NCBI RefSeq assembly: GCF_001428805.1
Contig: NZ_LMIS01000001.1
Location: forward strand, 1,538,976 to 1,602,975
DNA: 64,000 nucleotides
DNA from: Aeromicrobium sp. Root236
GTDB lineage: Bacteria; Actinomycetota; Actinomycetes; Propionibacteriales; Nocardioidaceae
Reading direction: 5' to 3'
Shown here: positions 1 to 64,000 of the stretch, in pieces
Numbering within the stretch: position 1 is the stretch's first letter
How the letters are laid out: each line of letters begins with the position of its first letter
Notes under the pieces: model-generated
Seen by the model: the letters and a program-made list of their open reading frames with translations, nothing else
What the model was told of the DNA's origin: nothing
The model's database searches: none
Made by a program: the position numbers and the translations under genes

Positions 1-384
1 GAGCGGGTGGACTCGGTGCGCGAAACAGATCTCCGACTGACGCTCGTCGCGTGTCGCCTCCCCGAACCTGAGACGAACGCCGTCATTCGTGACGACGAGG
101 GCGACTTCCTGGCGCGCGGAGATCTCGTCTATCGGCGCTGGAAGATCGTGATCGAGTACGACGGCTGGCATCACGACCGCGATGCGGGTCAGCGCCGCAA
201 GGACCTTCTCCGAAGGGAGCGGCTCGAAGCCGCTGGCTGGCGAGTCATCGTGATCGTGAGCGAGGACATGAAGCACCCGACGAGCGTGGTCGCGCGGATC
301 TGGCAGGCACTGACCGCTGCCGGCTATGACGGCCCGGCCCCGACGTACAACCGGGCCGCGATACGTACCCTCCGCGATTTGTGA
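1..384 (+). CDS. DUF559 / Vsr-like endonuclease-fold protein, 3' part
   Basis: The reading frame is open from base 1, so the gene begins upstream and only the C-terminal ~127 residues are here. The segment GDLVY...IVIEYDGWHH has the D...ExD spacing of the PDDEXK (Vsr/DUF559) fold. It is followed by a basic helix (RRKDLLRRERL) and the strand GWRVIVI that normally close this domain. Proteins of this family in actinobacteria are ~280-320 aa, often with an N-terminal AbiEi-like helix-turn-helix that would lie off the window. Substrate and role are unknown; the nuclease assignment is by fold only. It converges on pcrA across a strong inverted repeat. Confidence 0.7.
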   Translation, partial: ERVDSVRETDLRLTLVACRLPEPETNAVIRDDEGDFLARGDLVYRRWKIVIEYDGWHHDRDAGQRRKDLLRRERLEAAGWRVIVIVSEDMKHPTSVVARIWQALTAAGYDGPAPTYNRAAIRTLRDL

Positions 385-437
385 CGATCTCCACCGCGCG
401 CACCGGACAGACCCGTGCAGAACGTCACAAATCGCGG
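372..437. terminator. Bidirectional terminator hairpin between converging genes
   Basis: A perfect 15-bp inverted repeat (CCGCGATTTGTGACG at 372-386, its complement at 423-437) is separated by 36 bases. It contains the stop codon of the upstream gene and ends 9 bases before the pcrA stop. There is no clear U-tract on either side. Its position between two converging genes makes a shared terminator the simplest reading. Confidence 0.6.
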
Positions 438-446
438 GGGCGGAGG

Positions 447-2816
447 TTAGAGCTTTTCGACGGGGGCGTAGCGGAGGAGGAGTCGCTTGACGCCTTGAGA
501 GCCGAAGTCGACGGAGGCGACCGACTTCTCGCCCTGGCCCTCGACCGCGATCACGGTGCCGAGGCCGAAGCTGTCGTGGCTGACGCGATCGCCGGCCGAC
601 AATGACACGACCTCGCGGGTCGCCCGCTTGGAGCGCGCGGCGACGTTGGAGGACCGGAACGACGACTGCGCCGTCGCCGACGGGGAGCTGGGCGTCCACT
701 GCGTGGGCGGCGACGCGACCCGGCGCCAGTCGACCAACGCCTCGGGCAGCTCGTCGAGGAACCGCGACGGCGGGTTGTAGGACGGAGCGCCCCAGGCCGA
801 GCGGGTCGCGGCCCGGGTGACGTAGAGGCGGGTGCGGGCCCGGGTGATGCCGACGTAGGCGAGGCGGCGCTCCTCCTCGAGCTCCTTGGTGTCGGCGAGG
901 GAGCGCATGTGCGGGAACACGCCGTCCTCGAGGCCCGTGAGGAACACGACCGGGAACTCGAGGCCCTTGGCGGTGTGCAGCGTCATGAGGGTCACGACGC
1001 CGTCGCCCTCGTCGGGGATCTGGTCGGCGTCGGCCACCAGTGCGACCTGTTCGAGGAACGCGCCGAGCGACCCGGCCGCGAGGTCGGGGTCGTCGGAGAT
1101 CGCGTCGACGGCCTCCGAGGGCTCCTCGTCGACGACCTCGACGCCCTGCTCCTCAAGCAGCGTGTCGGCGACCGTGCTTGCGCCCACCACGAACTCCCGG
1201 GCGACCGCGACGAGCTCGGCGAGGTTCTCGACCCGTGTCTCGTCCTGCGGGTCCGTGCTCTGCTCGAGCGTCGACAGGTAGCCGCTGCGGGTCAGCGCAG
1301 CCTCGAGCACGGCATCGGCAGGAGCACCCGACTCGGCCATCGTCATGAGCTCGGCCATCGTGGCCGTGAAGGACTGGATCGCGTTGAGCGAACGGGTCGC
1401 GAGGTCGGTGGCCTCGTCGGCACGCGTGAGCGCCTCCCAGAAGCTGATGTCCTCGGCGGTGGCCAGGCGCTGGATCGCGGCTTCGGCCCGCTCGCCGATG
1501 CCCCGCTTGGGCTCGTTGATGATGCGGCGCAGCGAGACCGCGTCGCGCGGGTTGACCAGCACCCGCACGTACGCCAGCGCGTCCTTGATCTCCTTGCGCT
1601 CGTAGAACCTGACCCCACCGACGACGCGATAGGGCAGGCCGACGCGGATGAAGACCTCCTCGAACACGCGGCTCTGGGCGTTGGTGCGATAGAAGATCGC
1701 GACGTCCTTGGCGGCCGCGACGCCCTCGTCGCCCAGCTTGTCGATCTCGTCGGCGATGAACTGGGCCTCGTCGCGCTCGTCGTCGCCGACGTAGCCGACG
1801 ATCTTCTCGCCGTCGCCCTCGGCGGACCACAGCTGCTTGTCCTTGCGGCCCTCGTTGCGGCTGATGACGGCGTTGGCCGCCGACAGGATCGTCTGGGTCG
1901 ACCGGTAGTTCTGCTCGAGCAGGATCGTCGCCGCGTTGGGGAAGTCGTCCTCGAACTCGAGGATGTTGCGGATGTTGGCGCCCCGGAACGCGTAGATCGA
2001 CTGGTCGGAGTCGCCTACGACGAGCAGGTCGGACTCCTCGTCGGTCAGCTCCTTGATGAGCTGGTACTGCGCGTGGTTGGTGTCCTGGTACTCGTCGACC
2101 AGGATGTGCCGGAACCGTCGCCGATAGGTCTCACGGACGTCGGGCCAGGCCTGGAGCAGGTGGACCGTGTTCATGATGAGGTCGTCGAAGTCCATCGCGT
2201 TGGCCGCCTGCAGGCGCGCCTGATAGGTCTTGTAGGCCTCGGCGTAGATCTCCTCGGTGGGGTTGTCGGCGCGGCCCGCCGCCGACTCGTGGTCGACGAG
2301 CTCGTTCTTGAGGTTGGAGATCCAGTTGAGCACCGCACGCGGGTTGATCCGCTTGGGGTCGAGGTCCATGTCGCGGCAGACCAGCGTCATGAGCCGGCGC
2401 TGGTCGGCGGCGTCGTAGATCGTGAAGGACGACGTGAACCCGAACCGGGTCGCCTCGCGGCGGAGGATGCGTACGCACGCGGAGTGGAACGTCGAAACCC
2501 ACATCATGCGGGCACGAGGCCCCACGAGGTCGGCGACGCGCTCGCGCATCTCGGCGGCGGCCTTGTTGGTGAACGTGATCGCCAGGATCGATCCGGGGTG
2601 GGCTCCGCGCGCAGCGATCAGCCACGCGACGCGACGGGTCAGCACGCGCGTCTTGCCCGACCCGGCACCGGCGACGACCAGCAGCGGCCCACCCGGGTGC
2701 GACACGGCCGCCTGCTGAGCCTCGTTGAGCCCCTCGAGGAGGGTCTCCGAGCGGGGGCGCCGCTTGTCGGCGGGCTTGTCCGGAGCGGCGGCGGGCACAG
2801 GGAACGGCAATGTCAT
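447..2816 (-). CDS. pcrA: ATP-dependent DNA helicase PcrA/UvrD
   Basis: A superfamily 1A 3'-5' helicase of ~789 aa, the usual length, expected to act in nucleotide excision repair and replication-fork clearance. Visible motifs: Q-motif LNEAQQAAV, Walker A GAGSGKT (motif I), TFTNKAA (Ia), VDEYQDTN (II, DEYQ box), VVGDSDQSIYAFRGA (III), QNYRS (IV), and TLHTAKGLEF...VGITRAR (V/VI). The tail SAGDRVSHDSFGLGTVIAVEG is the C-terminal tudor-like region that contacts RNA polymerase in PcrA. I chose ATG at 2816 because GGGAGG lies 7 bases before it; a GTG at 2849 would place that Shine-Dalgarno inside the gene. Confidence 0.96.
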   Translation of the reverse strand: MTLPFPVPAAAPDKPADKRRPRSETLLEGLNEAQQAAVSHPGGPLLVVAGAGSGKTRVLTRRVAWLIAARGAHPGSILAITFTNKAAAEMRERVADLVGPRARMMWVSTFHSACVRILRREATRFGFTSSFTIYDAADQRRLMTLVCRDMDLDPKRINPRAVLNWISNLKNELVDHESAAGRADNPTEEIYAEAYKTYQARLQAANAMDFDDLIMNTVHLLQAWPDVRETYRRRFRHILVDEYQDTNHAQYQLIKELTDEESDLLVVGDSDQSIYAFRGANIRNILEFEDDFPNAATILLEQNYRSTQTILSAANAVISRNEGRKDKQLWSAEGDGEKIVGYVGDDERDEAQFIADEIDKLGDEGVAAAKDVAIFYRTNAQSRVFEEVFIRVGLPYRVVGGVRFYERKEIKDALAYVRVLVNPRDAVSLRRIINEPKRGIGERAEAAIQRLATAEDISFWEALTRADEATDLATRSLNAIQSFTATMAELMTMAESGAPADAVLEAALTRSGYLSTLEQSTDPQDETRVENLAELVAVAREFVVGASTVADTLLEEQGVEVVDEEPSEAVDAISDDPDLAAGSLGAFLEQVALVADADQIPDEGDGVVTLMTLHTAKGLEFPVVFLTGLEDGVFPHMRSLADTKELEEERRLAYVGITRARTRLYVTRAATRSAWGAPSYNPPSRFLDELPEALVDWRRVASPPTQWTPSSPSATAQSSFRSSNVAARSKRATREVVSLSAGDRVSHDSFGLGTVIAVEGQGEKSVASVDFGSQGVKRLLLRYAPVEKL

Positions 2817-2870
2817 CGTGCCTCCCAGCCTAGTTGCCGGAGCCGACACTGCCGCGGCCGGAGGGGCGCG

Positions 2871-3776
2871 TCAGACCTCGGAGAAATCGGGTACGGGGCC
2901 GCCCGGCGGGCACACCGCTCCGGGCACCTCCACCTTGAACGAGTCCTTCATGTCACCGAGGTCGAGGTGGCCCCGCGGCTTGCCCGCGCGGATGAGGTCG
3001 AGGTCGGGCAGATCGGCGGCCTCGGCCAGACCGGCGTCGTCGAGCGCGTCCAGCACCGGCGTCAGGTCGAAGTCGATCGCGCTCACCTCGCTGCCGTAGA
3101 GGTAGACGTCGACGTCCATGCGCGTCTTGATGCCCTTGACGTCGTACGCGTACTGGCCGGTGATCGCCGGCAGCGCGACGCGCATGACGTCGAGGACCGA
3201 CGACCGGATCCGTACGATCCGCGTGCTGGGGTAGTCCGGGTCGGGCCTGATCGACACGGCGCGGCCCTTGGCCATCATCGTGGCGAACGCCGAGCCCTTC
3301 TCCAGGTCGTACGCGAACGGCACCCCGGGGAGCGACCTGAAGGACTTGACCGACGTGCGATACCAGCACTTCTCGCCCTTGTCGCCGAACGCGAGCTTGA
3401 TGAAGACCCCCTCGGACTCGAGGATGCGCACCTTGACCGTGCCGCCGCCCGCCTCGATCGTCGCCGCCACCATGCCGCGTGACTGGTCGTACTGCGTCTT
3501 GGTGCGCATGAAGTACGAGCGCTTCGACTCGCCCGCCTCCTTGGCGGTCAGCCACAGCGTGTAGCTGCCCTCGTTGATCACCGTGAGCCGCTTGTTGGCG
3601 GCCGACAGTGCGACTCGAGCCGTGGAGACGTCCGGCGACCGCGTCGTCGCGGTCTTGGCCGTCTCCGCCGGCGAGGTCGACGCGTCGTCGGACGGGACCA
3701 GTGCCGGCACGAACACGCAGCCCGACAGCCCGGCTGCCGCGATCAACAACGCCGCGTAGCGCAGCACCCGAGTCAT
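2871..3776 (-). CDS. Secreted lipoprotein of unknown function
   Basis: About 301 aa. The N-terminus is a lipoprotein signal: basic MTRVLR, hydrophobic core, then the lipobox LSGC, so the mature protein should be anchored to the outer face of the membrane. A Ser/Thr/Asp-rich linker is followed by two mixed alpha/beta halves. The general layout recalls mycobacterial LppX/LprG-type lipoproteins, but I see no diagnostic motif and do not assign it there. Start taken at ATG 3776 (GTG 3779 is equally possible) because longer frames put 27 uncharged residues before the signal peptide. It is 54 bases upstream of pcrA on the same strand, and may be co-transcribed with it. Confidence 0.75.
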   Translation of the reverse strand: MTRVLRYAALLIAAAGLSGCVFVPALVPSDDASTSPAETAKTATTRSPDVSTARVALSAANKRLTVINEGSYTLWLTAKEAGESKRSYFMRTKTQYDQSRGMVAATIEAGGGTVKVRILESEGVFIKLAFGDKGEKCWYRTSVKSFRSLPGVPFAYDLEKGSAFATMMAKGRAVSIRPDPDYPSTRIVRIRSSVLDVMRVALPAITGQYAYDVKGIKTRMDVDVYLYGSEVSAIDFDLTPVLDALDDAGLAEAADLPDLDLIRAGKPRGHLDLGDMKDSFKVEVPGAVCPPGGPVPDFSEV

Positions 3777-3837
3777 CACCAGGAAAGCGTAGTCGCGACA
3801 GGACGTCGCCGTGACCGGAAACGTAGACTCGCGTGCC

Positions 3838-4287
3838 ATGGACGGCACGGTCGACATCCGGACGGCGGGCGAGGCCGACTTCGACGCCCTGACCGACCTC
3901 TGGGAACGCTCCGCCCGGTCGAGTCATGCGTTCATGGACGACGAGGTCTTCGCCCAGCAACGCCCCCGCGTACGCGACCTGCTGCTCCCCTCGATGGACG
4001 TGTGGGTCGCCGAGTCGGGCGGCGAGCCCCTCGGCTTCGTCGGTGCCCGCGAGGACGTGGTCGAGATGCTGTACGTCGCGCCCGAGGCCCAGGGACGCGG
4101 ACTCGGTCCCAGCCTCCTGTCGCACGTCGACGGTGGCGCCGGGGCACACAGCGTCGAGGTCTACGCCGACAACTCCGTGGGGGTTGCCTTCTACACCGGG
4201 CAGGGCTTCGCCGAGCAGCTCCGCTACAGCGTCACGGTCGCCGGTGGGACGTTCGAGGTCATGCGCCTCACGAGGCCCGCCACATGA
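3838..4287 (+). CDS. GNAT family N-acetyltransferase
   Basis: About 149 aa, one GNAT domain. The acetyl-CoA binding motif A is present as VEMLYVAPEAQGRGLGPSLL (strand beta-4 plus the Q/RxxGxG/A loop), followed by VEVYADNSVGVAFYTGQGF, the usual motif B ending in the FY-x-GF signature. The substrate cannot be read from the sequence. The ATG at 3838 is preferred over the upstream GTG at 3811 because the domain begins immediately (VDIRTAGEAD). Its stop overlaps the next gene's start (ATGA at 4284-4287), so the two are translationally coupled. Confidence 0.85.
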   Translation: MDGTVDIRTAGEADFDALTDLWERSARSSHAFMDDEVFAQQRPRVRDLLLPSMDVWVAESGGEPLGFVGAREDVVEMLYVAPEAQGRGLGPSLLSHVDGGAGAHSVEVYADNSVGVAFYTGQGFAEQLRYSVTVAGGTFEVMRLTRPAT

Positions 4288-4640
4288 GTCTTGCCACGAT
4301 CGATGCCTCGAGCCACGAGCCGCCGTACGAGCAGGTGCGCCGGCAGATCGCCGAGGGCGCCGCGACAGGAACCCTTCCCGCCGGCCACAAGCTGCCGACC
4401 GTACGCCAGCTCGCCACCGACCTCGGGCTGGCCGCCAACACCGTCGCCAAGGCCTACCGGGCACTCGAGGGCGACGGCGTGATCGAGACGCACGGACGAC
4501 GAGGCACGTTCATCGCGAGCCGCAGGCTCCAGGATGCCGAGGCGGAGGCCGGCGCCCAGACGTACGCCCGGCTGGCGCGCACGCAGGGCCTGTCGCTCGA
4601 CGAGGCGATCCGGCTCGTCGAGAAGAGCTGGACTCCCTGA
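4284..4640 (+). CDS. Short GntR-family (YtrA-type) transcriptional regulator
   Basis: 118 aa. It holds a GntR winged helix: PPYEQVRRQIAEG, then KLPTVRQLATDLGLAANTV, then the wing GVIETHGRRGTFI. After it there is only a ~40-residue helical tail, which is the size of the YtrA subfamily rather than FadR or HutC types. YtrA regulators usually control ABC exporters or cell-wall stress genes from their own operon, but the partner here is an acetyltransferase. Start overlaps the GNAT stop by four bases. Confidence 0.85.
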   Translation: MSLATIDASSHEPPYEQVRRQIAEGAATGTLPAGHKLPTVRQLATDLGLAANTVAKAYRALEGDGVIETHGRRGTFIASRRLQDAEAEAGAQTYARLARTQGLSLDEAIRLVEKSWTP

Positions 4641-4683
4641 GAGGAGTCTCAGCCTGCGGGGCTACCGTGTTCGGGTGCACCCC

Positions 4684-4848
4684 ATGTCCCACGAACACTT
4701 CACTCTGGTCGTCGGGCTGCTGTTCATCGGCGGCATCGCCCTGATGGGCCTGGCCCTCAGCGGCTACGGCAGCAGCGACCGTACGCGCCAGCGCTCCCCG
4801 CGCCTGCCCGGCCACGACGTGCAGGACAAGCTCGACAACAGGGAGTAG
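4684..4848 (+). CDS. Small single-pass membrane protein
   Basis: 54 aa, with one transmembrane helix (LVVGLLFIGGIALMGLAL, residues ~6-24) followed by a short charged cytoplasmic tail ending DVQDKLDNRE. It starts at ATG 4684 (a GTG at 4675 is possible). The 43-base gap after the GntR gene allows co-transcription. Function unknown. Its TAG stop abuts the stop of zwf on the other strand with no base between them. Confidence 0.6.
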   Translation: MSHEHFTLVVGLLFIGGIALMGLALSGYGSSDRTRQRSPRLPGHDVQDKLDNRE

Positions 4849-6285
4849 TCACTCCGCCATCGTGTTGGGCCGCCGCCACGTACGTTCGAACGGCAGCCGC
4901 CACGCGCGCGGCGCGATGAGCTGGTGCACGGCGTTGGGTCCCCACGTGCCGCCCGAGTAGGGCCGCACGGGTGGCGGATCGGCGAGCAGCGGCTCGGAGA
5001 TCTCCCACAGCCGCTCGATGCCCTCGGCGGTCGTGAACAGCGTGCGCTCCCCCCGCATCGCGTCGTAGATCAGCCGCTCGTACGCCTCGAGGACCTCGCC
5101 GGCCCGTTCGGTCTCCTGCATCGCGAACTGCATGCTGAGCTTGTCGAGCCGCATGCCCGGCCCGGGCCGCTTGCCGTAGAACGAGAGCGACATCTTGGAC
5201 GAGTCGGCGAGGTCGAACGTCAGGTGGTCCGGGCCCGCGAGGCCGACACCCGAGCCGGCGGGGAACATGCTCTTGGGCGGCTCGCGGAACGCGATCGAGA
5301 TGATGCGGGCCCCCTCGGCGAGCTTCTTGCCGGTACGCAGGTAGAACGGCACGCCGGCCCAGCGCCAGTTGTCGATCTCGGCCTTGAGGGCGACGAACGT
5401 GTCGGTCTCGGAGTCGGCGGCGACGCCGTCCTCGTCGCGATAGCCCTGGTACTGCCCGCGTACGACGTGGTGCGGGTCGAGCGGGAGCATCTGGCGGAAG
5501 ACCTTGTTCTTCTCCTCGCTGATGGAGTCCGAGTCGAGCGACGTCGGCGGCTCCATCGCCATGAACGCCAAGACCTGGAACAGGTGCGTGACGACCATGT
5601 CCTTGAACGCGCCGGTGCCCTCGTAGAACGCCGACCGGCCCTCGACCGACAGCGTCTCGGGCACGTCGATCTGCACGTGGTCGATGAAGTTGCGGTTCCA
5701 GATCGGTTCGAACAGGCCGTTGGCGAAGCGGAACGCCAGGATGTTGAGCGCCGCCTCCTTGCCGAGGAAGTGGTCGATGCGGAAGATCTGGTCCTCGGCG
5801 AACACCTCGTGGAGCTGGGAGTTGAGCGCCTTGGCGCTGGCCAGGTCGGTGCCGAACGGCTTCTCCATGATGATGCGCGACCGCTCGACCAGGTTGGCAG
5901 CGTCGAGCGTGTGCACGACGTCGAGCGCAGCCTTGGGCGGGACGCTCAGGTAGTGCAGGCGCTGCGGGGTGCCGCCGAGCTCGGCCTCGAGCGCCGAGGC
6001 CGCCTCGGCCAGGGCCTCCGGGCCGGCCTTCACGTTGACGTACGTCAGCAGGGACGCGAACGCGGCCCACTGCTCGTCGTTGAGTGGCCGCGTCGTGAAC
6101 TCCCGGCACGCCTTCTCGGCGAACGCGCGGAAGCCCTCGTCGTCGAAGTCGTCGAGCGAGACGCCGATGATCCGGGACTCCGGCACGAGTCCGGACTCCA
6201 GCAGGTGCATGATGCCGGGCAACAGCTTGCGGCGGGCGAGGTCGCCGGTGGCACCGAACAGCACGATCAGGTGGGGCTCGTTCAT
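4849..6285 (-). CDS. zwf: Glucose-6-phosphate 1-dehydrogenase
   Basis: 478 aa, full length for the family. It oxidises glucose-6-phosphate to 6-phosphogluconolactone with NADP+, the entry to the oxidative pentose phosphate pathway. Evidence: Rossmann motif FGATGDLARRKLLPG at residues ~10-24, the EKPFG signature, and the active-site sequence FRIDHFLGKE containing the catalytic Asp-His pair and substrate Lys. TGAGGGA precedes the ATG. The usual actinobacterial partners opcA, pgl, tal and tkt are not next to it, so this may be a second or relocated copy. Confidence 0.95.
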   Translation of the reverse strand: MNEPHLIVLFGATGDLARRKLLPGIMHLLESGLVPESRIIGVSLDDFDDEGFRAFAEKACREFTTRPLNDEQWAAFASLLTYVNVKAGPEALAEAASALEAELGGTPQRLHYLSVPPKAALDVVHTLDAANLVERSRIIMEKPFGTDLASAKALNSQLHEVFAEDQIFRIDHFLGKEAALNILAFRFANGLFEPIWNRNFIDHVQIDVPETLSVEGRSAFYEGTGAFKDMVVTHLFQVLAFMAMEPPTSLDSDSISEEKNKVFRQMLPLDPHHVVRGQYQGYRDEDGVAADSETDTFVALKAEIDNWRWAGVPFYLRTGKKLAEGARIISIAFREPPKSMFPAGSGVGLAGPDHLTFDLADSSKMSLSFYGKRPGPGMRLDKLSMQFAMQETERAGEVLEAYERLIYDAMRGERTLFTTAEGIERLWEISEPLLADPPPVRPYSGGTWGPNAVHQLIAPRAWRLPFERTWRRPNTMAE

Positions 6286-6324
6286 TCCCTCAGGCTAGAC
6301 CTGAGAGGTTGCCGGTGCATGAAC

Positions 6325-8019
6325 TCATTCCAGGGCGGCGAGGGAGAGCTCGCCCGAGTCGACCCGGCGCAGCATCTCCGCTATCGCGGCCGAGTCGTAG
6401 CGCCCCTCGGCCCGTGCCTCGATCAACGCATCCCGTTGGTCCGACAGCACGGACTGCCGGAGCGCCCGGTAGCTGTCCAGGCGACGATCGCGTTCCTCGC
6501 CGTCAGGTCCGGCCCATCGGGTGAACTTGTCCGGCGCGCTCTGCGCCCGCGCCTGGGCCACGACGACGGCGTCGAGGCCGGGCTCCTCCTCGGCGATCCG
6601 GGCTGCTGCCACCTCCAGCACGAGGTGTGCGAGGGACGCGATCTCCGCGCGCCTGATCTGCTCGCGATCCGCCTCGGCGCCGAGCCGACGTACGAGCCAG
6701 GCCAAGGTGCCACCCTGGATGACGAGCGTCGACACGGCCACGGCGAGGGCGACGAGCACCAGGAGCGGTCGTTGATCCGTCGCTGCGGGCAGCGTCTGAG
6801 CGGCGGCGAGCGTGACGCTGCCCCGCATGCCGGCCCACACCAGCACCCCGCCGTCACGACCCGTGAGCTTCTCCCGCTCGTAGAAGGCGATGTCGGCCTG
6901 GTTGCGCGCCACCATCTGCTGGATCGCCTTCCGTCGGCGCTCCGACATCCGGCGCGCCCTGGGCGACTCGAGCAACAGCCGGACGTTCTCGGGGTCGAGT
7001 CTCGAGGCCCGTCCTGCCGTCGCCTGCTGGCGGTCGTGACGCAGGTCGAGCAGCAGGTAGACCACGAAGGCAGCGCGCACGACCAGCAGGATCGCCAGCG
7101 CGGTCACCGTGACGAGCGCGAGCCGGTTCCAGGCTCCACCGTCGGTGCGGAAGTCGTCGACCAGGCCGGGAGCCTCGAGTCCCACGAGGAGGAACACCCC
7201 ACCCTCGAGCAGGAAGGCGATGGTGCGCCAGTTGAGATCCTCCGCGCGGCGATCCTGTGGGCGCAGGTACTTCTGGCCCCAGTAGCCGGTGACCAGCCCC
7301 GTGACGACCACGGCCACCAGGCCGGACGCACCGACGTGCTCCGCCGGGGTGTATGCCGCGAACGGCACCACGAACGAGATCGCGGTGTTGAGCGTCGCGT
7401 CATGAACTCGCCTGCGCACCGCGAGACTGATGAACCCGATCAGCAAGCCGAGCAGGACGGCCAGCGCGACGGCCTTCACGAAGTCGCCCGCGACGCCCCA
7501 GATCGAGACGCCCGTCCCGGTGGCCGCGATGGCCGATCGCAGGAGGACCAGAGCCGAGGCGTCGTTGAGCATGCTCTCGCCGTCCAGCAGCGTGACCAGC
7601 CGAGGGGCGACGCCCGTACGCTTCACGATCGACGTCGCCACGGCGTCGGTGGGGCTCAGGACGGCGCCAAGCGCGATGCCCTCCGCGAGCCCGATCCCGG
7701 GAATGAGCCGGTCGAACGCCAGACCGCACAGCACCGATGACGCGATCACCACGAAGACCGAGAGCCCGCCGATCGACTTGAGGTCGCGGCGGAAGTCGAC
7801 GACCGGCATGTTGACCGCAGCGGCGTACAGGAGAGGTGGCAGCACGCCGGCGAGGATGACCTCCGGCTCGATCTCGAAAGCCGGCACCCCCGGCAGGTAG
7901 GAGAGTCCCACCCCGGCGACGACGAGCGACAACGGTGCGGCGATTCCGAGCTTGGGCGACAGCCCGGAGACGGCGACGATCACGAGCACGCCGAGAATCG
8001 CCAGAAGGGTGAGGTCCAT
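6325..8019 (-). CDS. Na+/H+ antiporter, CPA1 (NhaP/NHE-like) family
   Basis: 564 aa. It has ~12 hydrophobic helices in the first ~410 residues and a cytoplasmic helical tail. CPA1 landmarks are present: LPPLLYAAAVNM in the unwound-helix region, SPTDAVAT (helix 5, with the conserved Asp), and GESMLNDASALVL (helix 6, with the ND pair that binds the cation). It should exchange Na+ or K+ for protons and so support pH and salt homeostasis. The tail contains RRMSERRRKAIQQM and acidic helices typical of bacterial NhaP. It lies 39 bases from zwf, same strand. Confidence 0.92.
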   Translation of the reverse strand: MDLTLLAILGVLVIVAVSGLSPKLGIAAPLSLVVAGVGLSYLPGVPAFEIEPEVILAGVLPPLLYAAAVNMPVVDFRRDLKSIGGLSVFVVIASSVLCGLAFDRLIPGIGLAEGIALGAVLSPTDAVATSIVKRTGVAPRLVTLLDGESMLNDASALVLLRSAIAATGTGVSIWGVAGDFVKAVALAVLLGLLIGFISLAVRRRVHDATLNTAISFVVPFAAYTPAEHVGASGLVAVVVTGLVTGYWGQKYLRPQDRRAEDLNWRTIAFLLEGGVFLLVGLEAPGLVDDFRTDGGAWNRLALVTVTALAILLVVRAAFVVYLLLDLRHDRQQATAGRASRLDPENVRLLLESPRARRMSERRRKAIQQMVARNQADIAFYEREKLTGRDGGVLVWAGMRGSVTLAAAQTLPAATDQRPLLVLVALAVAVSTLVIQGGTLAWLVRRLGAEADREQIRRAEIASLAHLVLEVAAARIAEEEPGLDAVVVAQARAQSAPDKFTRWAGPDGEERDRRLDSYRALRQSVLSDQRDALIEARAEGRYDSAAIAEMLRRVDSGELSLAALE

Positions 8020-8052
8020 GCCCGAATCGTTCCATCAGCGGCCGACGTCGCG

Positions 8053-8089
8053 CTGTCAGCCGCTGTCAGGGTCGCCAGAGCGATGACAG
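8053..8089. promoter_or_regulatory. Repeated CTGTCA hexamers between divergent antiporter and ABC exporter genes
   Basis: The 95-base divergent region carries CTGTCA at 8053-8058 and 8063-8068, exactly one helical turn apart, and the inverted copy TGACAG at 8084-8089. Direct repeats with this spacing are the type of site bound by SARP regulators, and a SARP gene lies 2 kb away; dimeric repressors are an alternative. Assignment is inference from spacing only. Confidence 0.4.
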
Positions 8090-8114
8090 TGGGCTGCAAG
8101 CGGCGGCCACCACG

Positions 8115-9101
8115 ATGGTTGACATGACCAACTACGCCATCAAAGCCGAAGGGCTCACGAAGCACTACGGCGACACCATCGCTCTGGACGGCATCGACCT
8201 CGCCGTCCCCGAAGGCTCCGTCCTCGGAGTCCTCGGTCCCAATGGTGCGGGCAAGACCACTGCCGTCCGCATCCTCGCGACGCTGCTGCAGCCCGACGCC
8301 GGTCACGCGACCGTCGCAGGCCACGACGTCCTCCTCGATCCCACCGCCGTGCGCCGATCGATCGGCCTCACGGGGCAGTACGCCTCGGTCGACGAGCAGC
8401 TGACCGGCCGGGAGAACCTCGAGCTGTTCGCACGGCTCCTGGACTTCACCCGTCCCGACGCCCGCGCCCGGGCCACGGAGCTGCTCGGCCAGTTCGGGCT
8501 CACCGAGGCCGCCGACCGTCGCATCAAGACGTACTCCGGCGGCATGCGGCGCCGGCTCGACCTGGCGGCGAGCCTCGTCGGCCGGCCCGAGGTGATCTTC
8601 CTCGACGAGCCCACCACCGGCCTCGACCCCGGCAAGCGGGACGACGTCTGGAACCTCGTCCGCATGCTGACCGCCGAGGGCACCAGCGTCCTGCTGACCA
8701 CGCAGTACCTCGAGGAGGCCGACGCCCTCGCCGACGCGATCACTGTGATCGATCTCGGCAAGGTCATCGCCCACGGCACCGCCGCCGAGCTCAAGCAGAT
8801 CGTCGGCGGCCGCTCCCTCCAGGTGCGCCCGACCAACGTCCGCGACACCGCGGACATCCGAGCCGTCCTGAGCCGGATCACCGGCCGACCGGTCGAGGAG
8901 CCCACCCGTGGGCTGCTCACGACACCGATCGAGGACGAGAAGGACTTCACCGACATCGTCGTCGACCTCGCCGCCCGCGGCATCCCCGTCACGGAGATCG
9001 CCCTCAAGCTGCCGAGCCTCGACGAGGTGTTCTTCACCCTCACCGGCAAGGGCGTCCCCGATGACGCTCCCGCCGACCTCGACAAGGAGCCCGTCTCATG
9101 A
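8115..9101 (+). CDS. ABC exporter ATP-binding protein, DrrA family
   Basis: 328 aa. Walker A GPNGAGKTT, Q-loop GQYASVDEQLTG, signature YSGGMRRRLD, Walker B VIFLDEPTTGLDP and the switch His (TQYLEE variant, where the H-loop His is replaced by Gln, as in many DrrA proteins) are all present. The C-terminal ~90 residues (after VIDLGKVIAHGTAAELK) are the DrrA-type regulatory extension. It pairs with the permease that overlaps it by four bases, giving a daunorubicin/oleandomycin-resistance-type exporter. ATG at 8115; ATG 8124 is also possible, and neither has a strong Shine-Dalgarno. Confidence 0.93.
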   Translation: MVDMTNYAIKAEGLTKHYGDTIALDGIDLAVPEGSVLGVLGPNGAGKTTAVRILATLLQPDAGHATVAGHDVLLDPTAVRRSIGLTGQYASVDEQLTGRENLELFARLLDFTRPDARARATELLGQFGLTEAADRRIKTYSGGMRRRLDLAASLVGRPEVIFLDEPTTGLDPGKRDDVWNLVRMLTAEGTSVLLTTQYLEEADALADAITVIDLGKVIAHGTAAELKQIVGGRSLQVRPTNVRDTADIRAVLSRITGRPVEEPTRGLLTTPIEDEKDFTDIVVDLAARGIPVTEIALKLPSLDEVFFTLTGKGVPDDAPADLDKEPVS

Positions 9102-9907
9102 GCACCACCATCACCCTGCCCGACTCGATCGAGCAGCGTCCCCCGTCGTCCCTCCCCTGGGCGCGACACTCGTTGACCCTCGCCGGCCGCTCCATCAAGA
9201 AGATGATGCGTCACCCCGAGCAGTTCTTCGACGTGACGCTGCAGCCCGTGCTGTTCCTGATGATCTTCGTGTACGTCCTGGGCGGCGCGATCGCCGGATC
9301 GACGCACGACTACTTGCAGTTCGTGCTGCCCGGCATCCTGATCCAGACCGTCCTGTTCAGCACGGTGTCGATCGGCGTCAACCTCAACACCGACATCAAG
9401 GAAGGCGTGTTCGACCGGTTCAAGTCGTTGCCGATCGCCCGCTCCGCACCCTTGGTCGGCGCGACGATCGCCGAGTGCCTTCGCTACAGCATCACGATCG
9501 GCATCAGCCTGATCGCGGGCTTCGTGATGGGCTACCGGACCAGCACCTCGATCCTCGACGTGCTCGCCGCCTGCCTGCTCGTCCTCGTGTTCGCCTGGTG
9601 CCTGTGCTGGATCGCGATCTGGCTCGGCATGATCTCCCGCGAGGCCGGGTCGGTGCAGGGCATCGGCTTCATGGCGCTCTTCCCGCTGACGTTCGGCTCG
9701 AGCATGTTCGCCTCCGCGGACACGATGCCCGGCTGGCTGCGGGCCTGGGTCAACGTCAACCCGGTCACCCACCTGACCGACGCGGTCCGCGGCCTGCTCA
9801 CGGGCGGTCCGGTCGCCGAGGACGCGTTCATCGCGCTCGGCACCGCCGGCCTGATCCTCGCGGTGTTCGCACCGCTGGCCGTCAGGGCGTACCGCACCAA
9901 GGCCTGA
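9098..9907 (+). CDS. ABC-2 type exporter permease, DrrB family
   Basis: 269 aa with six hydrophobic segments and a cytoplasmic N-terminus. The ABC-2 signature region (GIGFMALFPLTFGSSMF followed by MPGWLRAWVNVNPVTHLTDAVRGL) is characteristic of DrrB/NodJ permeases. The start overlaps the ATPase stop (ATGA), so the two halves of the exporter are made together. Substrate unknown; no biosynthetic cluster is visible in the window. Confidence 0.92.
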   Translation: MSTTITLPDSIEQRPPSSLPWARHSLTLAGRSIKKMMRHPEQFFDVTLQPVLFLMIFVYVLGGAIAGSTHDYLQFVLPGILIQTVLFSTVSIGVNLNTDIKEGVFDRFKSLPIARSAPLVGATIAECLRYSITIGISLIAGFVMGYRTSTSILDVLAACLLVLVFAWCLCWIAIWLGMISREAGSVQGIGFMALFPLTFGSSMFASADTMPGWLRAWVNVNPVTHLTDAVRGLLTGGPVAEDAFIALGTAGLILAVFAPLAVRAYRTKA

Positions 9908-9914
9908 CCCCTGG

Positions 9915-10028
9915 GCGGTGAGTCAGTCGCCCTTCCACCCGCCTGATGGGCGATTGGTTCACCGCTCCGTTCCTGGGGCGGTGAGCTGGTCGCCCATCGT
10001 CGTCCGTGAAGGGCGACCAGGTCACCGC
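9915..10028. repeat. Twin 51-base palindromic repeats, also a likely bidirectional terminator
   Basis: Two units of identical geometry, 18-base arm, 15-base loop, 18-base arm, lie 63 bases apart: 9915-9932/9948-9965 and 9978-9995/10011-10028. The arms begin GCGGTGA and end TCGCCC in both units; the second stem pairs at 17 of 18 positions and the first at 15 of 18, while the loops are unrelated. They fill the gap between the converging exporter and SARP genes. Conserved arms with divergent loops point to a dispersed REP-like element used here as a terminator. Confidence 0.75.
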
Positions 10029-10032
10029 TGCG

Positions 10033-13000
10033 TCACGTGGCGGGGAGGGCGAGGTCGATGGCGTCGTCGCGTACGAGTGACCGGCCTTCGGCGTGCAGCT
10101 GCTCGTAGCGCTCGTCGCCCAACGACGTGCGCAGGCTGGTCCGCAGGTCACGCAGGTCCACGTGCAGGAGGTCGGCACGGCCGCGGATCGCCTCCGACGC
10201 GCCCAGCACGGTCGCCGCCCTCTCGTCGTCGCCGTCCAGGTGAGCCAGGATCGCGGCGGACGAGGCGACCTGCGCGATGACCGGCATGTCCCTCGTACGG
10301 CGGCCGATCCGCGAGGCCGTGACCAGCTCGGCGCGGGCTCCCTCGAGATCGCCCGACGAGGCGCGGGTCACCACGAGGCCGGCCCGGATGACCGCCTCCA
10401 TCTGCCCGCCGCCGAACGTCGAGACGGCATCGAGGTTCTGCAGGACGAACTCGAGGTGACCGCTCGCGATCTCGTCGTGCCCCGCGCAGTGCTCCAGATG
10501 GGCGAGGCTGATCCGCGTGGTGAGCTCGAGGCGACGGTTGCCGTCACGACCCGCCTTGATCAGCGCGTTCTCGAGGTTGCCGCGGAGCTCGTCCATCTCG
10601 CTCTCGCTGGCGAGCGCGACGCGCAGACCGGTGATCTGCATCGTCGAGAAGTCGGCGTCCTCGCCCGCGCCGAGCTCGTGCAGCAGCGGGGTCGCCTCCT
10701 CCCACGAGGCCAGCGCCTCGGCGAACCTGCCGTCCAGTGAGTGGACCATGCCCTGCTGTGACAACGCCATGGCGAGTCCCCAGCGGTCGCCGAGCTCCCG
10801 GAAGTCGTTGATCGTCGGCTCGAGGAGCTCCACGATCTCGCCCACACGGCCCTCGTTGTCGAGCATCACGATCTGCATGAGGTTGATCGTCGCGCGGGTC
10901 CAACGGTCGTTGGCCCTCGGCAGCTCACGGTCACCGGTGACGCCGAAGAACGCCATCGTGGCCAGCACGATGTCGACCACCTGGTGCTCGGGGTGGTGGG
11001 CGTCCCAGATCGCCAGGATGCGGTCGACCGGCTCCTGCCACTCGGGCACGTGGTCGGGGTTCTCGTGGCCCGCCAGCACGAGGATGCCGGTCAGGGACAG
11101 CGCCTGGATGCAGATCTCGCTGGCCGGATCTGCCTCACCCGGCAGGGCCAGCACGGTGTCGGCCCACGAGCACGCCTCGACGTGCTGGCTGCGGATCGAC
11201 CAGTACCAGGCCAGCGCCGAGACCAGCCGTGCCGCGTCCGGACGGTCCTGGCGGTCGACCGCGAACCGCAGGGCAGCCATGATGTTGGCGCGCTCGAGGT
11301 CCATCATGCGTACGGCAGCCACCTGGTCACCGCCGCGGAGACGGGTGCCCTGCTGCTCGGCGATGTCGAGGAAGTAGCGCAGGTGCGCCTCCCGGACCGC
11401 CTCGGCGGTGCCGCGCTCGACCAGCCGCTCGACGCCGTACTCCCGAAGCGTCTCGAGCATCCTGAAGCGCGGCGTCTCCCCACGTACGGGCACCAGCAGG
11501 GACTTGTCGGCCAGCGACTCGAGCAGCTCCTCCGTGCGGTCCCCGGCCACGGAGACGGCAGCGGCGCTCTCGGTGGTCACCCCACCCGGGAAGACCGCCA
11601 GCCGCTCGGCGAGGTCACGCTCGGCGTCCTCGAGCAGGTCCCAGCTCCACTCGACGACCGCGCGCAGGGTGCGGTGACGCGGCAGTGCGGTGCGGCTCCC
11701 GCCGGTCAGCAGGCGGAAGCGGTCGGACAGCCGGGCCGCGACCTGCGGAGCCGTGAGCGTACGGAGTCGCGCCGCGGCGAGCTCGATCGCCAGCGGCTGG
11801 CCGTCGAGGCGCGCGCAGATCTCCAGCACGGCGGGCATCGTCTCGTCGGTGAGCGCGAACGACTGGTCGACGGCCTGCGCCCGGAGCACGAACAGCTGGA
11901 TCGCGCTGTGCTCCATCGCCTCGTCGATCGTGCTGCCCGGGTGCGGCATCGTCAGCGGGCTCAGCTGGTAGGCGAACTCCCCGATGATGCGCAGGGGCTC
12001 GCGGCTCGTCGCCAGGATTCGCAGCTTGGGGGCGTGCGCCAGGACGTCCTCGGCGATCTCGGCGACCGCGCCGACCAGGTGCTCGCAGTTGTCGAGCAGC
12101 AGCAGGCCCTCGACGTCGTGGACCGCATCGATGAGGCGCGTACGATCGTCGGGTCGCGGCGCGGTGGACGGCCGGTCGAGGACCGACACCTCGAGCAGTC
12201 CCATCGCCGACAGGATCGCCTGCAGGATGCCGTCGCTCCCGGTCACGGGCGCGAGCTCGGTGAGCCAGACGTCCTCGAAGCGGTCGAGCGCCGCACGGGC
12301 CGTCTCGACGGCGAGCCGGGTCTTGCCGGCACCGCCGGGCCCGAGGATCGTCACGAGCCGGTGGTCGACGAGCGCCGCCTGCAGGTCGGCGATCGCACCT
12401 TCACGGCCGACGAACGAGGTCAGCGCCGACGGGAGCGCCGGGTGGTTGCGGCGGGCACCGTGCTCGCCGCGCAGGATCGACAGGTGCAGCTCCTGGAGCT
12501 CCGGCGAGGGGTCGGCGCCGAGCTCCTCGGCCAGCATCCCGCGCAGGCGGTCGTACGCCGTGAGCGCCTCGTTGGCTCGTCCGTGCGCGGCCAGCGCCGT
12601 CAGGTAGAGCACCCAGAACGAGTCGCGGTAGGGATGCGCCGTGGTCAGCTCGGCCAGCTCCGCGATCACGGCGAGGTCGTCCGTCGAACGTACGCGGTCC
12701 CGCAGGCTCGACTCCACCGCCGTGAGCCGCAGCTCGCCGAGCCGGTGTGCCGCCGAGGGCGCGAACGGGAACTCGGCGACGTCCGCCAGCGCCTCGCCCC
12801 GCCACAACCGCAACGCCTCGTCCACGCGGCCGCCGGCGACGAGCCGCTCGAACTCGAGGGCGTCGACCGACACGCACTGCAGGACGTACCCGGCCGGGGT
12901 CGAGTCGAGTGCGCCGTCGGGGAGTCGCCGGCGCGTGCGGGACACGATCGACTGCAGCGCGTTGGTCGCGTCGGCCGGCACGTCGAGGCCCCAGAGGTCG

Positions 13001-13149
13001 TCGATCAGCGTCGTTGCGGCGACCGGGCGACCCGCGTCGAGAGCAAGGCGCGCCACGAGGGCGCGGTTGCGCGGCCCGCCGAGATCGAGGTCCTGATCAT
13101 CGGCGCGCACTCGCAACGGTCCGAGGACGTCAACCTGCACATCCGCCAT
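10033..13149 (-). CDS. SARP/AfsR-type STAND transcriptional regulator
   Basis: 1038 aa. Order of domains: N-terminal OmpR-type winged helix (residues ~1-90, LGPLRV...GGPRNRALVARLAL), bacterial transcriptional activation domain (~95-240, ending ELGADPSPELQELHLSIL), NB-ARC ATPase (Walker A GPGGAGKTRLAVE at ~272, Walker B GLLLLDNCEHL), then a long TPR-like helical C-terminus. This is the architecture of AfsR/SARP activators of secondary metabolism or exporters. It converges on the DrrAB exporter and could control it; the repeated hexamers upstream of that operon fit this idea, which is inference. Confidence 0.9.
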   Translation of the reverse strand: MADVQVDVLGPLRVRADDQDLDLGGPRNRALVARLALDAGRPVAATTLIDDLWGLDVPADATNALQSIVSRTRRRLPDGALDSTPAGYVLQCVSVDALEFERLVAGGRVDEALRLWRGEALADVAEFPFAPSAAHRLGELRLTAVESSLRDRVRSTDDLAVIAELAELTTAHPYRDSFWVLYLTALAAHGRANEALTAYDRLRGMLAEELGADPSPELQELHLSILRGEHGARRNHPALPSALTSFVGREGAIADLQAALVDHRLVTILGPGGAGKTRLAVETARAALDRFEDVWLTELAPVTGSDGILQAILSAMGLLEVSVLDRPSTAPRPDDRTRLIDAVHDVEGLLLLDNCEHLVGAVAEIAEDVLAHAPKLRILATSREPLRIIGEFAYQLSPLTMPHPGSTIDEAMEHSAIQLFVLRAQAVDQSFALTDETMPAVLEICARLDGQPLAIELAAARLRTLTAPQVAARLSDRFRLLTGGSRTALPRHRTLRAVVEWSWDLLEDAERDLAERLAVFPGGVTTESAAAVSVAGDRTEELLESLADKSLLVPVRGETPRFRMLETLREYGVERLVERGTAEAVREAHLRYFLDIAEQQGTRLRGGDQVAAVRMMDLERANIMAALRFAVDRQDRPDAARLVSALAWYWSIRSQHVEACSWADTVLALPGEADPASEICIQALSLTGILVLAGHENPDHVPEWQEPVDRILAIWDAHHPEHQVVDIVLATMAFFGVTGDRELPRANDRWTRATINLMQIVMLDNEGRVGEIVELLEPTINDFRELGDRWGLAMALSQQGMVHSLDGRFAEALASWEEATPLLHELGAGEDADFSTMQITGLRVALASESEMDELRGNLENALIKAGRDGNRRLELTTRISLAHLEHCAGHDEIASGHLEFVLQNLDAVSTFGGGQMEAVIRAGLVVTRASSGDLEGARAELVTASRIGRRTRDMPVIAQVASSAAILAHLDGDDERAATVLGASEAIRGRADLLHVDLRDLRTSLRTSLGDERYEQLHAEGRSLVRDDAIDLALPAT

Positions 13150-13177
13150 TCTGCCGCACTGTCACGTATGCCCGACC

Positions 13178-13240
13178 CCAACTTTGAAGCGTTGCGCACG
13201 GAAAGCGGGCTGTGAACCTGCCCAACGCTTCAAAAGTTGG
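13178..13240. terminator. Long inverted repeat between AraC and SARP genes
   Basis: Arms at 13178-13194 and 13223-13240 (core GAAGCGTTG / CAACGCTTC) pair over 17 bases with one bulged A, spaced by 28 bases. It follows the AraC gene's stop and precedes the SARP start on the same strand, so it can act as the AraC terminator; it is A/T-richer than its surroundings and may be a dispersed palindrome or an operator for the SARP gene. Confidence 0.5.
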
Positions 13241-13244
13241 CGGA

Positions 13245-14042
13245 TCAGGCGGCGGTGCGGGCGTACGCGGCGGGGGTCACGCCGAGCGTGGTGCGGAAGT
13301 GGCGGGTCAGGTGCGCCTGGTCGTAGAAGCCGACGACCGCCGCGACCTCGGCGGGCGGCACCCCGTCGAGGAGCAGCGCGCGAGCCCGATCGACGCGGCG
13401 GCCCGTGACGTAGCGGTGCGGCGGCAGGCCGTACTCGCGCCCGAACGCCCGGATCAGCTGCGTCGGGTGGGCGTCGAGCTCGGCGGCGAGGGACTCCAGC
13501 GTCGGTACGTCCGTGAGGTCGCGGTCGAGCACCTCGCGGAGCTTGCGGGCAAGGCGCGGCTCGGCGGTGCGGTGTCGCGGCTCGGCCGAGCTGTCGAGGT
13601 GCAGGGTCATCCGCTCGCTGATGACGGCGAGCTGCGACTCGGCCTCGAGCTCGTCGCCCGGCGACGCCAGCGCCCGGTGGAGGTGACCGACCGCGGAGAC
13701 GAGCTCCTCGTCGAGCAACGTCGGCCGGCGCACGGCGGCGCCAGTGAGGTCGAGCGTCAGCCACCGCTCGTCGAGATAGACGACCCGCTTGTCGAAACCG
13801 CCCGGCACCGCGGCCTTTCCGTCGTGGGGCACGTGCGGCGGCAACAGGGTCAGCGACCGCGGAGGAGCGTCGTGCGGCGTGCGCTCCAGCTCGTACGAGA
13901 CGCCGCCCGTGTCGATCAGCAGGACGGTCCAGAACGCGTGCGTGTGCGCCGGATAGGCGTGCTCGGTGAAGTGCGCGTGCAGCACCTCGCCGACTCCCGG
14001 GACAGCCGGCCGCCAGGCGCGGACGTGCTCTCCGGCGGTCAT
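13245..14042 (-). CDS. AraC-family transcriptional regulator
   Basis: 265 aa. The N-terminal cupin-like domain (HAHFTEHAYPAHTHAFWTVLL, then LTLLPPHVPHDG) is a small-ligand sensor; the C-terminal ~95 residues are the double helix-turn-helix, with PTLESLAAELDAHPTQLIRAF and VGFYDQAHLTRHFRTTLGVTPAAY. ATG at 14042 is chosen because longer frames run through the divergent DUF2000 gene. The 49-base gap to that gene carries both promoters, so this regulator very likely controls it. Confidence 0.9.
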   Translation of the reverse strand: MTAGEHVRAWRPAVPGVGEVLHAHFTEHAYPAHTHAFWTVLLIDTGGVSYELERTPHDAPPRSLTLLPPHVPHDGKAAVPGGFDKRVVYLDERWLTLDLTGAAVRRPTLLDEELVSAVGHLHRALASPGDELEAESQLAVISERMTLHLDSSAEPRHRTAEPRLARKLREVLDRDLTDVPTLESLAAELDAHPTQLIRAFGREYGLPPHRYVTGRRVDRARALLLDGVPPAEVAAVVGFYDQAHLTRHFRTTLGVTPAAYARTAA

Positions 14043-14091
14043 GTCAGGAATGTACAAGACCCGCACCAGCCCTTCGGGCGACTCTGGAGGC

Positions 14092-14520
14092 ATGGACGAC
14101 ACCCTCGAACCGATCCGCTTCGACACGAAGGTCGCCGTGCTCCTGCACGAGGACCTCGCCCCGTGGCAGGCGCTCAACGTCACGGCGTTCCTCATCAGCG
14201 GCATCGCGACCGACAAGGACCTCATCGGCGACCCGTACGAGGACGCCGACGGCACGGAGTACCTGCCGATGATCCGGCAGCCCATCGTGGTGTTCGCCGG
14301 CGACTCGGCCCAGCTCAAGGCGGCGCACGCCAAGGCGGTCACGCGGGACCTGGCAACGGCGGTCTACACCCGCGACATGTTCGCCACCGGCAACGACCGC
14401 GACAACCGGGCGGCCGTACGTGCGGTCGGCCGTGACGACCTCGACCTCGTCGGCATCGCGGTGCACGGACCCAGGAACGGCGTCGACAAGACGTTCAAGG
14501 GCGTCAAGCTCCACCCCTGA
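14092..14520 (+). CDS. DUF2000 family protein
   Basis: 142 aa. KVAVLLHEDLAPWQALNVTAFLISGIA, together with YLPMIRQPIVVFAGD and the end VGIAVHGPRNGVDKTFKGVKLHP, is the whole DUF2000 domain. The family has a peptidyl-tRNA-hydrolase-like fold and no established reaction. TGGAGG lies one base before the ATG at 14092. Divergent from an AraC regulator, a pairing that suggests a small-molecule-inducible gene. Confidence 0.85.
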   Translation: MDDTLEPIRFDTKVAVLLHEDLAPWQALNVTAFLISGIATDKDLIGDPYEDADGTEYLPMIRQPIVVFAGDSAQLKAAHAKAVTRDLATAVYTRDMFATGNDRDNRAAVRAVGRDDLDLVGIAVHGPRNGVDKTFKGVKLHP

Positions 14521-14538
14521 CACCCAGTCGACCCGGGG

Positions 14539-15180
14539 TCAGATCAGGCGCCGGTCGTTGGCCCAGCGGGTCAGCTCGTGGCGGCTGGAGAGCTGCAGCT
14601 TGCGGAGCACGCTGGAGACGTGCGTCTCGACCGTCTTGATCGAGATGAACAGCTCCTTGGCGACCTCCTTGTACGCGTAGCCGCGGGCGATGAGCCGCAT
14701 GACCTCGCGCTCCCGCTCGGTCAACCGGTCGATCTCCTCGTCGACCTGCGCGACCTCGATCGTGCCGGCGAACGCGTCGAGCACGAACCCGGCGAGCCGC
14801 GGGGAGAACACGGCGTCGCCCTGCGCCACCCGGTTGATCGCGTCCAGCAGCTCGGGGCCGGAGATGTTCTTGGTGACGTAGCCGCGGGCGCCTGCGCGGA
14901 TGATGCCGATGACGTCCTCGGCGGCGTCGCTGACCGACAGCGCGAGGAACTTGGTGTCGGGGTGCCGCAGGTGCAGCCGGCGGATGACCTCGAGGCCACC
15001 GCCGCCGGGCATGTGGACGTCGAGCAGCACGACGTCGGGCGTGGTCTCGGCGATGACCTTGACGGCGCTGTCGACGTCCTCGGCCTCCGCGACGATGTCG
15101 ACGGGACCGTCGATCTCGGCCCGTACGCCGGTGCGGAACATCGCATGGTCGTCGACGATGGCGACACGCAGTGTGGTCAT
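14539..15180 (-). CDS. NarL/LuxR-family response regulator
   Basis: 213 aa. Receiver domain residues ~1-120, with phospho-acceptor Asp in VVLLDVHMPGGG, acidic pair VDD near the N-terminus and Lys in YVTKNI. C-terminal LuxR helix-turn-helix: LTEREREVMRLIARGYAYKEVAKELFIS / KTVETHVSSVLRKL (two segments). It overlaps the kinase stop by four bases (ATGA), so kinase and regulator are one unit. Targets probably include the divergent PspC genes. Confidence 0.94.
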   Translation of the reverse strand: MTTLRVAIVDDHAMFRTGVRAEIDGPVDIVAEAEDVDSAVKVIAETTPDVVLLDVHMPGGGGLEVIRRLHLRHPDTKFLALSVSDAAEDVIGIIRAGARGYVTKNISGPELLDAINRVAQGDAVFSPRLAGFVLDAFAGTIEVAQVDEEIDRLTEREREVMRLIARGYAYKEVAKELFISIKTVETHVSSVLRKLQLSSRHELTRWANDRRLI

Positions 15181-16442
15181 GGGCTCACTTCTTCTGTGGG
15201 TACGCGTTCGGTGGTGGCATCTGACGGGGTCTGTTCGCCCGTGCGGACGGGCACGCTCAGTGCGACCTCCGTGCCCTCGCCCGGCTGGCTGCGGATCGTG
15301 GCGGTCCCACCGTGTCGTTCGACCCGGCCGATGATCGAGCCTCGCACACCCATGCGGTCCTCGGCGATCGTCTCGGTGTCGAAACCCACGCCGCGGTCGC
15401 GTACGAAGACCTCGACCGTACGTCCGTCAGTCTCGGCGTAGACGTCGATGCGGTCGACCTGGGCGTGCTTGGCGGCGTTGATCATGGCTTCGCGGGCGGC
15501 CTTGGCGAGCGCCGCCACGTCGGGGTCGAGCGCCGCATCGCCCACGGCGATGACCTCCACCGGCACACGGTGCGCGTCCTCGACATCCGCGGCCGACGCC
15601 CGCAGCGCGGCCACGAGGGAGTCGCCGGGCTTCTCGTCGTTGCCGTAGAGCCAGGCCCGCAGCTCGCGCTCCTGGCGGCGGGCCAGGGTCGCGACGACAG
15701 CGGAGTCGCCGGCGTTCTTCTGGAGCAGGGCGAGCGTCTGCAGGACGGAGTCGTGCAGGTGGGCGGCCACGTCGGCGCGTTCCTGCGAACGTACGCGCTC
15801 GCGGCGCTCCTCCGACAGGTCACCGAGGAGCTTGGTGATCCACGGCCCGAGGATCAGCAGGAGGCCGAGCGCGGCGACCGCCACGGCGGAGGCCAGGTCG
15901 ACGATCGCGCCCCAGCCCCGCTCCTGGCTGAGGAAGTAGATGCCTGCGGAGACGACCAGCACGGCGCCGGCGGCCACGCGCAGCGCGAATCCCAGGCCAC
16001 GCGTCTGACGCATCCAGCGCCCCCACGCGGCGTCGTCGAACTGCCGCCAGATCACGGCGAGGCCGACGACGCCGATCAGGAGCGGCGCGAACAGGCTGCC
16101 GGCGATGCCCCGGCCGCTCGCCTGGATCATGAACATGACGCCGACGCCCACGGCGCCGAGGGCCACGGTCTGGAACACCTCGAACGCGCTGGGACGGCCG
16201 CTGGTGCGCAGACCGCGCCGGGTCGCCGACTCGAGGCCGGGCGAGAGCTCGGGCTGGCGCAGCGGCAGGAACCGCCACAGCAGCAGATAGGCGATGACGC
16301 CCATGCCGTGGAACCACGTGGCGACGATGAACGCCAGCCGGACGTAGAGGACCGGGATGCCGAAGTGCTCGGCGACACCCGTCGCCACACCGCCGACGAG
16401 CCGGCGATCGGCTGGTCGGTAGGCACGGCGGTATTCGGTCAC
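15177..16442 (-). CDS. PspC-domain sensor histidine kinase (HisKA_3)
   Basis: 421 aa. N-terminal PspC domain (residues ~1-65: RPADRRLVGGVATGVAEHFG, then one helix), 4-5 further transmembrane helices to ~190, then dimerisation/phosphoacceptor helix RADVAAHLHDSVLQTLALL with the His, then HATPase_c (REAMINAAKHAQ as N box, DRGVGFDTETI as G1). Start is GTG 16442; there is no good Shine-Dalgarno. PspC kinases of this form sense envelope stress in actinobacteria. Divergent from two further PspC proteins. Confidence 0.93.
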   Translation of the reverse strand: MTEYRRAYRPADRRLVGGVATGVAEHFGIPVLYVRLAFIVATWFHGMGVIAYLLLWRFLPLRQPELSPGLESATRRGLRTSGRPSAFEVFQTVALGAVGVGVMFMIQASGRGIAGSLFAPLLIGVVGLAVIWRQFDDAAWGRWMRQTRGLGFALRVAAGAVLVVSAGIYFLSQERGWGAIVDLASAVAVAALGLLLILGPWITKLLGDLSEERRERVRSQERADVAAHLHDSVLQTLALLQKNAGDSAVVATLARRQERELRAWLYGNDEKPGDSLVAALRASAADVEDAHRVPVEVIAVGDAALDPDVAALAKAAREAMINAAKHAQVDRIDVYAETDGRTVEVFVRDRGVGFDTETIAEDRMGVRGSIIGRVERHGGTATIRSQPGEGTEVALSVPVRTGEQTPSDATTERVPTEEVSP

Positions 16443-16495
16443 CCCATGATCGTCACACGTACGCGTGTGCGCGCGCCATCAGGAACGTCCCTCCC

Positions 16496-16527
16496 GCACC
16501 CTGAGCGGTCCCGGGTGCGATTCAGGG
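16496..16527. promoter_or_regulatory. Inverted repeats in the divergent kinase/PspC promoter region
   Basis: In the 130-base region between the PspC kinase and the PspC effector, CGCACCC (16496-16502) pairs with GGGTGCG (16513-16519), and CCCTGA (16499-16504) with TCAGGG (16522-16527). Either could be the site of the adjacent LuxR-type regulator. This rests on symmetry alone. Confidence 0.35.
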
Positions 16528-16572
16528 TCGTACCCGATGTGCTGCAGGGCCGTCCTCGGACACGATGGAGGC

Positions 16573-17745
16573 ATGAACGCAGAAGACACACGCACCATGC
16601 CGCCGGACGGCGACTTCGATCCGCACCGGATCCGCTCGATCACCGACATGAAGCGGTCCAAGGACGACCGCGTCCTCGGCGGCGTGTGCGCCGGCGCGGC
16701 GAAGTACCTCAACATCGACCCCGTCATCGTGCGGGTCGTCATCGCGGTGCTCACGATCGCCGGGTTCGCCGGTGTCATCGTCTACGCCGCCGCATGGTTC
16801 CTGCTGCCGGCCGAGGGGGACGACAAGAGCGTCGCCGCCGACTGGTTCCGCCTCGACAAGAACGAGGAGCAGGTACGCGTCGCGGGTCTCGTCGGCGCCG
16901 TCGTGCTGGCCGCGGTCGCGATCGTCGGGGACGGCGGCTGGTTCTGGGGCGGAGCGCCCTGGATCCTGGTGCCGGTCGCGTTCGTCTACTACCTCTTCGT
17001 CGTACGTCCCCGGCGTCGGCGCCAGGCCGAGACCGACCTCGCCGCACAGTTCGCACCACCGGGCGTCGACCCGGCCGACGAGTCGGCTCGCGGACCGGAG
17101 TTCGCCGCCGCCAAAGCCGGCCTCGTGGCCCGCGGCAAGCGGGACAAGGCGGGTCGCGACCGGTCGTGGACCCTCACCTGGCTGACCCTCTCGGTCGCCG
17201 CCATCGGCGTCGCGGCGACGGGCATCTACGACGCGTACAACGACGGGCCCCACTGGACGGCATACGTCGCGGTGGCGCTGGGCGTCGTGGCGATCGGCCT
17301 GCTGGTCAGCACGTTGATCGGCAACGGGGGCCCGCTGATCGGCCTCGGAGTCCTCCTCGCGATCACCCTCGCGATCGGCTCGCTGATACCGCGCGGCGAG
17401 ATCGGCACGCAGACCCCGAGGCCGGCGAACGCCACGCAGGTCGAGTCGCACTACCTGCACGGCATCGGCCGGATCGAGCTCGATCTCACCGGCCTCAGCA
17501 ACCCGCAGGCGATGCTGGGCCGCACGGTCAAGATCAAGACCGGCATCGGCGAGACCAAGGTCATCGTGCCCACCGGGCTCAACGTGCGCGTCACGTCGGA
17601 CATCGACGCCGGCGAGATCCGCGTGTTCGACCGCGAGACGGACGGCACCGACACCGACCTCACCTATCCCGCCGCTGAAACGGGCGCAGCCCTGACGATC
17701 GACATCCACCAACGCATCGGAGACATCGAGGTGATCCGCAGATGA
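16573..17745 (+). CDS. PspC domain / LiaF-like membrane protein
   Basis: 390 aa. PspC domain at residues ~15-80 (MKRSKDDRVLGGVCAGAAKYLN then a long helix), then about four more membrane segments in the middle and a soluble C-terminus (~295-390) with GIGRIELDLTGLSN and repeated short beta strands, resembling the LiaF/YvqF-type C-terminal domain. GGAGG lies four bases before the ATG. It is the first gene of a three-gene unit facing the PspC kinase, and probably provides signal input or feedback at the membrane. Confidence 0.85.
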   Translation: MNAEDTRTMPPDGDFDPHRIRSITDMKRSKDDRVLGGVCAGAAKYLNIDPVIVRVVIAVLTIAGFAGVIVYAAAWFLLPAEGDDKSVAADWFRLDKNEEQVRVAGLVGAVVLAAVAIVGDGGWFWGGAPWILVPVAFVYYLFVVRPRRRRQAETDLAAQFAPPGVDPADESARGPEFAAAKAGLVARGKRDKAGRDRSWTLTWLTLSVAAIGVAATGIYDAYNDGPHWTAYVAVALGVVAIGLLVSTLIGNGGPLIGLGVLLAITLAIGSLIPRGEIGTQTPRPANATQVESHYLHGIGRIELDLTGLSNPQAMLGRTVKIKTGIGETKVIVPTGLNVRVTSDIDAGEIRVFDRETDGTDTDLTYPAAETGAALTIDIHQRIGDIEVIRR

Positions 17746-18044
17746 CCAGACACTCATTCCGCTGGGAAGGCCTGGTCTTCGGGCTGTTCTTCCTTTCCGC
17801 CGTCGGCAACTGGGCCGTGTGGAAGCAAGACCTCATGTCGCCGCGCCAGTTCGGCCTCACGGCCTCGGGCGTGCTGATCGCGCTCGGACTGCTCGGCGTC
17901 GCCGCAACCGTGTGGCAGACCAGGCCGGCCAACCGCACGGCAGCCGTACCGGCTCCTGAAGCCACCACCGAGACCACCACCGAATCAACCATCGACATCA
18001 CCCCGGAAGGACCTGAAGATGAAGAAGCTCACCCGAAGCCGTGA
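17742..18044 (+). CDS. Small two-helix membrane protein
   Basis: 100 aa with two hydrophobic segments (LVFGLFFLSAVGNWAVW and LTASGVLIALGLLGVAATVW) and a Thr/Glu/Pro-rich tail. Start overlaps the upstream stop by four bases and its end overlaps the next gene's start by 26 bases. No family recognised; context ties it to PspC-type envelope signalling. Confidence 0.75.
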   Translation: MTRHSFRWEGLVFGLFFLSAVGNWAVWKQDLMSPRQFGLTASGVLIALGLLGVAATVWQTRPANRTAAVPAPEATTETTTESTIDITPEGPEDEEAHPKP

Positions 18045-18282
18045 CGACAAGTGGTTCGGAGGTGTCTGCGGAGGCCTCGCCGACTACACCGGCATGGACG
18101 CCGGCCTGATCCGCATCCTCGTCGCGGTGTTCTCGATCCTGGGCTTCGGCTCGGTGATCGTCGCCTACATCGTGGCGTGGATCCTGGTGCCCGCCGAGCA
18201 GCCGGCTGCCTCACAGACCGTGTGGGCGCAGGCTACTGACGTTCCTGCCACAGAGAGCGTGCCTGCACCGCCGTCTGCGTGA
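18019..18282 (+). CDS. PspC domain-containing small membrane protein
   Basis: 87 aa consisting almost only of a PspC domain: LTRSRDDKWFGGVCGGLADYTG, then SVIVAYIVAWILVPAE. GGAAGGACC precedes the ATG at 18019. It is the third PspC domain of the locus. Its last 50 bases overlap the 3' end of the convergent glycerophosphodiesterase gene. Confidence 0.88.
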   Translation: MKKLTRSRDDKWFGGVCGGLADYTGMDAGLIRILVAVFSILGFGSVIVAYIVAWILVPAEQPAASQTVWAQATDVPATESVPAPPSA

Positions 18283-19246
18283 AGTCGGAGAAGACGCCGT
18301 CCACCCCGGCGTCGAAGAACGCAAGGTACTCGCCCACGGCATCGCCGTGGGCGGCCTTGTCGTTGCTGGTCCGCAGGTTGGTCGGGAGGAAGTTGTTCTC
18401 GTTGCGCATCGTCCAGATGTGGACCAGCAGCCCGGCGGCATGAGCATGGCCGACGAGGCCGGTCTCACCGGCCAACCGGTACTTCTTGTCGCGGGCGATG
18501 ACCTGGCTCTTGTTGGGCCCGATGCCGTCGGCGTACGAGGCGATGGCCGCCAGCTCATGCGGCGCCACGAGGTCCGCGTACGTCCTGGGGTCGCGCGCCT
18601 CGACCAGGTCGTACGGCGCGCCCTGCCGGTCCATCAGCTGGATCAGCGGAAGCGGCGTCCGGTCGCGCAGGCTCCGGAGGTTGCCGGTCTCCATCGACTG
18701 GATGATGACCTTGGCACCGTCGTGGTTGACCCGGCGACGCTCGAGGTTGGCGATCAGCAGGTCGTTGAGGTCGTGGCCGATCCCGGCGAAGTAGGTCGGG
18801 TGCTTGGTCTCGACGTAGACCCCGATCGGCTCCTCGCGGCCCTCGCTGGCGTCCTCGGCGATGTTGAGCACCTCGTCGAACGTCAGGATCTTCTCGACGT
18901 CCTCCAGCGGGATGTTCTGCGGGCGCAGCGCCGGGAGCCGCTCACGGACCCGCAGCGTCTTGATCTCCTCGAGCGTGAAGTCCTCGGTGAACCATCCCGT
19001 GTGCGGGATCCCGTCGACGAACTTGGAGACCTTGCGATCCGCGAACTCGGCCCGCTCGGCCACATCCGTCGTGCCGCCGATCTCGTTCTCGTGCCGCACC
19101 ACCAGCACACCGTCCTTGGTGCTGACGACATCGGGCTCGATGTAGTCGGCACCCTGCGCGATCGCGAGCAGGTAGGACGGCCGCGTGTGCTCGAGTCGCT
19201 CGCCGGGAACTCCGCGGTGGGCGATGACGATGGGTGCCGGGGACAC
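18233..19246 (-). CDS. Glycerophosphodiester phosphodiesterase
   Basis: 337 aa with a GDPD TIM barrel. Active-site signatures: IAHRGVPGERLEHT (His-Arg), YIEPDVVSTKDGVLVVRHE (metal-binding Glu and Asp, catalytic His). It hydrolyses glycerophosphodiesters to glycerol-3-phosphate and an alcohol. No convincing signal peptide is seen, unlike periplasmic GlpQ, so it may be cytosolic or the GTG start at 19246 may be too short. The gamma-glutamyltransferase gene ends 7 bases upstream on the same strand. Confidence 0.9.
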   Translation of the reverse strand: MSPAPIVIAHRGVPGERLEHTRPSYLLAIAQGADYIEPDVVSTKDGVLVVRHENEIGGTTDVAERAEFADRKVSKFVDGIPHTGWFTEDFTLEEIKTLRVRERLPALRPQNIPLEDVEKILTFDEVLNIAEDASEGREEPIGVYVETKHPTYFAGIGHDLNDLLIANLERRRVNHDGAKVIIQSMETGNLRSLRDRTPLPLIQLMDRQGAPYDLVEARDPRTYADLVAPHELAAIASYADGIGPNKSQVIARDKKYRLAGETGLVGHAHAAGLLVHIWTMRNENNFLPTNLRTSNDKAAHGDAVGEYLAFFDAGVDGVFSDFTQTAVQARSLWQERQ

Positions 19247-19253
19247 ACGTCAA

Positions 19254-20753
19254 TCAAACCGCATGTGGCCCGCGCTGCGGGTCGGCGCGCACGAGACGTA
19301 CAGCACCATCACGGCGGGGATCCGCCGCCGCCATGAGGTGTCCGTCGTGCCGGCGGAGCGTCGCGGCGACGCCGCCGTAGTACATCGTCAGGTCGGTCTC
19401 GGTCTTGACGACCTCGTCCGGGCGGCCGGCCCGATGGACGTGGACCCTCGGGTGGTTGATCGCCTGCTGGAGGCCGAGACGGCCGTTGACGAACCCGGCG
19501 AGCGCCTGCACGATCGCGGTCGTGATGCGGTCGGCGCCGGGCGAGCCGATGGCGATCGCCGAGCCGTCGACGTGGTGGCCGACCGTCGGCGCCATGTTGG
19601 ACAGCAGCCGAGTGCCGGGCGGCAGGCCGTGCAGGCCACGGGCATTGAGCTCCGGCTCGCCGAGGCAGTTGTTGAGCCAGATCCCGGTGCCCTTGGCGAT
19701 CATCCCCGAGCTGTAGCCCGACGACACCGTCACCGAGCACGCGCCGCCCTCGCTGTCGGTCGCCGACACATGGGCGGTCGAGCCGGACTCCAGCACGGCG
19801 AGGTGGTCGTGGTCGACGAGGGCGAGGAACTCCGCAGCGTCCCGCTCCAGGTCGTCCGTGTGGTCCAGCACCCGGAGCCGGTGGCCGAGAACCGCGCGCT
19901 GCACGCGGATCAGGTGCTCGACGTCGTCGCCGTCCCACTCGCCGTACGGGCGCCCGTCGAGCATCCGCAGCATCGCCGCCACGCACACGCCGCCGACCGA
20001 CGGTGGCGGGTTCGTGCCGAACGTCCAGTCACCCACCGTGCTGAGCAGCGAGGGACGCACGACCGGTCGGTACGCCGCGAGGTCGTCCGGCCCGAGGATG
20101 CCGCCGCGCTCGACGACGTCGGCGCTGATGAGCTTCGCGAGGTCACCGGTGTGGAGCGCGCTCGGCCCCTCGCCCGCGATCTGCTCCAGCGAGCCGACAA
20201 GGTCGGGCAGCACGATCAGCTCGGTCGTGACCAGGCCGTCCTCGTCGTGCACCGCGGCGTCGCTCTCGTCGTCCCAGCCGAAGATCAGGTCGTGCACGTG
20301 CTCGAGGTAGTAGCGCGACGCCGAGCCGAGCCGGAAGCCGCCGCGGGCCACGTCGATCGACGGGGCCACGATCTCGCGCCACGGCAGCCGGCCCCACCGC
20401 GCGTGCGCCGCGCCGAGAGCCGCGACCGAGCCGTGCGCAGCCACCGAGCCGGGGCCGATCGTCGCGGTGACCCCGTCGCCGTAGTCCGTGTGGATGTCCC
20501 ACGTGCCGCCGCCCAGCTCTCGGCCGCGTCCCGGCATCTCCATCCAGCCGTCGACGGTCTGTGGGGCGCTGCCGTCCTGCGGCTGGACCGTGATGAACCC
20601 GCCGGAGCTCAGCGACACGATGCCGATCTCGTTGACCATCGTCACGAGCACCGCGGCCAGTGCCGCGTCGACCGCGTTGCCGCCACTGCGGGCGATCTGC
20701 TCGCCGGCATCGGCGGCGGCCTCGTTGGGCGCGGCGATCGCGACGTCCGGCAT
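19254..20753 (-). CDS. Gamma-glutamyltransferase family protein
   Basis: 499 aa, Ntn-hydrolase superfamily. The N-terminal ~330 residues are the large subunit ([27 protein letters not shown]). The processing/nucleophile region is [18 protein letters not shown], where the Thr before Ala-His occupies the usual catalytic position, followed by the GYSSGM loop and [13 protein letters not shown]. Members process glutathione, gamma-glutamyl peptides or acylases; the substrate here is unknown. No signal peptide is seen, which is unusual for secreted GGT. Confidence 0.85.
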
Positions 20754-20820
20754 TCCCGCAGGCTACTCGCACTCGCGCCCGGTAGGGTTCATCCCAGGTG
20801 AGCCGGGAAGTCTGGTCGGC

Positions 20821-22113
20821 ATGTTGTCGCCGACCCCAGGAGTGCCAGTGCCGAAGCCGTCCACCCGGATCTTCAGCCGCGGGTCGTGGCCTGAGGCCTC
20901 ACGCATCGCCGACATCCTCCGTCAGGAGACGCTCGGTGGCGCCCTGCTGCTCGTCGCCACCCTCGCGGCCATCGTCGCCGCCAACGTCGGTGACGACTAC
21001 GCCTCGCTGCGGGACACCGCCTTCGGCCCCGACTCGCTCCATCTGCACCTCACGTTCGGCCAGTGGGCATCGGACGGGCTGCTGGCGATCTTCTTCTTCG
21101 TCGCGGGGCTCGAGCTCAAGCGCGAGTTCGTCGCCGGGGACCTGCGTGAACCCAGCCGCGCCGTGCTCCCGGTCGTGGCCGCAGTCGGCGGCATGGCAGT
21201 GCCGGCCCTGCTCTTCGTGCTGGTCAACCTCGGCGGCTCCCTCGACGGCTGGGCCATCCCGACCGCGACCGACATCGCGTTCGCCCTCGCCGTCCTGGCG
21301 GTGATCGGCAGCCACCTCCCGTCCGGGCTGCGGACGTTCCTGCTGACGCTCGCCGTCGTCGACGACCTGCTCGCGATCATCATCATCGCCGTGGTCTACA
21401 CCAAGACCCTGCACGTCGAGTACCTGCTGCTCGCACTGATCCCGCTCGCGGTCTTCACGGTCCTGGTGCAGCGCCGCGTACGGTCGTGGTGGCTGCTGCT
21501 GCCACTCGCGGCGCTGGTCTGGGGCCTCGTCCACGCCTCCGGCGTCCACGCCACGGTCGCCGGCGTCCTGCTCGGCTTCGCCGTGCCGGTCACCCGCCGC
21601 GACGGGAGCGGCGGCACCGGCCTCGCCGAGCACTTCGAGCACCGGTTCCGACCCCTGTCCTCGGCGGTCGCGGTGCCGGTGTTCGCCTTCTTCAGCGCCG
21701 GCGTGGCGATCGACGGCTGGGCCGGGTTCACGGACGCGCTGAGCGAGCCCATCACGCTCGGGATCATCGCGGGGTTGTTCGCGGGCAAGACGATCGGCGT
21801 CTTCGGCGCCACGTGGCTGGTCGCCACGTTCACCCGCGCCGAGCTCGACGACGACCTCGAGTGGCTCGACGTCCTCGGTCTCGCGATGCTCGCCGGCGTG
21901 GGCTTCACGGTGTCCCTGCTGATCGGCGAGCTGGCGTACGGCGTGGGCAGCGCGACGGACGAGCACGTCAAGACCGGCGTGCTGGTCGGGTCACTGGTGT
22001 CCGCCCTCGGCGCCGCGGTGATCCTCCGCGTCCGCAACCGGCGCTACCGCGACATCGCCCTCCGGGAGGCCGCGGACGACGACGGCGACGGGATCCCCGA
22101 CGTCTTCCAGTGA
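20821..22113 (+). CDS. nhaA: Na+/H+ antiporter NhaA
   Basis: 430 aa, slightly longer than E. coli NhaA. Diagnostic features: [18 protein letters not shown], the assembly helix [15 protein letters not shown] with the cation-site Asp, and [16 protein letters not shown] with the adjacent DD pair that carries Na+/H+ exchange. C-terminus ends [12 protein letters not shown], acidic and possibly Ca-binding-like. ATG at 20821 is used; a GTG at 20848 has a better-placed AGGAG. Second Na+/H+ antiporter of the window, from an unrelated family to the CPA1 one. Confidence 0.94.
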
Positions 22114-22146
22114 GGGCGCGTCACGATGCGGACCGCCGTCTCACCC

Positions 22147-22162
22147 TGTGACCCAGGTCACA
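22147..22162. promoter_or_regulatory. CRP/FNR-type palindrome TGTGA-N6-TCACA
   Basis: TGTGACCCAGGTCACA matches the CRP consensus exactly and is a perfect palindrome. It lies in a 149-base gap between the converging nhaA and PRC genes, followed by ~80 bases clearly richer in A/T. No gene starts nearby on either strand, so the target is unclear: a small RNA, a degraded promoter, or chance. Confidence 0.45.
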
Positions 22163-22262
22163 AGTGACTACCTGTCTAGTCCTAAAGAACTATATGCACA
22201 TTCTGTGGGTAAGCCTGTGAACATGTGCACCGCTGCGATTGCAGGAAGTTTGCCCGCGAGGC

Positions 22263-22586
22263 TCAGAGAGCCGACGACCAGCGGGTGTAGCCGGGTCGTA
22301 CGCGCACCACGTCGTCGATCGATGCGATGTCCTTCCAGAGCACCAGGAACGACCCCCGCTGCCGCCGCTCGTACCACTGCGCGAGGGGTGCCGGAGAGCT
22401 GACGGACGTACGTTCGTAGCCGAGGAAGCCCTGCCGCTGCTTGGGGGCCACGATGAGCCCGACGAGCTGCGCGTCCGCCAAGAGCTGGCCGGGTGAGCCG
22501 TCGACCGCGAGCCGGCAGTCCACCACGAAGCCCAGTGGTCCGTCGGGCCCGACCACGGGGCGGCGGAGCACGTCACTCAGGAACAT
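22263..22586 (-). CDS. PRC-barrel-like protein (second of a pair)
   Basis: 107 aa. MFLSDVLRRPVVGPDGPLGFVVDCRL is the beta-rich start of a PRC-barrel-like domain (a short-strand barrel found in RimM and reaction-centre H subunits), and GLIVAPKQRQGFLGYER continues it. GGAGG precedes the ATG. It overlaps its neighbour by 14 bases and ends the four-gene operon led by the lipoprotein at 24631. Function unknown; presumably partners the other PRC-like protein. Confidence 0.7.
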   Translation of the reverse strand: MFLSDVLRRPVVGPDGPLGFVVDCRLAVDGSPGQLLADAQLVGLIVAPKQRQGFLGYERTSVSSPAPLAQWYERRQRGSFLVLWKDIASIDDVVRVRPGYTRWSSAL

Positions 22587-22965
22587 GCCGGCCTCCGGGG
22601 ATGCGAGCGATGACCTGGTCGCGCAGCCAGTGCTCCGACCACGTCACGTCGAACGCCGAGCCCGGTTGCCCGAGCCCGATGGCCGTGCCGATCGCACTGA
22701 CCGCCGACCACGGGACGAGGTGCATGCGGGACCTCGGCGGCCGACCGCCGAACATGCGAGGCCAGAGGCCCGAGTTGAGCACCAGGTTTGTCACCACAGG
22801 AGGCGAGTCGGGGTCGAGCTCGCGGCCGGGCTCGATGCCGTCGACCTCGACGTTGTCGACGTGGCCGATCGGCACGTCGTCGTTGTCGAGCACCTGGCGG
22901 TCGAGGACGTGCAGGTTGAGGTCCAGGACCCGGCCGGGTGACTCGTGCTTGGGCAGATCGGCCAT
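22573..22965 (-). CDS. PRC-barrel-like protein (first of a pair)
   Basis: 130 aa. RVLDLNLHVLDRQVLDNDDVPIGHVDNVEV is a PRC-like beta hairpin series, followed by a Pro/Asp-rich stretch and SRMHLVPWSAVSAIG. The gene starts one base inside the transporter's stop codon, so translation is coupled to it. The pair of PRC-like genes behind a NRAMP-like transporter suggests a regulatory or accessory cytoplasmic role for the transporter (inference). Confidence 0.72.
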   Translation of the reverse strand: MADLPKHESPGRVLDLNLHVLDRQVLDNDDVPIGHVDNVEVDGIEPGRELDPDSPPVVTNLVLNSGLWPRMFGGRPPRSRMHLVPWSAVSAIGTAIGLGQPGSAFDVTWSEHWLRDQVIARIPGGRHVPE

Positions 22966-24194
22966 CAGGCACCTGCTTTCGTCAGGATCATCAGCGGGAT
23001 CGCCGCGATCGCGGCCACCATGATGATCACGAGGTAGACCGACGACACCGCGTTGAGCAACCGGCCGTTGGTGTGCTCACCGACGTACTGCGGATCGTTC
23101 GCGACGACCAGGATCGGCAGGTACGTCAGTGGCAGCGCGACGGCTGAGAACACGACCGAGTACTCCGTCACGAGGATCGGGTCGATCCCGGTGAGAAGGA
23201 CCAGCACCGCGACGATCAGGCAGATGATGATCGTCAGGTGGAAGCGGGCCGCCTGGGCCGGCCGCCGGAACTTGCCCCACGACCAGCCGTTGAACTGGGC
23301 CAGCGCATAGCCTGCCGAGAGGCCGGTCTCCAGCGCTGCGCCGAACGTCGCGGCGACGACTCCCAGGATCACGACCGCCAGCCCGAGCTGCCCCGCGCCC
23401 ATCGCCACCGGCAGGACCGTCTGCGACAGCGCATCGACGTCGATGCCGCGGGGCAGCAGCACCGTTGCGGCGCAGCCCGCGATGAACAGCGACAGCACAC
23501 CGCCCAAGGGGAAGCCCACCAGGACGTTGGCCCGTGACGTCACCAGGTCCTTCTCGGTCCACCGCTCCTCGACTCCACCGGAGGAGAAGAAGAACACCTC
23601 GTACGGCGTCATGGCGGCGCCGAACAGGGCGATCGCGTAGTACCAGTACGTCAGCGGGGTCTCGCGCGGGTGCGACGTCTGCTGCAGCGCCTGGTCCTTG
23701 AGCTCGCCCCAGTCGGGGCCGAGCAGGAACAACGCCACGCCGAACACCACGAGGGAGAGCCCGAGCACCCCGGCGACGTTCTCCATGATCGAGAACTTGA
23801 CCCGCCAGATCACGAGCCACACCGCGAAGGCCGCCACCGGGATCCACAGCAACGGCTGGACGCCGCTGGCCAGCTGGAGTGCGAGGGCGACACCGCCGAC
23901 CTCGGCGGTCAGCGTCATGATCGTGATCAGCAGGGAAGCCACCAGGTTGGCCGTGCCGGCGCGAGGACCGAGCCGCTCCCGGATGATCTCGAACGTCGCG
24001 CGCCCGCTGATGGCGGCGACGCGGCCCGACATCTGGGCGAACAAGCAGATGCCGACGACGCCGACGACGACGGCCCAGGCGAGCGACATGCCGAAGCGCG
24101 AACCCACGACCGCGTTGGTCACCAGGTCCCCGATGTCGACGAAGCCGCCGATCGCCGTGAGGATGCCGAGCGCGACGGCGAAGTACTTCTTCAT
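22965..24194 (-). CDS. NRAMP-like metal-ion transporter with altered binding site
   Basis: 409 aa with 11 hydrophobic helices and the NRAMP topology. The helix-1 motif that is DPGN in NRAMP reads DIGD here (GGFVDIGDLVTNAVVG), and the helix-6 MPHN motif reads TPYE (GAAMTPYEVFFFSSGG). The soft Met ligand of Mn/Fe transporters is thus replaced by Thr, and Asn by Asp, so hard cations such as Mg2+ are plausible substrates, as in the NRMT branch; this is inference. It overlaps the upstream lipoprotein by four bases. Confidence 0.82.
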   Translation of the reverse strand: MKKYFAVALGILTAIGGFVDIGDLVTNAVVGSRFGMSLAWAVVVGVVGICLFAQMSGRVAAISGRATFEIIRERLGPRAGTANLVASLLITIMTLTAEVGGVALALQLASGVQPLLWIPVAAFAVWLVIWRVKFSIMENVAGVLGLSLVVFGVALFLLGPDWGELKDQALQQTSHPRETPLTYWYYAIALFGAAMTPYEVFFFSSGGVEERWTEKDLVTSRANVLVGFPLGGVLSLFIAGCAATVLLPRGIDVDALSQTVLPVAMGAGQLGLAVVILGVVAATFGAALETGLSAGYALAQFNGWSWGKFRRPAQAARFHLTIIICLIVAVLVLLTGIDPILVTEYSVVFSAVALPLTYLPILVVANDPQYVGEHTNGRLLNAVSSVYLVIIMVAAIAAIPLMILTKAGA

Positions 24195-24631
24195 CGCGGC
24201 GCCTCGAGCTTCTTCGCGAGCTGCTCGAGGTCGCTGGAGCTCTGCTTCAGCTCATCGAGCGCGGACCGGACACTGGGCGCTCCTGGATAGCCCGACAGCG
24301 CCTGGCTCGCGTGCCGAACCGCGGTGTCCGCGTCACCCAGGGCCTTCGTGACGGCCTCGAGCTGCCCAGCCGTGTGCCGGTCCGTGGGCTTGAACGCCGA
24401 TGCCTGCTTGGACGCCGCCGTCATGCGGGTACCGGCCTCGTCGACCATCGTCTCGGCGAAGCTGCCGGTCGTGTCATCGTCCTGCGACGACGTGAGGGCC
24501 AGCGTCGCGCTGCCGACGGCGGACTGCGCCTCGCGGACGCCCATCGACATGTCCTGCGGGCTCCCGGAACAGCCGGAGAGGACCGCCAGCGCGAAGGCCA
24601 CGGCAACAGCCACCACCGTTCGCACGTGCAT
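24191..24631 (-). CDS. Helical lipoprotein leading the NRAMP-like operon
   Basis: 146 aa. Signal peptide MHVRTVVAVAVAFALAVLSGC with lipobox LSGC; the mature part is Ala/Ser/Thr-rich and helical (AQSAVGSATLALTSSQ, then KALGDADTAVRHASQAL, then LDELKQSSSDLEQLAKKLE). GAGAGG lies six bases before the ATG. A SigB-type promoter lies 44-69 bases upstream. Function unknown; it could be an extracytoplasmic partner of the transporter. Confidence 0.72.
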   Translation of the reverse strand: MHVRTVVAVAVAFALAVLSGCSGSPQDMSMGVREAQSAVGSATLALTSSQDDDTTGSFAETMVDEAGTRMTAASKQASAFKPTDRHTAGQLEAVTKALGDADTAVRHASQALSGYPGAPSVRSALDELKQSSSDLEQLAKKLEAPR

Positions 24632-24674
24632 CGTGATCCTCTCGGCCCTGCGCGGATTCGCACCACCGATCCAC

Positions 24675-24700
24675 ATACCCACTGGTCAGCGTGACCAAAC
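24675..24700 (-). promoter_or_regulatory. SigB/SigF-type promoter for lipoprotein-NRAMP-PRC operon
   Basis: Read on the minus strand: GTTT, 16 bases, GGGTAT, matching the actinobacterial general-stress sigma consensus GTTT-N14-16-GGGTAY. Predicted transcription start near 24668, 37 bases before the lipoprotein ATG. It is back to back with a second such promoter. Confidence 0.72.
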
Positions 24701-24704
24701 CCGC

Positions 24705-24729
24705 GTTTGTCACAGTCCGTCAGGGGTAT
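24705..24729 (+). promoter_or_regulatory. SigB/SigF-type promoter for diiron protein/CDGSH operon
   Basis: GTTT (24705-24708), 15 bases, GGGTAT (24724-24729). Predicted start near 24736, i.e. a few bases before an ATG at 24742. With the divergent copy it forms a near-perfect 10-bp inverted repeat, CCACATACCC / GGGTATGTGG. Confidence 0.72.
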
Positions 24730-24741
24730 GTGGGCCGCGAC

Positions 24742-24888
24742 ATGAACCCACAGGTCCTCGCCCCGATCGCCGGCCATCCACGGCCCGGTCCTCCGGAGCA
24801 CTCGCGCCCGCCTCGTGGGTTCGTCGACTGCCGCGGCGAGTGGCAGGACCTCGACGACGACGACAAGGATCACGATGCTGCTCCCTAA
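24742..24888 (+). CDS. Possible small leader protein ahead of the diiron gene
   Basis: 48 codons from ATG 24742 to TAA 24888, overlapping the next gene's start by 14 bases. Begins MNPQVLAPIAGHPRPGPP and ends in a very acidic stretch, DLDDDDKDHDAAP. The predicted SigB-type start lies 4-7 bases before the ATG, which would make it leaderless and would couple its translation to the next gene. No homology recognised, and its composition gives no strong coding signal; it may not be a gene. Confidence 0.35.
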   Translation: MNPQVLAPIAGHPRPGPPEHSRPPRGFVDCRGEWQDLDDDDKDHDAAP

Positions 24889-25819
24889 GGCCCGCGGTGA
24901 GCTGAGCGAAGCGCTGTTCGACGCCCTCCGCTCCGACACCGGCGAGGTCGGGAGCCTGCGCCCCGAGCCGACCGACAACGACGACGCCCAGATCGCGCTC
25001 TGGACGATGTACGAGCTCCACTACGCCGGGTTCGAGGACGTCGACGACGAGCTGGAGTGGAACCCGGACGTCCTGCGGCTGCGACGCAGCCTCGAGCAGG
25101 ACTTCGAGGCCGGGCTGCGGGCCCGCCACACCGAGACCACCCTCGACGAGCCGTTCGCGGAGGGGTTGTTCGCCTACATCGCCGACCACGACGGGCCGTC
25201 CCTCGCCGCGTACGTCCAGCGCAAGGCCGACCGCGAGCAGGTCCTCGAGCTGCTGAGGCACCGCTCGATCTATCACCTCAAGGAGTCCGATCCGGTCGCC
25301 TGGAGCGTCCCCCGGCTCCCGACAGCGCCCAAGGCGGCGCTGATGGAGCTGCAGTACGACGAGTTCGGCGGCGGCGACCCCAACCGGTTGCACGCACACC
25401 TGTTCGCGCTGGGGCTCGAGGCGTCCGGTCTGCGCGCGGACCCGTTCGCCTACATCGACGACGTACCGGTCGAGATCCTCGAGCTCAACAACGCGATGTC
25501 ACTGTTCGGCCTGCATCGCCGGCTCCGTGCGGCGTCGCTCGGACACCTCGCTGCGTTCGAGGCCACCAGCTCGCTGCCGTCGCGGCGCATGGCCCAAGGG
25601 CTGGCACGGCTCGAGCTGCCGCAGGAGATGATCGCGTACTACGAGGAGCACGTCGAGGCCGATGCGGTGCACGAGCAGCTCGCCGTCCGTACGATCTGCG
25701 GCGCCCTCGTCGCCGAGGAGCCGCAGCTCGTCGACGACGTCGTGTTCGGTGCGTACACCTGCCTGGACCTCGAGGATCGCTACGCAGCGAGGATGCTCGA
25801 CGAGTGGGACGCGGCATGA
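24875..25819 (+). CDS. Haem-oxygenase-like diiron oxidase (iron-containing redox enzyme family)
   Basis: 314 aa. Helical protein with the repeated pattern of candidate iron ligands of this superfamily: RSIYHLKESDP (Glu ~137), ALMELQYDEFGGGDPNRLHAH (Glu ~158/163, His ~173, in two overlapping pieces), AFEATS (Glu ~229) and EEHVEADAVHE (His ~259, Asp ~263, His ~266). Relatives oxidise small amines or fatty acids, but most are uncharacterised. AAGGA precedes the ATG. Four-base overlap with the CDGSH gene suggests the Fe-S protein donates electrons or helps assembly (inference). Confidence 0.82.
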   Translation: MLLPKARGELSEALFDALRSDTGEVGSLRPEPTDNDDAQIALWTMYELHYAGFEDVDDELEWNPDVLRLRRSLEQDFEAGLRARHTETTLDEPFAEGLFAYIADHDGPSLAAYVQRKADREQVLELLRHRSIYHLKESDPVAWSVPRLPTAPKAALMELQYDEFGGGDPNRLHAHLFALGLEASGLRADPFAYIDDVPVEILELNNAMSLFGLHRRLRAASLGHLAAFEATSSLPSRRMAQGLARLELPQEMIAYYEEHVEADAVHEQLAVRTICGALVAEEPQLVDDVVFGAYTCLDLEDRYAARMLDEWDAA

Positions 25820-26025
25820 GTGAGCACGGCTTCGAGCACCCCGACGTGATCATCTGCCCCGGCGGGCCGCTCCTGCTGCGCGGCGATCACGTCGTCGAGG
25901 ACGCCGACGGTGTCGCTCACGAGACCAAGCGGCCGGTGAGCGCCGTGTGCCGGTGCGGCAAGTCGGCGGACCAGCCGTGGTGCGACGGCACGCACAAGGT
26001 GCTCGCCGCCCGCGACCGCCCCTAG
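25816..26025 (+). CDS. CDGSH iron-sulfur domain protein
   Basis: 69 aa. The CDGSH signature is CRCGKSADQPWCDGTH, providing the three-Cys-one-His site for a [2Fe-2S] cluster. N-terminal half is a short beta sandwich (VIICPGGPLLLRGDH). Translationally coupled to the diiron protein. Its stop shares the palindromic CTAG with the stop of the convergent Rieske-FAD gene. Confidence 0.92.
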   Translation: MSEHGFEHPDVIICPGGPLLLRGDHVVEDADGVAHETKRPVSAVCRCGKSADQPWCDGTHKVLAARDRP

Positions 26026-27500
26026 GGCTTCCGCAGCGGCCGGGTCGCCGGGCCCTCCAGCACCTCGCCGTCGGGGGTGAACCTCGAGCCGTGGAGCGGG
26101 CAGTCCCAGCTCTTCTCCTGGTCGTTCCACTTCAGGACTCCGCCAAGGTGCGTGCAGATGGCCCTGACCGCGCAGGTCCGGCCGTCGACGGTCGAGACAC
26201 CCGTCGGCAGGACACCGTCGCGGCCCACCTCGCCGGCGCCTTCCGGAGGGCTGTCGGGCGCCGCCTTGAGCTCGGCGGTCACGAGACCCTTGGCCAGGTA
26301 GGCGCCCACCGAGAGGTTGAGCTCGGCGATCTTGGCCGCGCCCTGCGGCCGGGTGATGCGCCGCGACATCGGCTTCGACCACGACACCGGCTCGCCCAGC
26401 AGCGTCGACGTGAGGTTGCGGGCCGCGGCGACGGCGTTCGTCATCCCCCACTTGTCGAAGCCGGTCGCGACGTGGAACCGGCCGCCACCGCGCGGCAACG
26501 TCCCGACGTACGGGACGCCGTCGTGCGACTGGTAGTCCTGCGCCGACCACACGTGGGTCTCGACGTCGCCGGGGAAGTATGTCGCGGTCCACTGCCGCAG
26601 CTCGTCGACGTGGCTTGCCTCGGAGCCGGTGCGGCCGACGGTGTGCCCGCTGCCGCCGATCATGAGCTTGGTGGTGCCGTTCTCCCGCGGGATGTCGCGG
26701 ACCGAGCGTGACGGCTGACCCGCCGAAAGGCTCATCGGCATCGGTGTCGTCGCGAAGTCGAACGCCAGGGCGTACGAGCGCAGGGGCTCGAGCTTCGCGA
26801 AGTAGAGGCCGCGGTCGAGGATCGGCGTGCCGGTCGCGAGGATCACCTCGTCGGCGGTCAGCTCGGTGCCGTCGTCGAGGTGCACCGTCGGCCGGCCGGT
26901 CTTGGACGCGTTCACCACTCGGTGCCCCTCGTGGATCGTGCCGCCGTGCTCGCGGACCTGGCTCGCGAGCGCGGTGAGGACGTCGAGGGGGTCGAACTGG
27001 TACTGCTCCCCCAGCACCGTCCCGCCATGGTTGGGGAACGGCAGGTCGAGCCGGTCCTGCCACTGCACGTCGAGGCCGAGCGAACGAGCCGCGTCGTGCT
27101 CGTTGCGGGCCGCGTCGACCTGGTGGATCTCGGCGGCGTACGTGATCGCGTCGCGGGTCTGGATCGGCACGCCGTGGTCGGCGCAGAACCTGACGAGCCA
27201 CTGCTGACCCTCGAGGTTGGCGTCGACATACGCCTGGGCCACCGCATGGGACTGCTTGCGCAGGATCGACGACAGCTTGGTGCCCTGCAGCAGCGAGAGC
27301 TTCGCGGTCGTGTTGCCGGTCGTCACGGCGCCGACGCTCCTGGCCTCGACGACCGCCACCCGGCGACCCGCGCGGGCCAGAAGCAGCGCCGTCGTCAGTC
27401 CGGTCAGGCCGGCGCCGATCACCAGGTCGTCGAGGCGCTCGCCGACGGGGAGCGGGTCGCTCGCGGGCAGGTCGGGACGATCGAGCCACAGTGAGGTCAT
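26022..27500 (-). CDS. FAD-dependent oxidoreductase with C-terminal Rieske domain
   Basis: 492 aa. DAO-type FAD domain (VIGAGLTGLTTALLLARAGRRVAVVE in two pieces, residues ~26-51) with the conserved TTGNTTAK loop, and a C-terminal Rieske [2Fe-2S] domain (~400-485) with CTHLGG and CPLHGSRF ligand boxes. Architecture is that of the YhfW/Rieske-DAO family, of unknown substrate. ATG 27500 is chosen; a SigB-type -10 element ends 10 bases upstream, so the message is probably leaderless. Confidence 0.9.
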   Translation of the reverse strand: MTSLWLDRPDLPASDPLPVGERLDDLVIGAGLTGLTTALLLARAGRRVAVVEARSVGAVTTGNTTAKLSLLQGTKLSSILRKQSHAVAQAYVDANLEGQQWLVRFCADHGVPIQTRDAITYAAEIHQVDAARNEHDAARSLGLDVQWQDRLDLPFPNHGGTVLGEQYQFDPLDVLTALASQVREHGGTIHEGHRVVNASKTGRPTVHLDDGTELTADEVILATGTPILDRGLYFAKLEPLRSYALAFDFATTPMPMSLSAGQPSRSVRDIPRENGTTKLMIGGSGHTVGRTGSEASHVDELRQWTATYFPGDVETHVWSAQDYQSHDGVPYVGTLPRGGGRFHVATGFDKWGMTNAVAAARNLTSTLLGEPVSWSKPMSRRITRPQGAAKIAELNLSVGAYLAKGLVTAELKAAPDSPPEGAGEVGRDGVLPTGVSTVDGRTCAVRAICTHLGGVLKWNDQEKSWDCPLHGSRFTPDGEVLEGPATRPLRKP

Positions 27501-27509
27501 GGCGCCGAC

Positions 27510-27535
27510 GTACCCGCGGGCCGAACGCGACAAAC
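27510..27535 (-). promoter_or_regulatory. SigB/SigF-type promoter for Rieske-FAD oxidoreductase
   Basis: On the minus strand, GTTT (27532-27535), 16 bases, GGGTAC (27510-27515). Predicted start near 27503, three bases from the ATG, with no Shine-Dalgarno. Confidence 0.65.
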
Positions 27536-27570
27536 CCGCGGCCACGGCCCACCGGTCATACGCTGGAGCC

Positions 27571-28401
27571 ATGGCCGACCTGCGATCCATCGCCCAGGAG
27601 CTCTACGCCCGGCCGCTGTCGGAGTTCATCGCGGCCCGCAAGGACGCCGCCGACGGCGCCGGCGACAAGGAGCTGGCCCGACAGGTCAAGGCGCTGCGCA
27701 AGCCCAGCGCCGCGGCGTGGGCGGTCAACGCGCTGGCCCGCGAGCAGGCCGACCTCGTCGAGGAGGTCGTCGAGCTCGGCGAGCAGCTGCGCGACGCGCA
27801 GTCCGACTCGGACGGATCCCGTACGCGGCTGCTGGACCGCGCCCGCCGCGACCTCACGAGGCAGGCACTCCACGAGGCGGCCGAGCTCGTCAAGGCTTCG
27901 GGCGGCACGCTGAGCGCGCAGGCGGCAGCGGGGGTCGAGGAGACGCTCCGCGCCGCGATGACCGACGCCGACGCCGCCGACGCCGTGCAGGACGGACTGC
28001 TCGTGGCGACGTTCGCGGCGAACCCCTTCGAGCCCGTCGACCTGACCGACGTCGTCGCGATCCCGCCGGAAGGCGCCCGACCTCGTACGAAGAAGGTCAA
28101 GCAGGGACCCACCCAGCTGGAGCGCAAGCGCCTCGAGGTGGCCGAGGCCAAGGTCGACAAGGCACGCCGCAAGGCCAAGGCGGCCGCGGACGAGCTGGAG
28201 TCACTGGTCGAGGACCGCGACGCCCTGCAGGAGGAGCTCCTCGAGCTCCGCAAGAAGGCCAAGGCACTCGAACGGGAGATGGCCGAGACCGAGCAGGCGC
28301 TCGACAAGGCGGACAAGGCGGCTGATCGTGCCGAGGAGGCCGAGCGCGAGTCGCAGCGCGAGCTGGAGGACGCGGAGGCCGACCTGGACCGCCTCCGCTG
28401 A
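27571..28401 (+). CDS. Coiled-coil protein of unknown function
   Basis: 276 aa. N-terminal part (ADLRSIAQELYARPLSEFIAARKDAA, in pieces) is helical and conserved in many actinobacterial hypotheticals; there follows a linker with basic KKVKQGPTQ and a long highly charged coiled coil (residues ~180-276, LEVAEAKVDKARRKAKAA ... LEDAEADLDRLR). No signal or membrane helix. GGAG precedes the ATG. Divergent from the Rieske-FAD gene with 70 bases between. Confidence 0.75.
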   Translation: MADLRSIAQELYARPLSEFIAARKDAADGAGDKELARQVKALRKPSAAAWAVNALAREQADLVEEVVELGEQLRDAQSDSDGSRTRLLDRARRDLTRQALHEAAELVKASGGTLSAQAAAGVEETLRAAMTDADAADAVQDGLLVATFAANPFEPVDLTDVVAIPPEGARPRTKKVKQGPTQLERKRLEVAEAKVDKARRKAKAAADELESLVEDRDALQEELLELRKKAKALEREMAETEQALDKADKAADRAEEAERESQRELEDAEADLDRLR

Positions 28402-28403
28402 GG

Positions 28404-28428
28404 GTTGACCGGCGGGGGTTGCGGGTAG
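28404..28428 (+). promoter_or_regulatory. Candidate SigB-type promoter for isochorismatase gene
   Basis: GTTG (28404-28407), 15 bases, GGGTAG (28423-28428); one base off in each box. Start predicted near 28435, 28 bases before a gene with a strong GGAAGGAG Shine-Dalgarno. Confidence 0.5.
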
Positions 28429-28462
28429 ACCGCCTCCAGGCCGGACGCACGGAAGGAGCACC

Positions 28463-29044
28463 ATGGGCCACTCCGCACAGGCGTTGATCGTCGTCGACAT
28501 GCAGGTCGACTACTTCAACGACAACGAGCTCGAGCGCTGCCGCGACGACCTGGTCGCCGCGTGCAACACGCTGGCCGAGCGGGCCCTTGCCGCCGGAGCA
28601 CCCGTGATCGAGGTCCGCACCGAGCACAGGCCGGACCGGTCGACCTGGGCCCTCAACATGCGGGACGACGACAGCGGGATGGTCATCGAGGGCACCGCCG
28701 GCGCCGAGCCGGTCGCGGGCCTTCGCACGGACGGCACCACCACGGTGGTCAAGACCCGCGACAGCGCGTTCTTCCGCACCGAGCTCGAGGACCTGCTCGC
28801 TGCGCAAGGCATCGAGACGATCGCGCTCGCCGGGGTCTCGACCGAGTCGTGCATCGCGACGACGGCCGCCGACGCGTACGCCCGGGACCTCCGCGTCGTG
28901 ATCGTCGACGAGGCGGTCGCATCGGTCGATCCCGCGCTCAACCGCCGGACGCAGGAACAGCTCGAGCAGCAGTACCGGCAGCCGACCGTACGACTCGACC
29001 AGCTCGCCTTCGAGGCGCCGGACGGCCGGCGGCTCAGCGCCTGA
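28463..29044 (+). CDS. Isochorismatase-family cysteine hydrolase
   Basis: 193 aa. Catalytic triad visible: Asp in LIVVDMQVDYF, Lys in TVVKTRDSAFF, Cys in LAGVSTESCIATTA, with the cis-peptide loop before it. Likely an amidase of the nicotinamidase/isochorismatase group; substrate unknown. Its last 11 bases overlap the convergent CrtI-like gene. Confidence 0.9.
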   Translation: MGHSAQALIVVDMQVDYFNDNELERCRDDLVAACNTLAERALAAGAPVIEVRTEHRPDRSTWALNMRDDDSGMVIEGTAGAEPVAGLRTDGTTTVVKTRDSAFFRTELEDLLAAQGIETIALAGVSTESCIATTAADAYARDLRVVIVDEAVASVDPALNRRTQEQLEQQYRQPTVRLDQLAFEAPDGRRLSA

Positions 29045-30632
29045 GCGAGGCGGGCAGCAGCTCGCGTACGCGCGTGTGCGCGATCGCCGCCCGCGCAGCG
29101 TTCATGCCGCACGCGCCGTGCACACCCCCGCCGGGGTGGGCCGATGCCGAGGCGAGGTAGAGCCCGCGGACCGGGGTCTCGGCGCGGCCCATGCCGGGCA
29201 CCGGGCGGAAGATCAGTTCCTGGTGGAGCTGGGCCGTGCCGCCGTTGATCGCGCCCCCGATGAGGTTGAGGTCGCGCTGCTCCATCTCGCGCGGACCCAG
29301 CACGCGGCGCGCGAGGATCCTCGATCCGAACCCGGGAGCGACCTCCTCGATGCGGGCCTGCATGCGATCGGCGAAGCGTTCGCAGTCGTCCCGGTCCCAG
29401 ACCCCGCGGATGCCCTCCTCGCCGGCGTCGCGGATCGCGTCCTGCGGCACGTGCGTGTAGGCCCACAGGGCCTCGGTGCCGGCGGGTGAACGGGTCGGGT
29501 CCGTCGTCGACATCTGCCCGGCGAGCATGAACGGCGCCGCCGGGATGGCGCGCGCCGAGACCTGGCCAAGGGCCTCGGTCATCTGCTCCACCGAGTCCGC
29601 GACGTGGAACGTGCCGGGATCGTGCGGCGGCGGCTTGGCCCACGGCACGACGCCGTCGAGCGCCCAGTCGACCTTGACCGTGCCGGGATCGAGCTCGAAC
29701 GCCTTCATGCCTCGCCTGGTGCGTGCCGGGAGGGCATCGGGCTGCACCAGGCCGCCGTACAGGTGCGGAGCGGCGACGTCGGCGAGCACGGCCCGGCGTA
29801 CGCCGAAGTGCTCACCGTCGGTCGTACGCACGCCGGTCGCGCGACGGTCCTCGACCTTGATCCGCGACACCTCCGACGAGCAGTGGATCTCGCCGCCGAG
29901 CGACTCGAAGCGACGGGCCAGCGCCTTGGTCAGCTCGCCTGCGCCGCCCTGAGGCACGGGGAAGCCGACGGTCTGGCCGAGCATCACCAGCAGCACGCCC
30001 ATCAGCCCCGATCCCGGCGCGTGCAGCGGGATGTCGGCGTGGCCGGCGTTGCCCGCGATCAGCAACCGGGGCGACGAGCCGCCGAAGCGCGCAAGGCCCA
30101 GCTCGGCCGCAGGCGTCAGCATCATGCGTACGAAGTCGAGTCCCCCGGCGCTGCGAAGCCGCGCCAGTGCACCGAGCCCGTTCTTGACCGGAGGGAACGG
30201 CGACAGGAGGGACTTGACCATCTGGTCGCCGATGCGATCCCACTGGCCGCACAGCTCGAGCCACGCCTCGCCGTCGCCCGGGTGCTGCTCGTCCATCAGC
30301 GTCGCCGTGATGTCGCGGTCGCGGTGCAGCATGGCCCACTGGCCGTCCTTGGTCGGATGGCCCAGCACCGCGGGCGCGTGCTGCCAGACGAGGCCGTGCT
30401 CCTCGAGGTGGAACGACCTGATGGTCGGCGACGCCTCCGCCAAAGGGTAGAACGCGCTGAACGTGTCGTGCACGAAGCCCGGGTGCACGTCCTCCGCGCT
30501 GCGCACCGCTCCCCCGACCTCCGGCTGTGCCTCGAGCACCAGGACCGACCAGCCGGCGTCCGCGAGGTGGTTGGCCGCGACGAGCCCGTTGGGCCCGGCA
30601 CCGACGACGACGGCGTCGTACGTACGGGTCAC
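29034..30632 (-). CDS. CrtI/PYROXD2-like FAD-dependent oxidoreductase
   Basis: 532 aa. N-terminal dinucleotide motif VVVGAGPNGLVAANHLADAG followed by LEAQPEVGGAVRS, as in phytoene-desaturase-like flavoproteins; the C-terminus has LYLASASAHPGGGVHGACGMNAA, the second FAD-binding signature of the PYROXD2/CrtI group. No carotenoid genes are nearby, so a desaturase role is not claimed. GTG 30632 overlaps the SDR stop by four bases, making it the last gene of a four-gene operon. Confidence 0.9.
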   Translation of the reverse strand: MTRTYDAVVVGAGPNGLVAANHLADAGWSVLVLEAQPEVGGAVRSAEDVHPGFVHDTFSAFYPLAEASPTIRSFHLEEHGLVWQHAPAVLGHPTKDGQWAMLHRDRDITATLMDEQHPGDGEAWLELCGQWDRIGDQMVKSLLSPFPPVKNGLGALARLRSAGGLDFVRMMLTPAAELGLARFGGSSPRLLIAGNAGHADIPLHAPGSGLMGVLLVMLGQTVGFPVPQGGAGELTKALARRFESLGGEIHCSSEVSRIKVEDRRATGVRTTDGEHFGVRRAVLADVAAPHLYGGLVQPDALPARTRRGMKAFELDPGTVKVDWALDGVVPWAKPPPHDPGTFHVADSVEQMTEALGQVSARAIPAAPFMLAGQMSTTDPTRSPAGTEALWAYTHVPQDAIRDAGEEGIRGVWDRDDCERFADRMQARIEEVAPGFGSRILARRVLGPREMEQRDLNLIGGAINGGTAQLHQELIFRPVPGMGRAETPVRGLYLASASAHPGGGVHGACGMNAARAAIAHTRVRELLPASLRR

Positions 30633-31570
30633 GCCGAGTCCTTGCCGGTGACCTTGGCGAGCACGTTGCGGCCGATGCCGAGCAGCGCGCTGCCCTGGGC
30701 ACCGTGCATCTGGTTGCCGGTGAAGTGGGACTCCAGCACGTTGCCCTCGGTCGGCTCGACGCGGGTCGTGCGATCGCTCGCCATGGTCCGGAACAGCGGC
30801 CCGACGAGGAAGTCGAACGCCCACGGCAGGGCGTTGAACCCGAACCGCATGACGTCGTTGGCGATGCCGATCTGCGTCCGGGCACGGTGCCGGTCGAGCC
30901 GGCGCAGGGTGATCCGGGCGACCCGCTCCGGTGACAGGACGGGCGGCGGCGGGCGGCCGGCGAAGCCGTCGTAGTTGGCGGCCTGCTCATAGATCGGGGT
31001 GTCGACCCCGCCGGGCGCGATGTAGGCGATCGTCACGTCGTCGAGGTCACGGTTCTCCAGCTGCAGCTGCCGGGCGAGCGCGCGTACGCCCCACTTGCTC
31101 AGCACGTACGCGCTCATGCCCGGCACGCTGATGTGCCCGATGACCGAGCCGAACAGCACGAGCGAGCCGGCGCCCTGCTGTCGCAGCACCGGGATGGCGT
31201 GGCGCGCGACGTTGACCGAGCCCGTGAGGTTGGTGCGGAGCACGCCTTCGAAGACCTCGGCCGGCACCTCCTCGGTACGGCCGTACGCGACGACGCCCGC
31301 GCAGTGCACGACGGCGTCGATCCGACCGTGCTGCGAGGTCACCGCAGTGACCATCTTCTCGACCTGCGCGTCGTCGCCCACATCGGTCGTCAGCACGAGC
31401 GTGGAGGTGGCACCCGAGGTGTCGCACTCCTGCGCGACCTGCTGCAGCGGCGGCTCACCCCTGGCCACCAGCACGACGTGGTCGCCGGCCGCTGCGGACT
31501 GCAGTGCGACGGCCCGGCCGATGCCGCTCGACGCACCCGTGACGACGACGACGCGGGCGCCCTCGGTCAC
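30629..31570 (-). CDS. Short-chain dehydrogenase/reductase
   Basis: 313 aa. Cofactor motif TGASSGIGRA, NxAG-type HCAGVVAYG, and active site with Tyr-x3-Lys (MSAYVLSKWG). The extra C-terminal ~70 residues (IGIANDVMRFGFNALPWAFD) form a hydrophobic membrane-associated extension often seen in SDRs of this size. GTG start overlaps the ADH stop (GTGA). Confidence 0.92.
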   Translation of the reverse strand: MTEGARVVVVTGASSGIGRAVALQSAAAGDHVVLVARGEPPLQQVAQECDTSGATSTLVLTTDVGDDAQVEKMVTAVTSQHGRIDAVVHCAGVVAYGRTEEVPAEVFEGVLRTNLTGSVNVARHAIPVLRQQGAGSLVLFGSVIGHISVPGMSAYVLSKWGVRALARQLQLENRDLDDVTIAYIAPGGVDTPIYEQAANYDGFAGRPPPPVLSPERVARITLRRLDRHRARTQIGIANDVMRFGFNALPWAFDFLVGPLFRTMASDRTTRVEPTEGNVLESHFTGNQMHGAQGSALLGIGRNVLAKVTGKDSA

Positions 31571-32748
31571 GGCTTGAGCACCACCTTGACGCAGCCGTCC
31601 TGCTTCTTCTGGAACATCTCGTAAGCGGCCGGTGCCTCCTCGAGCGGGACGTGGTGCGTCGCGAGCGACTCGACGCCCAGGAGGTCGCCGTCGTGCTGGA
31701 GCACCTTGATGATGTCGTCGGTCCAGCGCTTGACGTGGCACTGCCCGAGCCGCATCGTGATACCGCGGTCGAACATCTCCATCACCGGCATCGGGTCGAC
31801 CTCGCCACCGTAGACACCGCTGACCGAGACCGTTCCACCACGTCGTACGGACTTGATGCACGCGATCAGCGCGGCGAGGCGGTCGATCGCGAACTTGTCG
31901 GTGAGCGGCTTGGCCAGCGCGTCGGGCAGCATGCCTACGGCGGTGATCGCGGTCTTGGCGATCGGCGAGCCGTGCGCCTCCATGCCGACCGCATCGATCG
32001 TGCCGTCCGCGCCGCGGCCGTCGGTCAAGTCGAAGATCGCCTCGGTGATCTCGTCGACGGAGTCCAGGTCGATGACCTCCACGCCGTACGAGCGCGCGAG
32101 GTCGAGGCGCTCGGCGATGCGGTCGACGCCGATGACCCGCCGGCCGGCGTTGAGCGCGATGCGGGCCGTCAGCTGACCGACCGGCCCGAGCCCGAACACC
32201 GCGACCGTGCCACCTTCCGGCACGTCGGCGAACTCGAACGCCTGCCACGCCGTCGGCAGGATGTCGGACAGGTAGAGGTAGCGCTCGTCGGGCACGCCCT
32301 CGGGCACCTTGATGGGTCCGAACTGCGCCTCCGGGACCCGCAGGTACTCCGCCTGGCCGCCGGGCACCGAGCCGTAGAGCTCGGTGTAGCCGAACAGCGA
32401 GGCACCCTTGCCGGTCTTCTCGTTCTGCGTCGTCTCGCACTGCGCGAACAGGCCCCGCGAGCACATCCAGCAGTGTCCGCACGAGATGTTGAAGGGGATC
32501 ACGACGCGGTCGCCGACCTTGAGGTCGCCGGCCTCCGGGCCCACCTCCTGGACGACGCCCATCGTCTCGTGGCCCAGCACGTCGCCGGGGTGCAGGAACG
32601 GCCCGAGCACCTCGTAGAGGTGCAGGTCGGACCCGCAGATCGCGGTCGAGGTGACCTTGATGATCGCGTCGTTGGGCTGCTGGATGACCGGGTCCGGGAC
32701 CGTCTCGACCGAGACGGAACGCTTGCCCTGCCAGGTGAGTGCACGCAT
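31567..32748 (-). CDS. Zinc-dependent alcohol dehydrogenase, formaldehyde-dehydrogenase-like
   Basis: 393 aa MDR protein. Catalytic zinc ligands in AICGSDLH and GHETMG; structural zinc lobe CGHCWMCSRGLFAQC with four Cys; Rossmann GLGPVGQ. The long form with an insertion after the zinc lobe resembles the glutathione-independent formaldehyde dehydrogenase-like branch. AAGGAG lies 6 bases before the ATG at 32748. Substrate unknown. Confidence 0.92.
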   Translation of the reverse strand: MRALTWQGKRSVSVETVPDPVIQQPNDAIIKVTSTAICGSDLHLYEVLGPFLHPGDVLGHETMGVVQEVGPEAGDLKVGDRVVIPFNISCGHCWMCSRGLFAQCETTQNEKTGKGASLFGYTELYGSVPGGQAEYLRVPEAQFGPIKVPEGVPDERYLYLSDILPTAWQAFEFADVPEGGTVAVFGLGPVGQLTARIALNAGRRVIGVDRIAERLDLARSYGVEVIDLDSVDEITEAIFDLTDGRGADGTIDAVGMEAHGSPIAKTAITAVGMLPDALAKPLTDKFAIDRLAALIACIKSVRRGGTVSVSGVYGGEVDPMPVMEMFDRGITMRLGQCHVKRWTDDIIKVLQHDGDLLGVESLATHHVPLEEAPAAYEMFQKKQDGCVKVVLKP

Positions 32749-33221
32749 CAGTTCTCCTTCGTGGATCGTTGGGCGCGGTCGACGGCCTCGTGCCGGCCCT
32801 CGACCAGGAACGCGAGCCGGCGCAGGGTCTCGGTGTTGCGCCACTTGAGGCTGAGTCCCTTGAACGGCTCCGGTACGAGGACGCCGGGGCCGGCGGTGGC
32901 CTCCTCGGTGATGACGACCTCGGTCTGCGCTCCGACGTCGCTGAGCCGGATCTCGACGCGACCCTCGCCGACCGGCCAGGCCCGCGCCTTGAGCGTGATC
33001 GATCGGCCGGGCACGGCTTCCAGCACCTCGGTGTGGTCGTCGATCAGCAACGGCCAGACGCCCACGGAGTGGTGGATCCGGCTGCCGACCTCGGGCCAGT
33101 CGCGGTCCACGTCACGCATGCGGGAGGCGCCCACGACCCACAGCGGGTAGAGCCAGCCGTCGGCCAGGACGGTCCATACGTCGTCGGGGGTCGCGGCGAT
33201 GACGCGGCGGTTGACGCTCAC
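32748..33221 (-). CDS. SRPBCC (START/Bet v1-like) protein
   Basis: 157 aa. VNRRVIAATPDDVWTVLADG is the standard start of an SRPBCC domain, followed by alternating strands and a C-terminal helix (LKWRNTETLRRLAFLVEGR). These bind hydrophobic ligands in a deep cavity. First gene of the SRPBCC-ADH-SDR-CrtI-like operon; its stop overlaps the ADH start. GTG at 33221 has only a weak Shine-Dalgarno. Confidence 0.85.
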   Translation of the reverse strand: MSVNRRVIAATPDDVWTVLADGWLYPLWVVGASRMRDVDRDWPEVGSRIHHSVGVWPLLIDDHTEVLEAVPGRSITLKARAWPVGEGRVEIRLSDVGAQTEVVITEEATAGPGVLVPEPFKGLSLKWRNTETLRRLAFLVEGRHEAVDRAQRSTKEN

Positions 33222-33259
33222 GGCGTCGTCTTCTGGGGTGTGACGTTCATCTGGCTGTC

Positions 33260-33284
33260 CTACCCCCGGCCCGGACGGGCAAAC
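33260..33284 (-). promoter_or_regulatory. SigB/SigF-type promoter for SRPBCC-ADH-SDR-CrtI operon
   Basis: On the minus strand, GTTT (33281-33284), 15 bases, GGGTAG (33260-33265). Start predicted near 33253, about 32 bases before the GTG of the SRPBCC gene. Confidence 0.62.
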
Positions 33285-33338
33285 GGGCCTCCGGTGCATC
33301 ACACACCACGCGCACGTGGCGCCCGTCGGCGTACACGG

Positions 33339-33364
33339 GATTGACCGTGGGGCTGCCGGGGTAG
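33339..33364 (+). promoter_or_regulatory. Candidate SigB-type promoter for hemerythrin gene
   Basis: GATT, 16 bases, GGGTAG (33359-33364). The -35 half is weak (fits GNNT only). Start predicted near 33371, three bases before the ATG at 33374, suggesting a leaderless message. Confidence 0.45.
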
Positions 33365-33373
33365 GTGCCTCCC

Positions 33374-33925
33374 ATGACGATGATTGACCTGGGCCGGCCA
33401 GAATCGGGCGACGTGATCGACCTGATCATCGAGGACCACCGGCGATTCGAGTCCCTGCTCCGCGACCTCCGCAACTCCGAGAGCGACCGGGAGCGCGTAC
33501 GTGCTGCGTTCTCAGCGCTGCACGTGGCGCATGCCGAGGCGGAGGAGAAGTACGTCTACCCCGTGCTGCGGCGCAAGACCTCGGCCGACGCCGAGGAGGT
33601 GGACCACGGCAAGGAGGAGCATGCGGAGGGCAACGAGGCGCTGCTCGCCCTGCTGGAGTGCGCGGGCACCGACACGCAGAAGTTCGACGACGCGCTGGAG
33701 AAGCTCGCCGAGCTCGTCAACCACCACCTCACCGAGGAGGAGCTGACGATCCTCAACCCGGCGCGCGAGGAGGTCGGCGAGCCGACCCGTCTCGACCTCG
33801 GCGAGAAGTTCGCCGCCGAGCGCAACCGGCAGATCGACGACGACTGCGGCGCCATCGACAACGTCAGGCGCATCGTGCAGGAGGCGCGCGCCGAAGGACT
33901 CCTGGACGACGCCGAAGGTTCCTGA
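33374..33925 (+). CDS. Hemerythrin HHE domain protein
   Basis: 183 aa. Iron ligands follow the hemerythrin order: His in IEDHRRFE, His/Glu in VAHAEAEEKYVYP, His in HGKEEHAEG, His-Glu in NHHLTEEE, then a C-terminal charged tail. Likely binds O2, NO or H2O2 at a diiron site and senses or buffers stress. ATG 33374 is used; GTG 33365 and ATG 33380 are alternatives. Two bases separate it from the ligase gene. Confidence 0.88.
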   Translation: MTMIDLGRPESGDVIDLIIEDHRRFESLLRDLRNSESDRERVRAAFSALHVAHAEAEEKYVYPVLRRKTSADAEEVDHGKEEHAEGNEALLALLECAGTDTQKFDDALEKLAELVNHHLTEEELTILNPAREEVGEPTRLDLGEKFAAERNRQIDDDCGAIDNVRRIVQEARAEGLLDDAEGS

Positions 33926-33927
33926 CC

Positions 33928-35022
33928 GTGCGTGAGGTGGGCGTCGAGGAGGAGATGTTCCTGATCGATCCCCGCACCAGGCGGCTCGCGCCCGTCTCCG
34001 ACGCAGCGGTCCACGCCACCCGGGCGGCCGAGGACGACCTCGACCAGGAGCTGTTCCTCCAGCAGCTCGAGATCCGTACCCGCCCGCACACCGACCTGGC
34101 TGCGCTGCGGTTCGACCTCGTGGAGGAGCGGCGGCTGGCGGCGGAGTCGGCCGAGTCCGTGGGCGCTGAGCTGGCCGCGGTCGCCACCCCGGTCCTGCCC
34201 CACGAGGACGGCCGCACCACGCCCAAGCACCGCTACGTCACGATGCTCGAGACGTACGGGAAGGTGCTCGGCCAGGCCGGGCTGGTGTGCGGCACCCACG
34301 TGCACGTGTCGGTCGACGAGGCCGAGGCGGTCGGGATCATCGACGACATCCAGCCGTGGCTCTCGCTGCTGGCGGCGATGTCGTCCAACTCGCCGTTCTA
34401 CCGCGGCGAGGACACCGGGTACGCGAGCTGGCGCCGTCAGCTCTACGACGGATGGCCGAGCGCCGGGCCGGTCGAGCCGTTCGGTGACGCCGACGGCTAC
34501 CAACAGGTCGCTCGCGAGCTGATCGCATCAGGCGCGGCGCTCGACGAGGGAATGCTGTACTTCGACGCCCGGCTGTCCCGCAACTTCCCGACGATCGAGA
34601 TCCGGGTCGCCGACGCGTGCACCGACCTCGACGACACGGTCCTGATCGCGGAGGTGGCGCGCGCCCTCGTCGAGACCGTGGCGCGGGCCCGCGCGGCGGG
34701 AGACGTCGCTCCGCCCTGGCGCGTGGACCTGCTGAGGGGTGCCCGGTGGCGCGCCCGGCGCAACGGGCTCACCGAGTCGCTGATGGATCCGGTCACGCGA
34801 GCCGTCGTCCCAGCGGAGAAGGCGCTGGGCGTGCTCGTCGAGAGCCTGCGTCCGGTGCTCGAGGAGCATGGCAGCGTGGACCTGGTCGCTGAAGGCGTAC
34901 GGCGGCTGCTGGCCGACGGCACCGGCTCGGAGCGTCAACGCGCGGTCGCGGCCCGCTCGACCGACCTCACCGGTGTCGTCGACGACGTCATCCGCCGGAC
35001 CCGGGCGTCGTTCGACGGCTGA
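33928..35022 (+). CDS. GCS2-type glutamate-cysteine ligase / carboxylate-amine ligase
   Basis: 364 aa. N-terminal GVEEEMFLID, the nucleotide/metal site of the YbdK-GCS2 family, then EIRTRPHTDLAAL and GTHVHVSVD (substrate and metal His). These make gamma-glutamylcysteine or other gamma-glutamyl amides; the ergothioneine enzyme EgtA is related. No ergothioneine or glutathione genes are nearby. GAAGG before the GTG lies in the end of the hemerythrin gene, so the two are coupled. Confidence 0.88.
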   Translation: MREVGVEEEMFLIDPRTRRLAPVSDAAVHATRAAEDDLDQELFLQQLEIRTRPHTDLAALRFDLVEERRLAAESAESVGAELAAVATPVLPHEDGRTTPKHRYVTMLETYGKVLGQAGLVCGTHVHVSVDEAEAVGIIDDIQPWLSLLAAMSSNSPFYRGEDTGYASWRRQLYDGWPSAGPVEPFGDADGYQQVARELIASGAALDEGMLYFDARLSRNFPTIEIRVADACTDLDDTVLIAEVARALVETVARARAAGDVAPPWRVDLLRGARWRARRNGLTESLMDPVTRAVVPAEKALGVLVESLRPVLEEHGSVDLVAEGVRRLLADGTGSERQRAVAARSTDLTGVVDDVIRRTRASFDG

Positions 35023-35092
35023 CCGTCAGTCGGCTTCGGGCGCGACAACGGTCCAGCCCCGGGCGGGAGCCGGACCGTTCGCCGGCGACGTC

Positions 35093-36280
35093 CTAGCCGA
35101 TCTGGCGAGGGCCCTTTCGCGCGAGGAACGCAATCGGGATCACCCAGCGACGGGAGAGGCCGTACGTCGTGGACGGGCTGCGGGTGACCGTCTCCTTGTA
35201 CTTCACGGCGGCCGCGCCGGTGAGGTGGAACCGCCCCGGTGAGTCGTCGGCCTTGGTGAACTGCACGACCGCGTCGTGGCGTCCGAGGCTCACGGGCTGG
35301 TGGACGTAACCGAACCGGAACGGCTTGGGCGCCTTGCCCCGCAGCAGCCGCCCCACGGTGTCGGCGGCATGAGCTCCCGACGGCATGCCGCTCTGGCAGG
35401 TGCCGTGGAGGACACCCCACGGACGCCGGATCGCGGCGGCATCGCCGATGGCGAGGATCGAGGGGTGGCTGACCGATCGAAGCTGCGGGTCGACGACGAT
35501 GCGCCATTGGGCGTCCACCTCGAGCCCGGCGTCGGCCGCCAGCGGCGGCGCCATGAATCCCGTGGTCCACAGCGTCGCGTCCGACGCGACCAGCTCGCCG
35601 CCGGCCAGCTCGACCGCGTCCGGGAGGATCTTGGTGATCTCCACGCCGGTGCGGTTCTCGATGCCCAGACGCTCGAGCGCGCCGAGAAGGTACGCGCGCG
35701 CCTTCGCGTTCATCATCGGCGCCGGCTCGTCGCGCCCCAGCAGGACGACCCGGAGCGACGGGAACGATTCGGCGATCTCGGTTGCCGCTTCGACGCCGGT
35801 CAGCCCGTTGCCTCCCACGACGACGGTGCCGCCGTCAGGAATCTCGGCCAGGGCCGCCGCCAGGCTCGCCGCCGACGCGGGATCGTTGAGGGTGTGGGCA
35901 TGCAGGTCTGCGCCCGGCACGAGATCCGTCGGCGTCGAGCTGCCGATCGCGTAGATCAAGGTGTCGTAGTCCACCGACGTGACGCCGCGATCGGAGGCGA
36001 GGGTCACCCGGTTGTGCTCAGGATCGAGAGCTGTCGCCCACGCCTGCACGAACTCGATGTCGAGCCCTTGCACGAGCGTCGGGATGTCGAGGTGGGTCAT
36101 CTCCTGCGCGGTCGCCTGCTGATGCATCCGCAACCGCTCGTTGAAGCGCGCGGTCGGATTGACCAGCGTCACGTGACCGCCGTGTCGCCGCGTACGTCGC
36201 GCCACTCGAATGGCGGCCATCACTCCGGTGTAGCCGCCGCCCAGAACCACGATCCGATGACGTGCTGAACTGTCTTTCAT
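35093..36280 (-). CDS. NDH-2-like NAD(P)H/FAD oxidoreductase
   Basis: 395 aa. FAD-binding IVVLGGGYTGVMAAIRVA, NAD-binding VVVGGNGLTGVEAATEIAE, and the third signature SHPSILAIGDAAAI place it with type-II NADH dehydrogenases and related disulfide-oxidoreductase-fold enzymes. The C-terminus lacks an obvious membrane helix and ends with a basic stretch, FLARKGPRQIG. Quinone reductase activity is likely but not shown. AAGGAG precedes the ATG by 7 bases. Confidence 0.88.
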   Translation of the reverse strand: MKDSSARHRIVVLGGGYTGVMAAIRVARRTRRHGGHVTLVNPTARFNERLRMHQQATAQEMTHLDIPTLVQGLDIEFVQAWATALDPEHNRVTLASDRGVTSVDYDTLIYAIGSSTPTDLVPGADLHAHTLNDPASAASLAAALAEIPDGGTVVVGGNGLTGVEAATEIAESFPSLRVVLLGRDEPAPMMNAKARAYLLGALERLGIENRTGVEITKILPDAVELAGGELVASDATLWTTGFMAPPLAADAGLEVDAQWRIVVDPQLRSVSHPSILAIGDAAAIRRPWGVLHGTCQSGMPSGAHAADTVGRLLRGKAPKPFRFGYVHQPVSLGRHDAVVQFTKADDSPGRFHLTGAAAVKYKETVTRSPSTTYGLSRRWVIPIAFLARKGPRQIG

Positions 36281-36361
36281 GGGACTCTCCTTGTCGGGGT
36301 GCTTGCCCCTCAGACGAGATGCCCGGCTCAGACGTGACAGTCCAGCACGACCGAGTCTTGG

Positions 36362-37003
36362 TCAGTCGTAGTCGGACTCGTTGTCGAGCGAGATCCACTC
36401 GGACGACTTCTGCTTGGACGTCGTGCCGTCCTTCTTGATCACGAGCGTGCCGTCGTAGCCCAGCACGGCGTAGGACGTGCCGCCCTTCTTGGCCACGAAC
36501 GCGTCGAGCGAGGGGTCGTAGCGGCCCGGCAGGTCGACGACGTCACCGCCGCTCGGCTTGGTGACGAACCGGAACGACTCACCGGACGCGTCCTTGCCGC
36601 AGATCGAGGTCTTGGCGTCGGTCGTCGTGGTCTTGTAGAGGATCACGGGGTAGGAGCCGCCACAGGCGAGTCCGAGGCCGGACTTCTTCTCCTCCTGGTG
36701 CGTCACCGGGGTCGTGCCGCAGTCGGGCAGCAGGCTGTCCTGCTCGACTCCCTTGACGTTGAACTGGGTGTCGGGCCCTTCGCACGACGCGGACGGCTTC
36801 GGCTTCTTGGTGGGCGCCGTGGTCGTCGGTGCGCCAGTCGTCGCGGTGGTGGTCGACGTCGAGTCGCTGCCGACCGCGAGAGGCTCGGCCTTGTCGTCGT
36901 TGCCCATGAGGCGCCATCCGGCGAAGGCCACGACAGCGAGGACGCCGATCGCGAACAGGGTCAGGAACACCCTCTTCTGCCGCTGGGAGGCGGTCTGACT
37001 CAC
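36362..37003 (-). CDS. Single-pass membrane protein with extracytoplasmic domain
   Basis: 213 aa. Cytoplasmic SQTASQRQKR, helix VFLTLFAIGVLAVVAFAGWRL (residues ~12-32 in two pieces), Thr-rich linker (STTTATTGAPTTTAPTKKP), then an extracytoplasmic domain with four Cys, in CEGPDT, PDCGTT, LACGGS and ICGKDA, suggesting two disulfides. No family recognised. GTG start with GGGGA upstream. Confidence 0.72.
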   Translation of the reverse strand: MSQTASQRQKRVFLTLFAIGVLAVVAFAGWRLMGNDDKAEPLAVGSDSTSTTTATTGAPTTTAPTKKPKPSASCEGPDTQFNVKGVEQDSLLPDCGTTPVTHQEEKKSGLGLACGGSYPVILYKTTTTDAKTSICGKDASGESFRFVTKPSGGDVVDLPGRYDPSLDAFVAKKGGTSYAVLGYDGTLVIKKDGTTSKQKSSEWISLDNESDYD

Positions 37004-37119
37004 AGGTGTTCCCCTTCGATCGACTCCGACGACCCTAACAAGACAGCTCGACTGCGCCACATCGCGGCAATGTCACGGAGACAGCTCGCGAACGGTCTCG
37101 GACCCGTTCGTCGGTGCGC

Positions 37120-38688
<1,569 letters not shown>

Positions 38689-38755
38689 CCTATCGGCCTG
38701 AAAATAATGTGAAGAACGTCGTAACCCTGTGTCACGGCGGTCGTTTTACAGGGTG

Positions 38756-38784
38756 GATCTAACAACACTCCCTCCCGTTAGATC
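38756..38784. promoter_or_regulatory. 8-bp inverted repeat upstream of guaA
   Basis: GATCTAAC (38756-38763) and GTTAGATC (38777-38784) are perfect complements with 13 bases between, inside a relatively A/T-rich gap 68 bases before the guaA start. Either a repressor operator or a small hairpin in the guaA leader. Confidence 0.4.
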
Positions 38785-38808
38785 ATGTGCTGCTCCTCGT
38801 GGCACAAC

Positions 38809-38845
38809 AGGGCCCGACCCGTGAGCTCCCTCCCGGTCGGGCTCT
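38809..38845 (-). terminator. Terminator hairpin of the upstream lipoprotein gene
   Basis: AGGGCCCGACC (38809-38819) pairs with GGTCGGGCTCT (38835-38845) at 10 of 11 positions, loop 15. It lies 26 bases past the stop of the lipoprotein gene on the minus strand. Confidence 0.65.
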
Positions 38846-38870
38846 GTGCATTCCGGGGCCTTGTGCGGGG

Positions 38871-39695
38871 CTACTTCTCCCGGCCCGGCAGGTCGCGACA
38901 CAGCGCTCGGGGGATGTCGAGGTGCTTCGCGGCCGGCACGGCGCATCCTGCCTCGTCGCCTGACGCGACGACATCCCACCCGACCGGATCCTTCTCGCTG
39001 AAGCGGGCGAACCACCGAGCGTGCGTCCCCTTGCCCGCGCACCCGCTCGGTGGGGCCGCTCCGTCACGACTCTCACAGCCCGAGACTACGGCGTCGACGT
39101 CCAGGATGAGCCACCTGCCGTCGCACGCCACGGTCTCGGTCTGCCGCTCGGGCGCGATCTCCACTCCCGACAGAAGCTGGTCGATCCACGCCTGGTCGCA
39201 ATGATCGGTCGGTGGCCCGGTGCAGCCGAACGGCGCTTCGCACTTCTGGAGCTCGCCCAGCTGGTCCTTGGCACCCCAGGCCTGGTTGTTGACGACGACC
39301 TGTGACGCCTTGCTGCCGCGCACTCCGAGGTCGACCACGACGTGCCGCACGCCCTGCTCCCGGCAGTTCGCCTTTCCGGAGGGCGCCACGACGTCCTGAG
39401 TGAGGTTCACGTAGACGAAGTCACGGGCCTCTGCGGGATCGATCTCGACCACGACCGTCGCTCGCGGCTTCTTGCTGCAGCCGGCAGCCACGTCCCTGGT
39501 GGTCAGCCGGAGCATGCCGCGCTCGGGACGCGCCACGGCCTTGGCTTCTGCCTCGTAGGTGCCTGCGGGCTGTATCCCCCGAAACGGCGAGGGACCGGCC
39601 GTGGGGTCGGTACCGTCACCGCACGAGACCAACGCCGCCACGACCATCGCGCCCACAGCCAGCCGACCCACCAGACCTGCCGTCGCCGCGCGCAT
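38871..39695 (-). CDS. Cys-rich lipoprotein of unknown function
   Basis: 274 aa. Signal MRAATAGLVGRLAVGAM... with lipobox ALVSC, so membrane anchored outside. The mature part contains about ten further Cys (e.g. AAGCSKK, ANCREQ, LQKCEAPFGCTG, DHCDQ, VACDG, SGCESR, SGCAGKG, AGCAV, ALCRDL), implying several disulfides. No family recognised. It lies between guaA and the GMC oxidase. Confidence 0.75.
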   Translation of the reverse strand: MRAATAGLVGRLAVGAMVVAALVSCGDGTDPTAGPSPFRGIQPAGTYEAEAKAVARPERGMLRLTTRDVAAGCSKKPRATVVVEIDPAEARDFVYVNLTQDVVAPSGKANCREQGVRHVVVDLGVRGSKASQVVVNNQAWGAKDQLGELQKCEAPFGCTGPPTDHCDQAWIDQLLSGVEIAPERQTETVACDGRWLILDVDAVVSGCESRDGAAPPSGCAGKGTHARWFARFSEKDPVGWDVVASGDEAGCAVPAAKHLDIPRALCRDLPGREK

Positions 39696-39734
39696 TGGGA
39701 CACTCTGTCAGCGTCCCCGCTCCGGCGCCAGCCT

Positions 39735-41435
39735 CTAGCTGACCCCGATGATGGGGAGGTGCAGGGCGGCCGGGGCGTCCGCAGGCACGACGGGGTTCTT
39801 GGGCGGTACCGGCTGGATCTTGCGGTAGGCCTCGCCGACGGCGGGGCGTACGTCGTCCTCGCCCTTGTTGGGCCAGTACGAGATCGCCCGCTCCGCCTGC
39901 GCCGTGATGGTCAGCGAGGGGTTGACGCCGAGGTTGGCGCTGATCGCCGAGCCGTCGACGACGTGCAGGCCCTCGTGGCCGAACAGCCGCTGGTAGGGGT
40001 CGATGACACCGGTCTCCGGCGAGTCGCCGATCGCGCAGCCACCCATGAAGTGCGCGGTGAGCGGCACGTTGAACGGTTCGCCGATCGTGCCGCCGGGCGT
40101 GCCGTCCATGTGCTCGGCCATCCGCTGCACGGCTTCGTGCGCCGGCGGGATGAACGACGGGTTGGGCGCGCCGTGGCCCTGCTTCGAGGTCAGCTTGCGC
40201 CGGCCCGTGATGCCGCGCTTGGTGTAGGTCGTGATCGAGTTGTCGTGCGTCTGCATGACGAGCGCGATGACGGTGCGCTCCGACCAGTGCCGCAGGTCGT
40301 ACAGCTTGAAGATGCGGAACTTCTGCCGCCACATCTCCTTGAGCCACACCCGCCAGCGCGGGGTGCTCGTGCTGCCGTCGGTCAGCACGGTCTGCATCAG
40401 CGACATCGCGTTGGAGCCCTTGCCGTAGCGCACCGGCTCGACGTGGGTGTGCTCGTCGGGGTGGAACGACGAGGTGATGGCGGCGCCGTGGCTGTAGTCG
40501 ACGTCGCGGCCGTTGGCGATCGCGCCGAGGAGTGCCTCGGAGTTGGTACGCGTCAACAGCCCCAGCCGGTCGGACACCCGCGGCAGCGCGCCGCGATCCT
40601 TCATCTTGTGCAGCAGCTTCTGGGTGCCCATCGTGCTGGCCGAGAAGATGACCTGCTCAGCGGTGATCTTCTTGTGCGGGCGGAACCGCTTGTTCGTGCG
40701 CCGGGTCTCGACCTCGTAGCCGCCGCCGGCGAGAGGCGCGACCGAGGTGACCGTCGTGAGCGGGTGCACCTCGGCGCCACCCTTCTCGGCGAGGTAGAGA
40801 TAGTTCTTGACCAGCGTGTTCTTGGCGTTGTGGCGGCAGCCCGTCATGCACTCGCCGCAGTGCTTGCAGCCGGCGCGATCAGGACCGGCGCCACCGAAAT
40901 AGGGATCGGCGACGGTCTCACCCGGTTCTGCCCCGAAGAAGACGCCGACCGGCGTGTGGTGGAACGTGCCACCGACGCCCATGTCCTCGGCGACCTGCTT
41001 GATGATCGTGTCCGCTGCGGTCTCGATCGGGTAGACCGAGACGCCCAGCATGCGCTTGGCCTGGTCGTAGTAGGGGGCCAGCTCGGCCTTCCAGTCCGTG
41101 ATGTGACCCCACGCCGGATCCTTGTAGAACGGGTCGAGCGGCTCGTAGAGCGTGTTGGCGTAGACCAGGGAGCCGCCGCCGACGCCCGCGCCGGACAGGA
41201 TGAGCACGTCCTTGAGCTTGTCGATGCGCTGGATCCCGTAGCAGCCGAGCTGCGGCATCCAGAGGAACTTGCGCAGCCGCCACGAGCTCTTGGCGAAGTC
41301 CTTGTCCTCGAACCGCTTGCCGGCCTCGAGCACCGCGACCTTGTAGCCCTTCTCGGTCAGCCGCAGCGCCGAGACGCTCCCGCCGAATCCCGATCCGATG
41401 ACGATGACGTCGTAGTCGTGTCCGTGATCAGGCAC
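39735..41435 (-). CDS. GMC-family FAD oxidoreductase, ChoD-like
   Basis: 566 aa. FAD-binding VIVIGSGFGGSVSALRLTEKG at the N-terminus (two pieces), and C-terminal VVDGSAISANLGVNPSLTITA with ALAxRA-like end. An internal Cys cluster, GCKHCGECMTGCRHNAKNTL, is typical of the actinobacterial group containing mycobacterial ChoD. Its position between guaA and guaB3 also matches choD. Substrate not established; cholesterol oxidase activity is doubtful even for ChoD. Overlaps the aldehyde dehydrogenase by 8 bases. Confidence 0.9.
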   Translation of the reverse strand: MPDHGHDYDVIVIGSGFGGSVSALRLTEKGYKVAVLEAGKRFEDKDFAKSSWRLRKFLWMPQLGCYGIQRIDKLKDVLILSGAGVGGGSLVYANTLYEPLDPFYKDPAWGHITDWKAELAPYYDQAKRMLGVSVYPIETAADTIIKQVAEDMGVGGTFHHTPVGVFFGAEPGETVADPYFGGAGPDRAGCKHCGECMTGCRHNAKNTLVKNYLYLAEKGGAEVHPLTTVTSVAPLAGGGYEVETRRTNKRFRPHKKITAEQVIFSASTMGTQKLLHKMKDRGALPRVSDRLGLLTRTNSEALLGAIANGRDVDYSHGAAITSSFHPDEHTHVEPVRYGKGSNAMSLMQTVLTDGSTSTPRWRVWLKEMWRQKFRIFKLYDLRHWSERTVIALVMQTHDNSITTYTKRGITGRRKLTSKQGHGAPNPSFIPPAHEAVQRMAEHMDGTPGGTIGEPFNVPLTAHFMGGCAIGDSPETGVIDPYQRLFGHEGLHVVDGSAISANLGVNPSLTITAQAERAISYWPNKGEDDVRPAVGEAYRKIQPVPPKNPVVPADAPAALHLPIIGVS

Positions 41436-42999
41436 GCGGGGTCCTCCTCAGGATCCTCAGTCCAGCAGTCAGCACCTTGGCGTACGTCCGGGACTGCAGG
41501 AACGACGGCCCGGCGACCGGGAAGCCGCGCTGCACGCCGACGGCCTGCGGCTCGGTGTAGCGCAGGATGCCCTCGGCACCCTGCCGTCGACCCAGTCCCG
41601 ACTGGCGCATGCCGCCCATGGGGGCGTCGACGCTGCCGAACGTGGCCGAGAAGCCCTCGTTGATGTTGATCGTGCCGGCCTTGATGCGGGGCGCGATGGC
41701 CCGCGCCTCACGCGGCTTGCCCCAGATGCTCGCGTTGAGGCCGTACTCGCCCTGGTTGGCGAGCGCGACGGCCTCGTCGACGGTCCTGTAGGGGTAGAGC
41801 GATACGAGCGGACCGAACGTCTCGCCGGCGAAGCACTCGGCATCGGGCGTCACGCCCTCGAGCACGGTCGGCTCGAAGAAGTAAGGGCCGAGGTCCGGGC
41901 GCGGCTTGCCGCCGACGAGCACCGTGGCGCCGTGCGCGACGGCGTCCTTGACGTGGTCGGTGACGGTGTCGAGCTGCGCCTGTGAGACGAGCGAGCCGAT
42001 GTCGGCGTCCCAGTCGAGGGCGGCACCGAGGGCGAGGTGCTCGACCCGCGAGACGAACGCGGTCTTGAACTCCTTGAAGCGCGACTCCGGCACGTACAGG
42101 CGCTCGATCGACACGCAGAGCTGGCCCGCGGACGAGAAGCATGCCTGCACGGCGCCGGCAGCGGCCTTGTCGACGTCGGCACTCGGCAGCACGATCATGG
42201 GGTTCTTGCCACCGAGCTCCAGCGAGCAGCTGATCAGCCGGGCCGCGGCCTGCTGGGCGATGAGCTTGCCGGTCGCCGTGGAGCCGGTGAAGCAGACGTA
42301 GTCGGCGCGCTCGATGATCGCGGTGCCGACGACCGATCCGGCGCCGCTCACGACCTGCCACACGTCGGCGGGGATGCCGGCCTTGCGCATCAGCTCGACT
42401 CCGGCGAGGGCGATCAGCGGGCTCTGACTGTCGGGCTTGTGCACCACGGCATTGCCCGCGGCGATGGCCGGGATGCCGTCGGAGATCGCCATCGTCAGCG
42501 GGTAGTTCCACGGGCTGATGATGCCGACGACGCCCTTCGGCACCTGGTTGACCGTGATCGACGTCAGCCCGGGCAGGGCACCGTTGCGGCGGCGCGTCCC
42601 GATCTGCTTCTTGAGGCGCCGGGCGTAGAAGCGGGCGGTCAGGGCGAGGTGCGCGACCTCGTCGAAGGCGTGCGCGCGGCTCTTGCCGGACTCGACCTGG
42701 ATGAGGTCGAGCAGCTCGTCCTGGTGCTCCAGCACGAGGTCGTGGAGCCGCAGCAGCGCCTTCTTGCGGGTGCGGAGCGACGTCTGGGCCCAGGCGCCCT
42801 GCGCCACCCGCGCGCTCACGAAGGCTTCTTCGACGTCGGCGATGCTCGAGACGGGGATCTCCGCGACCGGATCACCGGTCAGCGGCGAGTGGGTCGTCCG
42901 GCTCTCGCCCGACGTCGTACGGATGAGGCCCGTCAGCTCCGCGACGCGGGTCGGCGAGACGGGCGACGTGGTCGTGGCGGGTGAGTCGAGCGCGGTCAT
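41428..42999 (-). CDS. gabD2: Succinate-semialdehyde dehydrogenase-like aldehyde dehydrogenase
   Basis: 523 aa. Catalytic Glu in LELGGKNPMIVL, nucleophile Cys in ACFSSAGQLCVSIERL, NAD(P) fold SPWNYPL and FTGSTATGKLI. The closest family is the GabD2 group of mycobacteria (P-type, succinic semialdehyde). It is translated just ahead of the GMC oxidase, so the two may act on consecutive substrates (alcohol to aldehyde to acid); this is inference. Confidence 0.88.
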   Translation of the reverse strand: MTALDSPATTTSPVSPTRVAELTGLIRTTSGESRTTHSPLTGDPVAEIPVSSIADVEEAFVSARVAQGAWAQTSLRTRKKALLRLHDLVLEHQDELLDLIQVESGKSRAHAFDEVAHLALTARFYARRLKKQIGTRRRNGALPGLTSITVNQVPKGVVGIISPWNYPLTMAISDGIPAIAAGNAVVHKPDSQSPLIALAGVELMRKAGIPADVWQVVSGAGSVVGTAIIERADYVCFTGSTATGKLIAQQAAARLISCSLELGGKNPMIVLPSADVDKAAAGAVQACFSSAGQLCVSIERLYVPESRFKEFKTAFVSRVEHLALGAALDWDADIGSLVSQAQLDTVTDHVKDAVAHGATVLVGGKPRPDLGPYFFEPTVLEGVTPDAECFAGETFGPLVSLYPYRTVDEAVALANQGEYGLNASIWGKPREARAIAPRIKAGTININEGFSATFGSVDAPMGGMRQSGLGRRQGAEGILRYTEPQAVGVQRGFPVAGPSFLQSRTYAKVLTAGLRILRRTPRA

Positions 43000-43031
43000 A
43001 CCCTGAGTATGACATCGCGAGTGTCACATGA

Positions 43032-43045
43032 CTACCGGCCAGTAG
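43032..43045. promoter_or_regulatory. Palindromic operator candidate upstream of gabD2-GMC operon
   Basis: CTACCGGCCAGTAG is symmetric at 12 of 14 positions and lies 33 bases before the dehydrogenase ATG, where a TetR-type repressor would sit. The 266-base gap up to 43266 otherwise holds no gene that I can see. Confidence 0.4.
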
Positions 43046-43265
43046 CAAGACGCTCGTCACGTACGCCGGACCGACACGTTGCAAGTGTGCGCACGCTTCG
43101 TGTCCGGACGATTTCCGAGCGCTCACCCCGGAAAGCCCGGCGTCATGAGCGAAATGAACCGCGCAATTCACGCGACCGACACCATCTGCGGATTCCCGCT
43201 CGCCAGCATGGTTGGCACGCGCAGGACCACTCCCATTCCCTGTCCTGCGCTGAAGGGGAACAACT

Positions 43266-43826
43266 GTGAGCTCATCTCGGGCAGGATTCGTCGACCGTCG
43301 CGACGCCGCCATGGCATCGGTACTGGCCGGCGGGGTGGTCGTGATCCTCGGTTACGCATCGGGGATCGGCATCACCCCGACCGACGCGGCGACCACGGCG
43401 ACCCCGGCACCGCAGAAACCCCCCGCTGCGGTGGCCCCGGCGGCTCCCGTCGTCACTCCCCCCGCCGCCGCTGCGATCGCACCGCCGATGGCCATGCCGG
43501 GCCCCAGCACGATGCCGGACATGTCGATGCCGGCCGACTCGCCCTCGCCGGTGGCCACCGACCCTGAGCCCACACCCACCGAGCCCGCGCCGACCGAGCC
43601 GGCCGACACGTGCCCGCCGTCCGTGCTCGCCAGCGTCCCGGCGGTCGGCCAGCTGACCTCGTCCTTGCTCTCGTCCGTGCTGTCCACGACGCCGCTCGTG
43701 AGCGACCTCGCCGGTCCACCGGTCAAGGGCAAGACGCCGGGCCCGCTGACCTGCCTCATCGGTACGGTCGTCGGCCCGACCTGCTGCACCGAGACGGCCG
43801 CGACCGCCGAGACGGACGACCAGTGA
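43266..43826 (+). CDS. Secreted or membrane-anchored Met/Pro-rich protein
   Basis: 186 aa. One N-terminal hydrophobic helix (MASVLAGGVVVILGYASGIG) after RRDAA, then a Pro/Ala/Thr linker containing a Met cluster, PPMAMPGPSTMPDMSMP, resembling Cu(I)-binding Met motifs, then a C-terminal part with five Cys (DTCPP, LTCLIG, TCCTE). No family recognised. GAAGGGGAAC precedes GTG 43266. GTGA overlap with the CopCD gene points to a copper role. Confidence 0.72.
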   Translation: MSSSRAGFVDRRDAAMASVLAGGVVVILGYASGIGITPTDAATTATPAPQKPPAAVAPAAPVVTPPAAAAIAPPMAMPGPSTMPDMSMPADSPSPVATDPEPTPTEPAPTEPADTCPPSVLASVPAVGQLTSSLLSSVLSTTPLVSDLAGPPVKGKTPGPLTCLIGTVVGPTCCTETAATAETDDQ

Positions 43827-45127
43827 TCGGCCGTCGCGGGCTAGCGCAGCTCGGCGCACTCGCCGTCACCACGACCGCTCTCCTGACGCTGGGCCTGGCC
43901 TCGCCGACGCAGGCCCACGACGAGCTCGAGAAGTCGACGCCCGCCACCGGGTCGACGCTGGAGAAGCTGCCGTCGTACGCGACCCTCGTGTTCAGCGAGT
44001 CCCTCGGCCCCGACGACCTCACCGTCACGTCCGACGGCACCCGGCTCAAGGTCCTGGCGGTGGCCGGCAAGCCCGCGACCCTCAAGGTCGACCTCCGCAA
44101 GGTCAAGCCCGCCAAGACCGTCGTGCTCAGCTGGCAGGCCGAGGACCCGCACGACGGTCACGAGAGCTCCGGCGCGATCGCCCTGCACGTCAAGGAGAGC
44201 GATGCCGGGGCTGCCACGACAGGCGCCGACGCGAATGCGCCACCCGACGACTCACGCCTCATCACCTGGGTGACGGTCTCGGCCCGCATCGTCGGCTACC
44301 TGGCCATGGCCGTGTTCGTCGGCGGCCTCCTGTTCCTCTCGCTGCTCTGGCCGGCCGGCGCCAAGGAGCGCCGCAGCCGACTGCTGCTGGGCATCTCCGT
44401 CGCCGCCGGCATCGCCGCAGCCGCCGCCTCCGAGGCCGTGGTGGTGTGGCGCTCCTCGGGTGGGATGACACTCCGTGAGGCACTCAACGAGGACTTCGGG
44501 CGGGTCACCACCGCGATGGCCCTCCTCTGGCTGCTGGCGGCCGTGGTCGTCGCGGCCGTGTTCCAGCGCGGCGAGAACGTCGTACGAGAGCTCCCCTGGC
44601 GGGTCGCAGCTCTGATCGTGGCTGCCGGCCTCATCCGTACGACCGGGATGAACGCGCACGCGACGCAGGGCGCCCAGCCGACCTGGGGCGCCGCCGCCGA
44701 GTTCCTCCACCTCGTCGGCATCAGTGCCTGGGTCGGCGGCCTCACCGTCATGACGGTGTGCCTGCTCCCCCGCCGCAGCATCGCCGAGCTCGAGCGCATC
44801 GTGCCGAAGTTCTCGACGATCGCGATGGTCTCGGTGCTCGTCATCGTCTCGTCCGGCCTGATCCTCAGCTGGCAGATCATCAGCTCCGTCGACGGGTTCT
44901 GGCACACCCACTACGCCCGCGTCCTGTTCATCAAGCTCGCGCTCTTCGCCACGGTCCTGCTCGCGGCCATGAAGAGCAAGAGCTGGGTGGGCCGCAACCT
45001 GACCAGCTCGACCCACCGGGGCTCCCCGGTCGGCGCGTTCATCGCGTCGGTCGCGACCGAGACCGTGCTGGTCATCGCCGTGCTCGGCGCCGCAAGTGTC
45101 CTGGTCACCTCCAGCCCAGGCGTGTGA
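43823..45127 (+). CDS. CopC-CopD fusion, copper resistance/uptake membrane protein
   Basis: 434 aa. Signal peptide ending ASPTQA, then a CopC domain (residues ~31-125: HDELEKSTPATGSTL, His near the mature N-terminus as Cu ligand, and DPHDGHESSGAIAL with further His). C-terminal CopD domain (~148-430) with eight hydrophobic helices, including VGYLAMAVFVGGLLFLSLLW and WVGGLTVMTVCL. CopC/D fusions import copper or supply it to cuproproteins. Directly followed by the repeat-domain proteins and cupredoxins. Confidence 0.92.
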   Translation: MIGRRGLAQLGALAVTTTALLTLGLASPTQAHDELEKSTPATGSTLEKLPSYATLVFSESLGPDDLTVTSDGTRLKVLAVAGKPATLKVDLRKVKPAKTVVLSWQAEDPHDGHESSGAIALHVKESDAGAATTGADANAPPDDSRLITWVTVSARIVGYLAMAVFVGGLLFLSLLWPAGAKERRSRLLLGISVAAGIAAAAASEAVVVWRSSGGMTLREALNEDFGRVTTAMALLWLLAAVVVAAVFQRGENVVRELPWRVAALIVAAGLIRTTGMNAHATQGAQPTWGAAAEFLHLVGISAWVGGLTVMTVCLLPRRSIAELERIVPKFSTIAMVSVLVIVSSGLILSWQIISSVDGFWHTHYARVLFIKLALFATVLLAAMKSKSWVGRNLTSSTHRGSPVGAFIASVATETVLVIAVLGAASVLVTSSPGV

Positions 45128-45168
45128 ATCACCACCCGAAGGAACCCTCCCTCAGGAAGGCAAGTCAG

Positions 45169-45876
45169 ATGAATCCCTCACCGTCCACCAGTCCATTCCG
45201 GTCACCCGAGCTGCGCAGCCGCAGTCTCGTCGTGATCGCCCTGCTGGCCGCGTTGGCGGCGGCCGCGTCGTTGGTCGCGCTGCGTACGACGTCGACGACG
45301 ACCACCGACGCACTGGCGCCGGCGGCCTCGGTCACGTCCACGAGCAGCTCGGGCGGTCTCCTCGGTGGCCTGCTGCCGACCACCAGCCTGGTCACCACAC
45401 CGGTCGTCACGACGGCACCGGCCGCAGCGCCCGTGGCAGCAGCACCCAGCGGCACGAAGGCCAGCACACCGGCAACGACGACGCCCGCACCGGCAGCCAC
45501 GACCGATCCCATGGCGATGCCGGCGACGAGCGACGTCTGCACGGGGCTCGAGTCGTCGGTCGACGTGTTCCTGCAGCACCTGTACGCCGCACACCTCGAG
45601 ACGAGCGTCGGCCAGCAGGTCACCGACGCCCTGAACCTCGACCAGTACCTCAAGACCCACCTGGTCCTGGTCGAGAACATGCTCAAGCCGCTCCTCGGAG
45701 GCACCCAGCAGACGCTGGACGCCTTCCTCCAGCACGTCTACTCGGCTCACCTCGAGACGAGCCTCGGTCAGCAGGTCAATGACGCCCTGTCGGTCGACCA
45801 GTACGTCAAGACCCACACCGTGTGGGTCGAGAGCCTGATCAAGCCGCTCGTCGGCGCCGATCTCAGCTCGTGCTGA
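45169..45876 (+). CDS. Secreted protein with duplicated His-rich repeat domain (type A)
   Basis: 235 aa. N-terminal membrane helix (residues ~19-38), a long Thr/Ala/Pro linker with one MAMP motif, then a compact domain from Cys124 to Cys235 containing two ~48-residue repeats (133-178 and 185-230). Each repeat has FLQHxYxAHLETS, GQQVxDAL, DQYxKTH and a VE/KPL end, giving three conserved His per repeat. Family unknown to me. The same domain is fused to a cupredoxin in the next gene, which suggests a metal-handling role. Confidence 0.75.
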   Translation: MNPSPSTSPFRSPELRSRSLVVIALLAALAAAASLVALRTTSTTTTDALAPAASVTSTSSSGGLLGGLLPTTSLVTTPVVTTAPAAAPVAAAPSGTKASTPATTTPAPAATTDPMAMPATSDVCTGLESSVDVFLQHLYAAHLETSVGQQVTDALNLDQYLKTHLVLVENMLKPLLGGTQQTLDAFLQHVYSAHLETSLGQQVNDALSVDQYVKTHTVWVESLIKPLVGADLSSC

Positions 45877-45905
45877 CCCAGTCCCCCATCCAGACAACCG
45901 GAGTT

Positions 45906-45928
45906 CTGGCCGAGTCGCAGTCGGCCAG
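45906..45928 (+). terminator. Hairpin between the two repeat-domain genes
   Basis: CTGGCCGA / TCGGCCAG, perfect 8-bp stem, 7-base loop GTCGCAG, 30 bases after the upstream stop. No U-tract, so it is probably a partial terminator or an RNA-stability element. It shares the core GGCCGAGTCGCA with the hairpin after the next gene. Confidence 0.5.
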
Positions 45929-45967
45929 CCACCCGGGTGAACCACAACCCACAGAAGGAGTGGCTCG

Positions 45968-46933
45968 ATGAGTCCACGCATGACCAGCACGACCGACACC
46001 GACAACCGCCTGACCCCGAAGCGTTGGGGTCTCATGACTCTCGTGATCGGCGGTGTGCTCACCGCGATCGTGTCCGTGGCCGGGCTGTCCGCGGGGGCGT
46101 CCGAGTCCTCGGACACCCTCACCGCGAGCGCCGCGACCACGAAGGCCAAGGCAGCGGCGGTCGCCGCTGCTGCCACCACGAAGACGTCCGCCACCGCCAC
46201 GAGCACCAAGGCAACCGCGGCCGTCACCAAGCAGGTCATGATCGAGAACTACAAGTTCTCGCCCGCCGCACTGACCGTCGCCGTCGGCGACACCGTCAAG
46301 TGGACCAACATGGACACCGCGCCGCACACCGTCACGGTCACCAGCGGTCCGGTGAAGTTCAACTCCGGCAACCTCGCCAAGGGTGAGAGCTTCTCCTACA
46401 CGTTCAAGACGGCCGGTACGTACTCGTACTACTGCGCCGTGCACCCGGACATGACGGCCAAGGTGACGGTGACGGGTTCCAGCACGACCCCGACCCCGAC
46501 GCCGACGCCCACGAAGCCGACGCCGACGCCCACCGGGACGCCGACCCCCACACCGACGCCGACGATGCCGCCCATGGGTGGCGGAGATGACGTCTGCGCC
46601 GGCCTGGAGTCGACGATCAACGTGTTCCTGCAGCACCTCTACTCCGCGCACCTCGAGACGAGCCTCGGGCAGCAGGTCACCGACGCCCTGAACCTCGACC
46701 AGTACCTCAAGACCCACCTGGTCCTGGTCGAGAACATGCTCAAGCCCTTGCTGGGCGGCGTGCAGTCGACGCTGGACACGTTCCTGCAGCACGTCTATGC
46801 GGCGCACCTGGAGACGAGCCTCGGCCAGCAGGTGACCGACGCTCTCGCGATCGACCAGTACGTCAAGACGCACACCGTGCTCGTCGAGAACATGATCAAG
46901 CCGCTCGTCGGTGAGGATCTGAGCTCCTGCTAG
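45968..46933 (+). CDS. Cupredoxin fused to duplicated His-rich repeat domain (type B)
   Basis: 321 aa. Membrane helix/signal at ~20-40; cupredoxin domain ~88-169 with type-1 copper ligands His120 (APHTV), Cys156, His159 and Met162 (YYCAVHPDM); a PT-repeat linker (173-200) with MPPMGGGDD; then the repeat domain Cys210-Cys321, nearly identical in sequence to that of the previous protein. The fusion places the unknown domain next to a copper site. AGAAGGAG precedes the ATG. Confidence 0.88.
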   Translation: MSPRMTSTTDTDNRLTPKRWGLMTLVIGGVLTAIVSVAGLSAGASESSDTLTASAATTKAKAAAVAAAATTKTSATATSTKATAAVTKQVMIENYKFSPAALTVAVGDTVKWTNMDTAPHTVTVTSGPVKFNSGNLAKGESFSYTFKTAGTYSYYCAVHPDMTAKVTVTGSSTTPTPTPTPTKPTPTPTGTPTPTPTPTMPPMGGGDDVCAGLESTINVFLQHLYSAHLETSLGQQVTDALNLDQYLKTHLVLVENMLKPLLGGVQSTLDTFLQHVYAAHLETSLGQQVTDALAIDQYVKTHTVLVENMIKPLVGEDLSSC

Positions 46934-46946
46934 GAGCGAGACAGAT

Positions 46947-46985
46947 GTGGTGGTCCGGCCGAGTCGCAACCGGCCGGACCACCAC
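46947..46985 (+). terminator. Strong hairpin after the cupredoxin-repeat gene
   Basis: Perfect 15-bp stem (GTGGTGGTCCGGCCG at 46947-46961, complement at 46971-46985) with a 9-base loop AGTCGCAAC. It lies 14 bases after the stop and 45 before the next start. Could end or weaken read-through into the last two genes of the set. Confidence 0.65.
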
Positions 46986-47029
46986 GCCACCCAGTATGAC
47001 CGGCCCCACCACCCACGGAAGGACATTCC

Positions 47030-47680
47030 ATGTCGTCTCCCCTTTCCACCACCTCCCGGAAGGGTCCGCGGGTCCTGCTCGCCAGCCTCCTCGCCGCCCT
47101 CGCCGTCATGGTGTGGCCGGCCTCCGAGGCCTCGGCGGCGACACACCAGATCACGATCAAGAGCTATGCGTACGGATCCGGCTCCATGAGCATCACGCAG
47201 GGTGACACCGTCACGTGGACCAACCAGGACAGCGTCCCGCACGACGTCGTCGTCACCAGCGGACCCGTGAAGTTCCGGTCGCCGATGCTCACCAAGGGCA
47301 AGAGCTGGAGCTACACGTTCACCCAGGCCGGCGCCTACTCCTACACCTGCAGCGTCCATCCCGACATGCACGCCACGATCTCGGCCAAGGCCAAGGCGGT
47401 CGCACCCGCACCCGCGGCGACGACACCGGCCGCCGTTGCACCGACGGCACCCGCCACCACCGACCCGAAGACGGCCACCACGACCCCCGCACCGGCAGCG
47501 ACGCAGGCTCCGGCGCCCAGCACGGCGTACGTCGCGACGACGGCCGAGGACGACAACCCGTCGCTGGACCCGCTGCTCCTCTTGCTCGGCCTTTCGACAG
47601 CGATCGTCGTGTTCTGCCTGCTCCTGATGGCCTCCCGCCCGCACGCTGCGACCCCTGAAGGAGCCCCCGATGGCGACTGA
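47030..47680 (+). CDS. Membrane-anchored cupredoxin (plastocyanin-like)
   Basis: 216 aa. Signal peptide ending SEASA; cupredoxin ~38-120 with ligands His71 (VPHDV), Cys107, His110 and Met113 (YTCSVHPDM); Ala/Thr/Pro linker; C-terminal transmembrane helix ~181-201 and a short cytoplasmic tail. Holds copper or transfers electrons at the outer face of the membrane. GGAAGGAC precedes the ATG. Its stop overlaps the next start by 11 bases. Confidence 0.92.
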   Translation: MSSPLSTTSRKGPRVLLASLLAALAVMVWPASEASAATHQITIKSYAYGSGSMSITQGDTVTWTNQDSVPHDVVVTSGPVKFRSPMLTKGKSWSYTFTQAGAYSYTCSVHPDMHATISAKAKAVAPAPAATTPAAVAPTAPATTDPKTATTTPAPAATQAPAPSTAYVATTAEDDNPSLDPLLLLLGLSTAIVVFCLLLMASRPHAATPEGAPDGD

Positions 47681-49085
47681 CACCCTGGCGCCCGTCCGCA
47701 GCAAGGACAAGGAGCGCAAGCCCGGCGGTGGCCTGTTCCGCGCGTTCTGGCGCTGGCACTTCTACGCCGCGTTCATCGTCGCCCCGATCCTGCTGGTGCT
47801 GGCGTCGACCGGCCTCATCTATTTGCTGCGGTTCCAGATCGAGCCCCTGATGCACGCCGACGTCATGAAGGTCGAGCAACCGGCCGGCGTGACGAAGCAG
47901 GTGCCGTACGAGGACCAGCGCGCCGCGGTCGCCAAGGCGTACCCGAAGGCCACGATCGCATCGATGACCGAGCCCAAGGGCAAGGACCGCTCGACCGACT
48001 TCTACCTCAGCCTTCCCGACGGCTCGAGCCGCGACGCGTACGTCGACCCGTGGACCGGCGAAGTGCTCGGCGAGCTCAACCCCGACACCACGCTGAGCGG
48101 GCTGGCCGTCCGGCTGCACACCAACATGATGCTCGGCTCCACGGGCGACGTCCTGATGGAGCTGGGCGCATGCTGGGCGATCGTGATGGCGCTGACCGGC
48201 TACTACCTGTTCATCCGGGGCCGAGCCGCGAGGCTGCGACGCAAGCTCACCGGTGCGGCGGGATCGGCGATGCGGAGCCGGCACGCCGTCATCGGGTCGG
48301 TCGTCGGCGCGAGCCTGCTGATCCTGCTGATCTCGGGGCTCCCGTGGACCGCGTTCTGGGGCAAGCATGCGCAGACGATGGCGACCGACCACAGCAGCTC
48401 GATGTGGGGCAGCGACCCGGGCGGCGTGTCCAAGAAGGGGTCCACCCTCGACGAGTCGCTGCCGCACAGCCACGCCCACGAGATCCCCTGGGCTCAGGGC
48501 GACTCGAAGGTCCCGCAGTCGGGCAAGCCCGGCAAGGAGGTCTCGATCGCCAACATCGACACCGCCGTCGCCGTCGCTGACCGGGCGGGGTTGCACCACC
48601 CGCTCACCATCGCGCTGCCCGCCGACGACATGGGCGTCTTCTCCGCCATCAGCTACGCGTTCCACGACCCGTCGCGCGAGAAGACCGTGCACATCGACCA
48701 GTACGGCGGACAGGTCGTCGGCACGTACGGCTTCGCCGACTATCCCGCGCTCGCGAAGATCGTCTCGCAGGGAATCGGCCTGCACGAGGGTCGCAGCTTC
48801 GGCCCGGTCAGCTTCTGGGCCGCTGCCTTGTCGTGCCTCATGGTGATCTTCATGTGTGTCTCGGGACCGATGATGTGGTGGCGCCGGCGGCCCAAGAGCG
48901 CCGGCTCCGTCGCAGCGCCTCGCGGACGGATGCCGTTGCGCAGCAGCCCGCTGCTCGCGGTGGCGATCGTCGCGCTCGGCGTGTTCCTGCCGTTCTTCGG
49001 CATCACGCTGCTGATCGCGCTGCTGGTCGACCAGATGATCCTGCGCCGCATCCCACGACTGCAGACCTGGTTCAACGTGGTCTAG
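47670..49085 (+). CDS. PepSY-domain membrane protein
   Basis: 471 aa. PepSY_TM architecture: helix FYAAFIVAPILLVLASTGLI, external PepSY domain, two further helices, a His-rich external loop (SSSMWGSD ... LPHSHAHEIPW), second PepSY-like part and terminal helices. Relatives are flavin- or haem-linked iron/copper reductases and are common next to metal uptake genes, so a metal-reductase role is plausible here. Its stop shares CTAG with efeB. Confidence 0.88.
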   Translation: MATDTLAPVRSKDKERKPGGGLFRAFWRWHFYAAFIVAPILLVLASTGLIYLLRFQIEPLMHADVMKVEQPAGVTKQVPYEDQRAAVAKAYPKATIASMTEPKGKDRSTDFYLSLPDGSSRDAYVDPWTGEVLGELNPDTTLSGLAVRLHTNMMLGSTGDVLMELGACWAIVMALTGYYLFIRGRAARLRRKLTGAAGSAMRSRHAVIGSVVGASLLILLISGLPWTAFWGKHAQTMATDHSSSMWGSDPGGVSKKGSTLDESLPHSHAHEIPWAQGDSKVPQSGKPGKEVSIANIDTAVAVADRAGLHHPLTIALPADDMGVFSAISYAFHDPSREKTVHIDQYGGQVVGTYGFADYPALAKIVSQGIGLHEGRSFGPVSFWAAALSCLMVIFMCVSGPMMWWRRRPKSAGSVAAPRGRMPLRSSPLLAVAIVALGVFLPFFGITLLIALLVDQMILRRIPRLQTWFNVV

Positions 49086-50374
49086 GCAAAGAGCCCTTCG
49101 CCCCAGTAGCCCTTGCGGCCGACGCCGGGCGGGCAGGCGAACAGGCCCGAGCCGACGTGGACGATGTACTCGTTGAGCAGGTCGTTCTGCGATCCGGCGA
49201 GGGAGTGCTGGACCTGGACGAACTGCTTCTCCGGGTCGCGCTGGTAGGCGATGAAGAACAGCCCGGCCGACAGCTGCCCCAGGCCGTCCGAGCCGTCGAC
49301 GAAGTTGTAGCCGCGACGCAGGAGCTTCGCACCCTTGTTGAAGTCGGGGTGCGCCAGGCGTACGTGCGACTTCATGTCGATGACCGGCGCGCCACGATCG
49401 TTCTTCTTCTTGAAGTCGATCTTGGCGAACTCGTCGCCACCGGACAGCGGCCCGCCGGACCCCTTGGCCCGGCCGATGATGTTCTCCTGGCCCTCGAGCG
49501 GCTCGCGGTCCCAGATCTCGATGCGCATGTTGATCTTGCGGCTGACGAGGTAGGAGCCGCCGACCAGCCAGTCGGGCCCGTCCTCCTTGGGCACCCAGAC
49601 GAAGTCCTCGACGTCCTTATTGTCCTCGACCTTGATGTTGGCCGTGCCGTCCTTGAAGCCCAGCATGTTGCGGGCGGTGACCTGCGCGGACGAGGTCGAG
49701 GACGTGCGCCCGAAGCCCATCTGCGAGTAGCGCACCGAGGCCCGGCCGAACGCGATGCGTACGAGGTTGCGGACCGCGTGCACCGCGACCTGCGGGTCGT
49801 TGGCACAGGCCTGGATCGCGAGGTCGCCGTCGCACAGCGCCGGGTCGAGGTCGTCGCCCGAGAACGCCGGCAGGTCCTTGAGCCGCTCGGGCAGCTTGCC
49901 TTCGAGGCCGAACCGGGCCTTGCCCTTGGCATCGACGAACAGGCTGCGGCCGAAGCCCACCGTGATCGTCAGTCCCGAAGGCGGCAGGCCGAGCGCCTCA
50001 CCGGTGTCCTCCGGAGGGGCGAACGGCGAGCCCGACACCGCACCGAACTTCCCGACGTCGTTGCCCTGCGTCATCTGCCGCGACGCCTCGGTCCAGTCCT
50101 TGAGCAGCGAGATCAGGTCGACCCGCTCCTCGCTCGTCATGTCGAGCGTGACGAAGTAGAGCCGGTCCTGGGCCGGCGTGACGATGCCGGCCTGGTGGGC
50201 CCCTTCGAACGGGACGGGCTTGGCGTCGGGGTCGGGCACACCAGCTGTCGGCTCGTCGCTCTGGCGGCCCACGGCGTAACCACCGCCGGCACCGACCGCG
50301 AGCGCGCCGATCCCGGCCGCTCCGATCAGCTTGCGCCGGGAGAGGCCTGACGTGATCTCGTTCTGCTCGGACAT
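49082..50374 (-). CDS. efeB: Dye-decolourising haem peroxidase / deferrochelatase EfeB
   Basis: 430 aa. Twin-arginine signal SRRKLIGAAGIGALAVGAGG; Dyp-type GxxDG motif as GFKDGTANIK; the C-terminal LSAGLFFIAYQRDP and FVQVQH are family-typical. Exported folded with haem by Tat. It supports ferrous iron uptake with EfeO. Only 9 bases separate it from efeO; the permease gene efeU is absent from this locus. Confidence 0.93.
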   Translation of the reverse strand: MSEQNEITSGLSRRKLIGAAGIGALAVGAGGGYAVGRQSDEPTAGVPDPDAKPVPFEGAHQAGIVTPAQDRLYFVTLDMTSEERVDLISLLKDWTEASRQMTQGNDVGKFGAVSGSPFAPPEDTGEALGLPPSGLTITVGFGRSLFVDAKGKARFGLEGKLPERLKDLPAFSGDDLDPALCDGDLAIQACANDPQVAVHAVRNLVRIAFGRASVRYSQMGFGRTSSTSSAQVTARNMLGFKDGTANIKVEDNKDVEDFVWVPKEDGPDWLVGGSYLVSRKINMRIEIWDREPLEGQENIIGRAKGSGGPLSGGDEFAKIDFKKKNDRGAPVIDMKSHVRLAHPDFNKGAKLLRRGYNFVDGSDGLGQLSAGLFFIAYQRDPEKQFVQVQHSLAGSQNDLLNEYIVHVGSGLFACPPGVGRKGYWGEGLFA

Positions 50375-50383
50375 CAGTTCAGG

Positions 50384-51511
50384 CTACGCAGACTCGGCAA
50401 CCACGGCGGCGACGCGGCTGATCGGCTCGCTGACGGCGGCCACCAGGTCAGACAGGCGCTTGACCTGTGCCTTGGTGAGCTTGTCGTAGAACGTCCAGTC
50501 GCCGCTGTCGTCCTGGTACTGGTCGAGGTCGTCGTCGAGCGCCTTGAACTTGGCGTCGAGCTCCTTGACCAGGGCGGGGTCCTGCTTCTCCAGCACCGGG
50601 CGCAGCGCCGCGATGGCGGCCTCCGAGCCCTCGATGTTGGCCTTGAAGTCCCACAGGTCCGTGTGGCTGAACTCGTCCTCCTCGCCGGTGATCTTGCTCG
50701 TCGCGACCTCGTCGAGCAGGCCCTTGGAGCCCTGTGCCAGCTCGAGCGCCGTCAGCGGTGCGTCCTTGCCGAGCGCCACGATCTTCTTGACGTTGGCGAG
50801 CAGGTCGTCGGCGTACGGCGCCATGCCCTCGGTGTTGTTGTCGACCCAGAGCTGCTTCTCGATGCGGTGCCAGCCGGTGAAGTCGCGCTTCTCGGCCTTG
50901 GCGTCGGCCTCGCGGCCGTCGGTCAGCGGGTCGAGGTCGCCGAACTTCTCGGCGACCGGCTCGATGCGCTCCCAGTACGTACGGGCGATCGGGTAGAGTC
51001 GCTTGGCCTCCGTGACATCGCCCTCCTTGACCGCCGTGACGAACTCCTCGGTCTTGGCGATCAGCGCGACGGTCTGCGAGTTGACGTAGCGCTCGTACGA
51101 CGTCGCCGCGGCCTTGAGCTGCTGCGAGTCGGACAGCTTCTTGGCGGCCTCGCCGGTGACCGTGATCTTCTGACGAATGCCGTCGCCGACCATGCCCGGC
51201 TTGCAGGCGCCTTCGTACGTGCCCTTGGGCAGGTCGACGACGAGGTTGCGGGTCAGGCCGGGTCCGACGTTCTCGACCTCGCCCATGATGCGGTCACCGT
51301 CTGCGTAGACGTAGAACTCGGTGACCTTGCTGCCCTTGTTGGTGACCTTGAACGTCGACGGGCCGGCCTTGAGGTCGGTCTTCGAGACCTCGCACGTGGA
51401 GTCCGAGGCGCTGACCGTGAGGCCACCCGAAGAGGACTTGGGGTCGTCGGCACAGGCCGTCAGGCTCAGCGCGGCGATCGTCAGCACGCTGAGCGTGGCA
51501 AGAGGCTTCAT
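50384..51511 (-). CDS. efeO: Iron uptake lipoprotein EfeO (cupredoxin + M75 domains)
   Basis: 375 aa. Lipoprotein signal ending LSLTAC; a cupredoxin-like N-domain (residues ~35-130, CEVSKTDLKAGPSTFKVTNKG and a later Cys in EGACKPGM) and the M75/imelysin-like domain with the HxxE metal motif in TGWHRIEKQLW. EfeO binds Fe and Cu and feeds the EfeU channel. An IdeR/DtxR-like box sits 43 bases upstream. ATG 51511 follows AAGGAC with a long 12-base spacer. Confidence 0.94.
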   Translation of the reverse strand: MKPLATLSVLTIAALSLTACADDPKSSSGGLTVSASDSTCEVSKTDLKAGPSTFKVTNKGSKVTEFYVYADGDRIMGEVENVGPGLTRNLVVDLPKGTYEGACKPGMVGDGIRQKITVTGEAAKKLSDSQQLKAAATSYERYVNSQTVALIAKTEEFVTAVKEGDVTEAKRLYPIARTYWERIEPVAEKFGDLDPLTDGREADAKAEKRDFTGWHRIEKQLWVDNNTEGMAPYADDLLANVKKIVALGKDAPLTALELAQGSKGLLDEVATSKITGEEDEFSHTDLWDFKANIEGSEAAIAALRPVLEKQDPALVKELDAKFKALDDDLDQYQDDSGDWTFYDKLTKAQVKRLSDLVAAVSEPISRVAAVVAESA

Positions 51512-51553
51512 TGCAGGGAATGTCCTTCGGGGATGCGGGGCTCCACCTCGAAA

Positions 51554-51572
51554 TAAGGCTAGCCTCACCATG
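51554..51572. promoter_or_regulatory. IdeR/DtxR-like iron box for efeOB
   Basis: TAAGGCTAGCCTCACCATG matches the 19-bp consensus TTAGGTTAGCCTAACCTAA at 13 positions, including the central GG-TAGCCT-ACC core. Located 43-61 bases before the efeO ATG, where it can block the promoter when iron is plentiful. Confidence 0.78.
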
Positions 51573-51630
51573 CTAAGGCACCCCTGACCCGACCGGCCAG
51601 TGGCCCCGGGTGTGATCTGTTCGACGTCGC

Positions 51631-52437
51631 CTAGGCGATCGTGACCTCGTCGCCGACCGACACCTTGCCGGTCGCGAGCGGAATGATCCGGATGCCGAAC
51701 CAGGTCTTGCCGTCCCACTTGCGGTGCCGCGCGAGCGTACGGATCGGCTCCTTGCCGTGCGCCAGCGTCACCGGGTCGATCGTCGTCACCATGCAGCGGT
51801 CGCAGTGCTCACCGAACCGGTAGGGCACGTCGCCGATGTGGATGGCGCGCCAGTCGTCCTCGGCGAACGGCACCTCGGAGCCCTCGACGACGACGTTGGC
51901 GCGGAACCGCTGCATCGCCATGGCCTGCGGCTCCTGCTCCTCGGCGATCCACGCCTCGAGCTGCGCGAGCGACGACGTGGTCGTGAGCAGCAGCGGCCCG
52001 GTGTCGGCGAGGCTCAAGGGCTCGGCACCGAGCCCACCGTGCTCCTGCGAGATCGGCCGTCGCGCCGGGTCGTCCTGCCAGACGAGGCGTACGGGCTCGC
52101 CGAGCAGTCCGCTGAGCCACGCCGCGGCGGGTTCGCCGGCGTCCACCATCGTGCTGAGCCGGGTGACGTTGACCGGGACCTCCGGACCGCCGACGGGGAC
52201 CGGCACGACGAGCGGTGGCCGGTCCGGGCCCGTGAGCGTGATCGCGCCCGACTCATCTGGGGTGGCCGTCACGGTGAGCAGCCGGTCGTGCGTCGTCGCG
52301 TTGAGCCGGACCCCGTGCGGATCGACCACGGCCCAGCGCCGGTCGTCGCGCAGCCCGGCGAGCTCCACCGCTGCCGACGTGAGGTCGACCGGCGCGGTGG
52401 CCTTGACCGGATAGACGTGGACCGACCGGACCCGCAT
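51631..52437 (-). CDS. MOSC domain protein
   Basis: 268 aa. MOSC_N beta barrel at the start (VRSVHVYPVKATAPV...LRDDRRWAVVD) and MOSC domain after ~120, with the conserved Cys in GEHCDRCMVTTIDP that may take sulfur or bind molybdenum cofactor. Likely a molybdenum-cofactor enzyme of the YcbX/mARC type. ATG overlaps the GNAT stop. Confidence 0.88.
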   Translation of the reverse strand: MRVRSVHVYPVKATAPVDLTSAAVELAGLRDDRRWAVVDPHGVRLNATTHDRLLTVTATPDESGAITLTGPDRPPLVVPVPVGGPEVPVNVTRLSTMVDAGEPAAAWLSGLLGEPVRLVWQDDPARRPISQEHGGLGAEPLSLADTGPLLLTTTSSLAQLEAWIAEEQEPQAMAMQRFRANVVVEGSEVPFAEDDWRAIHIGDVPYRFGEHCDRCMVTTIDPVTLAHGKEPIRTLARHRKWDGKTWFGIRIIPLATGKVSVGDEVTIA

Positions 52438-52895
52438 CACAGGAGCTTCTCGAAGCACAGCGAGTAGGTGACGTCCTCGTACGGCGGATAGACCGGGATC
52501 GGGGTGTAGCCGTGACGGTCGTAGAACTTCAGGGCCGCGTGCTGCCGGTCGCCCGTGTGGATGATCACCCGTCGCGCGCCCTGGTCGCGGGCCACGTCCT
52601 CCATCGCTGCGAGCAGCTGGTCGGCGATGCCCGATCCGCGGCGGGCCGGCACGACGTACATGCGCTTGATCTCGAGCTCGCCGTCGAGCGCGCGAAGGCA
52701 GGCGTGGCCGACGGGGCCGTCCTCGTCGTACGCCACGACGGTCGCGACGACGGATGCTGGATCCATGCCCTCCGAGCTGAACCGGTTCACCGACGACGGG
52801 TCTGATGCGTAGAGCTGGTCGCCGTACGCCACGTGCTCCTCACGCAGCGCCACGGCATCAGGGTGCTCGAACGGCACTCTCTCGAGAGTCGTCAT
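52437..52895 (-). CDS. GNAT family N-acetyltransferase
   Basis: 152 aa. GNAT motif A is IKRMYVVPARRGSGIADQLL, motif B HAALKFYDRHGYTPIP. Substrate unknown. Starts two bases past the guaB3 stop on the same strand, and its stop is coupled to the MOSC gene start, so the order guaB3-GNAT-MOSC may form one message. Confidence 0.88.
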   Translation of the reverse strand: MTTLERVPFEHPDAVALREEHVAYGDQLYASDPSSVNRFSSEGMDPASVVATVVAYDEDGPVGHACLRALDGELEIKRMYVVPARRGSGIADQLLAAMEDVARDQGARRVIIHTGDRQHAALKFYDRHGYTPIPVYPPYEDVTYSLCFEKLL

Positions 52896-52897
52896 GG

Positions 52898-54004
52898 TCA
52901 GCCGACGACGACCTCGACCCGCTGGAACTCCTTGAGGTCGGTGTAGCCCGTCGTCGCCATGGCTCGGCGCAGTGCGCCGATGAGATTCATCGTGCCGTCG
53001 GGGACCGACGAGGGACCGAACAGCACCGACTCCAGGTCACCCACCGTGCCCATCTCGACGCGGGCGCCGCGCGGCAGGTCGGGGTGCCAGGCCTCGGCGC
53101 CCCAGTGGAACCCACGACCGGGCGCCTCGACGGCGCGCGCGAACGGTGACCCGATCATCACGGCGTCGGCGCCACAGGCGATGGCCTTGGCGATGTCGCC
53201 GCTGCGCCCGATCGAGCCGTCGGCGATGACGTGCACGTAGCGGCCACCGGACTCGTCGAGGTAGTCACGACGAGCCGCCGCGACGTCCGCGACGGCTGAC
53301 GCCATCGGGACCGCCACACCCAGCACGCTGCGGGTCGTGTGTGCCGCGCCGCCGCCGAAGCCGACGAGCACGCCTGCCGCGCCGGTGCGCATGAGGTGCA
53401 GCGCGGCCTGATAGGTCGCACAGCCACCGACGATGACCGGCACGTCGAGCTCGTAGATGAACTCCTTGAGGTTGAGCGGCTCGGTCTGGCCCGAGACGTG
53501 CTCGGCCGACACCGTGGTGCCGCGGATCACGAACAGGTCGACCCCGGCATCGACGACGACGTCGGCGAACTGCTTGGTCCTCTGGGGCGACAGCGCTCCG
53601 GCGACCGTGACGCCCGACTCGCGCATCTGGTGCAGGCGGGCGGTGATGAGCTCGGCCTTGATCGGCTCGGCGTAGATCTCCTGGAGCCGCTTGGTCGCGA
53701 GCGGGCCGTCGATGCCGGCGACCTCCTCGAGCAGCTTCTCGGGGTCCTCGTAGCGGGTCCACAGTCCCTCGAGGTCGAGCACGCCGAGGCCGCCGTGCTT
53801 GCCGAGGGCGATCGCCGTGTCAGGACTCATGACCGAGTCCATGGGCGCGGCGATGACGGGCAGCTCGAAGCGGTAGGCGTCGATCTGCCACGCCGTCGAG
53901 ACCTCCTCGGGGTCGCGCGTACGCCGGCTCGGGACGATCGCGATGTCGTCGAAGGAGTACGCACGCCGGCCGCGCTTCGCCGTGCCGATCTCGATGTCTG
54001 CCAT
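52898..54004 (-). CDS. guaB3: GuaB3-family IMP dehydrogenase-related protein
   Basis: 368 aa TIM barrel without CBS domains. The loop where IMPDH has its catalytic Cys (GPGSICTT) reads LVGFGGGAAHTTR, so it lacks the Cys and cannot be an ordinary IMPDH. Other parts align: DIAIVPSRRTRDPEEV, PVIAAPMDSVMSPDTA. Some GuaB3 proteins have GMP-reductase-like activity; the role here is unproven. Position near guaB and a ChoD-like gene matches mycobacteria. Confidence 0.93.
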   Translation of the reverse strand: MADIEIGTAKRGRRAYSFDDIAIVPSRRTRDPEEVSTAWQIDAYRFELPVIAAPMDSVMSPDTAIALGKHGGLGVLDLEGLWTRYEDPEKLLEEVAGIDGPLATKRLQEIYAEPIKAELITARLHQMRESGVTVAGALSPQRTKQFADVVVDAGVDLFVIRGTTVSAEHVSGQTEPLNLKEFIYELDVPVIVGGCATYQAALHLMRTGAAGVLVGFGGGAAHTTRSVLGVAVPMASAVADVAAARRDYLDESGGRYVHVIADGSIGRSGDIAKAIACGADAVMIGSPFARAVEAPGRGFHWGAEAWHPDLPRGARVEMGTVGDLESVLFGPSSVPDGTMNLIGALRRAMATTGYTDLKEFQRVEVVVG

Positions 54005-54164
54005 GCGTACAGCCTAGTGCGACGGCGAGACCCGTCCGACGTTGCCGCGTTCCTACCACCTAGACGATCCGGCAGCCGCCGCGCTAGCTAGCCACGTTGC
54101 CATTTTCATTCCGGATTTCCTCTTCGCGACTCGAAAACTGTGCTGGACCGATAGGTTCCGAGAC

Positions 54165-54905
54165 ATGAAATGGCTGAACCTGATCGGTGCCGTGGCAGCG
54201 GCCTTCATCGCTCCCATGACGACGATCTTCAGCGTCGTGACGTCGAAGAACTACGACGGCGTCGGGAAGATGTCCCGTGGACAGTGGCTAGCGTTCGGCC
54301 CGTCCCTCGCAGTTCTACTGTTGGCGGCGGTCATAACGGTCATTGCATTCGTCAAACGAGATCGAAGCAAGAGATTCCGCAAGCCCCGTAACTGGCGCCT
54401 GATCAGCGGCCTCCCGTGGATCCATCGCGTGGCGGTTCGTTTCAGCCAGGACCACGCGCGTCGCTCTGCCCGTCACAAAGACAAAATCACTGAGTACATG
54501 GCGAGCCTTCTCGATGATGCGAGTGAGGCGACAATCTTCAGTCGAGATCTTTCTTGGGCCACTCACACACGTGCCGCGACCGCCCTTGACCGGCTGGCCG
54601 CCGAGGGCAACCTGACAATTTACGTGCACAAGCCGCGGTCACGACGATTGTCTGATCGGATCGATAGTCTGGTGGAACAGGGCGCGAAGGTGCTCGCCTA
54701 CACACATCCTGACCATCCTCGGGTTCGGTTTACGCGCGTGCGGTCGTCCGGAACTACGACGCTCGCAGTTGGTAAGGAAGATAAGTCCCACCACCGGATC
54801 CGCGAGTTTCGAGACCCTAATGACGTGACATTTCAGATGGCGAATTGTCTGACATCAATCGAGAAGGTGTGGAGGGTCCGTGGCAAGAGCGATCGGGCGG
54901 TCTGA
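54165..54905 (+). CDS. Membrane-anchored protein of unknown function (A/T-rich island)
   Basis: 246 aa. Two N-terminal helices (LNLIGAVAAAFIAPMTTIFS and WLAFGPSLAVLLLAAVITVI) followed by a very basic segment (KRDRSKRFRKPRNWR) and a cytoplasmic alpha/beta domain (~105-235) with EATIFSRDLSWA, LTIYVHKPRSRR, GAKVLAYTHPDHPR and TLAVGKEDKSHHRIRE. The pattern recalls half of a phospholipase-D-like fold, but no HKD motif is present, so this is a weak guess. More A/T than all neighbours; overlaps the methyltransferase by 26 bases. Confidence 0.7.
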   Translation: MKWLNLIGAVAAAFIAPMTTIFSVVTSKNYDGVGKMSRGQWLAFGPSLAVLLLAAVITVIAFVKRDRSKRFRKPRNWRLISGLPWIHRVAVRFSQDHARRSARHKDKITEYMASLLDDASEATIFSRDLSWATHTRAATALDRLAAEGNLTIYVHKPRSRRLSDRIDSLVEQGAKVLAYTHPDHPRVRFTRVRSSGTTTLAVGKEDKSHHRIREFRDPNDVTFQMANCLTSIEKVWRVRGKSDRAV

Positions 54906-55650
54906 GGCGAAAAAGCTTGAAATTGAGCCCTGGAACTTGCTGGCCGATCAACGAGCTGCTGAGATTGACTCGGGCGTCGACATCAGCTTTCGACACGTAC
55001 TTGGTCCCACAATCGAACTCATTCTCAAGTCAGGGGGGGTGGGTGCGAATCGCCTGATCGACATCGGGTGCGGGACTGGACGCCTTCTGCCGTACCTAGC
55101 AGGAGCGTCGCACGATATTACCGCCATCGACCCCAGCACTCGTTCGATCGAGCTCACGCGCAAGTTTTCGACCACGACTGGAGTCAGAGCGCATGCAAGC
55201 GCCGACACCATTCAATCGTTCGCCACGACTCACGATCAGAAATTCGACGTCGCCATCGCGAACATGGTGCTGATGGACGTCGTCGACCTGGATGACTTCT
55301 TGAGGCACGCACGGAAGATCTTGCGGCGCGGCGCCCTGTTCATTGCGACGATCACGCACCCGTACTTCTGGCCTGCTTACTGGGGGTACGACACCGAGCC
55401 GTGGTTCGACTATCGGGAGGAGACGTTTATCCGATCGCGGTTCAAAACATCGTTACGTACGAGCTCGATCGACACTCTCCATGTGCATCGACCTGTGTCG
55501 CAATACTTCAGTCGAATAACTGAACAAGGGTTCGCCATCAAATCCGTCTTGGAACCCGTCTTGCCTGAAAGGATCCAGCGCGAGACCGGCGTGACGTGGA
55601 AAACACCACACTTCCTTGCGTTTACTGCACAGGCGGAGCCTTACCGCTGA
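54880..55650 (+). CDS. Class I SAM-dependent methyltransferase (A/T-rich island)
   Basis: 256 aa. Motif I RLIDIGCGTGRLLPYL, post-I acid in ITAIDPS, motif IV region FDVAIANMVLMDVV, motif V LRHARKILRRGALFIATITHP. Small-molecule (UbiE/Methyltransf_11) type; no DNA- or RNA-binding part visible. GGAGG precedes the GTG at 54880. Forms a coupled pair with the membrane protein in front of it; substrate unknown. Confidence 0.88.
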   Translation: MARAIGRSEAKKLEIEPWNLLADQRAAEIDSGVDISFRHVLGPTIELILKSGGVGANRLIDIGCGTGRLLPYLAGASHDITAIDPSTRSIELTRKFSTTTGVRAHASADTIQSFATTHDQKFDVAIANMVLMDVVDLDDFLRHARKILRRGALFIATITHPYFWPAYWGYDTEPWFDYREETFIRSRFKTSLRTSSIDTLHVHRPVSQYFSRITEQGFAIKSVLEPVLPERIQRETGVTWKTPHFLAFTAQAEPYR

Positions 55651-55673
55651 CGCACGGTTGGAATATGCCTGAC

Positions 55674-56846
55674 CTACTGGACGCCTCGTTGGATGTCGTC
55701 GAGCGACAGGTCGGGCAGCATGCCTTCGGGCTTGGTCGATCGGCGCACCAGCACGGGCTGGACGTCGTCGCTCTCGCGGGCCAGGGCGTACTGGGTGCCG
55801 GCCAGCGCGAACCTGAGCGCCCGCGAGAGCGAGCTGACCCTCGCGTCGGACGGGCTGAGCTTCGGCGCTGCGGCCTTGATCGCCATCGCGAGGATCGGCA
55901 ACGGGCCACCGTGGTTGGCCAGCTGGTCGCTGAAGCTGCGCACCTTGGAGTCGGAGAGGACCTTCTTGATGATCGCCTTGTAGTCCTCGGGAGAGGTCGC
56001 GGCCTCGGCATGCACGACAGGGATCTCCTGCGCCAAGGCGTGCCAGTTGACCTTGCCCTTGCCCGCGGCAGGCGGTGCCTGGCTCGCGGACTTCTTGGCT
56101 GCGGTCTTCTTGGCCGGCTCGGCCTTCTTGGTCGCGGACTTCTTGGTCGCGGCCTTCTTCGCCGGCTCGGCCTTCTTGGCCGGCTCCTCCTGCTGGGCGG
56201 CCTTCTTCGCCGGGGCCTGGGCGGCCCGCGCCTCGGGTTGTTCAGCGGGCTTCTCCGCAGGCGCCTTGCGCGCGCTCTTGCGCGGACGGCTCTCGGCCGG
56301 CGCTGCCTGCTCACCGGACGAGAACAGGGGCTTGAGCGCCGCGGCCGGCGGGGGCTTCGGGGCCAGCTTGAGCGTGACGTACTGGTCGACCTCGCGCTCG
56401 AGGACGTTGTTGGGCCGGTGGTCGGGAAGCGTCGCACCGACCACGTACTTGTTGAGCTCGTGCAGGCGGCGCACGAGCGGCACGAAGTCGCCGTCGGCCG
56501 ACACGATCACGAAGACGTCGATCTGCTCCAGCTCGGCAGCCACCCGGAGGCAGTCGACGACCAGCACGATGTCGGCCGCGTTCTTCTCGGCCTTGCTGAC
56601 CGAGAAGACCTGCACGGTCTGCACGCCGGCTCGCTCGACGTCGCGGCGGTAGTCCTCGAGCCCGAGGGCGTTCCAGTCGGCGTACGCCCGCGCGACCGCG
56701 ATGTTGCCACCGTCGGCCGCCAGGGCCGCGGCGGACTCGAGCTGCTTGAGGATGTCCTCCATCGAGACATCGGGGATGTCGAGCTTGCCGTAGCCCTTGA
56801 ACAGGTTCTCGGCGTCGATGAAGACAGCGACATTGCGGGTGGCCAC
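55674..56846 (-). CDS. NYN-domain (LabA/DUF88) putative RNase with C-terminal LOTUS-like domain
   Basis: 390 aa. NYN domain residues ~1-150 with the acidic residues of the PIN-like site (AVFIDAENLF, IVLVVDCLRV, VSADGDFVPLVRRL). A long Ala/Lys/Glu-rich linker with repeated PAKKA / TKKSA units (~180-275, bases 56020-56310) is low complexity. The last ~100 residues (DYKAIIKKVLSDSK ... LSRALRFALAG) resemble an OST-HTH/LOTUS RNA-binding unit. Probably a single-strand RNA nuclease; substrate unknown. GTG start. Confidence 0.85.
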   Translation of the reverse strand: MATRNVAVFIDAENLFKGYGKLDIPDVSMEDILKQLESAAALAADGGNIAVARAYADWNALGLEDYRRDVERAGVQTVQVFSVSKAEKNAADIVLVVDCLRVAAELEQIDVFVIVSADGDFVPLVRRLHELNKYVVGATLPDHRPNNVLEREVDQYVTLKLAPKPPPAAALKPLFSSGEQAAPAESRPRKSARKAPAEKPAEQPEARAAQAPAKKAAQQEEPAKKAEPAKKAATKKSATKKAEPAKKTAAKKSASQAPPAAGKGKVNWHALAQEIPVVHAEAATSPEDYKAIIKKVLSDSKVRSFSDQLANHGGPLPILAMAIKAAAPKLSPSDARVSSLSRALRFALAGTQYALARESDDVQPVLVRRSTKPEGMLPDLSLDDIQRGVQ

Positions 56847-56892
56847 GAGACGAGGCTATCGGCCGTCGGCCGCGAGGCGGACGGGGCGCGGC

Positions 56893-58413
<1,521 letters not shown>

Positions 58414-58501
58414 CTAACGTCCGGAGGAAGCGGGAGAGCCGCGCCGACCGGGTGGTGCGACCGGGGTCACAGAACAACCGACGATTGATCCGTACTCGCA
58501 G

Positions 58502-58507
58502 TATGAT
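58502..58507 (+). promoter_or_regulatory. -10 element for leaderless TetR gene
   Basis: TATGAT at 58502-58507 ends six bases before the ATG at 58514, the distance to a transcription start, and there is no Shine-Dalgarno between. No good -35 is visible. Suggests a leaderless message. Confidence 0.45.
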
Positions 58508-58513
58508 GTCGGG

Positions 58514-59116
58514 ATGGACCGTAAGCCAGGGCGCCCGAGGGCACTCACAGTCGACGTCATCGCGCAGGCCGCGCTTGACGACGGAATCGCCACGTTCAGC
58601 ATGCCGTCGGTCGCCCGTCGGCTCGGGGTCGCTCATTCCGGTCTGTACCGCTACGTGGAGGATCGTGACGACCTGCTCGTCCGCGCCCTCGACAAGGCGA
58701 TCCTGGCCGCGACCTGGCCGGAAGCCGACCTGCCTTGGCAGGACCTGCTCAAGGGCATCGGGCTGACCATCTGGCAGATGTGCGAGGACCATCCGGGCCT
58801 CGACACCGCTGCACTCGGCGCGCCCAAGTCGCCCCGAGCGGTCGAGGAGCGCATCGAGAAGTACATCGAGTCGCTGCAGAACCAGGGATTCCTGCTCGAG
58901 GACGCCGCCGTGGCGGTCGAGTTCGTCATCACCCTGGCGCTCACGGCGTCCGCCGAGATGCAACGGCTCAAGGCGATCGAGCAGAGCCACGCCGACGGCC
59001 CCCGGCTGCCGGTCCTCAAGGCCTACGACACCGAAGAGGTCTGGCGCGGCCGCGGTTGGTACGACCGCAAGCTCGACATCGTGCTGGCCGGACTCGACCA
59101 GCGCCGCTCCGACTAG
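58514..59116 (+). CDS. TetR-family transcriptional regulator
   Basis: 200 aa. N-terminal helix-turn-helix, GIATFSMPSVARRLGVAHSGLYRYVEDRDDLLVRAL (in two pieces, residues ~24-60), and a helical ligand domain with LEDAAVAVEFVITLALTASAE. Divergent from guaB with 109 bases between, convergent on the siderophore-binding gene with which it shares the CTAG stop. Target unknown. Confidence 0.9.
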   Translation: MDRKPGRPRALTVDVIAQAALDDGIATFSMPSVARRLGVAHSGLYRYVEDRDDLLVRALDKAILAATWPEADLPWQDLLKGIGLTIWQMCEDHPGLDTAALGAPKSPRAVEERIEKYIESLQNQGFLLEDAAVAVEFVITLALTASAEMQRLKAIEQSHADGPRLPVLKAYDTEEVWRGRGWYDRKLDIVLAGLDQRRSD

Positions 59117-60099
59117 CCCGCATACGTCTCGAGCTGCGTGGCCAGGCGATTCATGATGTCCGCGTACGCCCGATAGCTGGGCGGCGCGACGGACGTCCAC
59201 GGGATGTACGCCTTGTGCTTTGCGGCCTGCAGGGTCTCGAACACCGGCTGGTCCTCGAGGATCGCGAGACCGGCCTTGCCCACACGGTCGTCGTAGAGGA
59301 ACACGTCGGCGGGATAGAGGTCGGCCTTCTCCCAGCTCAGCGTCTGGAAGTAGCCGCCCTCGTCGGGCTTCGTCGGCACCACCAGCGGCAGCTTGAGCTG
59401 GTCGCGCCAGTACTTCAGGTCGGGGCTGACCTCAGGGTTCGACACGTAGAAGACGTCCTTGGCCGGTGAGCCGACCAGGATCTTCTTGCTGCCGAGGGCC
59501 TGGCCGGCCTTCTCGACGCGGCCGGCCGCGGCCGTGAAGTCGTCGTGCGCCGTGCGTACGGTGTCCGAGTCGACGTCGGCACCCAGAGCCTTGGCCGCCC
59601 GCTCGGTCGAGTCGAGCATCTGCGGCAACGTCTTGCCGTCGAAGCTCACGACCAGGATCGGCGCGAGCTGCTTGAGCTTCTTGGCGGTCGCGTCGTTGAC
59701 GTACCAGAGGTCGCTCTTGAGGTAGGCGCTCGTGACGACCAGGTCCGGCTTGAGGCTGGCCGCCTTCTCGAGGTCGATCGAGCCGTACTCGCCGCCGCCC
59801 GTGACGTCCTCCGCCTTGCCGAGGTCCAGGCCGGCGACCTGCGAGTCGGGCTGGCCATCGGCGTTCTTGAGCGGCCCGAACGTGCCCACGATCTCGTCAC
59901 CGAGGCCGAGGTCGGTCAGGGCTGCCGCCATCGATGACTGCACGAGGAGCCGCTTCGGCGCGTGGTCCAGCGAGATCGGGGTGCCGACGTCGTCCTTGTA
60001 CGTCCACGGCCCGGCACCCTCGTCGTCTGATGCCGACGAGCCGCAGGCCGCGGCCACCAGCAGGGAAGCTGCCGCGAGGATCGTGCCGAGGCGCCTCAC
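59113..60099 (-). CDS. Iron-siderophore-type ABC substrate-binding lipoprotein (copy 2)
   Basis: 328 aa. Lipobox LVAAAC, then the class-III binding fold (SMAAALTDLGLGDEIVGTFG ... KPDLVVTSAYLKSDLWYVND ... ADVFLYDDRVGKAG). About half identical by eye to the next protein upstream, including the ATAKK / LAPIL segments. GTGA overlap with it. No permease or ATPase genes are here. Confidence 0.85.
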   Translation of the reverse strand: MRRLGTILAAASLLVAAACGSSASDDEGAGPWTYKDDVGTPISLDHAPKRLLVQSSMAAALTDLGLGDEIVGTFGPLKNADGQPDSQVAGLDLGKAEDVTGGGEYGSIDLEKAASLKPDLVVTSAYLKSDLWYVNDATAKKLKQLAPILVVSFDGKTLPQMLDSTERAAKALGADVDSDTVRTAHDDFTAAAGRVEKAGQALGSKKILVGSPAKDVFYVSNPEVSPDLKYWRDQLKLPLVVPTKPDEGGYFQTLSWEKADLYPADVFLYDDRVGKAGLAILEDQPVFETLQAAKHKAYIPWTSVAPPSYRAYADIMNRLATQLETYAG

Positions 60100-61070
60100 A
60101 GCTGCTCCTCGATGTCGTCGGCGAGACGATCGATGACCTTGGCGTACGCCGCGAAGCTCGCCGGCGACACGGCCTCCCACGGCACCCAGGCGTCGTTCTT
60201 GGCCGCCGTGATCGTCGAGAACACCGGCTGGTCCTGGAACTGCTTGAGCGTCGATCCCCCTTCTCGCGAGTCCCACATGACCACGTCGGCGTCGTACTTG
60301 TCAGACTTCTCCCAGCTCATGTCCTCCCAGTACGTGCCCGCCTTGGCCTTGGCCGCGATGATCGGCAGCCCGAGCGACTCGTAGTAGTCGAGGTCGGGGA
60401 ACTGCGCGGGGTCAGCGGCGTAGAACAGGTCCTTGGTGCCGGAGACGACGAGCACCTCGCGGTCGCCGAGCTTCGCGCCGACGTCCGTGAGCCGCTTGCT
60501 CGCGGCGTCGAAGTCCGCGCGCCCCTTGGCGACCTTGGCCGAGTCGAGGTCGGCGCCCAGCTTCGCACCGAGCTCCTGGACGTCCTCGATGCTCTCGATG
60601 ACCGAGTCGCCCTGGAAGTCGACCGCGAGGATCGGGGCGAGCTTGACGGCCTTCTTGGCCGTGGCGTCGTTGATGTACCAGAGCTCTGGCGGCAGGTACA
60701 TGTTGGTGACGATGAGGTCGGGCTCGAGGCTCGCGAGCTTCTCGAGGTCGAGGCTGCCGTACTCCCCGCCGGCCGTGACGTCGGTGATCGCGTCGGGGTC
60801 GAGGCCCGCCGCCTGCGGGTCCAGCGAGCCGTCGGCGCGCTTGAGCGGACCGAAGACGCCGACGACGTCCACGCCGAGGTCGTTCAGCCCAGCGGCGAGC
60901 GAGGACTGGGCGACGACGCGCTTGGGAGGCGAGTCGAGGGTGATCGTGGTGTCGCGGTCGTCCGTGTAGGTCCAGGGACCGCTGCCGGCGTCCTCCGAGG
61001 CGGAGGTGCCGCAGGCGGCAAGGGTCACGAGGGCGATCGCGGCAGTGGCCGCGAGAAGTCTGCGTTTCAT
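60096..61070 (-). CDS. Iron-siderophore-type ABC substrate-binding lipoprotein (copy 1)
   Basis: 324 aa. Signal MKRRLLAATAAIALVTLAAC with lipobox TLAAC; binding fold with SLAAGLNDLGVDVVGVFG and PDLIVTNMYLPPELWYINDA. An IdeR-like box begins on the A of the ATG and covers the 18 bases before it, so transcription must start at or very near the ATG (leaderless). Function as ferric-siderophore receptor is inferred from fold and iron box. Confidence 0.87.
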   Translation of the reverse strand: MKRRLLAATAAIALVTLAACGTSASEDAGSGPWTYTDDRDTTITLDSPPKRVVAQSSLAAGLNDLGVDVVGVFGPLKRADGSLDPQAAGLDPDAITDVTAGGEYGSLDLEKLASLEPDLIVTNMYLPPELWYINDATAKKAVKLAPILAVDFQGDSVIESIEDVQELGAKLGADLDSAKVAKGRADFDAASKRLTDVGAKLGDREVLVVSGTKDLFYAADPAQFPDLDYYESLGLPIIAAKAKAGTYWEDMSWEKSDKYDADVVMWDSREGGSTLKQFQDQPVFSTITAAKNDAWVPWEAVSPASFAAYAKVIDRLADDIEEQL

Positions 61071-61088
61071 AAGGGCAGCCTAACCTAA
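61070..61088. promoter_or_regulatory. IdeR/DtxR-like iron box at the start of the binding-protein genes
   Basis: TAAGGGCAGCCTAACCTAA matches TTAGGTTAGCCTAACCTAA at 16 of 19 positions. It overlaps the first base of the start codon and ends nine bases short of the stop of the RNase gene on the same strand. Confidence 0.85.
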
Positions 61089-61096
61089 CGAAATGC

Positions 61097-62515
61097 CTAG
61101 TCGGCAGGGCCCCCGAACGTGAACTGCACCTCACGACGAGCCTCGTCGACCTCGGCCAGACGTACGCTGACCTGCTCACCTTCGGGCAGGCCCTCGCCCC
61201 GGCACCGGGCGATGACCGGCGGGTCGAGCAGAGCCACCTCGCCGCCCTCTCGGTCGGCGTGCATGACGACCGCGTCGAACGACTCCCCGACCCGACCGGC
61301 CAGCGACCACACCTCGGCCTGGTCGATGCACGTGCGATCGGCCTTCGAGGCGCGGCGGTCCGACTCCTTCATGATCTCCGGCAGGGACGGCAGCGCCTCG
61401 CGCACCCAGTCCGGCACGGTTCGCTTCTCGCAGATCGCGAGGCAGACCTCGGTGCCGAAGCGGTCGGCGAGGCGCCGCAGGGGCGCGGTGACGTGCGCGT
61501 ACGGGCCGCCGACCCCACCGTGGTCCACCTGCGCCGGCCTCGAGCCGTCGAACGCCTCGTAGCCGGCACCGCGGAGCAGCCGGGTCGCCTCGGTCATCAG
61601 TGCGATCGATGCGGGCAGCGCGGGATCGAGGCCGACGAGCACGTGGGCGGGAGTCGCTCCGTCAGGCACGGCGACCTTGAGCGAGCGTGCGGTGCGCAGG
61701 AAGTCGGCCTTGGCCCGGTCATCCGGGGGCGGGAGGGTGCGGAGCAGCCCCACCTCGGCCCCGAGCATGAGCTGCGCCGCGGCCATGCCGGTCAACAGTG
61801 AGATCTCCGCGTTCCACCCGTCGACGTCGGTGCGGACCCGCATCACGACGCGCCACGCGTCCCCCTCACGCTCGACCTCCTGCTCGGGCAGTGCGAGCTC
61901 GATCGCGCCACGGTCGACGCGTACGCGCTGACGCAGCCGGCCGAGGTCGGCGAGCGGCTCGAGCGACGGGTGCGGCTCACCGGCGTCGAACGAACGCTGC
62001 ACACCCTCGTAGTCGAGCTGTGCCACGGACCTGACCCGCGCGCGGCGTACGGAGACGTTGCCCAGCTCGCCGTCAGCGGCCACGTCGATCGTCCAGACCG
62101 CTGCGCCGCGCACCTCTCCGGCCAGGAGGCTCAGGGCGTCCTCGGACAGCACCGGCGGGTGCAGCGGCACACGGCCGTCGGGCAGGTAGATCGTCTGGCC
62201 GCGCCGACGGGCCTCGGCGTCGACGGCGCCACCGGGCGGGATCACGGCGCCCAGGTCCGCGATCGCGTAGTGAACCCTGAAGCCGTCGCCCACCCGCTCG
62301 AGGAACATCGCCTGGTCGAGGTCGCGTGCGCCGGGCGGATCGATCGTGACGAACGGGATCGTGGTCGCGTCCTCGACGTCGGTGCGGGCGGCCTCGGCGA
62401 TCGTGGTGGCCTCGGCGGCCACCTCGGGCGGGAAGCTCGCCGTCTCGGCAAGCGTCGGGAGGTCGAGCTCGGCGCGTACGCCCTCGAAGTCGTGCGGCGA
62501 TGTGCTCACCCGCAT
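61097..62515 (-). CDS. RNB-domain exoribonuclease (RNase II/R family)
   Basis: 472 aa from ATG 62515. RNB catalytic motif TIDPPGARDLDQAMFLER with the metal-binding Asp residues, then DLGAVIPPGGAVDAEARRRG and YAHVTAPLRRLADRF (the C-terminal RNB signature), and a short S1-like end (VSVRLAEVDEARREVQFTF). It lacks the cold-shock domains of E. coli RNase R, so it is the short actinobacterial form. A GTG at 62617 would add 34 atypical residues. Confidence 0.9.
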   Translation of the reverse strand: MRVSTSPHDFEGVRAELDLPTLAETASFPPEVAAEATTIAEAARTDVEDATTIPFVTIDPPGARDLDQAMFLERVGDGFRVHYAIADLGAVIPPGGAVDAEARRRGQTIYLPDGRVPLHPPVLSEDALSLLAGEVRGAAVWTIDVAADGELGNVSVRRARVRSVAQLDYEGVQRSFDAGEPHPSLEPLADLGRLRQRVRVDRGAIELALPEQEVEREGDAWRVVMRVRTDVDGWNAEISLLTGMAAAQLMLGAEVGLLRTLPPPDDRAKADFLRTARSLKVAVPDGATPAHVLVGLDPALPASIALMTEATRLLRGAGYEAFDGSRPAQVDHGGVGGPYAHVTAPLRRLADRFGTEVCLAICEKRTVPDWVREALPSLPEIMKESDRRASKADRTCIDQAEVWSLAGRVGESFDAVVMHADREGGEVALLDPPVIARCRGEGLPEGEQVSVRLAEVDEARREVQFTFGGPAD

Positions 62516-62640
62516 GAATCTAGCCCGAGGGGCGCGCACCTCGCCGGTCGAGTAGGAGGCCGCCCGCGGCCGGCGTATCGAGACCACGGGAGTCGATATG
62601 CTCGCGCTACCCGACACCGGCGCAACAGCTCAGAGAACGA

Positions 62641-62676
62641 GAGAGACGGATGGCTCACCCGAGCCATCCGTCTCTC
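62641..62676 (-). terminator. groEL terminator
   Basis: Perfect 16-bp inverted repeat (GAGAGACGGATGGCTC at 62641-62656, complement 62661-62676) with a 4-base loop, 18 bases after the groEL stop. The rest of the 179-base gap up to 62515 holds no gene I can support. Confidence 0.85.
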
Positions 62677-62694
62677 CTTGTTACCTACTCCGGA

Positions 62695-64000
<1,306 letters not shown>

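Follow-up and report, generated by a model that had tools for sequence, protein, structure and literature searches.

A Histidine Repeat Domain Encoded with CopD and Cupredoxin Genes in Aeromicrobium and a Few Other Actinobacteria

Two adjacent genes in the window, the whole 64,000-nucleotide stretch of Aeromicrobium sp. Root236 DNA that was analyzed, encode almost the same 112-residue C-terminal domain, which is built from two histidine-bearing repeats and, in one of the two proteins, is fused to a type-1 cupredoxin. Relatives of the domain recur in other genomes in a conserved cassette with CopD and further cupredoxin genes. We consider the chances about even that the domain represents a new helical module for metal sites, one that would buffer Cu(II) or pass it on for import by CopCD. 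The novelty lies in the domain, while the system itself, extracytoplasmic copper handling around CopCD, is already known. According to PMC12362106, little is known of the way bacteria recognize and collect extracellular copper; if the proposal is correct, the His-repeat domain would be a testable partner for extracellular copper capture beside CopD. It would also add a protein domain that has no clear description in Pfam, NCBIfam, or the PDB.

The gene run and its shared domain

The cassette is headed by a short gene, here called ProTM, for which a Pfam scan gave no match, and continues on the same strand through a CopC-CopD fusion, the two repeat genes orfA and orfB, a second cupredoxin gene, and a PepSY_TM gene (Table 1). 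The genes are tightly packed, with intergenic gaps of 41 bases between CopD and orfA, 91 between orfA and orfB, and 96 between orfB and the cupredoxin gene, and with overlaps at ProTM/CopCD and cupredoxin/PepSY. The GTG start of the CopC-CopD gene, as read from the sequence, would overlap the stop codon of ProTM. Pfam finds both a CopC and a CopD domain in this neighbor, as in the CopCD/YcnJ-type copper importers, and a His residue is likely to stand directly after its signal-peptide cleavage site, putatively between QA and HDEL, given that start and cleavage site are both predicted. No iron permease was recognized among eight further window genes that were scanned.

Table 1. Features of the repeat locus, with positions in the window.
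Feature	Positions	Strand	Description
ProTM	43266..43826	+	Short gene; N-terminal hydrophobic segment, Pro/Thr-rich tail; heads the cassette
CopC-CopD fusion	43823..45127	+	PF04234 CopC 6.7e-10; PF05425 CopD 4.4e-17; both above cut-off
orfA	45169..45876	+	235 aa; N-terminal hydrophobic segment, Ala/Thr/Pro linker, two-repeat His domain
His-repeat domain of orfA	45538..45873	+	112 aa; Cys 1 and 112
Repeat A1	45559..45693	+	Profile E 4.0e-25; A1 itself is among the query-profile rows
Repeat A2	45715..45849	+	Profile E 1.1e-23; A2 itself is among the query-profile rows
RNA hairpin 3' of orfA	45906..45928	+	Loop common to the hairpin 3' of orfB
orfB	45968..46933	+	321 aa; N-terminal hydrophobic segment, type-1 cupredoxin, Thr/Pro linker, two-repeat His domain
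orfB cupredoxin domain	46223..46471	+	Residues 86-168; PF00127 2.7e-12
His-repeat domain of orfB	46595..46930	+	112 aa; Cys 1 and 112
Repeat B1	46616..46750	+	Profile E 3.6e-25
Repeat B2	46772..46906	+	Profile E 2.8e-24
15-bp perfect inverted repeat 3' of orfB	46947..46985	+	Hairpin at the equivalent place in related cassettes
Second cupredoxin gene	47030..47680	+	PF00127 1.2e-9; C-terminal hydrophobic segment
PepSY_TM protein gene	47670..49085	+	PF03929 3.9e-56; 11-base overlap with cupredoxin gene
EfeB (DyP peroxidase) and EfeO (cupredoxin plus imelysin)	49082-51559	-	Beyond PepSY_TM

An earlier note, made from the DNA letters, had described near-identical C-terminal domains in orfA and orfB, each made of two repeats, with a Cys at either end and three His per repeat in fixed places, and all of this was borne out. 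The two domains share 95 of 112 residues, with a DNA identity of 85.7% and with differences at codon positions 1, 2, and 3 numbering 15, 6, and 27. Alignment of repeat 1 with repeat 2 gave scores of 183 and 209 for the two domains, whereas the highest scores among 2000 shuffles of each were 47 and 46, so the similarity of the repeats is far greater than chance would produce. Each domain carries its six His at positions 14, 19, 41, 66, 71, and 93 and has only two Cys, both terminal. Many Cu(I)-binding proteins are enriched in Met or Cys, whereas the His-repeat domain lacks such enrichment. Across seven comparisons the domain gave dN/dS values of 0.17 to 0.23, which indicates that it is under purifying selection.

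The same note had placed a type-1 cupredoxin in one of the two proteins, and the Pfam scan identified one in orfB and none in orfA. The ligands can be read in the orfB sequence as PHTV...YYCAVHPDM, an H..C..H..M arrangement that we take to be the type-1 copper ligand pattern.

Conservation and predicted fold of the repeat

Forty-seven repeats were aligned, drawn from 20 two-repeat domains, two three-repeat domains, and one single-repeat domain. The earlier reading of the His residues as a conserved set stands insofar as all three are invariant in 47 of 47 repeats, but an Ala, a Gln, and an Asp are equally invariant, so that the constant columns run His, Ala, His, Gln, Asp, His. These columns remain constant in domains with as little as 30% identity to that of orfB; an Asp preceding helix 3 is kept in 44 of the 47 repeats and a Ser in 42. 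Both Cys are present in all 20 two-repeat rows, a pattern across relatives from which we infer a disulfide clasp. The count leaves out L005, a broken gene in which two repeats have the same His by eye, and L047, which holds a fragment of one repeat. It also leaves out a match of about 21 residues in genome G887 (E, 1.5e-4), which lies in an otherwise unrelated frame and was judged to be due to chance.

The domain is modeled, with moderate confidence, as a helical bundle. An AlphaFold run on a 12-row alignment gave a pLDDT of 65.7, and a 14-row run with an Amycolatopsis member placed first gave a best model with a pLDDT of 75.5 and a pTM of 0.62, all helical; the other four models of that run scored 49 to 58. 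In the best model, helices are predicted at residues 4-19, 23-31, 33-53, 58-76, 80-88, and 90-110, so that each repeat would form a long-short-long helix unit. No significant match was found in the PDB, either by sequence or by Foldseek at E values up to 0.001, and a second Foldseek look was limited to 79 chains.

In helical wheels drawn with the invariant columns omitted, the angles to the hydrophobic direction are 27 degrees for the second His of helix 1 and 5 degrees for the helix 3 His, which suggests that two of the three His in each repeat face the core; for the first His of helix 1 the angle is -113 degrees, away from that face. This is supportive rather than decisive, because about a fifth of the helix positions (3 of 14 and 3 of 17) lie within 30 degrees by chance. 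Since the invariant, apparently core-facing His are accompanied by Asp and Gln, each repeat may hold a ligand site. The conserved residues could also be read structurally, with His, Asp, and Gln used for helix capping and packing in a module for oligomerization or partner recognition. The conserved Ala, Gln, and Asp could indeed suit helix packing and caps, the domain sits behind a long Thr/Pro linker, and its marginal match to DUF5663 is to a family of unknown function. We nevertheless regard a purely docking role as unlikely, as three His per repeat in 47 of 47 repeats, two of them facing the core, are hard to explain by packing alone.

The earlier note recognized no described family, and it appears that none in the curated libraries Pfam and NCBIfam or in the PDB clearly covers the domain; that statement has to be qualified for DUF5663 (PF18908), for which the isolated orfB domain marginally reaches the cut-off, with 24.4 bits against 23.7 (E, 4.4e-5). 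Ten of 22 domain members matched DUF5663 at E values up to 1, with neither the single-repeat domain nor the three-repeat domain of L013 among them, and changing the first His, the third His, or the Asp to Ala lowered the score by 2.6 to 4.6 bits. The domain could on these grounds be a divergent member of DUF5663, which would be compatible with the other readings and silent on function, but we think this improbable. The full-length window proteins score below the cut-off, at 20.4 and 19.8 bits, the best stretch spans profile positions 18-52, or 35 of 84, and a genome-scale search of the window genome and 19 relatives gave no match at E values up to 0.1. The likeness is a marginal profile match to part of one repeat. 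In the literature searched, we found no paper naming DUF5663, whose function is undescribed, and no description of this His repeat. The hemerythrin HHE family (PF01814) was matched by 2 of 22 members at E values up to 1, with a best value of 0.023 that is not significant. Hemerythrin is a His-containing helical bundle with an HHE motif; the His-repeat domain shares the bundle likeness, but the HHE motif was not seen in it.

The copper gene cassette and the proposed role

Twenty loci were examined with the query proteins and the repeat profile, and sixteen of these carry a two-repeat domain. The survey for neighboring copper genes that the earlier note had proposed found them around all 16. The order ProTM, CopD, repeat gene, and further cupredoxin gene is kept in 16 of 16, with CopD upstream of the repeat gene, a counterpart of the N-terminal 40 residues of ProTM, and a second cupredoxin frame in every case. 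The hydrophobic segment of ProTM is conserved and centered around LGYASGIG, and some relatives have Cys-flanked, Leu/Val-rich tails. Cupredoxin and repeat domain are fused in 15 of the 16 loci, and in the remaining one (L005:4086-6363, from Kutzneria sp. 744) they lie in different frames, which represents a broken gene or a draft error. Ten of the 16 loci encode a CopC-CopD fusion, and in four Amycolatopsis loci CopC has its own gene on the opposite strand; no CopC was found in the stretch examined for the two Kutzneria loci. The CopCD, PepSY, and EfeOB genes that the earlier note had placed around the domain are there, CopCD and PepSY on the same strand and EfeB and EfeO on the opposite one, but PepSY_TM, EfeB, and EfeO occur near repeat genes in only 3 of the 20 loci, the three from Aeromicrobium.

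In 13 of the 16 loci (L003-L008, L040-L045, and L048), a YceI-like gene separates the repeat gene from the last cupredoxin gene; this gene is absent from the three Aeromicrobium loci. The YceI scores of L006 and L007 exceed the Pfam cut-off, that of L004 falls slightly short of it, and L044 matches weakly, while the YceI-like genes of L040, L042, and L003 are not recognized by Pfam and were assigned through local similarity only. YceI proteins bind isoprenoids. A full YceI domain was also seen near the single-repeat gene of genome G567 (L037:3109-3918).

These neighbors bear on what the domain might bind. Core-facing His on two bundle helices could serve as heme ligands, the domain then working in electron transfer and the cassette as a surface redox chain, and the YceI-like genes, the YceI domain near the one-repeat gene, and the DyP peroxidase gene that adjoins the window cassette would all fit such an arrangement. 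The invariant Asp, Gln, and third His, however, exceed the needs of a heme site, and the DyP/EfeO adjacency is confined to Aeromicrobium whereas CopD is present at all 16 two-repeat loci; heme binding is, in our judgment, an outside chance, with about the same weight as the docking role. A metal other than copper, such as Zn, Fe, or Mn, bound for example in a sensor or scavenger, we consider rather improbable, in that, among the flanking genes annotated, the neighbors kept outside Aeromicrobium as well are CopD and the cupredoxins. Because these are the constant partners, copper is the likeliest ligand.

In the copper reading that we prefer, each repeat of about 50 residues would provide one ligand set of His, His, Asp/Gln, and His, and a disulfide between the terminal Cys would close the array. 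The module would lie outside the cytoplasmic membrane, alone in orfA and on a type-1 cupredoxin in orfB, where the repeats would capture or buffer copper. The repeat domain might exchange copper with the CopC domain, in a partner role like that of YcnI, and CopD would then import it, while the cupredoxins may receive copper or set its redox state. In favor of this reading are the invariant columns, the cupredoxin fusions, the presence of CopD at every two-repeat locus, the repeat in the four genomes of family f20 that best match the second cupredoxin, the predicted fold with its core-facing His, and the YcnI/YcnJ precedent. Against it count the position of the first His of helix 1 away from the hydrophobic side, the low scores of four of the five AlphaFold models, the lack of Met or Cys enrichment, the missing CopD in the short stretches around the one- and three-repeat genes, and the rarity of the domain. 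In a more specific form, which we offer tentatively and hold to be rather less probable than the general proposal, the repeats constitute a modular class of extracytoplasmic copper sites, an actinobacterial surface store and relay with CopCD, having one mononuclear site per repeat (H-x4-H ... Q-x2-D ... H). The same tentative class would comprise one to three repeats, placed before or after the cupredoxin, with a terminal disulfide clasp in the one- and two-repeat forms.

A close described parallel is in Bacillus subtilis, where YcnI and the YcnJ CopC domain can pass Cu(II) to one another in vitro (PMC12362106) and YcnJ supports respiration in copper starvation (PMC13344008). The YcnI/YcnJ authors propose that copper is stored outside the membrane and imported later (PMC12362106). 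The likeness consists of a CopC-CopD protein accompanied by an extracellular partner for possible exchange and storage of Cu(II); the B. subtilis partner, though, is the DUF1775 protein YcnI, whereas here it would be a predicted-helical His-repeat domain that in most cases is joined to a cupredoxin. Csp copper storage proteins are copper-holding helical bundles, and one studied example is periplasmic (PMC12510493, PMC9484137). The four-helix Csp bundle is lined with Cys and holds many Cu(I), in contrast to the two terminal Cys and fixed His of the window domains, and the Foldseek search at E values up to 0.001 gave no match to a solved Csp. CopI (PMC13308877) is likewise a cupredoxin-like protein bearing extra His-rich copper-binding parts, but these are His/Met-rich stretches, in place of which the window proteins have a conserved repeat predicted to be helical. 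With NF051440, the CopI model of NCBIfam, the score was 13 bits against a cut-off of 280.

Occurrence, architecture, and RNA hairpins

Relatives were found in Aeromicrobium, Kutzneria, Amycolatopsis, a family designated f20 (the family of genome G191), and two deeper lineages. A contig scan gave eight loci, two in Aeromicrobium (one of them, L001, in Aeromicrobium sp. Root344), two in Kutzneria, and four in Amycolatopsis. Matches were obtained in 5 of 394 genomes of the class, by single-sequence query and again by repeat profile, and with the profile in 2 of 396 genomes of the phylum draw. Of 297 genomes in family f20, 9 matched, including G887 (judged chance) and G1002 (a fragment), as did 3 of 49 in the genus draw, 2 of 5 in G053's order, and 1 of 24 in G567's class; the draws overlap, and the window genome (G000) is counted wherever it was included. 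The domain family is real but rare and patchy among the genomes searched. A query with the cupredoxin alone matched 11 of 117 genomes of the order, including G000, with 12 other genomes of the same genus listed without a match, and at none of the five cupredoxin-matched loci outside G000 that were inspected by eye (L064, L067, L070, L072, and L073; 14 places matched) was the repeat seen. A gene flanking the L040 cassette is 82.6% identical to a gene on a plasmid of Streptomyces sp. W9, the next record being Nonomuraea at 69.9%, and from this identity our guess is that family f20 may be the Streptomycetaceae.

The repeat exists in one-, two-, and three-copy versions, among which the two-repeat form predominates. 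The three-repeat proteins of G053 and G085, both of one genus, have no flanking Cys, while in G567, from another class, a single repeat with a Cys on each side is positioned N-terminal of the cupredoxin rather than after it. These relatives indicate that a single repeat can stand alone and that the number and place of the repeats vary. The one single-repeat and both three-repeat proteins found (L037, L038, and L039) are fused to a cupredoxin, and no CopD was found around their genes within short stretches of 4.4, 16, and 9.8 kb. A repeat-only copy lies beside a fused copy in the three Aeromicrobium loci and in L004 and L007. In a tree, the Aeromicrobium copies form one clade (99/99), separate from the Amycolatopsis copies, so the repeat-gene duplication probably arose or was homogenized separately.

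At L047 of genome G1002 (6511-7797), a YceI-like gene, a second cupredoxin, and a partial repeat are retained and there is no CopD within 14 kb; this looks like a decayed cassette, judging from the remnants. Searching 101 f20 genomes with the second cupredoxin matched 12, and the best four matches (G208, G753, G191, and G754; E, 2e-37 to 1.3e-32) are all repeat bearing, followed by a fifth genome, G182, at 5.7e-23. At the G182 locus (L081:1357-3375), the encoded protein is very long, begins with a cupredoxin, and has an internal second cupredoxin-like motif.

A GC-rich hairpin lies 3' of the cupredoxin-repeat gene in 15 of the 16 two-repeat loci, the remaining one not being judgeable. In the window, the hairpins after orfA and orfB are both GC rich and have the common core GGCCGAGTCGCARYCGGCC, which matches exactly at 45908-45926 within the hairpin after orfA. 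The orfA-orfB intergenic stretch gave a folding z score of -2.05, and the stretch after orfB gave -4.07, with 0 of 200 shuffles folding as well.
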